Below, one piece after another: positions 1-64,000 of a stretch of 64,000 bases of DNA. A model generated the notes under the pieces. That model searched no databases and was not told the origin of the DNA. It saw nothing but the letters and a program-made list of their open reading frames with translations. The position numbers and the translations under genes were made by a program. How positions within the stretch are numbered: position 1 is the first letter of the stretch; the number at the start of each line of letters is the position of its first letter. Origin of the DNA: Oxynema aestuarii AP17 (GTDB lineage: Bacteria; Cyanobacteriota; Cyanobacteriia; Cyanobacteriales; Laspinemataceae); contig NZ_CP051167.1 in NCBI RefSeq assembly GCF_012295525.1, forward strand, positions 1-64,000. The letters are read 5' to 3'.

Positions 1-1371
1 GTGGAAATTCCCCTCGAACAACTTTGGGATCGGGTCCTTGAGAGATTGCAACTACAACTGAGCCGCCCCACCTTTGAAACCTGGATCAAAACGGCGAGTC
101 CGCAACAACTCGCCGACGATTGCTTAGTGATTTGTACCCCCAATCCCTTCGCCCGCAATTGGTTGCAGAAATATTACCTAAAAACGATCGCCGACGTCGT
201 CCAAGAAGTCCTCGGGCGTCCCGTCGAAATTAGCATCAAAACCATTCAAGAGACGGAAACCAACGGCGGCGGAAATAGTGACATTCTCTGGTCTTCGCCG
301 ATTGCCAACGTTCCTCCCGTCCCGGCGCCCCACCGTCCCCGTCCGAGCGAGCTCAATCCCAAATACGTCTTTTCTCGCTTTGTCGTCGGTTCCAACAACC
401 GCATGGCCCACGCCGCTTCCCTCGCCGTCGCCGAGTCTCCCGGTCGCGAATTCAATCCCTTATTTCTATGTGGTGGGGTCGGCTTGGGAAAAACCCATTT
501 AATGCAGGCGATCGGTCATTATCGCCTCGAAATTTGTCCCGATTGCCGGGTTTTTTACGTTTCTACCGAACAATTTACCAACGACTTAATTGCTGCCATT
601 CGTAAAGATGGAATGCAAAGTTTTCGCGAACATTATCGCGCTGCCGACGTGTTACTCGTCGATGACCTCCAGTTTATCGAAGGCAAAGAATACACCCAAG
701 AAGAATTTTTTCATACCTTTAACACCCTCCACGAAGCCGGAAAACAAGTAGTTTTGGCCGCCGATCGCCCCCCGAACCAAATCCCGCGTCTGCAAGAACG
801 ACTCTGTTCGCGATTTTCAATGGGATTGATCGCCGACATTCAACCGCCGGACTTGGAAACGCGGATGGCGATTTTACAGAAAAAAGCCGAATATGAAAAT
901 GTGCGTCTCCCGCGCAACATTGTCGAATATATTGCCGCGCATTACACGTCCAATATTCGCGAACTCGAAGGCGCTTTAATTCGCGTCGTCGCTTATATGT
1001 CGATTTCCGGCTTACCGATGACTGTCGAGAATATCGCGCCTATTCTCCATCCCCAAATGGAAAAAGTCAAAGCGACGCCGGAATCGATCGTCGTCGCCAT
1101 TTCCGATACCTTTGGCGTGTCGGTTGACGATCTCAAAAGCAATTCTCGCCGTCGCGAAATCAGTCAGGCGCGCCAAATTGGCATGTATTTAATGCGACAG
1201 CATACAGAATTGAGTTTGCCGAAAATTGGCGAAGAATTTGGCGGCAAAGATCATACGACGGTACTCTACAGTTGCGAAAAAATCGCTCAATTAAAAGAGA
1301 ACGATCCGGAGTTAGCCAATACTTTACAACAGTTGAGCGATCGCATTAATTTTGCCAATCATAGTTATTGA
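1..1371 (+). CDS. dnaA: Chromosomal replication initiator DnaA
   Basis: Initiator ATPase that binds DnaA boxes and melts the origin. The 456-residue protein has the full family layout: an N-terminal interaction domain (about residues 1-75, opening [17 protein letters not shown]), a short proline-rich linker (about 95-115), an AAA+ module with Walker A GGVGLGKT at 158-165 and Walker B LLVDD at 218-222, and a C-terminal DNA-binding domain with the signature [15 protein letters not shown] from residue 414. The GTG at base 1 agrees with the start of cyanobacterial relatives, but the upstream sequence lies outside the window, so an earlier start cannot be excluded. No cluster of DnaA boxes was found downstream, so this end gives no sign of oriC. 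Confidence 0.97.
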
Positions 1372-1456
1372 GGGAGTTAGGGGTCGGAAACCAGGCGTGA
1401 GCAACCCGTAATGCGGGGGTCTCAACTGCGCGAACGTCCGCACTCTTTTTCCCAGT

Positions 1457-1551
1457 CCTCCCGATTCCCTCGATCTAAACTCTAAACTCTAAAATCGACT
1501 CTCCCGATTCCTTCGATCTAAAATCTAAACTCTAAAGTCTAAACTCTAAAA
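1457..1551. repeat. Tandem heptamer-type repeat after dnaA
   Basis: Imperfect tandem array of TCTAAAC/TCTAAAA units in the spacer between dnaA and the histidine kinase gene. A larger unit of about 40 bases, beginning CTCCCGATTCC and followed by the heptamers, occurs twice in tandem. Similar TCTAAAA runs occur in at least six other spacers of this window. It resembles the short tandemly repeated repetitive sequences known from filamentous cyanobacteria. Confidence 0.8.
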
Positions 1552-1563
1552 TTCCGTTCTCCT

Positions 1564-3546
1564 ATGCAACAACCGCAACACTTATCTTCTTCTGATTGCC
1601 AACCTTCCGCATTACTCGATCGCGCGATCGACCGCGAACCGATCGCCGTTACGCCGGACACTCCGGTGGTCGAAGTGCTGGTCGCCATGAGTCAAAATCG
1701 AGCGAGTTATATTTTAATTCTAGAGAATGAAAAATTAGTCGGCATTTTTACCGAACGAGATGTGGTCAAACTGACCACGACGCCGATGGACTGGAGCGAA
1801 ATTCTCGTTGCTCAAGTCATGACTTCCCAATTAATTACCCTCTCGTTAGAGGAAAAAGGAGATATTTTTTCCGTTTTATCTTTACTGCGATCGGCCCGCA
1901 TTCGCCACCTTCCTTTACTCGACGATCGCGATCGAGTCGTCGGCGTCATTACCCCGGAAAGTTTGCGTCAAGTTCTCAAACCGACGGATTTACTACAAAT
2001 CCGACGAGTGGGAGATGTAATGGTCACGCAAGTAGTGAATGCATCGCCTTCGATCTTAATGTTTGAATTGGCGCAAATTATGGTCGAACAACGCAAAAGT
2101 TGCGTGGTCATTTGCGAAAAAAGCAACAACGGCGATCGCCAAATTCCCATCGGGATTGTCACCGAACGAGACATCGTCCAATTCAAAGCCATGGGATTAG
2201 ATTTATTCACCACTCCCGCCGAAGCGGTGATGAGTACGCCACTGTTTCCAATTTCGGTCAACGCCTCATTATGGGAAGCCAACCAAATGATGCAAGAACA
2301 TTGCATCCGTCGTTTAGTCGCGGTGGATCTTGAGGGAGGTTTGGCGGGAATTGTGACTCAAAGTACCTTATTGCAAGCGTTAGATCCGGTCGAACTCTAT
2401 TCGACGGTAGAATTACTGCAACAAACGGTCACCAAACAGACCTTAGAATTGCAAAAAGCCAATGAGGAAATGAAGCGGGAAGTCAGCCAACGACAGGAAG
2501 TTCAAACGCAATTAGAAGAACTCGGAAAAAATTTAAAACAACAGGTTGACGAACGCACTCTAGAACTGCAAAAAGCGAACAGCCAACTCCAAGAAGCCAA
2601 TTTAGCGTTAGAAAGAGCGAACCGAGAACAAGCAATCCTCAATGAAGAGTTAGAACGACGGTTAAAACAATTAGAAAAGGCTCAAGTTCAACTCGTTCAA
2701 AGCGAAAAAATGTCTGCTCTCGGTCAACTAATCTCGGGTATCGGCCATGAAATTAATAATCCGGTGACCTTTTTAAAAGGGAATCTCAAACACGCGCAAG
2801 CTTATATTAAAGATTTATTAGATCATTTAGAATTATATCGTCAAGAATTGAGCGATCCGAGCGATAAGATTAAAGATCATGCGGAAGAGATCGATCTCGA
2901 TTTTGTCCGGCGAGATTTACCGGAAATTATCGATTCGATGACGGCGGGGGTCGATCGCGTCAGCCAATTGAGCGTGTCGTTGCGGACGTTTTCGCGATCG
3001 GATGCGACGTCTAAGGTTCCGGTCGATTTGCATGAGGGACTTAAGAGTACCTTGGTGATTTTAAAACATCGGTTGAAAGCCAATGAAAATCGTCCGGATA
3101 TTAAAGTGATTGAAGATTATGGAGAGTTGCCGAATATTCCGTGTTATCCCGGGCCGATGAATCAGGTTTTTATGAATATTTTAGCTAACGCGATCGATGC
3201 GGTGGAAGAGTCGAATCGGGGGAAGTCTTACGATCGCGTGGTCGCCAATCCGAATAAAATTTGGATAAAAACGCGCTGGGAAGGGGGTGAGGGAGACCAT
3301 CCGCCGAGGGCGATCGTTTCGATTAAAGATAATGGCATGGGAATGCCGGAATCGGTTCGAGAAAAGATTTTCGATCGCCTATTCACGACAAAACCTATGG
3401 GGAAGGGAACGGGTTTGGGATTGTCGATTAGCTATCAAATTGTGGTGGAAAAACATAAGGGCAGTTTGATCTGCCTCTCGGAACTGGGAAAGGGAACGGA
3501 ATTCCAGATCGTACTACCCGTCCGTCAAAAACGATCGGATTGGTGA
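1564..3546 (+). CDS. Four-CBS-domain sensor histidine kinase
   Basis: Predicted cytosolic sensor kinase of 660 residues with no membrane segment. Two pairs of CBS domains (about residues 15-135 and 150-280, with TERDVV and TERDIV motifs) form the likely ligand sensor; CBS pairs usually bind adenosyl nucleotides. A long Glu/Gln/Leu-rich coiled coil follows (about 285-385). The transmitter has phospho-acceptor His395 in GHEINNP, an N box with Asn538 and Asn542, the G1 motif DNGMGMP at Asp589 and a GTGLGLS G2 box. This HisKA-HATPase layout is common in cyanobacteria. No response regulator gene is adjacent, so the partner is unknown. The start is the ATG at 1564 after the repeat-rich spacer. The kinase call is strong; ligand and output are not visible. 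Confidence 0.9.
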   Translation: MQQPQHLSSSDCQPSALLDRAIDREPIAVTPDTPVVEVLVAMSQNRASYILILENEKLVGIFTERDVVKLTTTPMDWSEILVAQVMTSQLITLSLEEKGDIFSVLSLLRSARIRHLPLLDDRDRVVGVITPESLRQVLKPTDLLQIRRVGDVMVTQVVNASPSILMFELAQIMVEQRKSCVVICEKSNNGDRQIPIGIVTERDIVQFKAMGLDLFTTPAEAVMSTPLFPISVNASLWEANQMMQEHCIRRLVAVDLEGGLAGIVTQSTLLQALDPVELYSTVELLQQTVTKQTLELQKANEEMKREVSQRQEVQTQLEELGKNLKQQVDERTLELQKANSQLQEANLALERANREQAILNEELERRLKQLEKAQVQLVQSEKMSALGQLISGIGHEINNPVTFLKGNLKHAQAYIKDLLDHLELYRQELSDPSDKIKDHAEEIDLDFVRRDLPEIIDSMTAGVDRVSQLSVSLRTFSRSDATSKVPVDLHEGLKSTLVILKHRLKANENRPDIKVIEDYGELPNIPCYPGPMNQVFMNILANAIDAVEESNRGKSYDRVVANPNKIWIKTRWEGGEGDHPPRAIVSIKDNGMGMPESVREKIFDRLFTTKPMGKGTGLGLSISYQIVVEKHKGSLICLSELGKGTEFQIVLPVRQKRSDW

Positions 3547-3587
3547 ATTGCCCATTGCCGATTCCCGAGTTCCCGAGGTTCGCGAAA

Positions 3588-4682
3588 TTATTGCAAAGTC
3601 GGCAAGATTTCGCGCAGTAAATCGGAGGTGACGCGATCGCTGATGGTGGCTTCGCCAATCCGTTTGGGTAAAATAAAGCGAACTTTGCCGTCTTTGACTT
3701 TTTTATCGGTTTTGAGGGTTTCTAAAATCTTTTCGATGTCTAAATTACTGGGTAATTTCGTCGGCAATCCGGTTTTTTCAATTAACTCAAATTGACGGGC
3801 GTCGCAGGCTTCGTCCCAGCATTTTAATTGTACGGCACAACGACTGGCGGCGACCATGCCGATCGCCACGGCTTCGCCGTGATTGGTGACTTTATAGCGG
3901 GTCAAACTCTCGACGGCGTGACCGATGGTGTGACCGTAGTTGAGAATGGCGCGCAATCCGGCTTCGCGTTCGTCTTGGACGACGACATCGACCTTACTCT
4001 GACAGGAACGAACGAGGATGTCGTGCAGTAATTCTTCCGGGAGAAACCGCAACTGGTCGAGGCGATCGCACCGTTCCATTTTCTCAAATAAAGCTTCGTC
4101 CCAAATGACGCCGTATTTAATCACTTCAGCCATTCCGGCGCGAAATTCGCGGGCGGGTAATGTTTTGAGAACTTTCGGATCGATTAACACCAAACGCGGT
4201 TGGTAGAAGGCGCCGATCAAGTTTTTCCCTTTGGGATGGTTGACCCCGGTTTTACCGCCGATAGACGCATCGACCATCGCCAACAAGGTCGTGGGAACTT
4301 GGATGAAGTTCATCCCCCGCAACCAGGTCGCCGCCGCAAATCCGGTCATGTCGCCGATGACGCCACCGCCGAGGGCGACCATGGTAGACGATCTCTCTAA
4401 CTGGTTTTCGAGGGCTTGACCGTAGATTTTTTGAATGGAATTGAGGGTTTTATACTGTTCTCCCGCCATGATGATGCAATGGGCGACCTCGAAGCCGCGA
4501 TCTCGTAACGACGCCATCGCGCGATCGCCGTAGTGGCGGAAGACGACGGGGTTGGAAACGAGCAAGACTTTTTTACCCAAATCGAGCGATCGCATCCGTT
4601 CCCCGAGTTGGTCGATCGCGTCGGGGGCGATCTCAATATCGTAAGAACGCTCCCCAAGATCTACGTGAATCACTGACTGCAT
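3588..4682 (-). CDS. aroB: 3-dehydroquinate synthase
   Basis: Second enzyme of the shikimate pathway, converting DAHP to 3-dehydroquinate with NAD+ and a divalent metal. The 364-residue protein has the NAD-binding [13 protein letters not shown] loop (105-117), the [14 protein letters not shown] segment (141-154) and the expected metal ligands Glu186, His251 (in [11 protein letters not shown]) and His268. I start it at the ATG at 4682 ([18 protein letters not shown]), because the reading frame upstream has no family similarity and runs into IS-related sequence. An IS200/IS605 right end begins only about 60 bases upstream of this start, so the native promoter may have been displaced. Confidence 0.96.
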
Positions 4683-4743
4683 AGTCCAACCCAAATCAAC
4701 AAGCATTGTGGGCTGTATTCTATCGCACTCCATGCATGAAGCT

Positions 4744-6200
4744 CTCCCCACCTCGCCGAAGGCAGGTGGAGGTGTCAGTGCTAACCTGGAACGGTGCTAG
4801 TCCACAGGTCACACAAACAAGCCCAGCTTCTAGGCGAACGTCCAGAACTTTGGCTGGAACGTTCCTCACTGTCCTTTCGGCAAGTGAGCTGAAGAATACC
4901 CCGTGCAGCAATGTTCAGCGCCCTATTGAGGTCGGCGTTGTACCGCTTGCCCGAAGAAAATTTGGCCAGCGCATAGTTTTTGGAGTCCCGCCGCACCACT
5001 CCACTCCCGTCATAGGCAAGCTTTGAGGTATAGGCGGCAACGACATCCACGACCTTACCGCCCATCTCTTGCCACTTCATCTCGGTAAAATCTCGAATCA
5101 TACCCTTGAGCCACCCGTGAAAGCGTTGGCGCAGGTTAGACCGTTTTTGTCCACCCTTGGCTTTCCATCCTTTCAGGTTCTCAAAAATAATGGCATCGGC
5201 CTTGAATTGTCGGGCAATTTGCACGATACGCTTCGAGACGATCTGCCCGATTTGACGGTTGATGTTACGGCATTTGCGATAGGTATTAGAACAGAAGCCT
5301 TTTTGAAGACTTCCGCCTTTTCCCATTGTCTTACTGGCTCGTTTCGATACCGATTTCAGCCGTTGGTCTCGACGGTCTATGTCTCTTCCTGGGTGAATAA
5401 ATTCACGATGGATTACAGTGCCGTCAAAATTCACGACTGCCACGGTTGCGGTGGTGTTAATACCCAAATCAACACTAATCACAGTGCCATTCACCTGTCG
5501 CTGGGGTGGATGGCACTCAAACGGGATCGAGAGGTGACAAGCATTCTTGTCCTCATTAAAAATGAGGGAAGGTGACAGCAGTTTGTTGCTGTCTACCGTA
5601 TGTCGTTCTCGCAGACCAGTAATTTGAACGGTCGTCCAGACCCAATCCGTCCCGTTAAATACTTTGATGGAGCTGCGATCGTAGCCCTGTAGTTTGTAGC
5701 ATTGACCTTTGTACAATACGGGATAACATCCGGTATTCGCATTCAGGACGGGGGGTTTGGCCTGGCGATGTCGGCGAATGCCACTTTGCCATTCCCGATA
5801 CCGGGTCATGTAGCTACTGACTTGTCCGGCGGCGAAGACAATGGCGGCTCTTCGGTAGTAGCTGGGGAATTTGTAAAAGGTCGAGTCGAACTGAGGATAT
5901 TTAGGGTGGGGATTCTCTGCGGTTTGGTGAATCAGTTTCTCAACCGCCAGTACTCGTTTTTGGCTGGACAACCCTGCTAGAGAAGACCAATGGGTCAACA
6001 AAATTCCGACCAAGTGCCGACACCCACGACGATAGACCTTAACCGTCTCGCGAAACAGCCGTCGCTGTTCTTTTGTGGGGTTAAGACTCCATTTATCGGT
6101 ACGAACGATCGGGCCAGGTTTCTGGATTCTCATAACGGTATGATAACTCTATCTTGAGTTGTTGCCGCTCCTTGACCCCCACCTGTTCCTAGGTCGGGGA
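4744..6200 (-). mobile_element. IS200/IS605-type element carrying only tnpB
   Basis: The element has one gene, tnpB, and no visible tnpA. Approximate ends are set by hairpins. One at 4748-4769 (arms CCACCT/AGGTGG, with inner GCC/GGC and one bulged base) is downstream of tnpB, where the right end and omega RNA normally lie. One at 6176-6199 (CCCC/GGGG plus ACCT/AGGT around one mismatch) is upstream of tnpB. The element abuts the stump of another tnpB on its left-end side and lies just upstream of aroB. Exact cleavage sites were not determined. Confidence 0.65.
4781..6133 (-). CDS. tnpB: TnpB-family RNA-guided nuclease/transposase protein without zinc-ribbon cysteines
   Basis: 450-residue OrfB/TnpB protein of the IS200/IS605 group, ancestral to Cas12 nucleases. 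The RuvC-like triad can be read as Asp222 ([11 protein letters not shown]), Glu318 (IIFENLKGW) and Asp401 ([11 protein letters not shown]), so the nuclease site looks intact. The part between motifs II and III that normally forms a CxxC...CxxC zinc ribbon (about 369-400, [12 protein letters not shown]...KFSSGKRY) has no cysteine. This matches a recurrent cyanobacterial TnpB subgroup rather than random decay. The last 35 residues, rich in Ser and Arg, are probably read from the right-end/omega-RNA region. It starts at ATG 6133, overlapping the end of the upstream stump by four bases. Confidence 0.85.
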
Positions 6201-6513
6201 ATGCGTCGCTCTTTTTGTTCAAGGCATCTTGCAAGACCTGAGAATGAACTGCCTTCAGTTCTGGGATCTCATCTTTCGCTTTGGTCAGCGCATTCTGCTG
6301 TTTGTAATAGTCGGGATAGGGTGCATCGGCAGAAATGATATATTCCTGCTTGATACTGCAAGCATTGACCGGACATTTACGCGAATCGATCGAGTCCTTG
6401 CGCTCTGCCAAAGCGTAGTTATAGACGCGACGACATTGCTCCAACCAATCGAGCATTTGAGCTTTCTGGTCAAGTCCTGGATAGATTCGGTAGTTGTAGG
6501 TCAAGTTCAACAT
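6130..6513 (-). pseudogene. N-terminal stump of another tnpB
   Basis: 127 codons. The first 105 or so (MLNLTYNYRIYPGLDQKAQM, then QCRRVYNYALAERKDS and a conserved SVLQDAL-like helix) are the standard N-terminal domain of a second TnpB lineage. Similarity stops near DALNKKSDAF, after which the frame runs through the left end of the neighbouring element to a stop. The RuvC domain is gone, so no nuclease can be made. The simplest reading is that the neighbouring element inserted here and the distal part of this gene was lost. Confidence 0.8.
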
Positions 6514-6557
6514 ACCTATAGTCTAACTGATTTGCGCTTTCCGTTAGACTATAGGTA
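6513..6557. repeat. 15-bp perfect inverted repeat ahead of tnpB stump
   Basis: The arms TACCTATAGTCTAAC (6513-6527) and GTTAGACTATAGGTA (6543-6557) are exactly complementary and separated by 15 bases. The repeat touches the ATG of the tnpB stump. This is where the left-end hairpin of an IS200/IS605 element is expected. A second, weaker hairpin (arms GTCGATT/AATCGAC, inner GGGG/CCCC) follows at 6562-6595. Confidence 0.75.
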
Positions 6558-6698
6558 GTGTGTCGATTTTCGGGGCATTGAACCCCTCAATCGACGCGGG
6601 GAGTCCGTGGATCCCGACACTGACCTTTCAGGTACAGCGCGGGACTTATCGCTCCCCAAACCCCTCAAAAGTTAACGGATTTTAATGGAGAATGATTC

Positions 6699-6806
6699 AT
6701 GGGAATTACGGCAAGCGGAGCAGTGACCTATTTCGTCCTCTTAGGGGGTGCGTTGGTCGCGGCGATCGGTTTGATGTTCGCGTTGCGTGCGGTCAAGTTG
6801 ATCTAG
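6699..6806 (+). CDS. petL: Cytochrome b6f complex subunit PetL
   Basis: 35-residue single-span membrane protein. The motif GAVTYFVLL, the hydrophobic helix and the C-terminal ALRAVKLI match the cyanobacterial PetL pattern (small residues after GAV-Y and a basic KLI-type end). PetL is a peripheral helix that stabilises the cytochrome b6f dimer in the thylakoid membrane. The ATG follows a TGGAG ribosome-binding site eight bases upstream. Its 5' region begins directly at the IS-derived hairpins, so its promoter must lie within about 100 bases or inside the relic. Confidence 0.8.
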   Translation: MGITASGAVTYFVLLGGALVAAIGLMFALRAVKLI

Positions 6807-7117
6807 ATTGATCTAAGTTGATTGCGAACCCCCGCGAACGGCGCGATCGCCTGCGGTTGATTCTGGGATAAACACTGGGATGAAAACCGCAACCCTCGGC
6901 AGGGGAGGCGATCGCGCCGTTTGTTTTGTTCGATGGGATCTCCCCACCAAAATTGGGAAAATTGGGGGGCGATCGCTGGCACCGATCGCTGCGGTTTGCG
7001 TCAAAATGTATCTAAATGTAAACGATCGCGATCGCCCCCCAAGATCCGACGATCTTCAACGGCGGCGATCGCCCCTTCCCCTCACCTCTGTCTGCGGACA
7101 GACCCCGAACCTGCCCC
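6807..7117. other. Intergenic region petL to MFS gene
   Basis: About 310 bases dense in GCGATCGC-type sites and short G/C runs. No open frame with recognisable product, no clear terminator after petL and no riboswitch-like structure was seen. Confidence 0.5.
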
Positions 7118-8464
7118 ATGCGTGCCGTTTCTTCCCGCCTCGGTGCCTTGTCCCGCCTCGATATTCCGCCTTGGTTTCTCGCCTTCGTCCCCTTCAAACT
7201 CGGTGAAGGGCTGCTCATTACCCTCTTACCGCTTTACGTCGTTCAAGTCGCCCACGGCAGTCTCGCCGATGTCGGACGAGTCAACTCTTCCATTGCCCTC
7301 GCGGGGGTTCTCGCCTTCACCCTGTGGGGGAATTTGTCCGATCGCCTGGGCCGCCGCCGTCCCTTCCTCTTCTTAGGCTTTCTCGGCTTTGCCCTCTGTA
7401 CGATCGCCCTAGCCCGAGGACAAACGATTCCCCAAGTCCTCCTCTTGGCGACGATTGCCGGATTTTTCATTGCCGCCATTACCCCGGTGGCGTCTGCGTT
7501 GGTTCTCGACAGTATCCCGGATCGGGAACGGGGAACCTCCTTCGGTCGCTTCTATCAAATCACCGCGTGGAGTTTCGTCGGCGGAGTCTTGTTAGGGGCC
7601 AGTTGGCTGACGTGGCAACCCGCGAATCTCGAAACCCCCGAGGCGATGCGAATGCTGTTGCTGTTTGCCGGGGGATTTGCTTTCGTCAGTTGCTTGTTGT
7701 GCATCGTCTTAGTCCGCGAAGCCCGACAGTTTCACTCGCAGCGCCGCTACACTCGCCAATTTCTGGGGCGTCTGAGTGTGGCGATTATCGAACGACGAGC
7801 CTTATTTTATCCGTCGCGGATGTTGTATTTTCTCGGCGATCGGGCCGGGGGGGCGAACTGGCGAGATCGCCTCAGCCACCCCCTCATCCTCTATTACTGC
7901 TGTGCCGCCGTCTTTTTCTTCTCGATTAACTTAGTTTATATTCCCTTTCCGATTTTTCTCACCGACGTTCTCGATGCCACGAACGCTCAAGTGTTTCTGA
8001 TTACCTTGGGCAAAGCGGCGGTCGAAGCCTTATTTTACATGCCCGTCGGTCGCCTGGTCCAGCAGCAATCGGGCATTACCCTGCAAGTGCAAGCCACGGC
8101 GGTTCGGGTGGTCATTTTCGTGATTTTTACGGCGGTGGCGTTGGGGGAACCGACCCGGGGGAGTTTAGTACTCGTCGGGATGACCCACTTGCTGACGGGG
8201 GTCACCTGGGCGGCGATTAACGTATCGAGTACGACGGCGATCGCCGCTTTAGCGAACAAGGGTCAGGAAGGGATGGCGATCGGCCTGTATAACGCCATTC
8301 TCGGCGTGGCGGCGATCGTCGGCAGCACGATCGCCGGACAGTTAGCCAACCGTTTCGGTTACGGCGTCTGTTTCGCCAGTGGGGCGGTGTTAACCGCGTT
8401 AACCGCGTTCTGGCTGCTGTCTCTCCAACCGACCCTCGCCGCGAAAACGAATCCGCAAGTCTAA
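7118..8464 (+). CDS. Major facilitator superfamily transporter
   Basis: 448-residue polytopic inner-membrane protein with about 12 hydrophobic spans in two halves. A loop after the second span reads WGNLSDRLGRRRP, the typical MFS motif A (G-x-x-x-D-R-x-G-R-R), and a basic central loop (about 205-250) separates the halves. MFS proteins are secondary carriers or efflux pumps; the substrate cannot be read from sequence. ATG 7118 is the first start in frame, and the hydrophobic protein begins about 20 residues in. It is convergent with the GH74-like gene, 33 bases away, and appears to be transcribed alone. Confidence 0.85.
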   Translation: MRAVSSRLGALSRLDIPPWFLAFVPFKLGEGLLITLLPLYVVQVAHGSLADVGRVNSSIALAGVLAFTLWGNLSDRLGRRRPFLFLGFLGFALCTIALARGQTIPQVLLLATIAGFFIAAITPVASALVLDSIPDRERGTSFGRFYQITAWSFVGGVLLGASWLTWQPANLETPEAMRMLLLFAGGFAFVSCLLCIVLVREARQFHSQRRYTRQFLGRLSVAIIERRALFYPSRMLYFLGDRAGGANWRDRLSHPLILYYCCAAVFFFSINLVYIPFPIFLTDVLDATNAQVFLITLGKAAVEALFYMPVGRLVQQQSGITLQVQATAVRVVIFVIFTAVALGEPTRGSLVLVGMTHLLTGVTWAAINVSSTTAIAALANKGQEGMAIGLYNAILGVAAIVGSTIAGQLANRFGYGVCFASGAVLTALTAFWLLSLQPTLAAKTNPQV

Positions 8465-8497
8465 TCTCCAGGAGGGGAGAATTGTAACGGATTCGCC

Positions 8498-10795
8498 CTA
8501 CCGCCATTGAGAAGAGATCCAGCGCATCCCGCAGGTGAATAAGGTCGTGTCTGCGGGCTGCGCTTCTCCTCTGGTTCCCACGGGTTGTCCGTAGTAAATC
8601 CCGCGTCCTCCGGTTCCGATATAAACGCGCCCGAAGACTTCGCGATCGCCTTCCATCGTGCGCGGGTCTTTACCGATCGCCTGTCCGGGAACGTCGATTT
8701 TTTGCCAGGTTTCGCCAAAATCGTCGGAACGAAAAATCCCCGCTTCGCCGTTGACGGTTCCGTAAACAAATACGCTGGGCCGATCGCGATCGGGCGCATT
8801 GCGACCGAAGGCGAATAAGTGGGCGCGTTGTACCGATTCGATCCGGGTAAAGGTTTCGCCGCGATCGCGCGATCGATACAAGCCGTCCGTATCGAAACTC
8901 GCCCACAGTTCCCCCGCCATTCCCGGCGGCGTTTTGAGCAAACTCCAGGTGCCTTTCTGCCAGTCCATGCTTAATTTCGGTAACTCGGCGGCGGTGGCGG
9001 CCCAGGTCAGTCCGCCGTCACGGCTGCGATAAACTTTCCCCTCGTCGTAGAGGTAAAAGGTATTGCCTTCGACCGCATCGCTGGCGAGGGGCTGGTTCCA
9101 CTGCCAAATCGAGACGACCATCCCTCCCGGAGCCCCTTTAGAGACGGTCCAGGTTTTACCGCCATCGGCGCTGGTGTAAGGGAGGCGATCGCTCCCTTCC
9201 GGCAGCCAGACGATCCGATCGCGGTCCGTCGCCGACACCGCCACCCGACCGCGTACCGCTTGGCGATCGCCCTCGGGATAACCGGGGAATTCCCGCCAAC
9301 TTTGACCGTCGTCGGTGGAATAGAGGGCGTATCCCGGGGTGGGCAGTTGGTCGCTGGTCCAGCGTCGTCCCCCGACGGCGACGACGAATTGGGGGTCTTT
9401 TTCCGAGGCGGCGATCGAGACGAAATCACTCGCCATCCAACTCGGATCTTGAAATAACTTGCTCGGATAGCGGTTTAAATTGCCGTGGCGCATCCCGCCA
9501 ATATCCCCGGATCCTTGTAACAGTGCCCCGCTATTCGGTTGACTTTTGAGGGTGAAATTGACAATTTCTTCGTAACCGCGCACCACGCGACGCCACAACG
9601 ATCGCCGCGCCGAAATGTCGTCGGTTCGCCACACGCCCCAACCGTCGGTATACCAAACCCGTTCGGGATCGTCCGGGGCGATCGCCACGCTGGCGATCCC
9701 CGCCGCCCAAAAGCGCTCGTCATCGTGCTGCCAGGGGACGGTATCGGTTCGTTTATACTCGATCTCGCGCCAAGTTTCGCCGCCGTCGTTGGTGCGAAAC
9801 AGTCGGTTGCCGTGGTTGAAAAACCATTCGGCGGCGATCGCCACCTGGGGATCGTTCGGATCGACGGCGATCGCGTTATACGATTCCACGGACGGATCCG
9901 GCGAGATCTCGATCCACCTGTTCTCCTGCCACTTGCGCACCGTTCCCGGCTGGTCGAAGGTCACGTAAAGCGTCCCGTCCGACGCCACGACCCCCCGTTG
10001 CGGGTCGGTTTCCTCCGTGGGTAATAACTGCCAAGTGCGCCCCGCATCCTCGCTGCGATAGACGCCTTTTCCGGCGACCCCCGCATAAATTCGGCGGGTC
10101 GGTTCTCCCTCGGATCCGGCGATCGGGTCGAACGCCACGAAAGCAACGCCCCGGTTCGCGGTTCCCGAGGGAACTCCGCCGACTCGTTGCCAGGTTGCTC
10201 CCCGGTCGGTACTTTTCCACAGTCCCTCGTGGCGCGATCCCAAATAGAGCAGGTTCGGTTGATGGGGGTCTACGGCGAGGCGTTCCCCATTCCAGCGCCA
10301 CAGTTCGTTAGACCCGACAAAAAAGGGAAGCGGAAACTGACGCCAGGTTTCACCGCGATCGTCCGAGGTCAAGACCACCCCTTTTTGACCTCGGGCCCGT
10401 TCGTCCGTATATTCCCCTACCACCGCATAAACGCGCTGGGAATCGTCGGGGTCGAGGGCGAGACTGGCGACGCCGTAGAGATGGCTTTCGTCTTCTGAAA
10501 AACTCTCCATTAAAGGAATCCAGCGTTCTTCGGCGCCATGCCAGCGATAGGCGCCGCCGACATCGGTGCGGATGTAGATGCTACTGGGATCTTGAGGGTG
10601 AATGACGATTCCGGTGACGAATCCCGCACCGCCGACCGCCACATTTTGCCAGAGATAGCCCGATTCTGGAAGGTTCGTGCTGCGCGCGATCGCCACGTCT
10701 GGGGGATTGTCGCACGTTACCTTTTGCCAGCTCAACGTCACGATTCCCGCCGCGACCAAACAGGCGATCGCGATCCACCGTTCGATTTTAGCCAT
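8498..10795 (-). CDS. GH74-like secreted or membrane-anchored glycosidase with Asp-box repeats
   Basis: 765 residues from ATG 10795, with an N-terminal hydrophobic signal or anchor (WIAIACLVAAGIVTLSW, about 7-23). The opening WQNVAVGGAGFVTGIVIHP followed by TDVGGAYRW (Asp78) is the hallmark of family GH74 two-propeller enzymes (xyloglucanases and relatives). A second family Asp is at 431 in GSGDIGGMRH. At least seven Asp-box turns occur (STDRGATW, SEDAGRTW, TNDGGETW, SADGGKTW, SRDGGLTW, SRDRGETF, SDDFGETW), as expected for two seven-bladed propellers. Family members cleave beta-glucans such as xyloglucan; the natural target here is unknown. The gene borders the exopolysaccharide locus, divergent from its first gene, so a role in processing the strain's own or a neighbour's polysaccharide is possible. 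An in-frame ATG 48 bases upstream is less likely because the signal peptide begins at 10795. Confidence 0.75.
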   Translation of the reverse strand: MAKIERWIAIACLVAAGIVTLSWQKVTCDNPPDVAIARSTNLPESGYLWQNVAVGGAGFVTGIVIHPQDPSSIYIRTDVGGAYRWHGAEERWIPLMESFSEDESHLYGVASLALDPDDSQRVYAVVGEYTDERARGQKGVVLTSDDRGETWRQFPLPFFVGSNELWRWNGERLAVDPHQPNLLYLGSRHEGLWKSTDRGATWQRVGGVPSGTANRGVAFVAFDPIAGSEGEPTRRIYAGVAGKGVYRSEDAGRTWQLLPTEETDPQRGVVASDGTLYVTFDQPGTVRKWQENRWIEISPDPSVESYNAIAVDPNDPQVAIAAEWFFNHGNRLFRTNDGGETWREIEYKRTDTVPWQHDDERFWAAGIASVAIAPDDPERVWYTDGWGVWRTDDISARRSLWRRVVRGYEEIVNFTLKSQPNSGALLQGSGDIGGMRHGNLNRYPSKLFQDPSWMASDFVSIAASEKDPQFVVAVGGRRWTSDQLPTPGYALYSTDDGQSWREFPGYPEGDRQAVRGRVAVSATDRDRIVWLPEGSDRLPYTSADGGKTWTVSKGAPGGMVVSIWQWNQPLASDAVEGNTFYLYDEGKVYRSRDGGLTWAATAAELPKLSMDWQKGTWSLLKTPPGMAGELWASFDTDGLYRSRDRGETFTRIESVQRAHLFAFGRNAPDRDRPSVFVYGTVNGEAGIFRSDDFGETWQKIDVPGQAIGKDPRTMEGDREVFGRVYIGTGGRGIYYGQPVGTRGEAQPADTTLFTCGMRWISSQWR

Positions 10796-10963
10796 AACTT
10801 TTATCCCACTTTCAACATCCCGACTGGGGCGCACCCCCTGCAAACCCCATCTGCGCGATCGCTTAGCGACGCCTCCGGCGTATCGCTCCCCTCATTGGCG
10901 ACTCCAAAAAACAGGAGATAGTATAGAACAATCTCGATCCGAGTCCTCAGTTTCGACTCGCCT

Positions 10964-12319
10964 ATGAATGTTTTCTCGATTCTTTCCGATGTTCTCAAAT
11001 TAGAGAAAGTTTACGCCATCTTCGGTATTATCGTATTTACTGGCATTTTAACCCTCAGTAGTCGATACGTACCGTCAGAAGGCGTCGGCGGCGGTGGCAC
11101 GTCTCCCTTTGAGAGACCCGTGGTTTTGCTACAATACGCCACGATCGGCATCAGCTTGATTTTGCTGGCTTTGCGCCCTAAAAGTGCTTTCCGCGTCGTC
11201 TGGCGCGATCCGTTTTTGTGGGGACTGGTATTGATGACGCCGATCTCGTTCGTGTGGTCGGATTTTCCCAGTTTTTCACTCAAACGCGGGATCTCGACCC
11301 TCCAAACCACTATGTTTGGCGTTTATCTCGCCTCCCGTTACGATCGCAAAGAACTGCTCGATATCGTCACTTGGGCGTTAGGAATTACCGCCGTTTTTAG
11401 CTTTTTATATACCCTCGCCCTCCCCGGGTCGGGAATCGAAAAAGGGATTCATTCCGGCGCTTGGCGCGGGCCTTTGGTCCATAAAAATGTTTTAGCACAA
11501 CTGACGGCCTTAATTTCTCTCCCCACCTGTCTCGCCGCCATTCACAGCCCTCCCAAGTATCGCAAACGGTTGTGGGCCGTTTTTATCATCACCGTCTTAC
11601 TGGTTCTGCTCACGCGATCGAAAACCGGATTGATGGTTTTTCTCACCCTGATGATGCTCGTTCCCCTCTTTAAAATCTTGCAATCTCGTGGGGGAATTGC
11701 CATTCCCGTGATGATTTTTGCGATCTTTGTCGTCAGCAGTGGAACCACCATCCTCGCCGAAAATTGGGAACCTTTTCTCTACGGATTGGGAAAAGACCCC
11801 AGTTTGAGCGGTCGCACTTATCTTTGGCAAGCCTCTATCGATATGATCCGCCTGCGTCCTTGGTTCGGCTATGGCTATCAAGCCTTTTGGCAAGGGACCG
11901 GCGCCGCCAATCAAGTTTGGCTGGCAATTCGCTACGTCGCCCCCCACTCGCACAACGGTTTTATTAACATCTCTTTGGATCTCGGTTTAGTTGGGTTATT
12001 CTTTTTTGTCATGAGTCTTCTGACGATGTTCGTGCGCGGAATCGCTTTATTGCGAATCGAAAAAAGTCCGGCGGAAATGTGGCCTTTATTGTATGCGTCC
12101 TTTTTGCTACTGTACAATCAAACCGAAAGCACGATTATTCAACATAACAACCTCTTTTGGATCCTTCACGTCGCCGTCAGTCTGTCTTTGGGCTACGTGA
12201 GAAAGCTCTCCCCCTCGGAAGTCCGAGAATATCGAGACAAACAAGCTTATTTTGCCGCCATGAACGAAACGCCGAGTTCCCCCTCGCCTTCTTTAAACTC
12301 TGCCAAATTTTCAGAATAA
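10964..12319 (+). CDS. O-antigen ligase/ExoQ-type polysaccharide polymerase
   Basis: 451-residue membrane protein with roughly 10-12 hydrophobic segments. The large periplasmic loop in the second half, with SGRTYLWQASIDMIRLRPW, GYGYQAFW and then APHSHNGFINISLDLG, is characteristic of the Wzy_C/O-antigen ligase family (ExoQ-like). Such proteins polymerise or ligate lipid-linked repeat units on the outer face of the inner membrane. It opens the exopolysaccharide gene cluster, followed by a methyltransferase and glycosyltransferases on the same strand. Polymerase and ligase cannot be separated from sequence alone. Confidence 0.85.
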   Translation: MNVFSILSDVLKLEKVYAIFGIIVFTGILTLSSRYVPSEGVGGGGTSPFERPVVLLQYATIGISLILLALRPKSAFRVVWRDPFLWGLVLMTPISFVWSDFPSFSLKRGISTLQTTMFGVYLASRYDRKELLDIVTWALGITAVFSFLYTLALPGSGIEKGIHSGAWRGPLVHKNVLAQLTALISLPTCLAAIHSPPKYRKRLWAVFIITVLLVLLTRSKTGLMVFLTLMMLVPLFKILQSRGGIAIPVMIFAIFVVSSGTTILAENWEPFLYGLGKDPSLSGRTYLWQASIDMIRLRPWFGYGYQAFWQGTGAANQVWLAIRYVAPHSHNGFINISLDLGLVGLFFFVMSLLTMFVRGIALLRIEKSPAEMWPLLYASFLLLYNQTESTIIQHNNLFWILHVAVSLSLGYVRKLSPSEVREYRDKQAYFAAMNETPSSPSPSLNSAKFSE

Positions 12320-12411
12320 AGCCGAGGCGATCGCGTAGTAACTTCAAAGGAGTATCGCCATTTTCCGCGAAATCGAGTTTATGTCATCCGACCTTAACAA
12401 AAGCGTGCATC

Positions 12412-13131
12412 ATGATTAAATCTGCCAGCAAACAAACCTTAAAAAGTCTCCTCGGAGAACCCCGTTATCACGACATTCAACAACAGTGGCGGGATTTCAA
12501 AGGTCAACTCAAAAATCGGTGGATGTATTTTTACTACACCTACATCGCCAAAGATAAAAACCACGGTTACGATCGCGCCTTTTACGAAAACATCGAAAAC
12601 TTCAATACCGAATGCTACGACCTCCTCGCCCGCACGATCGTCGCCGAATTTAACCCGAAAAAGTTAGTGGATGTCGGCTGCGGTTCGGGGGGAATTTCCT
12701 TAGCTTTGATGAAAGCGGGCTGCGGTGAAATTGTCGCCTTCGATTACTCTTTAGATGCGGTTAAAATGGCCCGTTCTAAAGGATTGCCCTCTGTCGAACA
12801 AATCGATTTAACTCAAGCCGAAACAATTCCCGCCCGAGGGGATGTTTGTATTTGTTTGGAAGTCGCCGAACACCTGCCCGAATCGGCGGCGAGTAAGTTG
12901 TGTCAGTTACTTTCAGAAGCTGCCCCCAATTTGGTGTTTACCGCCGCCCCTCCCGGACAAGGAGGACATTTACATTTAAACGAACAACCCCAAAGTTATT
13001 GGATCGAACTCATGCGATCGTTTTCGATGACTTACGACCCGGAAGCGGTCGCCAGAATGCGTCAATCCTTTGACGGGAAAATGATTCGCGATTACGACGA
13101 TAACTTGATGATTTTTCGGCGCTCTTCGTGA
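12412..13131 (+). CDS. Class I SAM-dependent methyltransferase
   Basis: 239 residues from ATG 12412. The reading frame is open further upstream but overlaps the previous gene and shows no family similarity there. The SAM-binding motif I is VDVGCGSGGISLALM, followed by the acidic FDYS loop and ICLEVAEHLPE, as in the UbiG/Methyltransf_23 group. An N-terminal basic helical stretch of about 70 residues precedes the Rossmann core. Within the polysaccharide cluster it is likely to O-methylate a sugar or lipid-linked glycan; the acceptor is unknown. It sits 92 bases after the O-antigen ligase gene and is followed by a GT2 gene. Confidence 0.85.
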   Translation: MIKSASKQTLKSLLGEPRYHDIQQQWRDFKGQLKNRWMYFYYTYIAKDKNHGYDRAFYENIENFNTECYDLLARTIVAEFNPKKLVDVGCGSGGISLALMKAGCGEIVAFDYSLDAVKMARSKGLPSVEQIDLTQAETIPARGDVCICLEVAEHLPESAASKLCQLLSEAAPNLVFTAAPPGQGGHLHLNEQPQSYWIELMRSFSMTYDPEAVARMRQSFDGKMIRDYDDNLMIFRRSS

Positions 13132-13268
13132 GCGAAAGTTGGGGACAATTGAACCGATTAAACACCGATTAAATTGTTTGAAATTGAAACAGTAACAGTC
13201 ATCTAACTGTTGAAAGTTCGGCGATAGCCCTTTCGGTCGCTTTTTATTTTAGCCAGTTGTAACCATCG

Positions 13269-14240
13269 ATGCAAGCCTCTCCACTCGTCAGTATTTTAAT
13301 TAATAACTACAACTACGATCGCTTTTTAAAACAGGCGATCGCCAGCGCCCTCAATCAAACCTATGACAACGTAGAAGTGATTGTCGTCGATGACGGTTCC
13401 ACCGATGGTTCCCGAGAAATTATCGCCGAATATGGCGATCGCATCGTTGCTGTGTTGAAAGAAAATGGCGGTCAAGCTTCCGCCTTTAATGCCGGATTTG
13501 CCGCCAGTCGTGGCGAAATTATTTGCTTTTTAGATGCGGACGATTTATGTTTGCCGCACAAATGCGAAGCCGTAGTTTCCGCATTTCGCGATCGCCCGGA
13601 AATGGGATGGTGTTTTCATTCCGTTAACTTTATGGAAACGCAAAAAATTGAGGATAATTTTATTAATTTTATCCCTCCAAAAACAGCCGATTTAACGGTC
13701 GAGTCTTGGGATTTACGTGATGATATCAGACGTGGTTCTGTCAAGAATTTTCCCTATCCACCCACCTCAGGATTGTGTTTTCGGCGATCGCTTCTCGCGC
13801 AAATCTTGCCGATGCCAGAAACAGAAAAAATCTTGCTCAATGATAGTTATCTCATTTTTACCGCAATGGGATTATCTCCCGGGATCTTTCTCCCTCACGA
13901 GTTGGGATGGTATCGCATCCATCAACATAATGCTTACGGTTCGGCCCTCGTTCCCGGAAGTGCCGATTATGCCCAAAAAAATCGGCAAAAACAACAACGG
14001 AAATGCCAAATTCGGATTTTAACCGGATATTGGATTTACGCCAACTTTCCCCAGTTTATTAACTTATCCAACTATTTAATCGCTGCTGGTTTGGGAATCG
14101 GACAACATTATGACGCCATCCAACCGACGTATCAAGAATTAATCGATCGCCATCTCGCCTCAATCTCTTGGCGCGATCGTTTTGAAATTTATTTGCGGGC
14201 TATTTATCTCTATTTAAAACAGTTTCGAGAACTGATTTGA
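13269..14240 (+). CDS. Family 2 glycosyltransferase
   Basis: 323-residue GT-A fold enzyme with the usual N-terminal signature VSILINNYNYDRFLKQAI, VDDGSTDGS for nucleotide binding and FLDADDLCLPHK supplying the DxD metal motif. The acceptor part after residue 120 is less conserved. There are no clear membrane spans, so it probably acts at the cytosolic face on lipid-linked intermediates. A GT4 gene begins 33 bases downstream, so the two are probably co-transcribed. The sugar donor cannot be read. Confidence 0.9.
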   Translation: MQASPLVSILINNYNYDRFLKQAIASALNQTYDNVEVIVVDDGSTDGSREIIAEYGDRIVAVLKENGGQASAFNAGFAASRGEIICFLDADDLCLPHKCEAVVSAFRDRPEMGWCFHSVNFMETQKIEDNFINFIPPKTADLTVESWDLRDDIRRGSVKNFPYPPTSGLCFRRSLLAQILPMPETEKILLNDSYLIFTAMGLSPGIFLPHELGWYRIHQHNAYGSALVPGSADYAQKNRQKQQRKCQIRILTGYWIYANFPQFINLSNYLIAAGLGIGQHYDAIQPTYQELIDRHLASISWRDRFEIYLRAIYLYLKQFRELI

Positions 14241-14273
14241 TGAGTTTCAATGTAATCGAATGGAGTTCAAAAA

Positions 14274-15368
14274 ATGGCAAAAATAGCACTTTTTTTGAGT
14301 GCTTTGGATGGCGGCGGCGCCGAAAGAGTGATGCTTTACTTAGGTCGCGGTTTTGCCGAACGCGGTCACGAGGTCGATTTAGTTTTAGCGAAACCCGTCG
14401 GACCGTTGTTATCGGAAATTCCCGAGTCCGTGAATTTGGTCAACTTAAACAAAAAACGTTTAGTCAACAGTATTCCCGATTTAATCGGCTATTTAAAACA
14501 ACAGCAACCCGTCGCTTTACTCTCCGCCTTGGAAGATGCCAACGTCATCGCTTTGTGGTCGCGCTATTTCGCTAAAGTTTCGACCCATATCGCCGTATCG
14601 GTTCACAATACCATGTCTCAAGAGTCGCAAAATGCGACCACCTTTAAACGGCGGTTTGCGCCTTATTTAGCTCGATGGTTTTATCCAATGGCAGATACGA
14701 TTATTACGGTATCTCAAGGCGCGGCGGAAGACTTATTAGAGATGGGATTCGATCGCAACAAAGTTAAAACAATTTACAATCCCGTGATTCTTCCCGAATT
14801 TTTTCAAAAGATCGAAGAACCGTTAAATCATCCTTGGTTTACTCCCGGCGAACCTCCCGTTATTTTGGGGGTCGGTCGTTTGGAAAAACAAAAAGATTTT
14901 GAAACTTTAATTCGTGCTTTTGCCTTAGTTTGTCAAAAGTTTCCCGCTAAATTAATGATTTTGGGGGAAGGGGGCGATCGCTCAAAATTAGAAGCATTAA
15001 TCGAGGAATTAAAGTTAACTCAATTGGTCGATTTACCTGGATTTGTCAGCAATCCTTATCGCTTTATGGCGCGCGCTCACCTTTTTGTTTTATCTTCCCT
15101 GTTTGAAGGATTACCCACGGCATTGATTGAAGCAATGGCGGCGGGAACTAGGGTTGTTTCTACAAATTGTAAAAGCGGTCCGGCAGAAATTTTAAACTAC
15201 GGCGAATACGGTCGTTTAGTACCAATTGGCGATGTCGAGAAAATGGCGATCGCCATTGAGGACAGTTTAAAAAATCCGATCGCCTCCGATATTTTAAAAC
15301 AACGAGGTGCGGAGTTTTCTCTCGCTAAATCTGCCGATGAATACCTGCGAGTGATGGGTGTTTTTTGA
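14274..15368 (+). CDS. Family 4 glycosyltransferase
   Basis: 364-residue GT-B enzyme. The start MAKIALFLSALDGGGAERVM is the N-terminal glycine-rich loop of the GT4 group. The C-terminal domain shows ILGVGRLEKQKDFETLIRAF, LMILGEGGDRSKLEALI and the EX7E motif FVLSSLFEGLPTALIEAMAAG. It probably adds one sugar in repeat-unit assembly. It follows the GT2 gene closely and is convergent with the flippase gene, whose end lies 69 bases away. Confidence 0.92.
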   Translation: MAKIALFLSALDGGGAERVMLYLGRGFAERGHEVDLVLAKPVGPLLSEIPESVNLVNLNKKRLVNSIPDLIGYLKQQQPVALLSALEDANVIALWSRYFAKVSTHIAVSVHNTMSQESQNATTFKRRFAPYLARWFYPMADTIITVSQGAAEDLLEMGFDRNKVKTIYNPVILPEFFQKIEEPLNHPWFTPGEPPVILGVGRLEKQKDFETLIRAFALVCQKFPAKLMILGEGGDRSKLEALIEELKLTQLVDLPGFVSNPYRFMARAHLFVLSSLFEGLPTALIEAMAAGTRVVSTNCKSGPAEILNYGEYGRLVPIGDVEKMAIAIEDSLKNPIASDILKQRGAEFSLAKSADEYLRVMGVF

Positions 15369-15437
15369 AGGATAAAGTCTCGGGCTTGGAAACCAAATCC
15401 CTACAAGATTTTTTGATATTTTCTCGATCGTCTCTTG

Positions 15438-16772
15438 TCAAGCACGTCTAAACAGTCGCTTGACTACAAAAGTTAAGGTAATCGATTCTGTCATAATCAG
15501 CGCCAATCTTCGCGCGGGAGGATAAATAAAACAGAGAACGTAATCGGTAAATCCATAGGAAACAACGGTAGCTATAGCGGCGCCGACTTCGCGATACTGA
15601 GGAATGAGCCAAAAATTTAGAACAATATTCAAAACAGCGCCCGCCGAGGTCGAAACTAGAGAATATAATGTTTGACTTTCGGCGATAATCCAAATCCCTT
15701 TAGACCATCCAAAAAAGACAAATAAAGCCGCCCAAATATGAATAGAAAGAACCAAGCCTGCGGCTGCATATTCCGCACCGAAAATAACAACGACAATCCA
15801 TCGCGATAAAAAGGTCACTGGAATGGCGATCGCGTAAGCCAAAACAGCCATTAAATTAAACAGCTTTTGTAACTTCTGATAAAACTTCGACTCGCTAACC
15901 TTTCTAGTTTCTAAAATTGAAGGATTGACGGAATTTACAATAGCGATTGCCACAAAATACCACACTTCAGAAATGCGGGTTGCCCCTGAATAAATCCCGA
16001 CGGCAGCATCGTCGGCGAGTTGTCCTAACATCACTTGGTCGATTTTGAGATAAACCATAATCGCCAATCCAGACAGAATCAGGGGCCAGCTTTCTTGCAA
16101 TAAGGTTTTTCCGCGATCGAGATCGAATTTCCAATCGAATAATTTTTGACCGCTTACGTGATAGGCGACGGTTAAAGAAATCGCAAAGATTCCGGTTTCA
16201 GCTAATGCGGCCCAAGCAAAACTGACTAAAGGCGCTTCGATAGAAATTAGAATAATTCTGACGGTGGTAATTAAAATAAATCCAATATTTTTGGCTAAAA
16301 CGGTATATTTTGATTGAACTTGAGACTGAAACCACAGATCGATCGTGTTAAAGGCTTCAAAAATCAACCCCCCCGCAATAATGCCGACGACCCAGCGCGT
16401 GAGGGGGTCGTCGGGACGCAAAAAGAAAATCGCGAGATTCGCACTCAAAAATAGTAAAATTCCGCTACTGAGTCGTAGGGTTAAGGCGGTGCCGAGCATG
16501 GTATTTTTATGCTCGATATCGCTGACGATATTGCGGACGACAATTTGATCCAGTCCGAGGGTAGCGACGGTATGAAATAAGGTGACGAAGGCGATCGCGA
16601 AATTATAAAGTCCGAATTGTTCCGTTCCCAGATAGCGCGCTAACCAAGCGGTGACGATAATTCCGACTCCCATCCGCAAGAGGCGATCGGTAAATAACCA
16701 GCCGATATTGCTGATAATTTTCCGCAATTCCGGGCTGATTTGGTTAACTTTTTCTGTGAGTTTTTGCAACAT
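15438..16772 (-). CDS. Wzx-type oligosaccharide flippase
   Basis: 444-residue polytopic membrane protein (about 12-14 spans) of the polysaccharide transporter/MATE-like superfamily. Typical features are the early NIGWLFTDRLLRMGVGIIVTAWLARYLG and LYNFAIAFVTLFHTVATLGLDQIVVRNI segments. Such proteins flip undecaprenyl-linked repeat units across the inner membrane, supplying the polymerase encoded earlier in the cluster. It is transcribed opposite to the neighbouring glycosyltransferases and divergent from ilvD; the 113-base spacer to ilvD must hold both promoters. Confidence 0.88.
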   Translation of the reverse strand: MLQKLTEKVNQISPELRKIISNIGWLFTDRLLRMGVGIIVTAWLARYLGTEQFGLYNFAIAFVTLFHTVATLGLDQIVVRNIVSDIEHKNTMLGTALTLRLSSGILLFLSANLAIFFLRPDDPLTRWVVGIIAGGLIFEAFNTIDLWFQSQVQSKYTVLAKNIGFILITTVRIILISIEAPLVSFAWAALAETGIFAISLTVAYHVSGQKLFDWKFDLDRGKTLLQESWPLILSGLAIMVYLKIDQVMLGQLADDAAVGIYSGATRISEVWYFVAIAIVNSVNPSILETRKVSESKFYQKLQKLFNLMAVLAYAIAIPVTFLSRWIVVVIFGAEYAAAGLVLSIHIWAALFVFFGWSKGIWIIAESQTLYSLVSTSAGAVLNIVLNFWLIPQYREVGAAIATVVSYGFTDYVLCFIYPPARRLALIMTESITLTFVVKRLFRRA

Positions 16773-16885
16773 TGGTTATCGAAAAAGAGAGATAAAGAAA
16801 AGGAACGAGTGCGAGTCTAGCTAAACTTCAGACAGTTACTTTTGCTACAATAAGACCTATTTTTCTAGGCAGAGAGAGGAGAATG

Positions 16886-18721
16886 ATGCCTGAATATCGC
16901 TCTAAAACGTCAACCGCCGGACGGAATATGGCGGGGGCCCGCGCGCTGTGGCGTGCGACGGGAATGACGGACGAGGATTTCCACAAGCCTATTATTGCGG
17001 TTGCCAATTCTTTTACGCAATTCGTCCCGGGTCACGTTCATTTAAAGGATCTCGGACAGCTTGTCGCGCGCGAAATCGAAAAGGCTGGCGGTGTGGCGAA
17101 GGAGTTCAATACGATTGCGGTAGACGATGGCATTGCGATGGGTCACGATGGGATGCTCTACAGTTTACCCAGTCGTGAAATTATCGCCGATTCGGTCGAA
17201 TATATGGTCAACGCTCACTGTGCGGACGCGCTGGTGTGTATTTCTAACTGCGATAAAATCACCCCCGGAATGCTGATGGCGGCGTTGCGATTGAACATTC
17301 CGGCGGTGTTCGTGTCTGGCGGCCCGATGGAAGCGGGTAAGACGAAGTTGGCCGAACATAAGTTAGATTTGGTCGATGCGATGGTGATTGCAGCCGATGA
17401 CAGCGTCTCGGATGAGGTGGTGGCGGAATACGAGCGCAGTGCTTGTCCGACGTGCGGTTCTTGTTCGGGGATGTTTACGGCGAATTCGATGAACTGCTTG
17501 ACGGAGGCGATCGGGTTGTCGCTACCGGGGAACGGAACGACTCTGGCGACGCATTTCGATCGCAAGCAACTGTTCCTCGACGCAGCGCAACTCATCGTCA
17601 AAAATGCCAAGCGGTATTACGAAGACGGAGACGAGTCGGTATTACCTCGCGCGATCGCCAGTTTCGAGGCGTTCGAGAACGCGATCTCGTTAGATATCGC
17701 CATGGGCGGCTCGACGAATACGATTTTACACCTGCTGGCGGCGGCGCAGGAAGCTGAGGTCGATTTCGATCTCAAAGATATCGATCGCCGCTCTCGTTCG
17801 ATTCCTCAGTTGTGTAAAGTCGCCCCCAATACTCAGAAATATCATATCGAAGACGTTCACCGCGCCGGGGGAATTATGGGAATTCTCGGCGAACTCGATC
17901 GCGCTCGATTGCTGCATAGCCAGTTACCGACGGTCCACAGTGCGACGCTGAAAGAAGCGCTGGACAAGTGGGACGTGATGCGCAATCCGGCGCCTGAAGT
18001 GGTCGAGTTTTATCAGGCGGGTCCGGCGGGAATTCCCACCCAAACTGCGTTTATCCAAGATACGCGCTGGCCCTCGTTGGATCGCGATCGCGCCGAAGGC
18101 TGTATCCGCAATTTTGAGAATGCCTACTCCCAAGAAGGCGGTTTGGCGGTACTCTACGGCAATATTGCCGTAGATGGCTGCGTGGTGAAAACGGCGGGAG
18201 TGGACGAGTCGATTTTGGTCTTTCAAGGGAAAGCGAAAATCTTTGAATCCCAGGATAGCGCGGTCAAGGGCATTTTGGCCGATGAAGTCCAACCGGGGGA
18301 TGTGGTGGTCATTCGTTACGAAGGACCCAAAGGCGGCCCGGGAATGCAAGAGATGTTATATCCGACGTCTTATTTGAAATCGAAAGGCTTGGGTAAAGTG
18401 TGTGCGCTGCTCACCGACGGTCGTTTTTCCGGGGGAACTTCGGGTCTGTCGATCGGTCATGTTTCTCCCGAGGCGGCGTCCGGCGGTGCGATCGGCTTGT
18501 TGAAAGATGGGGACGCGATCGCGATCGACATTCCCCAGCGTCGCATTAATGTTTTACTCGACGATGAGGAGTTGACCCGCCGTCGCGCCGAACAGGATGC
18601 GAAAGGTTGGAAACCCGCCGAAGCGCGTCCCCGCAAGGTGAGTACGGCGCTCAAGGCGTATGCGAAGTTCGCCACCAGTGCGGATAAAGGCGCGGTACGA
18701 GATAAGAGTTTCCTCGATTGA
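16886..18721 (+). CDS. ilvD: Dihydroxy-acid dehydratase, enterobacterial-type
   Basis: Fe-S enzyme that dehydrates 2,3-dihydroxy acids in branched-chain amino acid synthesis. The protein is 611 residues from the second ATG (16886, [20 protein letters not shown]), better spaced from GAGAGAGGAG than the ATG at 16883. Conserved cysteines lie in [11 protein letters not shown] and [21 protein letters not shown], and the C-terminal [19 protein letters not shown] segment is intact. The sequence follows the long E. coli-like IlvD closely, including the start and the end [11 protein letters not shown]. As I recall, the common cyanobacterial form is shorter, near 560 residues. It interrupts the polysaccharide cluster and has no metabolic link to it, which suggests acquisition by transfer. 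Confidence 0.95.
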
Positions 18722-18921
18722 GGGATCGGGTAGAGGGTTGTCTCTCCCTGTGATTTGAATTGGTGGATTTCCCCGGAGGCTTCTGGGGGAATCCATCTGC
18801 CGATCGCCTTGAAAAATTGCATCCTATATTACCTTGGAGGTGCGATCGGTATGTTTTGACCTCGAAGAGTGATATTGTATGATGCAAGATTAAAATATCC
18901 CCATTTTTTACCCTAAATTTT

Positions 18922-19177
18922 ATGCAAAAAATTGCATCGATTTCCACCAGTGGCTCGGTCGCTTGGGGAGGTTGCGAACTTCTGCGATCGCGTAGCGCCC
19001 AACACCTGGCACAACTGGGCGATCGCTGGGGTATCAATGTTTACAATTGGCCGCCGAATTCGCCGCCAATTCCCCTTGAAATTTGGGAACGAGAGCGCCG
19101 CAAATGCTACCCGGGAATTACGAGCCATCCTACCGCCCGACGCGGTGGCTAAATTGGCCGAACAACTCGCTGTTTAA
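18922..19177 (+). pseudogene. Decayed glycosyltransferase fragment
   Basis: The first 50 codons (MQKIASISTSGS, WGGCELLRSRSAQHLAQLGD, WGINVYNWPPNSPPI) resemble the N-terminus of a GT4 glycosyltransferase of the WGGSEELW type. Continuity is then lost. The +1 frame carries a plausible C-terminal tail (ATRELRAILPPDAVAKLAEQ) ending at 19177. A gene with a large internal deletion and frame change explains both pieces. A short expressed peptide cannot be excluded. Confidence 0.5.
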
Positions 19178-19231
19178 GATCGAAACTTGATTCATTCATT
19201 AAAAAATTGCCATTTTGGGTGAAAAGGTCTC

Positions 19232-20230
19232 ATGAATCAACCCAGCTCTGCTAACGATAACAATTTAATTCTCGGCTTAGTCAAGCGCTATGAATTTGAA
19301 AAAATCAAACCTTTTCTGATTTCTTTAAAAAACTGCGGTTATGCAGGGGATATTTGCTTTGTTTATTCGGATTTGAGCCAAAAAACCCTCGACGCGATCG
19401 CCGAATTCGGCGTCAAATTAATCCCGATGAACGAGTGGTACATTAACGTCCCCCTGTATCAGAAAGGACGATGGCAAGTGAAAAAAGCGTATTTCTATCA
19501 CTTGCTCGTTGCGAACTTTTTCCCTCTCAACCGCCTCAATTCTTATCTCGTCAAAGTCGTGAGCGATCGCCTCAATAACCCTATCCGAGCGCGGGCTCAA
19601 ATTGCAGCGAAGTTCGTCAACATGTTTTCGGCACGTTACTTGTTGTATTATCTATATTTGAGCGAATGCTCTCAACCTTACGATAACGTGATGTTAACGG
19701 ACGTTCGCGATGTTATTTTTCAACGCAATCCCTTTGATTTCGAGATCGGCGATCGCCTGTGCTGTTTTCTCGAAGACGAAACCAAAAGCCTCGGATCGTG
19801 TGAGGTCAATTCGACTTGGTTGCGCGAAGGATACGGACAACACGTCCTCGATGAAATCGGCGATCGTCGTATTTCTTGTGCCGGAACGATTATCGGTTCT
19901 CGCCGTGCCATTTTAGAGTATTTAGAAACCGTTGTCGATAATACCATCGAACTCAAACAACACGTTTGGGGGATCGATCAAGCGGTTCACAACTACACCG
20001 TGCAAATGGGAACATTAAAAAATGTAGTTTTTTATGAAAATTTTTGCGGTCCGGTGCTGACATTACACTATGCCAATGCCGAACAATTGCAATTCGACCC
20101 TGACGGATGGCTGGTAAACGCCGATGGCAGTATCGTTAACGTCTTACACCAGTACGATCGCCTCAGCCCCGAGATGCGGCAAAAAATGACCGTCTGTCAA
20201 AACAGTGAAGTGTTTGAAAAGCGCTCTTAA
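19232..20230 (+). CDS. GT-A-like glycosyltransferase family protein
   Basis: 332 residues. Near residue 155 the sequence NVMLTDVRDVIFQRNPF has the DxRDxxFQ pattern of LgtC/galactosyltransferase-like GT-A enzymes, whose acidic residues bind the metal and nucleotide sugar. A later HVWGIDQAVHNY resembles the acceptor-side DQ motif of that group. No membrane span is evident. It lies in the polysaccharide cluster, and the next GT4 gene begins about 60 bases after its stop, so the two probably form one unit. The sugar and linkage are unknown. Confidence 0.7.
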   Translation: MNQPSSANDNNLILGLVKRYEFEKIKPFLISLKNCGYAGDICFVYSDLSQKTLDAIAEFGVKLIPMNEWYINVPLYQKGRWQVKKAYFYHLLVANFFPLNRLNSYLVKVVSDRLNNPIRARAQIAAKFVNMFSARYLLYYLYLSECSQPYDNVMLTDVRDVIFQRNPFDFEIGDRLCCFLEDETKSLGSCEVNSTWLREGYGQHVLDEIGDRRISCAGTIIGSRRAILEYLETVVDNTIELKQHVWGIDQAVHNYTVQMGTLKNVVFYENFCGPVLTLHYANAEQLQFDPDGWLVNADGSIVNVLHQYDRLSPEMRQKMTVCQNSEVFEKRS

Positions 20231-20291
20231 GCTTCCCAAACGATTCGGCGATCGCTGGCTTTTCAACCTACAGCCTTTCGTAGAAAATAAC

Positions 20292-21407
20292 ATGAAATTT
20301 AAACGCATTGTCGCCACAGGAGAACCGGGTTTCCTCTATCGCCGCCAATATCTGTTTCAAGCCTTATCGCCACATTTCGATCGGTTCGACACTTTACCCT
20401 GTGGCGAGTTCTATTCCCTCGAACTCCTCGATCGAATTGCCAATTTTTTGTTTAAAGTTGCCTATCGCTTTTCCGTCAGTCAAGCCGATCGCTGGTTTCA
20501 GAAAAATCCCCGAGCCTATCGGATCAAATCTCGGAACGCCGAACGCAAAATCAGACAATTACAACCTCCTCCCGATTTAGTCTTTCACGTGTTCGGACTG
20601 TTCGCCCCTTTTTGGGATTCATTTGAGATTCCCTACACCCTTTATTTAGATTACACGATGGCCTTGGCCGCCCAAAATTGGCCGCAGTGGGCGCCATTTT
20701 CGACCCCCGAAGCATTAGCCGCCTGGATGGCGTGCGAACGGCAAACGTACCGACGAGCCTATCGTATTTTTGCGATTAGTCAACGGGTGAAATCTTCGTT
20801 AATTGAAGATTATGGCATCGAGGGCGATCGTATTATTGTTGTCGGTTCGGCTCCTAATTTTAACGAACCCTACGAGTTGGAAAAACCGTTAGGTTCTCAG
20901 CAAATTTTATTCAATGCCTCGGACTTTAAACGCAAGGGAGGCGATTTGGTGTTAGCGGCGTTCCCTCAAGTCAAAAAAGCGTTACCCAACGCGACCTTAA
21001 CGATCGTCGGTCGTCAATTGAATCTCCCGTTGAGTGAAGGAGTGAGCAATCCGGGACGGATCGGGTCGCGAGAGGCGATGCGCGAGCTGTTCGTGCGATC
21101 GGATTTAGTGTTGTCGCCGTCCTATTGCGACCCTTTCCCCATTTTTGTGATGGAAGCGATGAGTCACGGGGTGCCTTGCATCGTTTCCAATCGCGATGGA
21201 ATGCCGGAAATTGTGAACGATCGCGACAATGGTCGGGTGCTTCCGATACAAGATCCGGAGCTGTTGGCGGAGTATATTATCGAAGTGCTCGGCAATCTAA
21301 AGCAATTAAAAAGATATTCGCAAGCGGCGAAACAAACCATAAAAACGCGATTAAACTGGCCGACCATCGCCGATAAAATGCTTCTAGCTTTATCTGAAAC
21401 GCCCTGA
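20292..21407 (+). CDS. Family 4 glycosyltransferase
   Basis: 371 residues from ATG 20292 (MKFKRIVATGEPGFLYRRQY). An upstream in-frame ATG at 20205 would overlap the preceding gene and adds no conserved sequence. The C-terminal GT-B half shows ILFNASDFKRKGGDLVLAAF, LTIVGRQL and the EX7E-like SPSYCDPFPIFVMEAMSHG, followed by PCIVSNRDGMPEIV. The N-terminal domain is divergent, as in capsule-type transferases. It is the last gene before a spacer of about 1.2 kb. Confidence 0.88.
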   Translation: MKFKRIVATGEPGFLYRRQYLFQALSPHFDRFDTLPCGEFYSLELLDRIANFLFKVAYRFSVSQADRWFQKNPRAYRIKSRNAERKIRQLQPPPDLVFHVFGLFAPFWDSFEIPYTLYLDYTMALAAQNWPQWAPFSTPEALAAWMACERQTYRRAYRIFAISQRVKSSLIEDYGIEGDRIIVVGSAPNFNEPYELEKPLGSQQILFNASDFKRKGGDLVLAAFPQVKKALPNATLTIVGRQLNLPLSEGVSNPGRIGSREAMRELFVRSDLVLSPSYCDPFPIFVMEAMSHGVPCIVSNRDGMPEIVNDRDNGRVLPIQDPELLAEYIIEVLGNLKQLKRYSQAAKQTIKTRLNWPTIADKMLLALSETP

Positions 21408-22580
21408 CGAGGGCGGTATACTGACGATCTTCGCGTAACAATTCCCCTCGCCGTCGAGATTGAGGCACAACGATCGACCGCAATCTTTTGATTACAATTT
21501 TTGTTCTACTCCGTTACCCGATCGATGCGGGTTTTTTTGTCGCCAAAAATTTAAGGGAATCGAGGGCGATCGCCTCATTTTTGTTCTACAACGGCGCGCG
21601 GCGATCGCCCCATTTCACGAAATGTGTGACCTCTTTTAATCCTGATTTCTCATCAGTAATGCTACTGAATTCGGCCATTTTGGCTCGGGGTTTTCCGCAA
21701 GATTTACGCCTTTGAAGCGCGCTAAGCGGCTCGCATCGGCGATCGAGAGCTAAAAAGGGGTTTAGCCCCTCATGGGCTTTACCCTTCCGGGGTTTATTTC
21801 GGGGGGCGATCGCCCGGGACAGCTCCCCCGGCGCCACCGCAAAATCACGGAGCGCGGGAATAGCGATCGGAAGCAAAACCGCTAAAACCCCTAGAAGCTC
21901 TCCGAGGGGTCTGTCACGTCTAATCCTTCATAATTCCCGATTGAAGCCCCTTCCTGGCTCGTTCTGGGGTCGTTGCGGCGAGATCGGAAGGTGACTCGGA
22001 ATCGCCAATCCGTATTTTTCGGGATTTTTCCGTAGATTTGCGTCCGCATTTTTATGCAAGTTGACCGAGTATCTTTACGTAATCTTCATAAAGTTCCCGA
22101 GCATTATAAATATTCGGTAAATACCTATTCCATACGGAAGCGCTTCTTCTATACTCGTAAACTATATTAAAGATTCAGCGAATCTAAAATATCTTTCGTC
22201 TTCGATGCAGGTGTATTCTTCGTTAACGGGGACAACGGGGAAAGCATACCCCCTCTTTTTAAGTAAATAGACTTAATCGAAAGAGGTACAAACTGCATGG
22301 AAGTCCAATTCAGCCAGTGAGTTTCCCTTGAAGGCGTGAGAAGAACAACTGAAAACCTCCACTCAACCTCGATTGAGGGAGAACGAGTTAACTTCGATCG
22401 CCCCAGAATTCCAGCCAGAGCATAACTAAATAATCTGTTTTTTTCCAGAGGAAGAAAGCAATTGTGCGGGGGGGTTAACCCGACAGCTCGTCCGGAGAGA
22501 AAGCCTCGGTCTGTTTATCTAAAAAGCCAGGAAATTAATTACAGCTACATTTAAGGTGTCGAACATTTGGGAGGTGTGTG
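21408..22580. other. 1.17-kb non-coding leader upstream of wecG-like gene
   Basis: No frame here gives a recognisable protein. The left half is rich in GCGATCGC sites and has a small hairpin near 21894-21915 (ACCCCT/AGGGGT). The right half (from about 22050) is AT-richer and looks like a promoter and long 5' leader. It contains a GGGG-AAAGCATA-CCCC hairpin followed by CTCTTTTT near 22237-22260, which is terminator-like, and a CTCAA/TTGAG hairpin near 22362-22377. No known riboswitch consensus was matched by eye. Confidence 0.45.
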
Positions 22581-23399
22581 ATGGAAACAATTAAAATCCT
22601 CAATACTTTAATTGATAACTTGTCAATGAAAGAGTTGCTAGAACAACTCGAATCTGGAGTGGTGTTTACTCCGAATGTCGATCACTTAATGAAGCTTCAA
22701 AAAGATCGGGATTTTCGCAAGTGCTATGAGTCGGCAGATTATAAAGTTTGCGACAGTAAAATTGTCGAATATGCCACCAAGTTCTTAGGAACCCCTGTTA
22801 AAGAAAAAATTTCCGGTTCCGATCTCTTTCCGGCGTTTTATAACCATCACAAAAACAACGAATCCATCAAGATTTTCTTGTTAGGAGCGGGTCGCGGAGT
22901 TGCCCTGAAAGCCCAAGGAAAAATCAATCGGAAAGTGGGTAGAGAAATTATTGTCGGCGCCCTTTCGCCTTCGTTTGGATTTGAGAAAAACGAGCAAGAA
23001 TGTTTGGCGATTATCGATCGCATCAACCGTTCCGGAGCGACGGTTCTGGCGGTCGGCGTGGGAGCGCCCAAACAAGAAAAATGGATTGCTCGTTACAAAC
23101 ATTTAATGCCGAATATTAAAATCTTTTTGGCGATTGGAGCGACAATCGAATTTGAAGCCGGACACAAGCAACGATCGCCGAAATGGATGAGTGAAATGGG
23201 TGTGGAATGGCTGCACCGATTAGTTTCAGAACCGCAACGCTTGTGGAAACGCTATTTATTAGATGACCTGCCGTTTTTATGGCTGGTGTTGAAACAAAAA
23301 GTCGCGATGGAAGGAGAAGGCGAGTTGTTCAAACTCTTTCCTTTGTTAGGGTCTTCGGAGAGTTGCGAACCGTTGGGTCCGGAGGTCTTACAGAATTAA
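22581..23399 (+). CDS. WecG/TagA/CpsF-family glycosyltransferase
   Basis: 272 residues. Members transfer a sugar such as N-acetylmannosamine (TagA) or its uronic acid (WecG) to an undecaprenyl-linked acceptor. The family pattern is clear: FTPNVDHLMKLQKD, then YKVCDSKIVEYATKFLG, GSDLFPAFY, IFLLGAGRGVALKA, VLAVGVGAPKQEKWIARYK and FLAIGATIEFEAGHKQRSPK. The C-terminal LHRLVSEPQRLWKRYLLDD is the usual membrane-associating tail. I choose ATG 22581 over GTG 22578 because GGGAGGT is spaced five bases from the ATG. A long leader precedes it. Confidence 0.93.
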   Translation: METIKILNTLIDNLSMKELLEQLESGVVFTPNVDHLMKLQKDRDFRKCYESADYKVCDSKIVEYATKFLGTPVKEKISGSDLFPAFYNHHKNNESIKIFLLGAGRGVALKAQGKINRKVGREIIVGALSPSFGFEKNEQECLAIIDRINRSGATVLAVGVGAPKQEKWIARYKHLMPNIKIFLAIGATIEFEAGHKQRSPKWMSEMGVEWLHRLVSEPQRLWKRYLLDDLPFLWLVLKQKVAMEGEGELFKLFPLLGSSESCEPLGPEVLQN

Positions 23400-23561
23400 A
23401 TATTTTCTTAATTTTTCGAGGGGATGATTTGAGCGATCGCGCCCCCAGTCTTCGGTACGCAGGGAAGAGCGCTACAAGGCGATCGCCCGTAGGTGCAATA
23501 GGGGTTTGAAATTGTCGATTTCACCCCAGAAGCCATCGATACCCTTCAGTGAAGCATTGAG

Positions 23562-24665
23562 TTACTTCGAGGGAGATTCGAGTGCCGATCGATACAAATG
23601 GTGAAGGCGATCGCAATACGTCTTCACATCGAGCGGTTCCACCCGATGCCGAGCATTTATACCTAGGCGAATTCGTAACGGTTCGTTATCGATCGCCTGT
23701 TGCATGGCCGCACTTAACTCGGCGATGGCGCCGGGGGTAACCAGCCATCCGGTTTCGTCGGGGGTTAGCACTTCGGCAATCCCGCCGACAGGAGTGGCGA
23801 TCGCCGGAAGCGCCCAACTCATAGATTCGAGTAATGCCATCGGTAAGCCTTCGTTATACGAGGGCAACACAAACACACTGGCTTCAGCTAACAATTGAGC
23901 GCGTCGGACCGGATCGACCCAACCGGGGAAGGTAATGCGATCGCCTAAATTCAACTGGCTGACGCGATCGCGCGCCCTCTCGATCTCCCCATCTCCCGCC
24001 ATAGTGAGAGTCGCGCGATCGCGACGATCCGGCGGTAACGCGGCGAACGCCTCGATCGCGTCGAAAGCCCCTTTGCGCTGACCGATGCGCCCCAAAAACA
24101 AAAAATTGACCGTTGTTTGGGCGCGGCGGTCGGGAACCTCCGGGGGAATTTCCACCGGATTCGGGATCGGGATAACCCGGTCGGGGTCTAAGTTCAACTG
24201 TTCGACGTAGAAGGTTTTCCAACTTTCGGAAAGGACGATTAAATAGCTAGACTGCCGGAAAATGCGAGCGATCGCCGAGCGCCAAACCGGGGCTAAATTT
24301 TGGTAAAACGTGTGAAACTCGCTACCGTGGGCGTGCAGAATCGCGGGTTTGCCAAAACGCCGAACCACGGACAGGGCGATCGCCTTGCGAAACACGCTCC
24401 CCCGTTCGGCAAAATGAATGTGAACCAGGTCGGTTTCGCCGCGTCCTAACTGGGCCGCCAATTCTTTCAACCCCGTAGCGAAGACCTGGAGGCGCCGGGC
24501 GATCGATCCTTCCTCGTGGGTGACAATGTGATCGATCTTTAACTCCGGGGGTGCGTGGCGAAAGATCGCCTCCTCCACTGCAGCCACACCGCCTTTTTGC
24601 CGTAACGTCGGGCCTAACATCGTCACGTGCAGCCGAGTTGGGGCGATTGCCGACGAACTGTCCAT
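23562..24665 (-). CDS. Family 4 glycosyltransferase
   Basis: 367-residue GT-B enzyme starting at ATG 24665 (MDSSSAIAPTR); a TTG one codon upstream is less likely. The N-terminal MLGPTLRQKGGVAAVEEAI glycine loop, the central FLFLGRIGQRKGAFDAIEAF and the EX7E motif FVLPSYNEGLPMALLESMSW with GGIAEVL mark a GT4 glycosyltransferase. It is the second gene of the cluster on the minus strand and is divergent from the methyltransferase at 24860; the AT-rich 194-base spacer probably holds both promoters. Confidence 0.92.
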   Translation of the reverse strand: MDSSSAIAPTRLHVTMLGPTLRQKGGVAAVEEAIFRHAPPELKIDHIVTHEEGSIARRLQVFATGLKELAAQLGRGETDLVHIHFAERGSVFRKAIALSVVRRFGKPAILHAHGSEFHTFYQNLAPVWRSAIARIFRQSSYLIVLSESWKTFYVEQLNLDPDRVIPIPNPVEIPPEVPDRRAQTTVNFLFLGRIGQRKGAFDAIEAFAALPPDRRDRATLTMAGDGEIERARDRVSQLNLGDRITFPGWVDPVRRAQLLAEASVFVLPSYNEGLPMALLESMSWALPAIATPVGGIAEVLTPDETGWLVTPGAIAELSAAMQQAIDNEPLRIRLGINARHRVEPLDVKTYCDRLHHLYRSALESPSK

Positions 24666-24859
24666 CAAAAATGCTCCCTTGCTTCTATTTTTTGAAATTC
24701 GGTCAACGATCGTGCTACCATTGTGTATTATTTAACGAAAATAGAACATTAATTAAAATAGAAATGTTTTTACACTAAAATATCGTACAGCGATCGTGTT
24801 TTTACGATAAATTGAGTGTAAATTCGTGTTCGGAAGCCTCGCAAGATTAGGGGAATTCT

Positions 24860-25570
24860 ATGCTCGAAGAAGATCCGCAATTGCAATCTGTTTTCGATCG
24901 CCTGGTACGGGACAAAACCCAGTTAAAAGTTCTCGAAGTCGGCTGTGGTTCCTGTAGCTATCTGGATATGGGAGCGAACACCTACCTCGTCGGCATCGAT
25001 CTGTCCGAGAAACAACTCGAACGCAATACCATTCTCGACGAAAAAATTTTAGGAGATGTCGAAACCTATAATTTCCCCGAAAACGAATATGATGTCATCG
25101 TTTGTTGGTGGATCTTAGAACATCTCGATCGCCCGGAACGCGCCTTAGCCAACTGTCAAAAAGCGTTGAAAAAAGATGGGATTTTAATTGTCGCCGTTCC
25201 TAACGTCATGTCCCTCAAAGGATTGCTGACGAAATATACTCCCCATCAATTTCACGTTTGGGTGTACCGCTATATTTTTGGAGAACAACTCGCCGGAGTA
25301 GACGATCGCGTCCCCTTCCGGACATTTTTAAGACAGACGATTTCACCCAAAGCGATCCAAGAATTTGCGCGCCACCACAATCTGAATGTAGAACATTTTT
25401 ATTTATATGAAAATCCCCGTCAAAAACGCCTGCGAAATCGCCACCCGGCGATCGATACAAGCTGGAAAGTTCTCGCCACCGTCACTAAAGCCTTAACCTT
25501 CGGTCAAATTGACGCCGAACTGACCGATTTTATTGCCGTCTTGCGCAAAACCGAAGCGACCCACTCGTAA
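24860..25570 (+). CDS. Class I SAM-dependent methyltransferase
   Basis: 236 residues. SAM motif I is LKVLEVGCGSCSYLDMG and the acidic loop is VGIDLSEKQLERN. YDVIVCWWILEHLDRPERAL corresponds to motif II of the Methyltransf_11/UbiE-like fold, and KDGILIVAVPNVMSLKGL to motif III. The region after 130 is basic and aromatic and may contact the acceptor. In the polysaccharide cluster a sugar or lipid-carrier methylation role is likely but unproven. ATG 24860 follows a TTAGGGGA ribosome-binding site. Confidence 0.87.
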   Translation: MLEEDPQLQSVFDRLVRDKTQLKVLEVGCGSCSYLDMGANTYLVGIDLSEKQLERNTILDEKILGDVETYNFPENEYDVIVCWWILEHLDRPERALANCQKALKKDGILIVAVPNVMSLKGLLTKYTPHQFHVWVYRYIFGEQLAGVDDRVPFRTFLRQTISPKAIQEFARHHNLNVEHFYLYENPRQKRLRNRHPAIDTSWKVLATVTKALTFGQIDAELTDFIAVLRKTEATHS

Positions 25571-25840
25571 GAGAGAGGGAGGGGGGAATCGGGGGTGAGT
25601 GATTCCCTCGCCAGCGATCGAATCGCCCCCCGATGGAGTCGCGATCGCTCCCCACAAGAGACAAATCCAATTTTGTAAAATAGAATAGCCTTAGAATAGT
25701 CGAAGTGTAAAAGTCGTTTGGGTACAATCGATTCGTACTAGCCGTCGTTCGGCGATCGTCGGTTCTGTAGATCGGGCGGCGGAACAAGTCGAGATTGCTG
25801 GGGGAACGCCGACCCAATCCCGAAGGTTAACAACAGACTT

Positions 25841-28072
25841 ATGGAGAACCAAATTTACACCGAAGACATCGATTTTCAGAAATATTGGCTAGTTCTCAAA
25901 CGACACTGGCTTCCATCTTCCTGCGTATTTTTATTAATTTTTGCTTTAGCTTTTGCATTTGCCTACACCCGCAAACCGACCTACGAAGCCAGTGGCAAGT
26001 TACTGATTAAAAAACGGAACACCACCTCGGCGTTAGTCACCGAAGCCGGAGCCAAATTAGGCGAACTCGATTCCGTTTACCAACTCAACTCTCCCCTAGA
26101 TACGGAAGCGGAAATTATTAGTTCGACGCCGATTATCGAGCAGACGATCGCCGAACTGCAATTAAAAGGTCCCGAAGGCAATTTAATCCCCCCGGGAGGG
26201 TTGTTAAGTGGACTGGGGGTCAAAGGGATTAAAGGCACCGACGTGTTGCTGATTACCTATCAAGCGGGAAATCCGGAAGAAGCGGCAACCGTCGTTAATA
26301 AAGTGATGGAAGTTTACATCGAAAATAATATTCTCGTCAATCGGTCGGAAGCCGCCGCCGCCCGAGAATTTATTAATAAAGAACTCCCCGAAATCGAAGC
26401 GAGATTGAGTAGGGCGGAGGCCGAATTACGCAATTTTAAAGAGCGAAATAATATCGTCGAGCTAGAAGAAGAAGCGAGATCGGCGGTTTTCGTCATGGGC
26501 GAAATCGAGACCGAAAAAAGTAAAAAAGAAGCGGCTCTCGCCGATGCGACGGCGCGCAGTGCGGCATTACAGCAACAAATGGGCCTCAATTCCGCACAGG
26601 CGATCGCCTTGGGGGCGATCGGGGAATCGATGGCAGTACAGAACCTGTTCCGGGAACTGCAACAAGTCGAGAACGACTTAGCCGTACAGCGCACCCGCTA
26701 TCAATCCAAACACCCGATTATTGCCAATCTGACGCGCAAGCGCGTGAGTTTGCAAGCATTATTACAAGAGCGAATTCGAGATATTCTCGGCAGTCAACTG
26801 CAACTGCCCCGAGAAAGTTTTGAAATTGGTTTAGTCCAACAACAACTGTTATTAGATTTAGTCGATTCTGAAGTTCAACGTCTCGGCTTGGTTTCCCAAG
26901 TGAGAGCCTTAGAAGAGGCAAGGTATTCGCAGCAGCAACGGGCGAATGTTTTGCCGCGTTTGCAAGAAGGATTGCGCGAGTTAGAACGGAAAGTCAATGC
27001 GGCTCAATCGACGTATGAAATTTTATTAAAAAATCTGCAAGAAGTGCAGATCGTCGAGAACCAAAATGTCGGGAACGCGCGGGTGATTGCGAGTGCGAGT
27101 CCGCCGGAATTTCCCGTCGGATCGGGTAAAAAATTGTATTTGGCGGCGGGGATTGTGGCCGGGGGAATGTTGTATGTGGTCACGGCATTTTTATTGGAGT
27201 TAATCGATCCGTCGATTAAAACGGCGAAAGAAGTGCGCGAGGTTTTCCGCTATACCGTGTTGGGGATGATTCCCAAATATCGCAAAAAAGGGTTTTTCTT
27301 TCAAAATAAAATCGACCAAATTACACCGGATTTGCCCGTGCGCGATCGCCCCCACTGGGTGGTGAGTGAAACCTATCGGATGTTACAGGCAAATTTGCGC
27401 TTTTTGAGTCCGGATAAAGAACTCAAAACGATCGTCGTCACGAGTTCGATGGCGAAAGAAGGAAAATCTGCGGTAGCGGCGAATTTAGCGCTGGCGATCG
27501 CCCAACTCGGGCGCCGGGTTCTTTTGATCGATGCGGACTTGCGCCATCCCATCCAACACCACATCTGGGATTTAACCAATATTGCAGGCTTGAGTGATGC
27601 GATCGTCGGTCAAGTCGAACTCGACCAAGCCACCCTCGATGTCAGCGACAATCTCGACGTGTTGCCCTCGGGGGTGATTCCACCAAATGCCTTGGCCTTG
27701 CTCGATTCTAAGCGGATGGCCGGGGCGATCGAGCAATTTGCGCAAGACTACGATTTCATCCTGATCGATACTCCGCCGTTAGTGATGGCCGCCGATGCCT
27801 TGACCGTCGGTAAAATGAGCGACGGCATCGTTTTAGTCGTCCGTCCCGGGGCGATCGATCGCGTCAGCGCCGCCGCTTCCCAACAGTTGTTACGACAGTC
27901 CGGCGTCAATGTATTGGGCATCGTCGTCAACGGCGTCATCATGCAGAACGAACCCGATAGCTACTTCCACCACGCCCAAGCCTACTACAAGCAAGACCAT
28001 CCCATCCCGATGAAAAAGATGGTCGCCCCCAGTCAGTCCGCACCCCCTCAAGTCCCGCAAGCCGATGAATAG
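25841..28072 (+). CDS. Wzc-type polysaccharide co-polymerase/tyrosine autokinase
   Basis: 743-residue inner-membrane protein that sets chain length and couples synthesis to export. An N-terminal Wzz domain starts after DFQKYWLVLKRHW, with membrane spans at about 24-43 and 427-448 and a long periplasmic coiled coil between (about 170-400). The cytosolic BY-kinase domain has Walker A SSMAKEGKSA with Lys542, Walker A-prime LLIDADLRHP and Walker B FILIDTPPLVM. The tail has only a few tyrosines (DSYFHHAQAYYKQ), the likely autophosphorylation cluster. It overlaps the export gene by eight bases (ATGAATAG), indicating translational coupling. Confidence 0.93.
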   Translation: MENQIYTEDIDFQKYWLVLKRHWLPSSCVFLLIFALAFAFAYTRKPTYEASGKLLIKKRNTTSALVTEAGAKLGELDSVYQLNSPLDTEAEIISSTPIIEQTIAELQLKGPEGNLIPPGGLLSGLGVKGIKGTDVLLITYQAGNPEEAATVVNKVMEVYIENNILVNRSEAAAAREFINKELPEIEARLSRAEAELRNFKERNNIVELEEEARSAVFVMGEIETEKSKKEAALADATARSAALQQQMGLNSAQAIALGAIGESMAVQNLFRELQQVENDLAVQRTRYQSKHPIIANLTRKRVSLQALLQERIRDILGSQLQLPRESFEIGLVQQQLLLDLVDSEVQRLGLVSQVRALEEARYSQQQRANVLPRLQEGLRELERKVNAAQSTYEILLKNLQEVQIVENQNVGNARVIASASPPEFPVGSGKKLYLAAGIVAGGMLYVVTAFLLELIDPSIKTAKEVREVFRYTVLGMIPKYRKKGFFFQNKIDQITPDLPVRDRPHWVVSETYRMLQANLRFLSPDKELKTIVVTSSMAKEGKSAVAANLALAIAQLGRRVLLIDADLRHPIQHHIWDLTNIAGLSDAIVGQVELDQATLDVSDNLDVLPSGVIPPNALALLDSKRMAGAIEQFAQDYDFILIDTPPLVMAADALTVGKMSDGIVLVVRPGAIDRVSAAASQQLLRQSGVNVLGIVVNGVIMQNEPDSYFHHAQAYYKQDHPIPMKKMVAPSQSAPPQVPQADE

Positions 28073-29234
28073 TCCGATCGCCCGACTCTCCCATTGCTTG
28101 GGAATTTCCCTACTGCTCGCCGTTCCCTTCACTAGCGCCCCCGGAGCGAGTCAGCTTCCAGAATTGTCGCCACAAACAGAGCCACAGTCACAACCACAAT
28201 TACCGCTACAGTTGCGCCCCGTCCCGCCAGAGCTGGAGCAACCCGGCGATTCTCCTGGGGACACACTACGCGAACGCCCGCCATCCCCGGAAACTTTACC
28301 CACGGAAGTTGTCAATCCCGATTACCTCCTCGGTCCGGGAGATCAAATCCGAATCACCGTTTTCGATTACGAAGAATACAGTACCCCCCAAGTCGTTCTC
28401 CCCGACGGTACGATCTCCCTGCCTTCGATCGGATCGGTACAAGCTGCCGATCGCACCCCGTCCCAATTAGCACGGGAATTAACCGTCCGGCTTCAAGAAT
28501 GGCTCGTCAATCCCGTGGTCAGCATCGATCTCATGCGCCTGCGACCCGTCCGCATCAACGTCGCCGGAGAAGTCCGACGGCCCGGCCCGGTACAGTTGAG
28601 CAGTGTCACCGGATTGACCGAAAATGCCAATACCTTCGCCATCGAACTGCCCACCTTGAGTGCCGCCATTTTAAAAGCGGGTGGCGTCACGCGCAAAGCG
28701 GATATTAGCCGGATCGTTCTCACTCGCTACAGTCCCACCGGGGAGGGGCGTTCGTTCACGATCGACCTTTGGGAAACCCTATCGTCTGCCGAAGTACCGC
28801 GCGAGACGCTCTTACAAGACGGCGATGCTGTTTTTATTCCCGAGATCGAAGCGGGGGAAGGCATCGACCCGCGCCTCGTCGCTCAAAGTTCCCTGGCGCC
28901 GGAGACCGTGCGGGTGCGGGTGGTGGGACAGGTCACCCGTCCGGGAGAAATGCAAGTCCCGCCGAACAGTTCGATTTCGAGTGCGGTGGCGATCGCGGGC
29001 GGACCGACGGATAAAGCGGATTTGGCAGAAGTTAAATTTATCCGAGTCGGGGAAGATGGCAGTATTGAAGAGCAAGAAATCGATATTAGCAACTTAACCG
29101 ATAATTATCAGATCCAAGAAGGGGATGTAATTGTCGTTCCCAAAAGTACACGCGGTGAGATTGTCGAGTTTGTCGGCGATTTTATTATTCCGACGAATTT
29201 GTTAATCGATATTTTGAGAAATGGGTTCTTTTAG
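28065..29234 (+). CDS. Wza-type polysaccharide export protein (SLBB)
   Basis: 389 residues with an N-terminal signal peptide (ISLLLAVPFTSAPGASQ) and a proline/glutamine-rich linker. The poly_export domain begins at NPDYLLGPGDQIRITVFDY and continues with LPDGTISLPSIGSVQA. Two SLBB-type segments follow (VNVAGEVRRPGPVQL-like and VRVVGQVTRPGEMQVPPN). Proteins of this family form the outer-membrane or periplasmic channel for polysaccharide export together with Wzc. The C-terminus (EFVGDFIIPTNLLIDILRNG) looks amphipathic. Overlap with the Wzc gene supports one export complex. Confidence 0.92.
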   Translation: MNSPIARLSHCLGISLLLAVPFTSAPGASQLPELSPQTEPQSQPQLPLQLRPVPPELEQPGDSPGDTLRERPPSPETLPTEVVNPDYLLGPGDQIRITVFDYEEYSTPQVVLPDGTISLPSIGSVQAADRTPSQLARELTVRLQEWLVNPVVSIDLMRLRPVRINVAGEVRRPGPVQLSSVTGLTENANTFAIELPTLSAAILKAGGVTRKADISRIVLTRYSPTGEGRSFTIDLWETLSSAEVPRETLLQDGDAVFIPEIEAGEGIDPRLVAQSSLAPETVRVRVVGQVTRPGEMQVPPNSSISSAVAIAGGPTDKADLAEVKFIRVGEDGSIEEQEIDISNLTDNYQIQEGDVIVVPKSTRGEIVEFVGDFIIPTNLLIDILRNGFF

Positions 29235-29316
29235 GGAGTGGGGCGATCGCCAGACTCAAAGAGCGAAAAGATAGCTATGGCTCGATGAAAACAATTAAAA
29301 CATGAATTAAAGCCAG

Positions 29317-29342
29317 TAGGGGCGAAACAATTTTCGCCCCTA
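29317..29342. repeat. Palindromic repeat, GTAGGGGCG family
   Basis: Perfect 11-bp inverted repeat TAGGGGCGAAA / TTTCGCCCCTA with a four-base loop, after the export gene. It shares its arms with the palindromes at 33166-33193 and 45686-45713. It may also act as a terminator between the convergent export and GlsB genes. Confidence 0.7.
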
Positions 29343-29407
29343 GGTCGCAGTCAAAAAAAAATAAGGATGAGCGTGGCTCACCCTTCTAAATCCTTAATTA
29401 GGGAAGT

Positions 29408-29674
29408 TTAGGCAGATTGTTGCGTGACTAAACCCCAGACGAAAATAACGGCGATCGCGCCGAGAACGGCGGTAACAATTCCGGCAATACTCAATCCCGT
29501 TGCGGCGGAACTGACCCCCAAGACAGTTTTACCAATCCAGCCTCCAACTAACGCACCGAGGATTCCCAAGCCAGTAGTGGCTAAAAATCCACCGCCTTGT
29601 TTGCCGGGATAAATGAGTTTTGCTAAAGCTCCAGCAATGAGTCCTAAAATAATCCAAGATAGAAGGCTAATCAT
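29408..29674 (-). CDS. GlsB/YeaQ/YmgE-family stress-response membrane protein
   Basis: 88-residue protein with three hydrophobic stretches. The sequence ISLLSWIILGLIAGALAKLI, then PGKQGGGFLATTGLGILGA and LVGGWIGKTV is the transglycosylase-associated (GlsB/YeaQ/YmgE) family signature. These small inner-membrane proteins are linked to stress or acid responses in other bacteria; the biochemical role is not known. It is convergent with the polysaccharide export gene. Confidence 0.9.
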   Translation of the reverse strand: MISLLSWIILGLIAGALAKLIYPGKQGGGFLATTGLGILGALVGGWIGKTVLGVSSAATGLSIAGIVTAVLGAIAVIFVWGLVTQQSA

Positions 29675-29754
29675 AAATTTAAGCTCCTTTATTCAAATTC
29701 TATTACTTTGGCCGACACATTCCTAAGCTATCAATTTTAAGTGGGGTTGACCAT

Positions 29755-30006
29755 CTATCTAGAGGCAGAACAATCGAGATCGACTTGAAAAAATAAGCGA
29801 TTGCCGTCTTTCTTTAGATAGAACTCTAGATAGAAACAGGGGCGACAGATCGCCTGACTCGCCATTTCGCTAAAATATCGAGCGATTTTGAATTCTAGGG
29901 CTTGGGCGATCGCCGATTGACCAAGCTGACGACCCTCGACGGCGATCCGCCCGCGATCGAGCGATTCGAGGATGATGGGAGAATCTAGAAGCGATCGTCT
30001 ACCCAC
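29755..30006 (-). CDS. Hypothetical protein
   Basis: 83 codons from a GTG at 30006. The central part (QLGQSAIAQALEFKIARYFS, then ASQAICRPCFYLEFYLKKDG) has ordinary amino acid composition and could be a genuine small soluble protein, but I do not recognise a family. No good ribosome-binding site precedes the GTG. It lies between the GlsB-type gene and the divergent TPR gene. Confidence 0.4.
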   Translation of the reverse strand: MGRRSLLDSPIILESLDRGRIAVEGRQLGQSAIAQALEFKIARYFSEMASQAICRPCFYLEFYLKKDGNRLFFQVDLDCSASR

Positions 30007-30099
30007 TCAGATCCAGAATCGAACATCAATCGAAAATCTAAAATCGAATTACACTAGATTGAAGTTTTTGTTTAAAGTTACAAGCTCAAATCTAAATTT

Positions 30100-32013
30100 A
30101 TGACCGAATCTACTTCTCTAAGCGATCGCTATCTCGAACTGATCGATCGCATCGTCGAAATGACCCTCAAAGGTAAAGTTCGCTCGAAAGAACAAGTTTA
30201 TCAAATGCTCTTGCGCGAGATCGATCGCGGAACCGGGGAAATCTTCGAGCGATGTTTGAGCGATCGCCTCAATCGCGTGGGATGGCAACTGAAAAAGGAA
30301 ACGGACGAGTTAAAACAAGCGAAAGCCAATCGGCAACTGCGCGCCTTGCAGACCGTCGAAAAAGAGTGGGAACGCTGGCAAAAAGAAAATCGAGTTTCGG
30401 CGGCGATCGCCGCCATTTGCGATCGTCTCGAAGCCGCTTCCCCGGAGGATTGCCTCACCGTTGTTTTGGAGGCGATCGATCCCAATCAAGCCGAGATTTT
30501 AACCTTAGAACAAATCCGGGAAGTTGCCAAAACCTTAATGCAAAAAAGTGAAAAGATCGCCGACGAAGAGACGCGATCGCAACTGCAACAGATCGCCGCC
30601 GGACTGCAAAGCGGTTTAAAATCCTGGTCGCAAATCGAACCCCATCTCGTCAGTTGGATTTACGATCGCGGACGCGGACAACTCGGATTCGGCGGCGTTC
30701 CCGGACAAGATGGACCGTGGGCCACTTGGGAAAAACAAGTCGATAGTTCCTTGGCGCGCGATCTGTTCCGTCACCTTTCCTTCGATCGTCCGATCGCCGA
30801 TCTCGTCCAAGGGCGCGATCGCGTGGAAATCTCCGATTTTTTGCAATTAGTCTTGATTTTGCGCGATTTACAACTGGGTTTAGTCACCTGGTTTGACAAA
30901 ATGGTTTACGACTCCAAAATCGGCGCGAAACTGTCGATTGCCACCTATCTGACCTTTGCGACGATCTGGTCCCAACTCGGTCACGGCTTTCAGAGTCAAA
31001 CGACGGTCAGTTCCACCACCCGCGATCGCGCCGTCCGCGCCTGTTTTCAAATGACCTTGCAAATTTTGCGCGCCTTCGCCGGACGGGAGTATTTCCCCCT
31101 CTACGGCGGAATTTTTGCCGCCTTTAGCGGAGATTATTTGCGCGGCGCCTTGCAATATCTAGACGCACCGCTCAAACACGCGGAAGGAACCGAGGAAAAA
31201 GCCCGGATTTTGACCCTGTTAGGCTATTCCATGCGTACCATCGGACAGTACGATCGCGCGATCGCCTTTCACCGCGAAAGCTTGGAGATCGCGCGCTCCG
31301 AAGGCGATCGTGTATGTGAGATTGCCAACCTGAATCACCTAAGTCGCACTCACGTGAGCCGCAAAGAGTACGGCGAGGCGATCGCCTACAGTCAGCAAGC
31401 ATTAGTTTTAGCCCGTCAGGGGGGCGATCGTTTGGGCGAAGCCAACGCCCTCGCCAATTTAGGCTTTAGCGAGGTCTTCCAAGCGCGCCAGCGAGAAGAA
31501 CTCAACCCGGACGTTTACGAAAGTGCGGTCAACTACTTGGAACAAGCCTTGCAATTGTTAGAGCGTTTGGGAGATAACTTCGCCGCCAATTCGGCCTTGC
31601 GCCAAAGTCAAGCCCTATGTTTTAGCAGTTTGGGGATTGCTTACGTGACCGTCGATCGCCATCAGGAGGCGATCGCCCATCTCGAACGAGCTTGGCAATC
31701 GGCACAAATTTCCGGCGACCTATATTTACAAGGGTTAACTTTAAGCTATTTAGCCCGCGCTTATTACCATCAAAATGACCTTCCAAAAACCATTTTTACC
31801 GGGTCGTTGGGGATGTATTTGCTAGAGCAAATTGAGGCGGTAGAATGGCGCGCGATCGCCGGATTGTTGACCGTGGTGCAAGGACAACTGAGTGCGGAAG
31901 GTTTCCAGGAAACTTTGCAACAATTGCGCTCTCAATTCCTCCCCGCGATCGGGGTCGATGGCTACGATTACATTCCAGAATTATTGCAAAAATATCGGGA
32001 ATTTTTGGAGTAA
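30100..32013 (+). CDS. Tetratricopeptide-repeat protein of unknown function
   Basis: 637 residues, no signal peptide or membrane span. The N-terminal half (about 1-345) is helical, charged and specific to this type of cyanobacterial protein; I do not recognise a catalytic domain in it. The C-terminal half contains about five TPR-like repeats, for example LLGYSMRTIGQYDRAIAFHR, LNHLSRTHVSRKEYGEAIAY, LANLGFSEVFQARQ and LGIAYVTVDRHQEAIAHLER. TPR arrays usually bind peptides or assemble complexes. Neighbours give no functional clue. Confidence 0.75.
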   Translation: MTESTSLSDRYLELIDRIVEMTLKGKVRSKEQVYQMLLREIDRGTGEIFERCLSDRLNRVGWQLKKETDELKQAKANRQLRALQTVEKEWERWQKENRVSAAIAAICDRLEAASPEDCLTVVLEAIDPNQAEILTLEQIREVAKTLMQKSEKIADEETRSQLQQIAAGLQSGLKSWSQIEPHLVSWIYDRGRGQLGFGGVPGQDGPWATWEKQVDSSLARDLFRHLSFDRPIADLVQGRDRVEISDFLQLVLILRDLQLGLVTWFDKMVYDSKIGAKLSIATYLTFATIWSQLGHGFQSQTTVSSTTRDRAVRACFQMTLQILRAFAGREYFPLYGGIFAAFSGDYLRGALQYLDAPLKHAEGTEEKARILTLLGYSMRTIGQYDRAIAFHRESLEIARSEGDRVCEIANLNHLSRTHVSRKEYGEAIAYSQQALVLARQGGDRLGEANALANLGFSEVFQARQREELNPDVYESAVNYLEQALQLLERLGDNFAANSALRQSQALCFSSLGIAYVTVDRHQEAIAHLERAWQSAQISGDLYLQGLTLSYLARAYYHQNDLPKTIFTGSLGMYLLEQIEAVEWRAIAGLLTVVQGQLSAEGFQETLQQLRSQFLPAIGVDGYDYIPELLQKYREFLE

Positions 32014-32102
32014 TACGGTTTTTGGCATTGGAAATTGGGGGAGTTGAGAATCGGAAATTCGTATAAAAGCGTCCAGTTTTTGACTCCTGAAACTCTTGAA
32101 AT

Positions 32103-32121
32103 GGCGGGCAAGATGCCCGCC
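32103..32121. repeat. Dispersed GCGGGC-AAGAT-GCCCGC hairpin
   Basis: Perfect eight-base arms GGCGGGCA/TGCCCGCC with a three-base loop, 90 bases after the TPR gene. A close relative lies at 59269-59287 after rsmB. Both follow gene ends, so they may serve as terminators or be dispersed repeats. Confidence 0.65.
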
Positions 32122-32201
32122 CCAGAGAACGTTTCGCACTTCCCTTTTATCGATCGCCTCTGGCCTCTTCCCTGTTGTTTTTGCTCCACTCACTCCCTAA
32201 C

Positions 32202-32822
32202 TTAGGGTTCCACAATCACCGGAGTCCCGACATCAACTTGAGCGTATAAACTCAAAATATCCTTGTTGTACATGCGAATACAACCGTGAGAAACAGCCTG
32301 TCCGATTAAACTTTCATTGGGGGTTCCGTGAAAGCCGATCGAGTCCTTTCCATCGGTCCAGAAGCCGATCCAACGTGCGCCCAAGGGGTTGTCCGGACCG
32401 GGATAAACCAGTTCCCCCGTCCAGGGATGTTCCCAAATCGGATCCCGTAACATTTGAATCACTTGAAAACTTCCGGTCGGCGTTTCCCATCCTGTTTTTC
32501 CGACGGCGATCGGATAACTCGTAGCGACTTTTTCGTTACGGTAAACGTAAACGCGACGTTCGCTTAATTTAATCACCAATCGAGTCGTTCCCAGACGATA
32601 GGAGTCGCGATAATGTTCCTCAAAAGGAATAAATTTTGAGTAGTCGCCGAGGGGAGGTAATTGGGGGTTGTAATCTGTTAGGGGGATATTGGCTGTTGCC
32701 AGGCGATCGCCCGCCTCGCGATCGGTCTGGGCCCGAGCCGAATCTAGCCCCGATAGCAACAGAAATAGGGCGGTGAAACTCAAGCCAAGCCAACGTTGAA
32801 ATAGAAATTCTCCTCGCACCAT
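32202..32822 (-). CDS. L,D-transpeptidase (YkuD domain)
   Basis: 206-residue exported enzyme with a signal peptide (WLGLSFTALFLLLSGLDSARA). The YkuD domain spans about 80-205 and shows RLVIKLSERRVYVYRNEKV, the His165 of FHGTPNE and the catalytic SHGCIRM with His179 and Cys181. L,D-transpeptidases make 3-3 cross-links or attach proteins to peptidoglycan in the periplasm. It appears to be a single-gene unit, convergent with the TPR gene. Confidence 0.94.
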   Translation of the reverse strand: MVRGEFLFQRWLGLSFTALFLLLSGLDSARAQTDREAGDRLATANIPLTDYNPQLPPLGDYSKFIPFEEHYRDSYRLGTTRLVIKLSERRVYVYRNEKVATSYPIAVGKTGWETPTGSFQVIQMLRDPIWEHPWTGELVYPGPDNPLGARWIGFWTDGKDSIGFHGTPNESLIGQAVSHGCIRMYNKDILSLYAQVDVGTPVIVEP

Positions 32823-33387
32823 TTTTAATGATTTTTAATCCTTAACAATCTATTCCAATCTATTTCGAGAAAACCTGATAGTATTATACCTGAGTATTTT
32901 CAGGGTTCCGGTTTAAGCCGGATGCCCAAGAAAAGTACCAAAAAAATCAAAAGATTTACAGGGTTGCTCTGACAACAGTCTATATCTCTGGATAGATTAC
33001 AACTGGAAGCGGGGACGACTAGGCTGTTGCCAAGGTTCCACGTCGATTCAGTATTCTTAACACGAAAGCTGTCGATCTCCCGCGATCGGGGAATAGCTGT
33101 CCAGAACGTTTATCTTGAAGTCAGCACCCCGCTTTAAAGAGACGGGGCTTCGTGCCTCTCCTTTCGTAGGGGCGTTTCGCGAAACGCCCCTACCCAGCCT
33201 AGGCGAGGCGCTATGACGCCGTGCACTTTAGGCGGCTCCGGCTAACAGGAGCGAGCGAAAACTGCACCTCTTTTCGCTCCCCCCCCCCACGAGGGGACGG
33301 CGGTTAAAACCGCCCGTATCGTTTTTCCTCCCTGCGCTAAAGCGACAGGGTTTCCAAACAAGAGCGAAGATTTTCCGTGAGGATGTT
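32823..33387. other. Repeat-rich intergenic region
   Basis: 565 bases between divergent genes, with no coding frame. The left part holds a short CCGG-TTTAA-CCGG hairpin near 32908 and AT-rich sequence likely to contain both promoters. The right part holds the dispersed repeat at 33119-33193 and a run of about ten C residues near 33280. Confidence 0.55.
33119..33193 (-). repeat. Dispersed 75-bp repeat, IS right-end-like
   Basis: Begins GTCAGCACCCCGC, contains a CCCCG/CGGGG hairpin with GGGGCTTC, and ends in a perfect 28-base palindrome at 33166-33193 (half-site GTAGGGGCGTTTCG). The same arrangement recurs in opposite orientation at 45686-45763. The hairpin followed by a TGCTGAC-like end resembles the right ends of IS200/IS605 elements, without any transposase gene nearby. 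Confidence 0.7.
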
Positions 33388-34005
33388 ATGCGGATTAAAA
33401 ACATGAAAGTCTTAACGGGTAGCGTGCTGTCGCTGGCCTTTTGCGTCGCTACGGTCGCTCCGGCGATGGCGCGTCCCGTGGTTGAAGGGCGTCAAGCGCA
33501 ACTGGTCGCCCAAACGGACATGATGCCGAACGAAATGGTACGCGGTACGATTCAAAGTATTCGCAACGATCAAGTCACCTTAGAATTGCCGAACGGCGAA
33601 ACGCGGGTGGTCGAAATCTCCGAAGACGAGCGCGATCGCCTCGGGATCCTTCCCGGGATGACCATCGAAGTGATGATGGACGACACGGGGGATCGAGTCG
33701 CTCAAGTGCGCGTAATCGATCCGACGATGGGGAACGACTCGACGGTGAACCGGACGACGACCACGAGAACGACCACGACGACGAGCGCCCCTCGGATGAT
33801 GCGCGTCGATGGCGAAGTGATTTCGTGCGACGGAACCACCTTGCAACTGCGCTTGAATGACGGCACCATCGAAAGCTATGCCGTGACTCCGGCTCAGTGT
33901 GACGAAACCTGGCTGCGTCCGGGAACGCGAGTCATCTTAGAAACCGACGAGCGCAAAGTGGTCAACAATATCGAACAGCCTCAACCCGTGCGCGCCCTCT
34001 GGTAA
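33388..34005 (+). CDS. Secreted hypothetical protein
   Basis: 205 residues with a signal peptide (MKVLTGSVLSLAFCVATVAPAMA, cleavage after AMA near residue 28). The mature protein has two similar beta-rich segments, MVRGTIQSIRNDQVTLELPN and MRVDGEVISCDGTTLQLRLN, each followed by a pH- or Pro-rich LGILPGM/WLRPGT-type turn. They are joined by a threonine-rich linker (about 118-135). This looks like a duplicated small beta domain, but no function is recognised. A strong terminator follows. Confidence 0.75.
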   Translation: MRIKNMKVLTGSVLSLAFCVATVAPAMARPVVEGRQAQLVAQTDMMPNEMVRGTIQSIRNDQVTLELPNGETRVVEISEDERDRLGILPGMTIEVMMDDTGDRVAQVRVIDPTMGNDSTVNRTTTTRTTTTTSAPRMMRVDGEVISCDGTTLQLRLNDGTIESYAVTPAQCDETWLRPGTRVILETDERKVVNNIEQPQPVRALW

Positions 34006-34033
34006 AGCCGAAAGGTTGTTAACAAGATTGCTT

Positions 34034-34070
34034 AAAAACGATGTCCTTGAAGATGGGGACATCGTTTTTT
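34034..34070. terminator. Bidirectional rho-independent terminator
   Basis: 13-bp stem AAAAACGATGTCC / GGACATCGTTTTT with a ten-base loop, flanked by A and T tracts. It lies between convergent genes (secreted protein on plus, SGNH-like protein on minus) and can terminate both. Confidence 0.85.
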
Positions 34071-34107
34071 TAGGGGGTGGCGATCGCCCCAGATTGCCCC
34101 GCAGCGA

Positions 34108-35625
34108 CTAAGAACCGGGTTGGGGCCAGGGAATGTAAGCATCGGCAGCCAAAGCGCGGGCGACGGCGGCGGCCCCGTAACGGTTGAGGTGACTGGGATC
34201 GGCGAAATAGTCGTTTCGCATCAAACGGTTTTGGGTCGAGAGGTCGCGCCAGAGAAAGGCGCGTTGACTGGCTTGACGCATGTACTGGCGGAACTGAACC
34301 TCGCGCCATTCCCGGGTGGGGTCGAGATAGTCCCAGGTCACGGGAAGATTGACGATCGTCATCGGGATTCGACGCGATCGCGCGAATTGGGTGACAGCTT
34401 TCAACGCCGCATCTTGAGATCCGCCGAGATAAAAACCCGCATAGTCGCCGTCGTAAGCGCCGGGAACCCGAGGAAAATTGCGATAGTAGCGGGTCGGGTC
34501 GAAGCGGGTGGCAACACTGAGAAAGCCGTTGGCGTCGATCGCCCGTTCCACGGGAATCGCCCGCGCCAGGGTCGTGACCGCGACCGGATCGCGAAATTCG
34601 ACGAATTGGGCTTGAGGAACTGACGCCAGTTTGACCGGGGCGATCGCGCCGTCGTCTGCTTTCAACGAGTCTCCTTTAAAAGTTGCGGACCGTTCGAGAT
34701 CCTCAGACAGCGCCGTAGCGAGGCGATCGCCCGCCACCGCGTCGCCGAGACTGGGGCGCACCCCAGAGACGAGCAATTGATAGCCCGGAGACGCGACAAT
34801 CTCGTTATAGGTGCGATCGAGCCGACCGCTATTAAAGGCGCGGACTCCATCGGCCCAGAGAATCATCTTCGGGAGGCGATCGGGGCCGAGCAGTTTTTGT
34901 AATTTAAAATTAACCACCTGGGCCGTCGCGCCATTAATACTGAAATTAAAAATCTTCAACCCCGGTTTTCCTCGCGCCGCGAGAGCTTGTTGTAACGCTT
35001 GCGGATCGACCCCCTGCAAGGCGCGGGAACTGCCGACAATGAGGACGTCGGGGGGACCGATCGCCGCCGAATAAGACAAATACAGTTCGAGTTGGGTGTC
35101 GAGGACCGTCGAACCAAACGTGGGATAGTACAGGGAAGAACTGCGCGCCGTCTGTTGTTGGGCGTAAGCCAGATAGCGCATGTACTCTTGCACCTTTTTC
35201 TGAGCAAAAGCGCGCTTGGGACTTTCCGGCGGAACCGACTGCATCCAGTAAATCGCCTGCAACCAGGCTTTCGCCACTTCGTCCCATTGGGCCGCCGAAC
35301 TGGCGGTTTGAGCTAAATTCGCCGCCCGAGTCGCCGCACTGACCGCCTCCCCAAACGGATCGGCGCTGTTGGGAAAACCGACATTTTGGGCGAGTTGAAA
35401 CAACGACGGCGTAGACGCGGCAGCATTGAAGCCTTCCGACGGCGAACACCCGGTGCAAAGGGCGATCGCCGCGATCGCCGCCACCCGCTCGAACCAACGT
35501 AACCCTTTAGGCTTGACAGGCTCGCCGCCGTGGAAGGGCGGCGATTCCCCAACCTCACGATTGGGGTTCCTACTTCCTTGTCTTCGGAGTTGTTCGCAGT
35601 TGCTTTTCGGAACAATGTCTTTCAA
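34108..35625 (-). CDS. SGNH/DUF1574-like lipoprotein with helical N-terminal module
   Basis: 505 codons from ATG 35625; the native start is uncertain. Residues 48-60 (VAAIAAIALCTGC, after the basic KPKGLRWFER) look like a lipoprotein signal peptide with lipobox Cys60. Residues 1-37 are read from an IS right-end-like hairpin pair, so the gene start seems rebuilt on mobile DNA; GTG at 35484 is the only later start. A helical module lies at 90-161. The catalytic-like domain has VLIVGSSRALQGVDP (SGNH block I Ser) and DPSHLNRYGA (Asp/His block), with VKFKLQKL-type middle blocks, as in cyanobacterial DUF1574-like proteins. It is probably exported and may act on acyl groups; the substrate is unknown. 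Confidence 0.7.
   Translation of the reverse strand: MKDIVPKSNCEQLRRQGSRNPNREVGESPPFHGGEPVKPKGLRWFERVAAIAAIALCTGCSPSEGFNAAASTPSLFQLAQNVGFPNSADPFGEAVSAATRAANLAQTASSAAQWDEVAKAWLQAIYWMQSVPPESPKRAFAQKKVQEYMRYLAYAQQQTARSSSLYYPTFGSTVLDTQLELYLSYSAAIGPPDVLIVGSSRALQGVDPQALQQALAARGKPGLKIFNFSINGATAQVVNFKLQKLLGPDRLPKMILWADGVRAFNSGRLDRTYNEIVASPGYQLLVSGVRPSLGDAVAGDRLATALSEDLERSATFKGDSLKADDGAIAPVKLASVPQAQFVEFRDPVAVTTLARAIPVERAIDANGFLSVATRFDPTRYYRNFPRVPGAYDGDYAGFYLGGSQDAALKAVTQFARSRRIPMTIVNLPVTWDYLDPTREWREVQFRQYMRQASQRAFLWRDLSTQNRLMRNDYFADPSHLNRYGAAAVARALAADAYIPWPQPGS
35514..35600 (-). mobile_element. Orphan IS200/IS605 right-end-like relic
   Basis: Read on the minus strand, a hairpin with CCCCAA/TTGGGG arms (35547-35566) is followed by CGCCGCC/GGCGGCG arms (35523-35543) and then GAGCCTGTCAAG. 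This hairpin-hairpin-GTCAA layout matches the right end of the tnpB element near 56.07-56.2 kb. No tnpB frame remains. The relic forms the first codons of the SGNH-like gene. Confidence 0.55.
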
Positions 35626-35851
35626 GTCTTACACTCACTCCACAGGCTGTAACGGTGTGTCCCACCACCCAAAAGATTGGATTCGGTCGGCATGTTGGCT
35701 GAAGTCCATCTTAACAAAGCCCAAGGGCCTGTCCCGAGCGAAACCGAAGGGGGACGGGGATTTCAATTCCGAAATTTTCGATCGCGCCCGATCCCGACCG
35801 GGTCGCCTCGGACAGGGGCACGAACGACCTGCAATCGCAGTTGAGATCGCC

Positions 35852-36835
35852 TCAGCGATCGGATTTAATGCGATCGATCTCATTTTGCAGGCGTTCGATT
35901 TCTTGCCGCAATTGCTCGACTCGTTCGCCACGGGGCGATCGCCCTTCGGAAGGCGTCGCCTCCACGTCCACGGACCCTCGGGACCCTTCCCGGCGGTAGT
36001 TCCCGGCGCGAATTTGGGCGTATTCGTTGGAATTAGCCCAATCGCGCAAGTAGGTAATCCGTTCGACCGTAAACGGATGGGTCATAAACACCCCTTGGGA
36101 AATATTGTTATAGAGGAAAAATTTATAAACCTGATTGAGTCCGTCCTCGTCGAGATGTTGGTAGCGTTCCGACTGACGCACCAACTCGTCGAGAGAGCAT
36201 TCGTGGGCGTAGCGGGTCGAACCGCCTGCCATGCGCATCATCGTGTGCATCACCGGATTTAAGTCATCGACCACTAACAACGCCGCGCGATCGGCAGACA
36301 GTTCGGCTTTACGCAACCATTCGTAAAACGCCAAGACCAAACTGGTACTGACAATGCGGCTCATTCCCATCGTCAGGTCGGCGAGGAAAAAGGTAGCGCT
36401 AATCGCCCAAGTGGCCATTTGCATTAAGGTGGTGTGACCGCATTTAATATGGCCGAGTTCGTGGGCGATGGTGGCGCGCAGTTGGTCTTCTTCGAGTAAA
36501 TCGAGCAACCCGGTATTTAAAACCATATAGGGATAATCCTGACCCAAAGCGTAAGCGTTGGCGAGGGGAGTTTGGGAAATAAATAAATTCGGTTCCGGGT
36601 AAATGTCGAGGTCGCGCACGCATTCGCGAAAAATGCGATAAATACTCGAATATTGGCGCGGTCCGACTTGAATGCTATTGCCCATCAAAAAGACGTATTG
36701 CGGGCGTTCGACTAAAAATTCGATAAATTTACGGGCGACCAGATCGAATCCGGGAATACTACGCAAACTTTGCTCGGCTTCGCGATCGAGGGGATGGCGA
36801 AAGGCTTCGCTGGAAATTCCGGTATAAGTAGGCAT
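35852..36835 (-). CDS. M48-family zinc metalloprotease
   Basis: 327 residues. The zinc site HELGH is at 125-129, with the third ligand Glu178 in RKAELSADRAALL, the pattern of M48 (HtpX/Ste24-like) peptidases. The hydrophobic segment 137-155 after the HExxH helix may touch or cross the membrane. The C-terminal tail is a charged coiled coil (EQLRQEIERLQNEIDRIKSD). Such enzymes degrade misfolded membrane proteins. A gene with a helical module follows on each side, which could reflect functional association, but there is no shared operon. Confidence 0.9.
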   Translation of the reverse strand: MPTYTGISSEAFRHPLDREAEQSLRSIPGFDLVARKFIEFLVERPQYVFLMGNSIQVGPRQYSSIYRIFRECVRDLDIYPEPNLFISQTPLANAYALGQDYPYMVLNTGLLDLLEEDQLRATIAHELGHIKCGHTTLMQMATWAISATFFLADLTMGMSRIVSTSLVLAFYEWLRKAELSADRAALLVVDDLNPVMHTMMRMAGGSTRYAHECSLDELVRQSERYQHLDEDGLNQVYKFFLYNNISQGVFMTHPFTVERITYLRDWANSNEYAQIRAGNYRREGSRGSVDVEATPSEGRSPRGERVEQLRQEIERLQNEIDRIKSDR

Positions 36836-36871
36836 GTTAACAAATTGAGGTGATCCTTTGGGATCGTAACT

Positions 36872-36892
36872 ATTTTAGATTTTAGATTTTGG
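36872..36892. repeat. TTTTAGA heptamer run
   Basis: Three tandem TTTTAGA-type units in the spacer between the divergent protease and hypothetical genes, the same family as the repeat after dnaA. Confidence 0.65.
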
Positions 36893-37083
36893 AGTTGGGA
36901 TTGAGGGTTTGGATCGCCGGAAATCGGCCCGCGTCGCTGTTGAGAGCTTTCCCTATTTGGATTGCGGGAGTCAACGGTTTCGCGATCGCCGATCCGATAC
37001 GCTATATTCCTACATATTGCCAATCCCAAACCGTATAATTGCAACAGCCAGACTTGAAACCTCTTCAAACGATCGAGCAGAAC

Positions 37084-37932
37084 ATGGTAGATCCGATGGA
37101 CGATATCGCGAGGCAAGCTCGCCAGGGCAGCGTCGCGGCGATCATTCAAGTCCTCAACGAGAAACTGGCGACTTCCGGCGTCCGCACTCGGGCGGTATTA
37201 GCCGATGGCGTCCTGCAATTGCTGTGCGAAGCGGTCAGTGCCGATCGCCTCGATCGCTCGCTCCTGGTCGATCGCATTCGTACCCTGCTCGAATCCCTCG
37301 CCCCGCGCAATATCCGCCGCGTCAATATTAACAGTCGTCTGGTGCGCGAACAGCAGTTACTGTGGTTGGAAGAAATCAGCCGCGACCCGGAAAATCAACT
37401 GCTGTGGTCTGAAGAAATTACGCTCAAAAAACCGAATATCCTGCGCCGTTTTGTCGAAGATCTCCAGATCGATCGCGCCTCCCGGTCGAAGTCCGGCTTG
37501 CGAAAAACCCCCTCGGAACGCCAGTTACGGGAACGGCGCCAGTTTCAGCGCGGGATTGTCGGCGGAATTGCGGCGAGTTTGTTCTTGCTGTTGGCGTTTG
37601 CGATTGTTTCTCAAACGCAATGGTTCGAGCAGTTTCGGGGTCAACCCGCCGAGTCGCCCCAACCGGACGTCACCGCTTCGCCGGACGTGGAAGCCCCCGA
37701 TGCATTTGCACGGGCCGTTCGCCTCGCGGAACAGGCTTCGGCGGAGGGGAAACAGGCGGAAACTCGTTCGGATTGGTTGGTGATTGCGGCGAAGTGGCAG
37801 CAGGCGTCCGATTTGATGGCGTCGGTTCCGGCGGACCATCCCCGCTACGAGACGGCGCAAAACCGCACGGAGTTATATCGTCGTTACAGCGAGACGGCCC
37901 AGGAAGAAGCACGGAAGTTGCCGGAACAATAG
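37084..37932 (+). CDS. Membrane protein with C-terminal helical module
   Basis: 282 residues from ATG 37084 (MVDPMDDIARQARQG); a TTG 45 bases upstream is less likely. The N-terminal part (1-140) is cytosolic and charged, one membrane span lies at about 157-178 (GIVGGIAASLFLLLAFAIVS), and the C-terminal part is probably outside the membrane. Its residues 206-278 are a helical module clearly similar to residues 90-161 of the SGNH-like protein encoded at 34-35.6 kb. No function is recognised. It is convergent with the NifV-like gene, whose end is 11 bases away. Confidence 0.75.
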   Translation: MVDPMDDIARQARQGSVAAIIQVLNEKLATSGVRTRAVLADGVLQLLCEAVSADRLDRSLLVDRIRTLLESLAPRNIRRVNINSRLVREQQLLWLEEISRDPENQLLWSEEITLKKPNILRRFVEDLQIDRASRSKSGLRKTPSERQLRERRQFQRGIVGGIAASLFLLLAFAIVSQTQWFEQFRGQPAESPQPDVTASPDVEAPDAFARAVRLAEQASAEGKQAETRSDWLVIAAKWQQASDLMASVPADHPRYETAQNRTELYRRYSETAQEEARKLPEQ

Positions 37933-37943
37933 ACGATCGCCGT

Positions 37944-38798
37944 TTACGATCGCGGTCGCGAAGGGGTTCGCCGCACGATCGCCCGCACGAATTCGCAGGT
38001 TTGTTCGAGCAGGTCGAGGTTGAGATCGATCGCCTCGGGGAAGCGATCGCGGACCCGATAGACGAGCTCACGTAAATCGGTATTGCCTTTGCGGGCGCCC
38101 AAGCCTTCGATCGCGCATTCTAATTGTCTCGCGCCCATTTCCAAGGCGACGATCGCATTGTCGGTCGCGTGACCGAGGTCGTCGTGACAGTGGACGGAGA
38201 AAATGGCGCCCGGATTTGGCCCGTGGCGAGGGGCGATCGCGGCTAAGAATTGGCGAAAGGCTTCTGGGGTGGCGATTCCCAAGCTATCGGGTAGGTTGAC
38301 CGTCTTCGCCCCGGCGGCGATCGCCACCGAGATCGCCCGGTCGAGAAAGTCCGGATCGGCGCGGGTGGCGTCGAACGCACTCCATTGAATATCGCTGCAG
38401 TAATGGCGTGCTAAGGAAATGCTGCGCTCGATCGCGTCGAGGGTGGCTCGTTCGCGACGGCGATCGGGTAAGTTGACGTTGGTGTAAGTATGAATGCGCC
38501 CCCGTTTCGCCGGGGCGATCGCCTCGGCGACCGCTTCGATTTGAGCGCGATCGTCCCCCGCCAACGCGCAAACTGCCGCCCGTTCGACTTCCCCGGCGAC
38601 GGCGGCGATCGCCTCGCGATCGTGGGGGTAGCGTCCCGGATAGCCGACTTCGATCGCGTCAACGCCGATCGCGTCGAGTAAGCTGGCAATCCGCACTTTC
38701 TCGTGGATGCTGAAACTGACACCGGGCATCAGGGCGCCGTCGCGCAAGGTCGTATCGAACCAAATCGGTTTGGGGGGAGTAGGGGTCGGCACTGTCAT
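37944..38798 (-). CDS. HMGL/NifV-like lyase, catalytic domain only
   Basis: 284 residues of the DRE-TIM metallolyase superfamily (homocitrate synthase, isopropylmalate synthase, HMG-CoA lyase). Motifs seen are FDTTLRDGALMPGVSFS near residue 14, VNLPDSLGIATPEAF and the metal-binding HCHDDLGHATDNA. The usual GIGERAGN is GLGARKGN here. The protein ends after the TIM barrel, so the C-terminal domain of the roughly 380-residue NifV is missing. No nif genes are in view. The start lies 26 bases after atpF on the same strand, at the position normally occupied by atpA. Product and substrate are uncertain. Confidence 0.75.
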   Translation of the reverse strand: MTVPTPTPPKPIWFDTTLRDGALMPGVSFSIHEKVRIASLLDAIGVDAIEVGYPGRYPHDREAIAAVAGEVERAAVCALAGDDRAQIEAVAEAIAPAKRGRIHTYTNVNLPDRRRERATLDAIERSISLARHYCSDIQWSAFDATRADPDFLDRAISVAIAAGAKTVNLPDSLGIATPEAFRQFLAAIAPRHGPNPGAIFSVHCHDDLGHATDNAIVALEMGARQLECAIEGLGARKGNTDLRELVYRVRDRFPEAIDLNLDLLEQTCEFVRAIVRRTPSRPRS

Positions 38799-38824
38799 GA
38801 CTGTTTCTCACCATCGATCGCCAT

Positions 38825-39592
38825 TCAGTTCAAGGCTTTTTCGGGTTCGGGGGCGATCGCCGAGGCGATCGTTTCTTCTAAGCTTTGCAAGTAATGACCC
38901 ACACTCCAGCTCAATTCTCGCCCTCCGGCGTGTAGGTGGATCCCGCAGATCGATTCGGGTAAAAGGTAAAATTCTACCGTCGCCTCCGCGTCGAGTTCTC
39001 GATGCACGTAGTCGGCGATCGCCTGCCGTCGTTCTGCACAGAGCTCGAAGGCGCACCCGATCGCGATCTGCCCGTTTCCTTCGGCGATCGCGGCTTGCAA
39101 GGCCGTTCGGTCGCTAGTTTGCAGGCGATCGAGAAAGACCCGGATCGCTTGTTCTTCGAGGCGCGCGTCGGCTAGATCTCTTAACACTTGGCGGGCGATC
39201 GCCCAAACTTGTTCCGTGGTCCGTCGTCGCAATTCGTCGAGAAATGCCTCTCGTTCGGCGGCGATCGCCTCGTACCAGCGAGATTGACTGGTCTCTACCT
39301 CCTCGCGCAGTTTTTGTAATAACATCTTGCGCTCTTCTTGCGCTCGTTCTCGCGCCTCTTTTAAGAGTTCTTCCCGTTGCGCGTCCAATTGTCGATGTTT
39401 CTCTCGATAACGGTCCGCTTCGGCGATCGCTTCGTGCATTTTACTATCGGCTTCTTGCAACCGATGTTTCACTTTTTGCTTGCGATCGGCCATCACCCGC
39501 GCGATCGGTCCGTACAAAAAGCGCCTCAACAAGGCAATTAAAATTAAAAAATTAATAATTTGAGCGAAAAAGGTAAACCAATTAATCTCCAC
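38825..39592 (-). CDS. atpF: N-ATPase subunit b with C-terminal delta-like extension
   Basis: 255 residues from a GTG three bases after the atpE stop, implying coupling. An N-terminal membrane helix (TFFAQIINFLILIALLRRFL) is followed by the long charged coiled coil of the b stalk (about 40-145). About 100 further residues resemble delta/b-delta C-terminal regions. N-type Na+ ATPase operons lack atpH, and their b subunit carries this extra length, which fits. It is the last recognisable ATPase gene of the operon here. Confidence 0.88.
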   Translation of the reverse strand: MEINWFTFFAQIINFLILIALLRRFLYGPIARVMADRKQKVKHRLQEADSKMHEAIAEADRYREKHRQLDAQREELLKEARERAQEERKMLLQKLREEVETSQSRWYEAIAAEREAFLDELRRRTTEQVWAIARQVLRDLADARLEEQAIRVFLDRLQTSDRTALQAAIAEGNGQIAIGCAFELCAERRQAIADYVHRELDAEATVEFYLLPESICGIHLHAGGRELSWSVGHYLQSLEETIASAIAPEPEKALN

Positions 39593-39595
39593 AAT

Positions 39596-39874
39596 TTAGC
39601 CCCCTCCCAACTTAATAAAATAATTCCAATACGGATTGGCAAACAGCAAAATTAACGAAATCACCAAACAATAAATCCCCGTCGATTCCACCAACGCCAA
39701 CCCCACAAATAAGGTTCGGGTAATATTATTCGCCTCGTCCGGTTGCTGCGCCAACGCACTTAACGCCTGGGCCAAGGCGCGCCCTTCCCCCAACGCCGGA
39801 CCGATCGCCCCAATCCCGATGGTCAGTCCCGCCGTCACGATCGAACTCATTGCCACCAAAGTTAAATTATCCAT
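39596..39874 (-). CDS. atpE: N-ATPase subunit c
   Basis: 92 residues, two membrane helices. The second helix has Glu63-Ser64-Thr65 and Tyr68 (LVESTGIY), the Na+-binding pattern of Ilyobacter-type c rings. The first helix has Glu30 in GEGRA where Na+ rings often have Gln, as reported for N-ATPase c subunits with two acidic groups. This suggests Na+ or proton coupling with an unusual site; selectivity cannot be settled from sequence. The polar loop AQQPDEA joins F1. The 115-base spacer to atpB is the longest within the distal operon. Confidence 0.93.
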   Translation of the reverse strand: MDNLTLVAMSSIVTAGLTIGIGAIGPALGEGRALAQALSALAQQPDEANNITRTLFVGLALVESTGIYCLVISLILLFANPYWNYFIKLGGG

Positions 39875-39989
39875 TGTTTTACCGAGTTACAGTTAATAAC
39901 CTTGAGTTAAGTCTTACCGATAAAAATAAAAATAAAATAATTCCCCATTTTTTTGATACTTTAATACATCATCAGCAAAATCCCATCGT

Positions 39990-40670
39990 TCACCGTTCCT
40001 CTCGATCGCTTATCTCCATCCCCGAAGCAATATAAACAATCGCCAAAATCGCAAAAATATAAGCTTGAATTAACCCGGTCAGCAACCCAAACGCTTGCAT
40101 CACGATCGGGAAAAATAACGGCGTCAACGAAATTAACAAGCCGACAATTAACTGACCGCTTAACATATTACCGAACAAGCGTACCGCCAAGGCCAAAGTC
40201 CGCGAAAAATCGGAAATAATATTAAACGGTAACATCAACGGCGTCGGTTCTAAATAATGTTTGAAATACCCACCAATTCCTTGTTGCCAAATTCCATAAA
40301 TTGGAACGGCAAAAAATACACAAGTCGCTAACGCCGAAGTCGTGTAAAGAGAAGCCGTTGGCGGGTAATATCCCGGAACGATCGCCAGAACATTAGAAAC
40401 CGCAATAAATAAGAATAACGTCCCGACAAACGGCAAAAAAGGTTCGGCGGGTTGTTGCGCCACTTCGCGAATTTGTTGGCTGACCATTTCGACAATCGCT
40501 TCGAGTAAGTTTTGTCCGTCGGACAAGTCCGTAGAACTCGAAAGTTTACGAGAGATCGAACTGGCGACAACCGCGATCGTCGCCATCACCAACCAGGTAA
40601 AGACTAAGGTTGCATTGATATCGATCGATCCCCAATGCCAGTATGAAATTTGATCCGGAGTGAGTTTCAT
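39990..40670 (-). CDS. atpB: N-ATPase subunit a
   Basis: 226 residues from ATG 40670 (MKLTPDQISYWHWGSIDINA), which matches the N-terminus of N-ATPase a subunits; an upstream in-frame ATG at 40757 adds unsupported sequence. There are about five membrane spans. The conserved stator helix SRTLALAVRLFGNMLSGQLI contains the Arg needed for ion release, and GLIQAYIFAILAIVYIASGM is the last helix. It forms the ion half-channels with the c ring. Confidence 0.94.
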   Translation of the reverse strand: MKLTPDQISYWHWGSIDINATLVFTWLVMATIAVVASSISRKLSSSTDLSDGQNLLEAIVEMVSQQIREVAQQPAEPFLPFVGTLFLFIAVSNVLAIVPGYYPPTASLYTTSALATCVFFAVPIYGIWQQGIGGYFKHYLEPTPLMLPFNIISDFSRTLALAVRLFGNMLSGQLIVGLLISLTPLFFPIVMQAFGLLTGLIQAYIFAILAIVYIASGMEISDREER

Positions 40671-40847
40671 TTTTTGCCGTGTTCTTATTGTATGCGAAAC
40701 GAGATAGGCGATCGGTTTTTGTTTTAAAAAATTAACGAATCTTCCTATCGATAACAATTCTTAATTTTCTTCGGTACCGGGTGGGGGATAAATTCGCTAT
40801 TTCCCCAGACCCGATCGCTCGATCTGACCTGCTTAAGACGGTCTGGG

Positions 40848-41159
40848 TTATCGATAACTTTTAGAAACTGAAATCAATTGAGGTTTACTCAAACAACGAA
40901 CTAAAATCGTTCGCATCACGATAAACCCCAACAAACCGGGGAAAATTCGTTCCCAGCGATCGCCGATGAGCAGATAAAAAGCAATACCTACAAAACTAAA
41001 TCGAATCAAAAAACTACCGACGAGAAACAGATAAGGATGACGGGTTTTTCTCAGATAGCCAATCGTCCACCACAACGCCCCAAAATAGAAGCCACCAAAA
41101 GCCAGTCCTCCCGCGATCGCGATCGCCATACTCCAGAGTAAATCCGTTGTAGATAACAT
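40848..41159 (-). CDS. atpR: N-ATPase accessory subunit AtpR
   Basis: 103 residues with three hydrophobic segments. The motif FYFGALWWTIGYLRKTRHPY followed by LFLVGSFLIRFSFVGIAFYL matches AtpR, a protein unique to N-type ATPase operons. Its position between atpQ and atpB is the diagnostic gene order. It is thought to help assemble or stabilise the a/c membrane part. Confidence 0.85.
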   Translation of the reverse strand: MLSTTDLLWSMAIAIAGGLAFGGFYFGALWWTIGYLRKTRHPYLFLVGSFLIRFSFVGIAFYLLIGDRWERIFPGLLGFIVMRTILVRCLSKPQLISVSKSYR

Positions 41160-41192
41160 TCCATCCCCCGATTTTAAATTAGTTTAAATCAT

Positions 41193-41495
41193 TTATCCTT
41201 GACGTTCTTTTTCGATCCAATACCACGCCGTCAAACAGCCTAAAACAATGCCGATAAATAATCCCATCAACGTCCAAGAATAGGGACTGGGAAAATGAGT
41301 ATCGATCCAAATCCCCGCCGCGATTCCCAGTAATGCGGGAATAACGACAGACCAACCGACTAAACCATACATTCCCAATCCATACCAAATACTGCGATAG
41401 CGATCGCGGCGGGCTGCTAATTTTCGCCTCGCTTTTTTATCGACAGTATCGCGAAATTCTTGCCAAGGTTCCGGGCGATCGCGATCGTGATTCAT
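41193..41495 (-). CDS. atpQ: N-ATPase accessory subunit AtpQ (AtpI/AtpZ-like)
   Basis: 100 residues. A basic cytosolic N-terminus is followed by two membrane helices with VGWSVVIPALLGIAAGIWID and WTLMGLFIGIVLGCLTAWYW, the AtpI/AtpZ pattern. In N-ATPase operons this gene follows atpC and precedes atpR, as here. AtpI-like proteins help c-ring assembly. The 260-base spacer to atpC carries the heptamer repeat. Confidence 0.85.
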   Translation of the reverse strand: MNHDRDRPEPWQEFRDTVDKKARRKLAARRDRYRSIWYGLGMYGLVGWSVVIPALLGIAAGIWIDTHFPSPYSWTLMGLFIGIVLGCLTAWYWIEKERQG

Positions 41496-41720
41496 GGTAA
41501 ATTTTCCTTGTTTCTATGAGTCGATAAAATAGATATTTGTCCTGAGTATCAGCTAGGCAAAAGCCAAAAGTTAATAGAAAGAAAACAAAATAAAAAATAA
41601 ATTTACGATACGGGCATCCTCCCCACTTCTATGTAATTCATATTCTCATCAGTAAATAAACAAAAAATGGGGGAGGTGTACCGATCGAAATCAAATATTT
41701 GCAATCCATCAAAGATCGAA

Positions 41721-41760
41721 TCATCTAAAATCTAAAATCATCTAAAATCTAAAATCTAAA
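41721..41760. repeat. TCTAAAA heptamer array between atpQ and atpC
   Basis: Five or six tandem ATCTAAA units directly after the atpC stop, on the spacer between atpC and atpQ. A related cluster is at 42211-42234 between atpC and atpD. Both interrupt an operon that is otherwise tightly packed. Confidence 0.75.
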
Positions 41761-42154
41761 CTCCCTTTTCTAATGCCATAAATTGGCGTAAAATTGTTGC
41801 TTCCAGACGGGCGATCGCGCAACGGGCTTTTTTCTGTTGTTCGTCTAGGCGTTTGAACTCCTCATCGACAGTTTGACGCAAGCTGTTTAAATCTTTGCTA
41901 CTGACTGCATTTCGGGTTGACAGCCAGACCTGGCGATCGCACTTGACTAAAATCCCGCCATCAACGGCGATCGATTGTTTGTCCGAGTCGGAAGTCAAAG
42001 AAGTAAAAAATGTTAGAATCCCCGGAACCAAAGCGGTGACACAATCGATGTGATTGGGAAGTAAAGTAAAATAGCCGTTTTCAGCTTCAGCAATAATTTT
42101 TTTAACTGAAGTTTCGATTAAGATTTCCGTCGGCAATAATATTTTAAATTCCAT
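41756..42154 (-). CDS. atpC: N-ATPase subunit epsilon
   Basis: 132 residues. The N-terminal beta sandwich (MEFKILLPTEILIETSVKKI, then ENGYFTLLPNHIDCVTALVP and VDGGILVKCDRQVWLSTRNA) and the C-terminal helices match F-ATPase epsilon. Epsilon couples F1 to the c ring and can inhibit ATP hydrolysis. It follows atpD by 74 bases, the N-ATPase order. Confidence 0.92.
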   Translation of the reverse strand: MEFKILLPTEILIETSVKKIIAEAENGYFTLLPNHIDCVTALVPGILTFFTSLTSDSDKQSIAVDGGILVKCDRQVWLSTRNAVSSKDLNSLRQTVDEEFKRLDEQQKKARCAIARLEATILRQFMALEKGV

Positions 42155-42228
42155 CGATCGCCCGTCCCGGTTTTAAATTTAATCAATCCCCGATTTACTA
42201 CTTCCAAATCCAATCTAGAATCTAAACT

Positions 42229-45533
<3,305 letters not shown>

Positions 45534-46039
45534 GGCCTGAACCTCACGCGAGCGAGTCTGGTAGTTGCTCAGACTCGGAACATTCGATCGGGGGCAGTGC
45601 GACGGCTGGCGGCGCGACGATCGCAACCGGAGGAGTTTTTAAAGGACTTCACCTTAAAAACTTAGTCAGTCAAGACTTAGGCTGGGTAGGAGCGTTTCGC
45701 GAAACGTCCCTACTGAAGTTGAGCTATGAAGCCCCATCACTGAGCGTGCGGGGTGCTGACATTTAGAGGCGATCCCCCTTTCGTTCGATCGCCGTTATCG
45801 ATATCGTTCATCTACTGCGATCGATAAGCGTCGATCTACCTCTTATTCAACCATCAAGAAAGGCTCACATAAGGAATTTAAAGGTTTTCTTAATTTGTGG
45901 ATGAAAACCCTTTAGCCTCCTTGTTAAACTCGGGGGGAATTCTCCTGGGGAGACCCTTGACGATCGCCTTTCTCTTTCGTTTCTACTGCCTCCCCACACC
46001 CCCTAATTTCCCGGCATCTCGACTGCCTAAAGAACGCGC
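45534..46039. other. Intergenic region WD40 gene to RND permease
   Basis: About 500 bases on the minus strand between the RND permease end and the WD40 start. It holds the dispersed repeat at 45686-45763 and an AT-rich part near 45840-45910 likely to be promoter sequence for the WD40 gene. No coding frame is recognised. Confidence 0.5.
45686..45763 (+). repeat. Second copy of the 75-bp right-end-like repeat
   Basis: Inverted copy of the repeat at 33119-33193. The near-perfect 28-base palindrome at 45686-45713 (half-site GTAGGAGCGTTTCG) is followed by GAAGCCCC and a hairpin to GCGGGGTGCTGACA. Arms are conserved while the spacer differs, as expected for a mobile or structural element under selection on folding. 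Confidence 0.7.
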
Positions 46040-49000
46040 TTAACTTTCTAAGGCTAGGGATTTTGCCTCATATTTTTTCGCTTTCAAATGTCCGAGGCGA
46101 TCGCCGTAATACATCAAGGGGATCGCGACCAACGTTAAAAACGAAGAGGTTAACATCCCGCAAAGTAAGGTCCAGGCCAACCCCGACCACACCGGGTCGC
46201 TCAAAATTGAAAGCGTTCCCAACATCGTCGTTACGCTCGTCAATAAAATCGGACGAAACCGAACGGCGCCTGCTTCGAGAATGGCCAATTTTAAATCGTT
46301 GCCTTCTTCTTTTAATTTCTCTCCCACAAACTCCAACAAAACGATCGCATTACGCACCACAATTCCCGCCAAAGCAATCACGCCGATCATCGCCGTCGCA
46401 CTAAAATAAACGCCATTGAGCGAAAAACCGATTAAAATCCCGATTAACGCCAGGGGAATACTCCCTAAAATAATCAGGGGAATTTTAAAGCTGCCGAATT
46501 GACCGACCAAAATAAAATAAATCAACATCACCGCTACTAACATCGCCAACCCCAAATCGCGGAACACGTCTAGGGTCAGTTTCCATTCCCCGTCCCAGTT
46601 AATGGAATAGCCCTCGGGAAGGGGGTTTTTCCAAAAATAAATTAACTGGTCGATGACCGCGTAAACGCTGGAGCGATCGCCCATTTCTCCCATCACGTAG
46701 GCGACGGGACGCTGATCTTTATGGAAAATCGGTTCGTCCACGGTGGTCGGCGTAAACTGGACCAATTCCGTCAGGGGAACTAATTCTCCGGCGGCGGTGG
46801 GAATTTGGATGCGGGCCAAATCTTCGATCGCCTGACGGTGTTTTTCCGCAAAGCGCACTTGAATCGCTACGGGAGTGAGTTCGCCGGGAACTTTGAGGGT
46901 CGATACGTTGGCCCCGGCGATCGCCATATTCAACGTTTGGGCAATTTCCTGGGTCGTCAGTCCCGCCTGATTCACTTTTTGGCGATCGACGGCTAACTCC
47001 ACTTGCGGCATCTGATTTTTAACGGAATCGTCGATATCGACCACTTCATCGGTTTCGGCGAACACCTCGCGCACGTCTTTCGCCAGCGATCGCAACGTCG
47101 GATAATCCGGTCCGTACAATTCGGCTAACATGGTCGATCGCACGGGCGGTCCGGGGGGATCTTCGACTAATTTAACAATCCCGTTATGATTGCGGGCAAT
47201 TTCGCTCAACGGTTCGCGCAAGCGGAATACCACGTCTTCTGAGGTCTCTTTGCGCGCGTCCGAGTTAGTTAAATGCACCCGAATATCCGCATAATGTTCC
47301 CCGGTGCGATCGCTCGACCCGCGCAACAAGCCGTTAAAATCGACGGGGGATCCGATACCGACATAGGTCTCGAAGTTGGTGACGGCGGGGTCGTCTTGCA
47401 ACACCGTTTCCATTTGGCGGACGACGCGATCGGTTTGCACCAGTTCGGTCCCCAAAGGCATGTCTACTTGAATCAAAAAGCGGTCTTTGTCGGCTTTCGG
47501 CAACATCCGAAACTGCACCGCCTGGGTTAAGGGCAAACTAAAGGTCGCTAAGAGAATGCCGACGATAAATAGGATAAAGAAACGGCGGCGGGTTGCCGAA
47601 TCGAGCAAGGGTTCGATAAGGCGCCGATACCAGCGATAGGTTGCGGTTTCTTCCAACGGCGGCGGTTCGTGGTGATTCGCTTTTAATTTAATCCAGCGCA
47701 AGGCGAGAAACGGGGTCACGGTCAGGGCCATGAAGGTGCTGATCAGCATGGCGACCGGGAGGTTGAACGGCATCGGCGCCATGTACGGCCCCATCATCCC
47801 GGTGACGAAGCGCATGGGGATGAAGGCGAGGATCACGGTAATCGTGGAGAGGATGACCGGGGCGCCAAGTTCGCTGACGGCGGCGATCGCCTCTTCCATT
47901 TTTTCGTTGAAGTTCATCCCCGGACGCAGTTCGAAGCGGCGGTGGATGTTCTCGGTGACGGCGATCGCGTCGTCTACCAAGGTTCCGAGGACGAGAATCA
48001 AGGCAAACAGGGTAATTCGGTTGATCGTCTGTCCCGCGATCCAGCCGACGGCAAGGGTTCCGGCTAAGGTCAGGGGAATCACGAAGGCGACGATCGAGGC
48101 TTCGCGCCACCCGAGGAAGATCACCAGCAAGGCGACGACGATCGCGATCGCCTGAAACAAGCTGGTGTACAGGTCGCCGACGGCGCGCGCTGCGGTGCGT
48201 CCGTCGTTACGAGTCACGGCGATTTCGATGCCACTGGGTAAGTCGGCTTTTAATTCGTCGATCCGGTCGAAAATTTGTTTGGCGACGGTCACCGCGTTGG
48301 TGCCTTTTTTCTTGGCGATGCCGATCGTAATCGCGTTTTGTTCTGTAAAGGGTTCGGTCGGCTGCAAGTCGCGATCGGGGTAAGGGTTGGAGACGTCCCA
48401 ATCTTCCCGGGTATGAATGCGCGAATAGGTGGTGCGATCGCCGAAATCATCGCTCACGACTGCTACGTCGCGCAGGTAGATCGGCGATCGGTTCTCGCCA
48501 AAGCCGACGATCGTTTCTTTGAGGTCGTCCGCCGACTCGAACAGGCTACCGCCTTCGACAAATAAGCGATTGTCTCCGATCGCCAGATCTCCGGCGGGAA
48601 GCTGCACGTTCTCCCCTTGCAAGCGTTGGGCGATCGCCGCCGGGGACAGGCGATAACTGGCGAGGCGATCGGGGTCTAAATCGACGCGAATCGTGCGCGG
48701 TTGTCCTCCCGCGATCGTCAAATTCGCCGTATTCGGAATACTGCGTAAATCCTCTAACAGCCGTTCCCCCACCCGTCGCAACTGATTGTCCGTGTAATCT
48801 TTCCCCGTCACCGTCAGGGTCACGATCGGTACGTCGTCGATAATCACGGGTTTGACTAAATACGTCGTCCCCGGCGGAAAGATATCTTGCCAGTTATATA
48901 AGTGATTTTGCAGTTTGAATAACGAATCTTCCCAGTCTTCCCCCACGAAAAACTGCACCGTCACCTTCGACCCGGAATTCTGCGATACTGAATAAATATG

Positions 49001-49294
49001 CTCGACCCCCGTGAGTTCCCGGATCTTCGCTTCTACGGGCGTCGTCAGCGTTTTCTCGACCACTTCAGCCGGGGCGCCGGGATAGCGCAAAAAGATATCT
49101 GCCGCCGGAACCACGATTTGTGGGTTTTCTTCCTTCGGCGTCAAAATCACCGCAGCCAGTCCGAAAATTACCACGGCTGCGATCGCCAGCACCGTGACCT
49201 GAGAATTGATAAAATACGCCGTGATTTGTCCGATAATTCCCCGTTTCGGTTCCGGTTCCGGGACGACAGCAGTATCTGAGTGAGGCGTAGACAT
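46040..49294 (-). CDS. RND-family efflux permease (AcrB-like)
   Basis: 1084 residues, 12 membrane spans with two large periplasmic loops, the layout of AcrB-type pumps. The start of the first loop (PKEENPQIVVPAADIFLRYPG, then GAPAEVVEKTLTTPVEAKI) and the TM4 proton-relay pair DD in GTLVDDAIAVTENIHRRFEL are intact. Such pumps export drugs, metals or lipids with a membrane fusion protein and outer-membrane channel. No adaptor or channel gene is adjacent, so the partners must be elsewhere. It stands alone on the minus strand. Confidence 0.92.
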   Translation of the reverse strand: MSTPHSDTAVVPEPEPKRGIIGQITAYFINSQVTVLAIAAVVIFGLAAVILTPKEENPQIVVPAADIFLRYPGAPAEVVEKTLTTPVEAKIRELTGVEHIYSVSQNSGSKVTVQFFVGEDWEDSLFKLQNHLYNWQDIFPPGTTYLVKPVIIDDVPIVTLTVTGKDYTDNQLRRVGERLLEDLRSIPNTANLTIAGGQPRTIRVDLDPDRLASYRLSPAAIAQRLQGENVQLPAGDLAIGDNRLFVEGGSLFESADDLKETIVGFGENRSPIYLRDVAVVSDDFGDRTTYSRIHTREDWDVSNPYPDRDLQPTEPFTEQNAITIGIAKKKGTNAVTVAKQIFDRIDELKADLPSGIEIAVTRNDGRTAARAVGDLYTSLFQAIAIVVALLVIFLGWREASIVAFVIPLTLAGTLAVGWIAGQTINRITLFALILVLGTLVDDAIAVTENIHRRFELRPGMNFNEKMEEAIAAVSELGAPVILSTITVILAFIPMRFVTGMMGPYMAPMPFNLPVAMLISTFMALTVTPFLALRWIKLKANHHEPPPLEETATYRWYRRLIEPLLDSATRRRFFILFIVGILLATFSLPLTQAVQFRMLPKADKDRFLIQVDMPLGTELVQTDRVVRQMETVLQDDPAVTNFETYVGIGSPVDFNGLLRGSSDRTGEHYADIRVHLTNSDARKETSEDVVFRLREPLSEIARNHNGIVKLVEDPPGPPVRSTMLAELYGPDYPTLRSLAKDVREVFAETDEVVDIDDSVKNQMPQVELAVDRQKVNQAGLTTQEIAQTLNMAIAGANVSTLKVPGELTPVAIQVRFAEKHRQAIEDLARIQIPTAAGELVPLTELVQFTPTTVDEPIFHKDQRPVAYVMGEMGDRSSVYAVIDQLIYFWKNPLPEGYSINWDGEWKLTLDVFRDLGLAMLVAVMLIYFILVGQFGSFKIPLIILGSIPLALIGILIGFSLNGVYFSATAMIGVIALAGIVVRNAIVLLEFVGEKLKEEGNDLKLAILEAGAVRFRPILLTSVTTMLGTLSILSDPVWSGLAWTLLCGMLTSSFLTLVAIPLMYYGDRLGHLKAKKYEAKSLALES

Positions 49295-49386
49295 GGCAAT
49301 CCCTCGGCTAAATGGCAGTCTCGTTTAAAATATTAAACAACTATATAGTGATTAATTGTATTTGAGTTCTACCTTCCCGTCAATTA

Positions 49387-49410
49387 ATTTTAGATTTTAG
49401 ATTCTAGATT
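49387..49410. repeat. TTTTAGA heptamer run
   Basis: Tandem TTTTAGATTTTAGATTC sequence in the spacer between the RND permease and the FMN reductase gene; same family as the other heptamer repeats. Confidence 0.65.
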
Positions 49411-49577
49411 GAGCGGGTAATCCTGGGAGACGTCGCCAACTACCGGACGCCGGATCTCTGATTTTCCCTTCCCTTTCCCCAATACAATAAGATCGCCCTA
49501 TGACTAAAGTAGCCAGAAATCAGCGAATTGATTCGCTTCACTCCATCCTCTCTCCTTTGTTCACCCAGGATTAACAG

Positions 49578-50165
49578 ATGAGTCACCCAGCAAAAATTCT
49601 TGCTTTTGCGGGAAGCGCGCGAGAAGCTTCCTTCCATAAAAAATTGGTCACCATCGCCGCTACAGGAGCCAAAGAAGCAGGCGCCGAGGTTACCTATATC
49701 GACTTTCGCGATTTACCCCTGCCCCTGTACGACCAAGATTTAGAACAAGAACGAGGGTTACCGGAAAACGCACTCAAGCTCAAAGCGTTGATGAAAGAGC
49801 ATCAAGGCTTTTTAATTGCGTCTCCAGAATACAACAGTTCGATTACGCCGTTGCTGAAAAATGCGATCGATTGGGCGTCTCGTTCCGAACCTGGGGAACC
49901 TCCTTTAGCCCTGACCTGTTTTAAAGGCAAAGTTGCCGTATTAATGAGTACCTCTCCCGGAGGATTGGGAGGATTGCGCGGACTGGTACACGTGCGATCG
50001 ATTCTCAGCAATATCGGCGTTGTAGTTTTGCCGGAACAAAAAACCCTACCGAATGCTTACGACCTCTTCGACAACGAGGGGAATTTGAAAGATCCAGACC
50101 AACAAGAAGCGGTCAAAGAATTGGGACGTAAGTTAGCCACAGTTACGGCTAAGTTAAACGGCTAA
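49578..50165 (+). CDS. NADPH-dependent FMN reductase
   Basis: 195-residue flavodoxin-like enzyme. The phosphate-binding loop FAGSAREASFHKKL and the conserved SPEYNSSITPLLKNAIDWAS place it in the NADPH-dependent FMN/azo/chromate reductase family. It transfers electrons from NADPH to FMN and then to quinones or other acceptors. It is a single gene divergent from the RND permease. Confidence 0.92.
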   Translation: MSHPAKILAFAGSAREASFHKKLVTIAATGAKEAGAEVTYIDFRDLPLPLYDQDLEQERGLPENALKLKALMKEHQGFLIASPEYNSSITPLLKNAIDWASRSEPGEPPLALTCFKGKVAVLMSTSPGGLGGLRGLVHVRSILSNIGVVVLPEQKTLPNAYDLFDNEGNLKDPDQQEAVKELGRKLATVTAKLNG

Positions 50166-50415
50166 TTCTCGAAACCATAGGCGATCGTGTCGGCCAGAAT
50201 CGACACGATCCTGACGATCTTAAAAAAATAAGCTGTTCGCCATATTTAGATGGTGAAAAAATTTCAGCATACAGGGAGAGCGAGTATCTTTCAGCTTCAC
50301 TCAGGAACACTCGATCGCTCTCGGATACGCAATTTAAATGTTCGACAGCTTAATGGTAATCGTTAGTTGTTGACACCAATAAATTCACCTGAATAAATGA
50401 GGATAAATACAAACC

Positions 50416-50943
50416 ATGCCTAAATATACAATCGATGAAGTGATTGAGATCGTCAAAAATCTCGAACCGGAGGAAAAAATAGCACTGAAAGCACGGTTGG
50501 AGCCGATTTTAGGGAGTGGAGGGATTCCGAATGCTTCCTTACAAGCGCAGACCCAGCAATCGCAATCTTTTGGGAATATTACCCTTGGCGATCGCAGCGA
50601 ATTTGACAATATACAATTGTCGGGAGAAGGGGCGATCGATTTAGATAAAAGTCAAACCCAAATTCAGGCGACGGGTGAGGTAGGAGACTTGCAAGAAGCG
50701 CTGGCATTACTGAAAATGCTTAAAACGGAAGTCGATCGCGCCAGCGAGTTAAATAAGCTGCAAAAAACGATCGGTCAAGGCGCAATTTCTGTGGTCGAGC
50801 AGGAACTGAACCGACCGGAACCGGATAAAGATTTAATCGAGGAGGCGATCGCCGCCTTAGAAAAGGGATTGAAGGGAGTGGAACGTCTGATCGAACCGAC
50901 AGTGAGGGTGGCGAAAATTGTCGGAACGGCTTTAATTTTGTAA
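50416..50943 (+). CDS. Cyanobacterial hypothetical protein
   Basis: 175 residues, soluble. An N-terminal helical stretch (MPKYTIDEVIEIVKNLEPEE) is followed by a Gln/Asn/Ser-rich part (about 36-75, with SFGNITLGDRSEFDNIQLSG that could form a beta solenoid-like strand set) and a helical C-terminal half (about 85-175). No known family is recognised. It lies alone between the FMN reductase and map and ends before a hairpin terminator. Confidence 0.65.
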   Translation: MPKYTIDEVIEIVKNLEPEEKIALKARLEPILGSGGIPNASLQAQTQQSQSFGNITLGDRSEFDNIQLSGEGAIDLDKSQTQIQATGEVGDLQEALALLKMLKTEVDRASELNKLQKTIGQGAISVVEQELNRPEPDKDLIEEAIAALEKGLKGVERLIEPTVRVAKIVGTALIL

Positions 50944-50974
50944 CGCGAACAAGAACGCTAAAACCGAACGAACG

Positions 50975-50999
50975 AGCCTCCTGTGAAGGGCAGGAGGCT
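50975..50999. terminator. Hairpin terminator between convergent genes
   Basis: Nine-base arms AGCCTCCTG/CAGGAGGCT with a seven-base loop, between the convergent hypothetical gene and map. There is no long T tract, and TGTTATTGACAA follows, so it may instead be another right-end-like hairpin. Confidence 0.6.
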
Positions 51000-51020
51000 G
51001 TTATTGACAATGAAGAGAAA

Positions 51021-51845
51021 TTAGACCTTGGAGCGATCGGTTAAAATTTCGTAACCGTCTTCAGTGACCAACACCGTATGCTCGAATTGAGCGGAAAGGG
51101 AATTATCCACAGTTACGGCGGTCCATTTATCTTTTAAAATGCGGGTAAATTTCGATCCGGCATTGACAATCGGTTCGATCGCCAACGTCATTCCGGCGCG
51201 CAATTTAACGTTAGGCATTTCGCGGGTGCGGAAGTTAAAAACAGAAGGTTCTTCGTGTAGATTGCGACCGACCCCGTGTCCGGTGAAATCTTCGACGACG
51301 CTAAAGCCACCTGCTTTGACCCGATCTTCGATCGCCCCGGCAATATCGAGCAAGTAGTTTCCAGCTTTCACCTGTTCGATTCCGGCGTAAAGCGCTTCTT
51401 CGGCGACGCGAATCAAGTCGGCGGCGTCCGGGGTGACTTCTCCTACGGCGATCGTAATGCACGAGTCGCCGTGAAATCCTTGATAGTAAGCCCCCGTATC
51501 AACTTTGAGGACATCGCCCTCACAAATAACTTTTTTCTTATTAGGAATTCCGTGAACCACCTCATTATTAACACTCGAACAAATGGAGGCGGGAAATCCG
51601 TGATACCCCTTAAAGCTCGGCGTGGCGCCCATTTCGCGAATGCGCTTCTCTGCATGAGCGTCCAAGTCCGCCGTCGTCATCCCGGGTTCGACCATTTCAG
51701 AAATTTCTTTAAGAACGGTGGCGACAATTTTGGCCGATTGACGCATGATTTCGATTTCGCGTTTTGACTTGAGTTCGATCGTGCGTCGCTGTCTTTTCCG
51801 AGGTTGAGCGGACGGTTGGGGAAGCAGATTTCCTAAAATATTCAT
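51021..51845 (-). CDS. map: Methionine aminopeptidase type I
   Basis: 274 residues, the type I enzyme that removes initiator Met from new proteins. The dinuclear metal ligands are all present: Asp116 (KVDTGAYY), Asp127 (GDSCITIA), His190 ([14 protein letters not shown]), Glu224 (LAIEPIV) and Glu255 (QFEHTVLV). The N-terminal 22 residues are basic and proline-rich ([13 protein letters not shown]), longer than the E. coli enzyme. It appears to be transcribed alone. Confidence 0.96.
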
Positions 51846-52112
51846 GGGCTGATTGCCTGGTGGAGGTATGGAGTATTTTTACAGAGTTAAGTGTCGGCCA
51901 CGCTCGTAGGGGAGTGCGGCATCTGGAGGACAGTGCGATCGCGCGTCCGTGCACGGATCGAACCCCGGTGCAACTCAGCCAGAGGTGGCGGGGTTGACAA
52001 TGGCAACTGCATCGAAGTTGAATCCTTTGACTAACTTAACAGATTTGCTTGCACTTACCCACCCCGACCGAGGCATGAACGGCGCCCGTTCGTACTTCGG
52101 AAAGCATCGCTG

Positions 52113-52553
52113 TTATTGCGGTGGGGGCGTGACAATCATCAGCCAAAACTCGACGATCGCCCGGACGCAATTAAAAAATTTATCTAAATCCGAAGGCTTA
52201 GTAATATAGCAATTCGCATGGAGAGAATAACTTTTAATTACGTCTACTTCCGCCGTTGAAGTCGTAAAAACAACGATGGGAATTAGTTGAAGTTGAGAAT
52301 CTTGCTTGACAATAGAAAGCAATTCCCGACCGTCCATTTTCGGAAGATTGAGATCCAGCAAGATCAAATCCGGGCGAGGAGATCGGACATGGTTGTTTTT
52401 ACAATAAAGGAAGTCTAAAGCTTCCTCGCCATTTTTAACGATATGAACTTGAGGTTGGAAGTGACTTTCTTCTAAAGCTTCAAGAATTAAATCTTGATGG
52501 CTGAGTTGATCCTCAACTAAGAGAATATTTTTGGTTACATCTATAGGTGTCAT
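52113..52553 (-). CDS. Single-domain response regulator (Rcp1-like)
   Basis: 146 residues with only a receiver domain. The phospho-acceptor Asp67 is in LILLDLNLPKMDG, the acidic pair lies at Glu14-Asp15, and the conserved Lys119 follows CYITKPSD. Single-domain regulators of this type (Rcp1) serve phytochrome or chemotaxis-like kinases. No kinase gene is adjacent. The C-terminal AIVEFWLMIV is the last helix; the tail ends in TPPPQ. Confidence 0.93.
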   Translation of the reverse strand: MTPIDVTKNILLVEDQLSHQDLILEALEESHFQPQVHIVKNGEEALDFLYCKNNHVRSPRPDLILLDLNLPKMDGRELLSIVKQDSQLQLIPIVVFTTSTAEVDVIKSYSLHANCYITKPSDLDKFFNCVRAIVEFWLMIVTPPPQ

Positions 52554-53479
52554 GTTGGTGTTGGTCTAGAGCAGTCGGAACTGCGAACGATTGAATTTTT
52601 GCGAATCTCCTGGAGAGCCGACCTATCCAGTGTTAACCCTACAATTTCGGACACCAAAGTGGTGAAATAAGTTCACCATAAAATGAATTAATTGAATTAA
52701 TTGACGCTACTTGACATCGGCCTTCTGTGAAAAACGTGGTTGGAATTGACTTCAAAGATCGATTTGATGGCGATTTGTGGCGTTTCACTCAGCGCTGTGA
52801 GGATCGCACCTAAACTCGCCAAGGCAAGGGATTAAAATGCGGTGAGTGGTCAGTCCGCGTCAGGTCATCGATGAGTGTGGGTTTCATCCCTCCCTCGGTT
52901 CGGATACGGGAGCAGATCGAGATCGTCTTGTGGGGGAAAAACGATTTGAATCTGAATGGAGTCTGTCAGTGATTCCGGCGAGCTTCAGTTGACGGGTCGG
53001 GCGCATCAAACTGAAAGCGAAAATGGACCGAAATCGAGGAGCTGCAACCCTAGGCAGGCATCTATGCAATGTCGGCGATCGCGCGATCGCATTTCTATTT
53101 CTAGTGTAGAACTCCCGTCCCCGAGTCAGGTGCGATTTCGGTCACATTTTCAGAAGCCAAACTAAAAGATGTCGCCAATTTGTTCCAGTTTCAATCAACC
53201 TCAAAAGCTGCTTTTTCAAAGGGGACTGCTTTGGGAGAATTCCAGTTAACCCAAAGAACTCACTCATCGAATCCAGGGCGATCGCCCATTTTTCCCAAAG
53301 CGAACCATTAGGATTGAGCTTGGCAATCTGGGGAAGTTCCCTTTGACAAAGCCATTCAAACAAACATTAGTTAAAACAAGGTAAAGATTCCCTGCTTCCT
53401 TGCGGGATCGCCAATGGCGATCGCCAAACATGAGGTCAAAGCCATCGTCCCTCCGCAAGGGAGAGGGATTTTTACCCGT
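52554..53479. other. 926-bp region without recognised gene
   Basis: The longest gene-poor stretch outside the polysaccharide locus. Short frames occur on both strands (for example one of 73 codons on the minus strand near 53142-53363, rich in Leu and Trp), but none matches a family I know. No tRNA, riboswitch or repeat array was seen. It may hold gene relics. Confidence 0.4.
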
Positions 53480-54019
53480 TTAAGCCTGTTGGCTATCACT
53501 AGTAATGGTAATCGTGCCGACCATTCCCGCTTCCGCATGTCCGGGAATCGTACAACGCAAGCTGTAAGTTCCCGGTTTCATGGGTACGAAAATCCATTCG
53601 GCTTCAGCGCCGGGTTTGAGTTCCAATTCGTGAATGGCACCTTTGACTTCGACTTTGCCCGCTTCAACTTTTTGAGTCCAAATCGAATCGGCAAAGTCTT
53701 TGGCGGTAAAGTAATGTTTTTGAGGACTGGGATTGTTTAAAACCAGTTTGTAACGCTTTCCGGCAACGAATTGGAACTGGTCGGGGAAAAATTTGAGTGC
53801 GTCGCTGCCATTGCCTAAGCTGACTCGAACTTCCGTGGAAGGTTGGCGGGCAATTAAGCGATCGCCTCCGGACAATTTCGAGGCTTGCACCGGGGCAGCC
53901 CCGAGAATTAGCCCGACACAGACGACGATCGCCGCGATCGCGCCGAATGGCCGGATTTGAGTTAAAAAGGCTGAAACCGAGCGATCGAAAAACGAGTTGA
54001 GCAATTGCACGAATGTCAT
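53480..54019 (-). CDS. Secreted cupredoxin
   Basis: 179 residues with an extended signal or anchor segment (AIAAIVVCVGLILGAAPVQA, about 27-46). The C-terminal cupredoxin domain has a type 1 copper site: His102 (KHYF), Cys156 and His161 (RCTIPGHAEAGM) and Met166. The arrangement is plastocyanin/azurin-like but the rest differs from plastocyanin, so a role in periplasmic or lumenal electron transfer or copper handling is likely. A SafE-like membrane protein gene lies 74 bases away on the same strand, supporting a copper-related unit. Confidence 0.85.
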   Translation of the reverse strand: MTFVQLLNSFFDRSVSAFLTQIRPFGAIAAIVVCVGLILGAAPVQASKLSGGDRLIARQPSTEVRVSLGNGSDALKFFPDQFQFVAGKRYKLVLNNPSPQKHYFTAKDFADSIWTQKVEAGKVEVKGAIHELELKPGAEAEWIFVPMKPGTYSLRCTIPGHAEAGMVGTITITSDSQQA

Positions 54020-54093
54020 AGCAATACGATAGACTCGTCTAGGGTGTTCTCCAAAACTCTATCATTTCAAGTGAGAATTTCTTGGGTAGTGCC

Positions 54094-54849
54094 TTAGCGA
54101 TCCCCGTGGGGAGTCGGCGATTGATGGTGGGGCGGATGTCCGGGCAGGTGGCCGCCATTCGGGGCGCCCGGGAGGCTAGTCGGATGCAGCCGCATGAGTA
54201 AGGCACTTTGTGGCGGCGGGCTGACCCAGCCCAAGCGGTGCATTCCCATCCAGAGGGTCAAAACACCCAAAATCGCCATGACGCCCGCCATGTAGCGTTC
54301 CAAACGGGGGACTTTTAAGCGTTGGATCAGCAGTCCGAAGCCGACCATTGCGGGGAGGGTGGCCAAACCGAACAGGAACATCCCGATGGTGGCGATCGCG
54401 ATCGGTTGGGTCATCGCCAGACTGAGGGCGATCGCCGTCAACCCGCAAGGAATGAAGCCTAACAGGGTGCCTAATGGATAGGTTCGATACCAGCGATCGC
54501 TGGCGTACAGGCGCCCGAGGCTGGTTTGATAAAGCCGCCAATTTTGAATCGCAGGTAATTTAATTCGCAACAGGCGCAACTGTCCCAACGCCAGGTAAAT
54601 CATCACGACCCCAGCTAAAACGAGCAAACTGGCTCGCAACCCCAGCCAACCTTGCAAGACTTGTCCGAAACTGCTGACAATAAATCCCATCAAGGCGTAA
54701 GTCGTCGATCGCCCCAACCCGTAAAGCACGTGGGAATACCACCGATTGCGACCGGGACGGGTGTAGCTCATCACGAACGGGCCACACATTCCTATGCAGT
54801 GACCGCTTCCCACGAAACCGAGAACGGCAAATAAATACAAACTCAGCAT
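54094..54849 (-). CDS. SafE/UreH-domain membrane protein with His-rich tail
   Basis: 251 residues with about six membrane spans. The first segment contains GSGHCIGMCGPFVMSY, the CxxxC motif typical of the TauE/SafE-like DsbD_2/UreH family often found near copper oxidase maturation genes. FIPCGLTAIALS is the mirror motif in the second half. The C-terminal 30 residues are rich in His, Pro and Gly (PNGGHLPGHPPHHQSPTPHG) and could bind metal. Upstream position relative to the cupredoxin on the same strand suggests copper transport or delivery. Confidence 0.82.
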   Translation of the reverse strand: MLSLYLFAVLGFVGSGHCIGMCGPFVMSYTRPGRNRWYSHVLYGLGRSTTYALMGFIVSSFGQVLQGWLGLRASLLVLAGVVMIYLALGQLRLLRIKLPAIQNWRLYQTSLGRLYASDRWYRTYPLGTLLGFIPCGLTAIALSLAMTQPIAIATIGMFLFGLATLPAMVGFGLLIQRLKVPRLERYMAGVMAILGVLTLWMGMHRLGWVSPPPQSALLMRLHPTSLPGAPNGGHLPGHPPHHQSPTPHGDR

Positions 54850-54930
54850 GAAGGTAATCGAGGGTAGAGTTTGAAAAAACTATCCTCGATGGTACCGGGT
54901 TGTGGGTGGAAAAAAAGCGATCGCCGCAAC

Positions 54931-55377
54931 TCAGCCTTGCATCGGGCCGATCGAGCGGATAAATTCGAGGGGGAGTCCGTCGGAATCGGCGATAAACGTG
55001 ACTTCGTAAACGCGATCGCCGATAACTTGCTGAGTCGGTTCGAGCAGGACTTTCAGGGGGGAGTCCGTGCGATCGTCCGCCGTGGCGGGGCGATCGAAAC
55101 GCGCTTTTAACTCCTCCAACCACTGCTCTAAATCTTCGGTGGTTTCGGTCAAATCAAAGGAGAGATGGTAATACCCGGTGTAATGCTCGTCTCCAAACGC
55201 ATCCGGCGCCGATCGCGGTTGGGGGACTTGGATTAACTCGATCCGACCCCCCAACCCTTCCATCCAACACGCCAGGGTCATTCCTGTAGTAAAGCGATCG
55301 CAAACTTCAAAACCCAGTTTTTCGTAAAAGGCGATCGCGCCGTGAATATCTGCCGTGCGGATGGAAGCGTGATGCAT
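54931..55377 (-). CDS. VOC-family (glyoxalase-like) protein
   Basis: 148 residues. The vicinal oxygen chelate fold is indicated by MHHASIRTADIHGAIAFYEK at the start and YEVTFIADSDGLPLEFIRSI at the end, with the metal-site candidates His2/His3, the YYHLSFD histidine and the Glu of LEFIRS. Substrate cannot be read; glyoxalase I activity is only one possibility. It stands between the SafE-like gene and the TIGR02652-type gene. Confidence 0.88.
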   Translation of the reverse strand: MHHASIRTADIHGAIAFYEKLGFEVCDRFTTGMTLACWMEGLGGRIELIQVPQPRSAPDAFGDEHYTGYYHLSFDLTETTEDLEQWLEELKARFDRPATADDRTDSPLKVLLEPTQQVIGDRVYEVTFIADSDGLPLEFIRSIGPMQG

Positions 55378-55380
55378 AGA

Positions 55381-55422
55381 ATTGTAGATTTTAGATTGTA
55401 GATTTTAGATTGTAGATTTTAG
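55381..55422. repeat. Three perfect tandem 14-mers
   Basis: ATTGTAGATTTTAG is repeated three times without change directly after the VOC gene start, in the spacer to the next gene. Each 14-mer is two heptamers of the TTTTAGA family. Confidence 0.85.
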
Positions 55423-55505
55423 AAATGAAGTAATTCATGGTTTCGATCCCAGTCCCCACTTCCTTTCGCTTCTTTCCTCCTCCCTTTTTCTAACTCCTTC
55501 CCCCT

Positions 55506-56018
55506 TCATTCAAATAATCGAAAATAAGGATAACGAATCGGAACCCCCGGTTCCTTTTCGAGATCGAAATTAATCACTTCCCAACGGGGTTCCTCTTTGG
55601 GATCGGGACTGAATTCGACCGGAAGACCGTAAAGGCGGGGGAGAGGCGAGTCATTCGATTGCCCTCTCCACGGCGTGCTACGCTCCAAATACGCCCCGAT
55701 TAAAGGCTCGTAGCGTTGGGCGATCACCACTCGGGTCGCGCGGTAGCCTTGGGTATAGAGTCGATCCAGTGCTTCGTGAATTTCAAAACGGATGCCGTCG
55801 GGATGGGTGTGCTGGCGATACCATTCGTTATTCCAACGGCGCCAATGACGCCCGGATTGCAGGTGTATGAGCTCCCCAGTTTCGGGGTTCGCTTCAAATG
55901 CACCGTGTCGAGAACAGAGATAGGTATCGGTTAAGGTCAGCGCCGAAATGGTTTGACGACAATGGGGACACTGAATCTCAGGGCCGAAAATAGGATATTG
56001 CGAGGCGATATCAATCAT
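55506..56018 (-). CDS. TIGR02652-family cyanobacterial protein
   Basis: 170 residues. The opening IASQYPIFGPEIQCPHCRQT with a CxxC pair, then CSRHGAFEANPETGELIHLQ and the tryptophan-rich GRHWRRWNNEWYRQHTHPDG, match my recollection of the TIGR02652 family, which is nearly confined to cyanobacteria and of unknown function. The four Cys/His near the start could bind zinc. Confidence 0.8.
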   Translation of the reverse strand: MIDIASQYPIFGPEIQCPHCRQTISALTLTDTYLCSRHGAFEANPETGELIHLQSGRHWRRWNNEWYRQHTHPDGIRFEIHEALDRLYTQGYRATRVVIAQRYEPLIGAYLERSTPWRGQSNDSPLPRLYGLPVEFSPDPKEEPRWEVINFDLEKEPGVPIRYPYFRLFE

Positions 56019-56069
56019 GTGCCAATCGGTGCCAACATGTTTGGACTCTGCCGGAGATTGATTTTATTT

Positions 56070-57131
56070 TGACACTCCCTTACCTAAAGGTGAAGGGATT
56101 CTTCTGTTGTTCAACCTTCGACGATTCGACTTGCTCAGATAGGATTACTCCAGCCACAGTAGCGGTCAAATCTCCAGAAGCGTTCGGGTTTACAACCCAA
56201 GTTCCGCAATGCCCTTACGTAGTCAAGGCTCTTTCAGAATATTGATTGCAGCATTCCAACCCCTATCCATTTCACATCCACAAGAGCAAACGTGGGTGCG
56301 CGTGGATAGGGGTTTTTGCACTTTTGTAGCGCAACTGGAGCATTGTTGGGACGTCAAAGCAGGGTCAACAGCAATTGTTACCTTGCCAAGCTTCTGCCCG
56401 AAATACTCCAACCCCTTTCTGGATCGATCCCAAGGAGCATCATTAATCGACTTGGCCAGACAGTAGTTTCTAACTAAACTCTTAACCTTCAAATTTTCAT
56501 AGGCGACCAAATCGTTAGATTGGATTACGCAACGCGCCAGTCTCTTGGCGTGTTCTTGACGTTGGCTACTTATTTTGAAGTGTGTCCGTCCAAGGCAGTT
56601 AATCGCTTTGTTTCGATTCGAGCAGCCTTTCTGTTCGCGAGAAACGCGACGTTGATTTAAGTTCAACCGTTGCTCTCTTTCACGGCAAAAACGAGCATTA
56701 GGTTTGCTGTGACCGTTAGAGTCTGTATACAACTCTTTCAGTGTTCTATCTAAACCAATTGCTTTTCCTGTCCGTTGAGAATTAAGTTTGACCTCAATAT
56801 CAATACAAAACTTTTTACCAGGAATCCCTTTTTTACAATTCTCGGAAAATCGAGCGATCGCCGCCCATGCACGTTCGGCAGCAGATTGCCTATCTTGAGA
56901 GTTTAACTTTTGAGCGAAAGGATATTCTTGAGCGAATACCCGACAATGTTTGTTGAGTTTGTACTTATTAACCCCTTTGTTGTCCATCCAGTAACGCAAG
57001 CATTTATTCCGAACAAACTGTGTTGTCCGTATGGCCTCGTCAATCGCTTGGCATTGCCAAGGTTTTCCTCGAATTTTAAACTCTAAAACGTGCATGGTGT
57101 TCTAGGTATTATGCTGTATATTATAGCATAA
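56070..57131 (-). mobile_element. IS200/IS605-type element with deleted tnpB
   Basis: Left-end hairpin at 57109-57131 (ten-base stem TTATGCTGTA/TATAGCATAA with one G-U pair) lies just upstream of tnpB. Downstream of tnpB (56070-56222) is a right-end/omega-RNA-like segment with hairpin CCCTT/AAGGG (56077-56097) next to GGGAGTGTCAAA on the minus strand. There is no tnpA. The tnpB has lost an internal block. Confidence 0.7.
56223..57095 (-). pseudogene. tnpB: Internally deleted tnpB
   Basis: 290 codons, in frame throughout, against about 400 for the family. The sequence jumps from GIPGKK (residue 95) to FCIDIEVKLNSQ (96), so about 60 residues are missing before the RuvC core. Motif residues remain: Asp116 (AIGLD), Glu200 (VAYENL), Asp277 (MDRGWNAAINIL). 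Zinc-ribbon cysteines 252, 255, 270 and 272/274 are present. Several normally conserved positions are altered (for example GLDRTLKELY). It probably cannot cut DNA, though a DNA- or RNA-binding remnant cannot be excluded. Confidence 0.75.
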
Positions 57132-57227
57132 AGTCACCCTGTAAGGGCGAGGTCTTAAACCCAGTTTTCAACGATAACTAGGTTAATTCGGCTGTTGCAG
57201 TTCATTCTAATAGACCAGGGAACTCTC

Positions 57228-57773
57228 GTGAGCGATCTCAACCAATCGATTTCATCGGCCCCCGGTAATTTTTGGGCGCCTCCCGATCTGTCCCGTGCCG
57301 CATTTGTGGCGCCGAATGCAACGGTGGTGGGGGTGGTGGAAGTGGGCGAAGGGGCGAGTATTTGGTATTCGGCGGTGTTGCGTGGGGATGTAGATAAAAT
57401 CGCGATCGGCGATCGCACGAATATTCAAGATGGGGCGGTCCTGCACGGGGATCCCGGCGAACCGACAATTTTAGAAGCGGATGTCACCGTCGGTCATCGC
57501 GCGGTGATTCACAGTGCCTATATCGAGCGCGGTTGTACGATCGGCATGGGGGCGATCGTCCTCAATCGAGTCCGGGTGGGGCGTGGCAGTATTGTGGGGG
57601 CGGGGGCGATCGTCACCAAGGACGTACCGCCATTTTCTCTGGTGGTCGGCGTTCCCGCGAAGCGAGTTCGCGAGGTCTCGCAGGAGGAAGCGAACGAGTT
57701 AATCGAACACGCACGCAAGTATGAGAAGTTGGCATTAGTTCACGCGGGGAAGGGAACGGATTTGGGATTTTAG
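57228..57773 (+). CDS. Gamma-carbonic anhydrase family protein
   Basis: 181 residues from GTG 57228; a TTG 33 bases upstream is less likely. A left-handed beta-helix with hexapeptide repeats (ADVTVGHRAVIHSAYIERGC, GAIVLNRVRVGRGSIVGAGA) is followed by a C-terminal helix. The metal ligands His73, His90 and His95 and the Arg52-Gly-Asp54 segment match the gamma-CA pattern. It lacks the RuBisCO small subunit-like repeats of CcmM. Activity as carbonic anhydrase or an assembly factor is possible. Confidence 0.88.
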   Translation: MSDLNQSISSAPGNFWAPPDLSRAAFVAPNATVVGVVEVGEGASIWYSAVLRGDVDKIAIGDRTNIQDGAVLHGDPGEPTILEADVTVGHRAVIHSAYIERGCTIGMGAIVLNRVRVGRGSIVGAGAIVTKDVPPFSLVVGVPAKRVREVSQEEANELIEHARKYEKLALVHAGKGTDLGF

Positions 57774-57789
57774 ATTTTAGAGTTTAGAT
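57768..57789. repeat. TTTTAGA run overlapping a stop codon
   Basis: Three TTTTAGA-type units beginning inside the last codons of the carbonic anhydrase-like gene; the TAG of the first unit is the stop codon. This suggests repeat expansion from the gene end. Confidence 0.6.
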
Positions 57790-57874
57790 GGGGAGGAGGG
57801 AGGCGGGTTGGATGAGTGTCCCACCGTGGTGGGAGGAATTGTGAACTTTACCTTTTTGCCTACTCCCCTTTCTC

Positions 57875-59254
57875 ATGCAAAATCCTCGCCAAATTGCCTT
57901 CTTAGCCCTTCGCGATCTCGATCGCCGGGGGACGTTTGCCGATGTGACCCTCGATCGCGCCTTGAAAAAGGTCTCCGGGACGGGCGATCGCGCCTTGTTG
58001 CCCCTCGATCGCCGTTTGGCGACTGAATTGGTCTACGGCTGCATTCGACGGCGGCGATCGCTCGATGCGGCGATCGACCAGTTTGCGAAAAAACCTGCGG
58101 ATCGCCAACCGCCGGATTTACGGTGGATCCTGCATCTGGGCCTTTACCAACTGCGCTATCTCGACGATATCCCGGCTTCGGCGGCGGTGGATACGACGGT
58201 GGAGTTGGCGAAAACGAATGGGTTGAAAGGGTTGGCGGGTTTTGTCAATGGCTTGTTACGTCAGTACCTGCGGGCGGCGCAGGCGGCAGCCTCCGGGGAT
58301 CCCCTACACCTGCCCGAGGAGCCGATCGCCCGGCTGGCAGTGGCTCACAGTTACCCCGATTGGATCGTAGCGAATTGGGTGGAACGGTTGGGGGTGGAGG
58401 AAGCGGAACAATTGGCGCAATGGTTCAATCGATCGCCGAGTATCGATCTGCGAGTCAATCCCCTACGCACGGCGATCGCCACGGTAGAATCGGCCTTTCA
58501 AGGGGCGGGGATCGAAGTGATGCGGGTTCCCCACGTACCGCAAGCCTTGCGCCTCAAAAGTGGGGCGGGGGCGATCGCCAATTTGCCCGGATTTAACGAG
58601 GGCTGGTGGACCGTTCAAGATAGCAGCGCCCAATTGACCAGTTATTTACTCGACCCGCAGCCCGGAGAACTGATTATCGATGCCTGTGCGGCTCCCGGGG
58701 GGAAAACTACTCATATTGCCGAGTTGATGGGCGATCGCGGTACGATTTACGCTTGCGATAAAACGCCCTCTCGGCTGAAAAAAGTGAAAGAAAATAGCGA
58801 TCGCCTCGGCTTGCACGCGATCGAAGTGTTAGCCGGAGACAGTCGCGAATTCGCTCAATTCGACCGTCGGGCCGATCGCGTCTTACTCGATGCCCCCTGT
58901 TCCGGATTGGGAACCCTGCACCGTCGCGCCGATGCCCGTTGGCGCCAAACCCCCGACAATCTCGTACAGTTAGCCCAACTGCAAGGGGAACTGTTAGCCA
59001 AAACGGCTCAATGGGTGAAACCCGGTGGAGTGCTGGTTTACGCGACTTGCACCTTGCACCCCCTGGAAAATGAAAAACCGATACGCGACTTTTTAGCGAC
59101 TCATCCGGACTGGGCGATCGAAGTCCCTCCCGCGAGCAACCCGGCGGCACACTTCGTCACGTCCGCAGGTTGGCTCGAAGTCTGGCCCCATCGTTACGAT
59201 CTCGACGGTTTTTTCATGGTGCGACTTCGGAAAGCCCCAGATGCATCGGAGTAA
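57875..59254 (+). CDS. rsmB: 16S rRNA (cytosine-967-C5)-methyltransferase
   Basis: 459 residues. An N-terminal NusB-like domain (about 1-140, AFLALRDLDRRGTFADVTLD) precedes the RsmB/Sun methyltransferase domain. SAM motif I is IDACAAPGGKTTHIAELM. The two cysteines are Cys342 (DAPCSGLGTLHRR) and the nucleophile Cys392 (YATCTLHPLEN). It methylates C967 of 16S rRNA. It follows the carbonic anhydrase gene by about 100 bases. Confidence 0.95.
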   Translation: MQNPRQIAFLALRDLDRRGTFADVTLDRALKKVSGTGDRALLPLDRRLATELVYGCIRRRRSLDAAIDQFAKKPADRQPPDLRWILHLGLYQLRYLDDIPASAAVDTTVELAKTNGLKGLAGFVNGLLRQYLRAAQAAASGDPLHLPEEPIARLAVAHSYPDWIVANWVERLGVEEAEQLAQWFNRSPSIDLRVNPLRTAIATVESAFQGAGIEVMRVPHVPQALRLKSGAGAIANLPGFNEGWWTVQDSSAQLTSYLLDPQPGELIIDACAAPGGKTTHIAELMGDRGTIYACDKTPSRLKKVKENSDRLGLHAIEVLAGDSREFAQFDRRADRVLLDAPCSGLGTLHRRADARWRQTPDNLVQLAQLQGELLAKTAQWVKPGGVLVYATCTLHPLENEKPIRDFLATHPDWAIEVPPASNPAAHFVTSAGWLEVWPHRYDLDGFFMVRLRKAPDASE

Positions 59255-59268
59255 ATTCTCAAGGGGAA

Positions 59269-59287
59269 AGCGGGCGAGATGCCCGCT
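59269..59287. repeat. Second GCGGGC hairpin
   Basis: Arms AGCGGGC/GCCCGCT around GAGAT, 14 bases after the rsmB stop; same family as 32103-32121, whose loop and flanks are similar (AAGATGCCCGC). Confidence 0.6.
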
Positions 59288-59321
59288 CTACGGACAATTT
59301 ACCTTTTGCCTGCCAACTCCC

Positions 59322-59522
59322 TTACGAGTTATCACCTTCATCCTTATCCACTTTTGGAATAAACCCGGGACGGTCTTTTCCTTCCCAACCGGGGGGACGT
59401 TTGGAGTTGTACCAGGCGATCGAACCGATCGCCACGGCGGCAATAAAGCCGACGACGTAAACGGCAGTAAACGGGAGAAAATCGCCGGATGAAGCGGCTG
59501 CGAATGGCATCAAAATGTTCAT
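59322..59522 (-). CDS. Small membrane protein, probably photosystem II assembly protein Psb35-like
   Basis: 66 residues from ATG 59522 (MNILMPFAAASSGDFLPF). One membrane helix (AVYVVGFIAAVAIGSIAW) is followed by YNSKRPPGWEGKDRPGFIPK. The helix-YNSKRP-GWE pattern is what I recall for cyanobacterial Psb35, a small protein that stabilises the CP47 module of photosystem II. Sequences upstream of this ATG are out of context. Confidence 0.5.
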   Translation of the reverse strand: MNILMPFAAASSGDFLPFTAVYVVGFIAAVAIGSIAWYNSKRPPGWEGKDRPGFIPKVDKDEGDNS

Positions 59523-59755
59523 AAAATCGTCGATTGCGACGCAAACCCCAGGGCGGGCAATGACTGCCTTCTGGGTGGTAGCCGCACCTCCTAATCGCAA
59601 AATGTTTAAGCGGTTCGAGCATCTGTCGGCGTGGCTCCAAGTCAGTCTCGCGCCCTCACCAAACGGAGAGCAACAGACCCACAACGATCGCCACGCTCTA
59701 GAGCCGCACGAGGCTGACTCAAAAACAGAAGCTCCTCTTTACCTAGGATACTTCT

Positions 59756-62050
59756 TTAGTAGTTGGAATAAGTATATCCATCGGTAGATTCTTGCTGCGC
59801 TCGGGCATTATCGGGGGTGGTATCCCCGTAAATGACGCTGTTGGGTTGGACGGGTTGGGCTTTAATCGTCGGTTGGCGATCGTACAAATTCTCCGGCAGT
59901 TCGGGGAATTCTTCCACGGGCATTTCCTCGACCGCTTCTTTCATAAACTGCCGCCAAGTGAACGCTGCGGTCGAACTGCTGCCCCAGGTCGGATAGCTGT
60001 CGTCATTGCCGAGCCAAACCCCGGTGACCATTTGAGGAATATAGCCGATAAACCACAGGTCGCGGGCTTCGTCCGAGGTTCCGGTTTTTCCGGCGACGGG
60101 ACGGTCTACAAGTTGGGCGGCGGCTCCAGTTCCGTACTGCACCACGGGTTCGAGCATCCAATCCATAATGGCGGCAGTTTCGGGATCGACGGCTTGTTGC
60201 GGTTGGTGTTTGGCTTCGTAAAGCACTTGACCTCGGCGGTCGATGACGCGGGTAATGCCGTGGGGTTCGACATGTTTGCCTTTGGCGGCTAAGGTTCCGT
60301 AAGCGCTGGTCAGTTCGAGTAAGTTGACTTCGTTGCCGCCGAGAGCGAGGGAGTAAACCGGTTTGAGTTCGGATTTAATCCCCATTTTGTGGGCGAGTTC
60401 GATGGTCGGCTCGAATCCTACATCCATGAGGACTTTGACGGCGACGACGTTAATCGAACTGGTGAGGGCGTCGCGCATGGAGATCCAGCCGCGATAGGTG
60501 CCGCCGAAGTTGCGGGGTTTGTAGCCGTCTACGGTAAAGTTGGCGTCTTCGTAGCCGTCGGTGGGGCTTAATCCGGAGGCGATCGCGGCGGTATAGACAA
60601 AGCCTTTGAAGGTAGAACCGGGTTGCCGTTGGGCTTGGGTGACGCGGTTGAATTCGCTGTCTTCGTAATCGTAACCGCCGACCATGGCTTTAATTTGGCC
60701 GTTGCGCGGGTCGATCGCCACCAAGGCGGCTTGATCGAATCCCTGGCTGGCTCCGTCGATTTCTACGGCTTCTCTGACGGCAGTTTGAGCGATTTTCTGC
60801 CATTTGAGATTGAGGGTAGTTTCGACGGTCAATCCTCCCATTTCCAGAATTTCCGGGGAGAGCTGTTTGGGTAACTGTTTCTGAATGTAGGAAGCAAAAT
60901 ACGGCGCTTCGACTTGCAGGCGTTTGGGGACGCTGGCTTTGACTTTGAGGGGGTCTCGGCTGGCGCGTTCGGCTTCGGCGGGGTCGAGGCTGCCGACTTC
61001 GACCATGCGTTTTAACACTAAATCGCGTCGCTCTCCGGCGAGTTGCGGGTTGACGAGCGGGGAATACACGCTCGGTGCGGGGGGCAGTCCGGCGATCGTT
61101 GCCATTTCGGACAGGGTCAGTTCGCTCACTTTTTTACTGAAATAGACCCAGGCGGCATCGGCGACGCCGTAAGCGCCCGATCCCAAATACACAATATTGA
61201 GATAGCGCTCTAAAATCTGCTCCTTGTTCATTTTCTGCTCGATCTTGCGCGCGAGCAGGGCTTCGCGCAATTTGCGAGCCATGGTGCGCTCTTGGGTCAG
61301 GAAGACGACCCGGGCCAGTTGCTGGGTGATCGTGCTGCCGCCTTGGACGAGTTCTCTGGCGAGGAGGTTGGAGACGACGGCGCGAAAAATGCCTTGGTAG
61401 TCCACGCCGTCATGTTCGTAAAAGCGACTGTCTTCGGAGGCGATAAAGGCGTCGATCAGGGGTTGGGGGATGTCTTCGATTTCGAGTTTGTCCCGGGTCG
61501 CCGGACCGCTTTGTTGCAAAATGGTGCCGTCGGCGGCTTGAATGGCGATCGTTCCGTCGCGCACGAAGGTAAAAATTTCGGCGACATCGGGCAGGTTGCG
61601 GTTGAGATACCACAGGGCGATCGCCCCGCTTCCGGTTCCGGTGGCGACGGTGACGACTCCCACGCCGACCCAAAAACGGGGTCTTCGATACAGGGGCGGT
61701 CCTTGAGGGGGTTTCCACGCCTGTTTGAGGCGCGCGAGCCACTGTCGAGCGGGATTTCCCGGTTTATCTGAGTTTTTATCGGAATTGGTCTCGGGAGCGT
61801 CGGCACTCGCTTCGTCCCGATCGCTCGGTTCGAGGGAATCGGTCGGTTCGGAGGGGCTGGATTGACCCTCGGCTGTCGCGGGCGGCGTGTCTCTAAGATC
61901 GACTGAAACGCTAGATTCAGCAGATTCGCTCATAATTGGTTCGGGTTCGGCTGCGGTTGGATCGGCGGTTGGATCTTTTGATGCTTCGGGCGATCGGGTT
62001 CGAGTGAATTTTGCTGAAAACTCTTTCATCCTAGAGAAAAACTTAGCCAC
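59756..62050 (-). CDS. Class A penicillin-binding protein (PBP1A-type)
   Basis: 764 residues from GTG 62050, six bases after AGGAG. An acidic disordered N-terminus (about 20-100) precedes one membrane span (126-148). The GT51 transglycosylase domain has the catalytic Glu206 in SEDSRFYEHDGVD. The transpeptidase domain has Ser479-T-F-Lys482, Ser532-I-Asn534 and KTGTSDE. It polymerises and cross-links peptidoglycan in the periplasm. The tail is Pro/Gln-rich. It is on the same strand as chlG, 184 bases downstream of that gene. Confidence 0.95.
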   Translation of the reverse strand: MAKFFSRMKEFSAKFTRTRSPEASKDPTADPTAAEPEPIMSESAESSVSVDLRDTPPATAEGQSSPSEPTDSLEPSDRDEASADAPETNSDKNSDKPGNPARQWLARLKQAWKPPQGPPLYRRPRFWVGVGVVTVATGTGSGAIALWYLNRNLPDVAEIFTFVRDGTIAIQAADGTILQQSGPATRDKLEIEDIPQPLIDAFIASEDSRFYEHDGVDYQGIFRAVVSNLLARELVQGGSTITQQLARVVFLTQERTMARKLREALLARKIEQKMNKEQILERYLNIVYLGSGAYGVADAAWVYFSKKVSELTLSEMATIAGLPPAPSVYSPLVNPQLAGERRDLVLKRMVEVGSLDPAEAERASRDPLKVKASVPKRLQVEAPYFASYIQKQLPKQLSPEILEMGGLTVETTLNLKWQKIAQTAVREAVEIDGASQGFDQAALVAIDPRNGQIKAMVGGYDYEDSEFNRVTQAQRQPGSTFKGFVYTAAIASGLSPTDGYEDANFTVDGYKPRNFGGTYRGWISMRDALTSSINVVAVKVLMDVGFEPTIELAHKMGIKSELKPVYSLALGGNEVNLLELTSAYGTLAAKGKHVEPHGITRVIDRRGQVLYEAKHQPQQAVDPETAAIMDWMLEPVVQYGTGAAAQLVDRPVAGKTGTSDEARDLWFIGYIPQMVTGVWLGNDDSYPTWGSSSTAAFTWRQFMKEAVEEMPVEEFPELPENLYDRQPTIKAQPVQPNSVIYGDTTPDNARAQQESTDGYTYSNY

Positions 62051-62234
62051 GTCAACTCCTCACACGCCAACCACGAGCAAACCCGTTATTGGGTTTTATT
62101 TTAGAACCTCGTTTGGAGATTTGCATTTTTCAATCTCGCCAATTTTAAATACCAAGCCGGAACGGCTAAGTTCCGGCAAGGGTAAAATTTAAAAAAGTTA
62201 TCAGTCGCTATCGAGAATCGAAGGGCGATCGCCC

Positions 62235-63281
62235 CTACACGGCGTGTCCGATCGCCAAGGCGGTGACGAGCATTCCAATCACGAGGAATGGTTGGGCGCT
62301 GGCTTGATATTTAACGTCATTTTCGAGGGGATCGCGCAAGAAATACATATCCTGGAAAGTAATTTGAGGAATGACCAACAAGATCAAAATCGCGGCGTAC
62401 AAATTCTGATGAATGCTCATCAAATATCCGGCGATCGCAAACTGGAACAGGTCGATCGTCAGTACGCAAATCCACGCGGCTGTAGTCACCCCAAACATCA
62501 CCGGGAGGGATTTTAAGCCCAGTTGTTCGTCTCCTTCCACACTTTTGAAGTCGTTGACGATCGCAATCCCCAATCCGGCCATACTGTAAACCAGGGTGAC
62601 GACAATGATGGTGGTATTGAGTTCCCCGAACAATGCTTGTCCGGCCCACCAGGGTAAGGCGATGTAACTCGAACCCAAAGCATAATTCCCCAACCAGCCG
62701 TTTTTCTTGAGTTTGAGCGGCGGCGCGGAGTAAATGTAGGACAGGAACGACCCGCCAATGGCTAAGGCGGTAATCGTGGGAAATTCGTGACCCGCCCACA
62801 AGTCTAAGGCATAGGCGACGCCGATCCCGCCGAGGAGAAGGACCCAAATTTGGGTGACGACTTGGGGAACGGAAATGGCGCCGGAGGGAATCGGACGGTA
62901 AGGTTCGTTGATGGCGTCGAGGTCGCGATCGTAAAAATCGTTGATCGTTTGGGTGTACCCCGCCAGCAACGGTCCGGACATCAGCATACAAGCGGCGGCG
63001 ATTAACAGGTGTTCGAGTTTCCACTCGTAGTTCCCGGAGGCGGCGGCCCCGCAGACGACCCCCCAAATCAAAGGGATCCAGGTGATCGGTTTCATCAACT
63101 GCAGGCGGATTTTCCAGATCGAGGTTTCGCGGACGTCGGCCCCTTTCATTCCCAACATTTGCCGGGTTTTGGCACTGCGATTTTCTTCCGGTTTCCCGGG
63201 GGGTCGGGTGTTGTCCGTCGGTTGCGCTTTGTCTGGGGCTGTATCGATCGGGTTTGACTCGGGTGCGGGCGGGTTAGACAT
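62235..63281 (-). CDS. chlG: Chlorophyll synthase ChlG
   Basis: 348 residues from ATG 63281; a TTG nine bases upstream is less likely. UbiA-type prenyltransferase with about nine membrane spans. The diphosphate-binding motif NDFYDRDLDAINEPYRPIPS is conserved, as is the second motif DFKSVEGDEQLGLKSLPVMF. It attaches phytyl or geranylgeranyl to chlorophyllide in the thylakoid membrane. An unusual N-terminal extension (about 1-45) is rich in Pro, Asp and Asn. Confidence 0.96.
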   Translation of the reverse strand: MSNPPAPESNPIDTAPDKAQPTDNTRPPGKPEENRSAKTRQMLGMKGADVRETSIWKIRLQLMKPITWIPLIWGVVCGAAASGNYEWKLEHLLIAAACMLMSGPLLAGYTQTINDFYDRDLDAINEPYRPIPSGAISVPQVVTQIWVLLLGGIGVAYALDLWAGHEFPTITALAIGGSFLSYIYSAPPLKLKKNGWLGNYALGSSYIALPWWAGQALFGELNTTIIVVTLVYSMAGLGIAIVNDFKSVEGDEQLGLKSLPVMFGVTTAAWICVLTIDLFQFAIAGYLMSIHQNLYAAILILLVIPQITFQDMYFLRDPLENDVKYQASAQPFLVIGMLVTALAIGHAV

Positions 63282-63946
63282 ATCAGGCAATTAGAATCTT
63301 GGGTAACTTGGCACTGGATCTCAATGATTTTATCGAAAACGAAAATTCTGCGCGAACAAGAGACGACAATTTGCAAGTTGAGCGATGGCGCGATCGCGGG
63401 GCGGGTCGTGCCATCGCCCGTCCCTTTTTAGGGAGAGTTGTGTAAAATATATATATGTTACACTTAAAGATAAAATATTGACTTTACTAAATAAGTGTAA
63501 ATAAATGTAAGAAGTTTGAGGGAGTCACGATCGCCCCAGCGCGTCAATCACCCGAAGCACCGGGCGATCGCGCAGTTACCTCGATTGGCGATCGCTCTAA
63601 AACGATCCGATCGCGCAAATCTCCTCTCAAACTGGCAACTTTTGACTGTTTTCGCCGCCAAAAGCCCATAAATGCCGGGATCGCGCTCTTGCCAAGTCAA
63701 GAGAGTCTTCCTACAATGAACTCATTAATTGAAAATTATTATCAACTACTATCCGTCAAAAGGTAACGGTTTATTTCATTGCTTTATAGCTGTAGAAGAC
63801 GCGAAGACGGGATCTTAATTGCTAAAAATTGTTATTTTTTAGGCTTTAAACGATTTTTATTGTCAAATAGTGATAGGGTAATAAATCAAGAGTTTTTCCC
63901 CTACAAGTAATGAGAATAACTCCGAATTAATAGAGAGGTCAGGGAA
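63282..63946. other. AT-rich intergenic region at the right edge
   Basis: 665 bases upstream of chlG and of the partial gene at 63947. It contains ATATATAT and an inverted repeat TTACACTTA/TAAGTGTAA (63458-63466 and 63492-63500), which may be an operator. No coding frame or RNA gene was recognised. Confidence 0.5.
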
Positions 63947-64000
63947 ATGAAACAGCCGTATCGATCGCGAACCCATCGGTCTGAAAACCACCTCAAAAGA
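63947..64000 (+). CDS. Partial gene cut by the window edge
   Basis: Open frame from ATG 63947 to the edge, 18 codons beginning MKQPYRSRTHRSENHLK. A possible ribosome-binding sequence (AGAGG) lies 10 bases upstream. The basic, polar start does not identify a family. Confidence 0.4.
   Translation, partial: MKQPYRSRTHRSENHLKR

Follow-up and report, generated by a model that had tools for sequence, protein, structure and literature searches.

A PATE-like IS200/IS605-type element that probably splits the start codon of a lipoprotein gene in the cyanobacterium Oxynema aestuarii

PATEs in Haloquadratum and PATE-like elements in Halanaerobium are transposase-less elements with near-terminal palindromes of the IS605 type and a short targeting sequence on the 5' side (PMC3119063). 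A PATE-like element of Halanaerobium is reported to retain a left-end piece, the final 58 nt of tnpB and an entire right end (PMC7290912). Here we describe an element from the cyanobacterium Oxynema aestuarii AP17 that, like the PATEs, is transposase-less, has near-terminal palindromes at least at its right end and probably has a short targeting sequence on the 5' side, and that shows the same layout as the Halanaerobium element. In contrast to the PATEs it is cyanobacterial, very probably lies inside a start codon and is entered by the open reading frame (ORF) of its host gene. There are also likenesses to IS608 and ISDra2 (PMC5934647): the right end terminates in TCAA behind a hairpin that has GAAT in front of it, corresponding to the right cleavage and guide sequences of IS608, and the insertion probably lies 3' of a short target, as it does for both of those elements. 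Unlike IS608 and ISDra2, the Oxynema element is without tnpA and carries just the tail of tnpB, and the target of its family is TYAT and not TTAC or TTGAT. A further likeness is found in Borrelia, where transposase-free IS605 stem-loops are attached to lipoprotein genes (Delihas 2009, PMC2775950). Those stem-loops lie at the 3' ends of genes and were followed among homologs, whereas the present element affects a single gene, at its start, in a single genome. No PATE splitting a start codon was found among the PMC titles and beginnings of abstracts listed, a search that mostly leaves subscription papers outside. The kind of element is known; its landing site within an ATG is unusual.

The stretch of DNA that was analysed, referred to as the window, comprises 64,000 nt of the Oxynema genome, which consists of one 6.36-Mb contig. 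The gene and all parts of the element discussed below are located on the minus strand. The ORF call in the window runs from a TTG start at 35625 to 34108 and gives 505 aa. The gene body proper, from the second codon onwards (35511-34108), is intact and encodes an SGNH-like lipoprotein which is weakly DUF1574-like, as PF07611 scored 23.3 bits and the Pfam gathering cut-off is 29.1. Relatives of the gene are present in 44 of the 59 genomes searched, and the nine named relatives include Okeania, Microcoleus and Anabaena. The upstream neighbour, an M48 peptidase (36835-35852; Pfam Peptidase_M48), served as a synteny marker and lies within the upstream flank analysed at 12 of the 29 relatives' loci.

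An initial annotation of this DNA had assigned the first 37 codons of the ORF to the right end of an IS200/IS605-type element, with the signal peptide directly behind it. Relatives that possess the same 37 residues and no hairpins would speak against this; they were sought and not found, and at 29 of 29 relatives' loci the ORF matched from residue 34 or later only. The 37-residue leader, searched in 388 genomes, had no match in any of the 13 genomes of the same family, and the right end, for which the two best candidates per genome were scored, had none in these 13 genomes either. The gene start itself was compared as well. All seven relatives with the closest synteny start with TTCATGCCTAGA, without the leader, and their proteins begin MPRFQ(F/W)FL(K/R)FIPA...; the M48 gene lies upstream in all seven and an OB-like gene downstream in six. 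Extending the comparison to the 12 relatives with M48 upstream, we observed TTCATGCCTAGA in seven cases, TTTATGTCT in three and TTTATGCTA in one, the start of L058 being ambiguous.

In the window the right end is followed by GCCTAAAGGG and the left end is preceded by GCGAT. Joined to each other, the flanks give GCGATGCCTAAA, which reads GCG ATG CCT AAA GGG and contains no target-site duplication. The A and T of this ATG are located at 35782-35781 and the G at 35512, as placed from the joined flanks and the seven syntenic relatives. The ORF of the joined flanks has 468 codons and no internal stop. Its N-terminus is MPKGLRWFERVAAIAAIALCTGC, compared to MPRFQFFLKFIPAVSLLALVGGC in the relatives, with 22 residues ahead of the lipobox Cys in both, and the spacer to the M48 stop codon is 69 nt, compared to 61-149 nt in the seven closest syntenic relatives. 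As the relatives and the joined flanks both give an ATG at the junction, codons 1-37 of the ORF are element sequence, read in another frame than that of tnpB, and the signal peptide indeed follows directly after the right end. The empty site is that of other genera at ∼60% protein identity; judging from it, the insertion of the element removed the gene's own start codon, and an uninserted strain of the same species would start ATGCCTAAA. For annotation this means that the first 37 residues of the predicted lipoprotein are transposon sequence and should be treated with caution.

A DNA-level search of 291 genomes from the order with the right-end region gave matches in 76. Many of these matches end at position 178 or 179 of the query, which corresponds to window position 35513, or to 35512 if the flank base agrees. 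Because the homology stops at 35513 across many copies from other genomes, the element ends with CTGTCAA and G 35512 is host DNA; the right end is thus where the initial annotation had seen it, but the G with which it was made to terminate belongs to the gene. The aligned set of 24 copies predicts two hairpins with 17 pairs, 6 of which changed on both sides, and together with the matches in other genomes this covariation confirms that the first 37 codons belong to a right end. Hairpin 1 (35566-35547) has 8 pairs and a GTGA loop, hairpin 2 (35544-35522) has 8 pairs with GAAT just before it, and both appear in the predicted fold of the window and in the consensus fold. A double change from A-U to C-G in hairpin 1 was found in the window copy alone. 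The last four bases, the cleavage-site-like TCAA (35516-35513), are invariant across the 24 copies. Model R1 scored 87 bits at 35592-35513, the window itself being among its 24 training rows, and across the genome it matched ten times with E at or below 0.001, window included. Folded as DNA the right end reached z = −2.2, with 5 of 200 shuffles as good. A preference for G as the first base after the right end was considered and dropped: 11 of 29 copies, window included, have it, which is no strong bias.

The relic had further been regarded as an orphan right end from which tnpB was gone, and this has to be corrected. A left end is present from 35780 (35780-35715, inner limit approximate; placed by 25-mer score and alignments). 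It begins CGAAAATTTCGGAATTGAAATCCCCG and is an enlarged-loop variant that also occurs elsewhere in the same genome. For the consensus left-end 25-mer the best place on both strands of the 64 kb was 35780-35755 with a score of 17, and the next independent place scored 9. Alignments to the same-genome left ends of L158, L160 and L044 gave scores of 45-56, compared to shuffle maxima of 30-37. An HMM built from the first 48 nt of 17 left ends did not report the left end of the window, and its fold is no better than that of shuffles (z 0.15). Between the two ends lies the remnant of a tnpB 3' end (VGHTVTACGVSVRLERHCSEKQLRTTPKTRK*; 35690-35570, upper limit approximate), out of frame with the gene. 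Over 75 bp, its segment 35678-35604 is 89% identical to two tnpB 3' ends located elsewhere in the genome, both of which are followed by the same kind of hairpins. The tail is the only TnpB coding content, and no transposase or TnpB is encoded in the 268 bp. With the left end starting at 35780, the relic is a whole short element of the IS200/IS605 type (35780-35513, 268 bp), complete and PATE-like, both ends of which match family copies.

Comparable elements were encountered in other genomes and in Oxynema itself. Copies L127 and L131 are short, have the same order of left end, tnpB tail and right end, and align with the window through the left end too. For copies L151-L154 candidate left ends lie just 355-387 nt ahead of the right end, and four other short copies in the Oxynema genome measure 191, 191, 324 and 417 bp. 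The right end is also homologous to tnpB-bearing elements, at 85% to copy L126 and 84% to copy L128, the latter an element of ∼1.3 kb with a 396-aa TnpB. The short element probably derives from tnpB-only elements by internal deletion. We also considered whether the resemblance arose by chance in an ordinary gene whose 5' end is rich in hairpins. In favour of this, the 216-nt stretch with the right end, folded as RNA, is no better than shuffles (z −0.71). The homology of 85% over 166 bp (E 3.5e-47) to an element in the genome of another family, refutes the idea and leaves chance similarity a negligible probability. We are highly confident, taking identity and split together, that 35780-35513 is a PATE-like IS200/IS605 element that splits the ATG of the gene.

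The tetramer ahead of the left end was TYAT (TCAT or TTAT) in 20 of the 21 family copies outside the window with a left end found, a count for which the string searched already contained AT in the case of most copies and TCAT in that of L160. In the window the left flank is CGAT and not TYAT, and the same is true for copy L044. Among the 12 relatives, the uninserted start is TCATG in 7 and TTATG in 4, with L058 again the ambiguous case. A Y1 transposase (TnpA) acting in trans may have inserted the element 3' of a TYAT-like target that ended in the AT of the ATG; Y1 transposase matches number five in the genome. ISDra2 is reported to insert at TTGAT|G ∼90% of the time (PMC5934647), so that a junction of the form AT|G is nothing unusual in elements of this kind. 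Of the right-end positions invariant in the 23 other copies, 2 of 30 are changed in the window. A leave-one-out count gave 3 of 31 for each of L144 and L044, which makes the value of the window unexceptional. One of the two changes falls within a compensatory pair, and any dating of the insertion from this count is a crude estimate. The CGAT flank together with the two changed positions indicates that the ends may be immobile now.

What starts translation today is less certain than the insertion itself. Owing to the position at which the element landed, the frame of the gene continues into the right end and is open back to the TTG at 35625-35623, which is now the sole in-frame start codon upstream; several copies of the family likewise keep this frame open as far as a TTG. 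The suggestion of the initial annotation that the relic supplies the start is correct in that the present ORF begins in the right end, but the original ATG was also broken. Ribosomes would most likely start at TTG 35625 and thereby add 37 residues before the old signal peptide, a reading that we rank first and hold tentatively. An element-supplied start would give peptides of KDIVPKSNCEQLRR.... The GGAG ahead of TTG 35625 is 12 nt away and there is no well-spaced Shine-Dalgarno; a promoter-like site was sought in 35400-35950 and none was found. Within the element, positions 35739-35719 resemble a terminator (one such site found, 0.9 expected by chance).

In the family the tail reads ATGTCAA, and its ATG, 7 nt before the right-end border, is present in 23 of 23 other rows of alignment A3, which omits L133, L134, L136, L137, L146, L148-L150, L023 and the own-genome copies found later; the window has CTG. 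Copies L136, L158, L161 and L162, all outside A3, are without the tail ATG too. At the site in the window the tail ATG of the family would be out of frame with the lipoprotein gene, and the change from ATG to CTG, a single change, hints at relief from a rival start. The idea that selection kept the leader open found no support: among 29 copies, counting the window, 8 have the leader frame open over 110 nt or more ahead of the right-end border (4 of the 33 rows were skipped for lack of a TGTCAA in range), and openness is thus a property of the right end. The case illustrates how an element whose target ends in AT can abolish a start codon and at the same time, through its own end, keep the frame open and offer a substitute start, and such an insertion would be a simple route to new N-termini.

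The second-ranked reading, which we regard as possible and give less weight than a start at the TTG, is that the insertion silenced the gene. The locus would then hold a start-less allele, i.e. a young pseudogene, silent or barely expressed. No standard start codon is left at the old position, and the TTG is the one described above without a well-spaced Shine-Dalgarno. The allele might be revertible, since IS200/IS605 elements leave precisely, with their flanks rejoined, and the ATG would thereby be restored; the flanks do join into a perfect ATG, and for IS608 and ISDra2 the donor flanks are reported to be resealed upon excision (PMC5934647, PMC8612924). The CGAT left flank and the 2 of 30 changed right-end positions argue against reversion, and the 467 intact downstream codons argue against silencing as such. 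These codons show no acceleration either: the distances of the lipoprotein to five outgroup relatives are 0.416-0.443 (413 columns), which is not above the means of 0.451-0.461 for seven uninserted relatives. The M48 neighbour is slightly faster in the Oxynema genome (0.346-0.374 compared to 0.307-0.371). In neutral simulations with 3-5% substitution, an ORF of such length stayed stop-free in 23-9% of the runs (substitutions only), so the intact body argues only against an old pseudogene.

A third reading places the start at GTG 35484-35482, the first in-frame standard start downstream of the element, or at a near-cognate codon close to where gene and element meet, so that the element alters only the 5' UTR. 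The GTG is in frame, but a start there gives 12 residues ahead of the lipobox Cys, with the hydrophobic stretch preceded by no positive charge, while the ATG of the empty site gives 22 residues and a charge of +2. With so short and uncharged an N-terminus most of the signal peptide would be missing and export would probably fail, and we consider this start unlikely. Still more doubtful is a reversible start-codon switch, in which excision by a Y1 transposase in trans recreates the ATG and the normal signal peptide, and the inserted state corresponds to an N-terminally extended lipoprotein or to none. If it existed, start codons would repeatedly be hit or restored by IS200/IS605 elements with targets ending in AT. 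Such switching could be tested directly, provided that excision still works.

It had also been proposed that the relic provides a guide-like RNA reading into the gene. Under this explanation the element would make an omega RNA (reRNA) with the start of the lipoprotein gene as its guide, to be used by a TnpB in trans. The scaffold and the double hairpin are kept with compensatory changes, and the genome contains 120 TnpB-domain matches, many of them in short or broken frames. The compensatory changes may nevertheless be older than the insertion, and the guide matches its own junction only: the 16 nt after the right end have no second occurrence in the genome at up to two mismatches. A search of Rfam returned two matches, both far below the gathering score. 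The initial annotation had asked for a tnpB elsewhere that uses this right end; the two closest same-genome right ends do follow tnpB sequence, but broken pieces only. Beyond the homology of the scaffold we thus found no support for a guide RNA, which we judge very improbable, and such a function is not needed to explain the arrangement of gene and element.

The leader search across the 388 genomes had matches in 69, and among the matches listed four lie in frames of at least 200 aa. These are the window, a 554-aa frame at G318:C191 with the leader at the contig edge, which we take to be an S-adenosylmethionine synthetase, a 455-aa frame at G152:C6 and a 228-aa frame in G104; recurrent fusion of the leader to genes was considered on the basis of these listed matches and rejected. 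At genome position 2377164 (L156/L044) a right end with ATGTCAA opens a 303-codon frame into a conserved gene. This gene has a normal ATG in 11 of 11 relatives read (MLNTTE-, MFNATE- and MFFNATE-like), and Oxynema keeps AMLNATE. Since the gene's own ATG is kept, the element there sits in the 5' leader, and the retained ATG, with the 11 of 11 relatives, rules out L156 as a second gene that starts in a right end.

Several minor observations concern other elements. The window contains an element of the same superfamily at 57168-56238 on the minus strand; its left end occupies 57168-57129 (E 7e-5), and positions 56238-56432 match the TnpB domain. A second decayed element at 33357-33115 on the minus strand was considered because of a weak left-end match (E 0.021) and a weak R1 match (E 0.2) and was rejected, as its alignments to five short elements never scored above those of shuffles. 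Two 191-bp transposase-less elements, L163 and L164 (right ends at 2486127 and 2359532), have a common conserved core and possibly form a separate mobile non-coding family. Finally, a palindrome GTAGGGG..TTCGCGAA..CCCCTAC is inserted into the tnpB tails of L044 and L045, and a similar palindrome is found in an intergenic region of the window at about 33166-33193.
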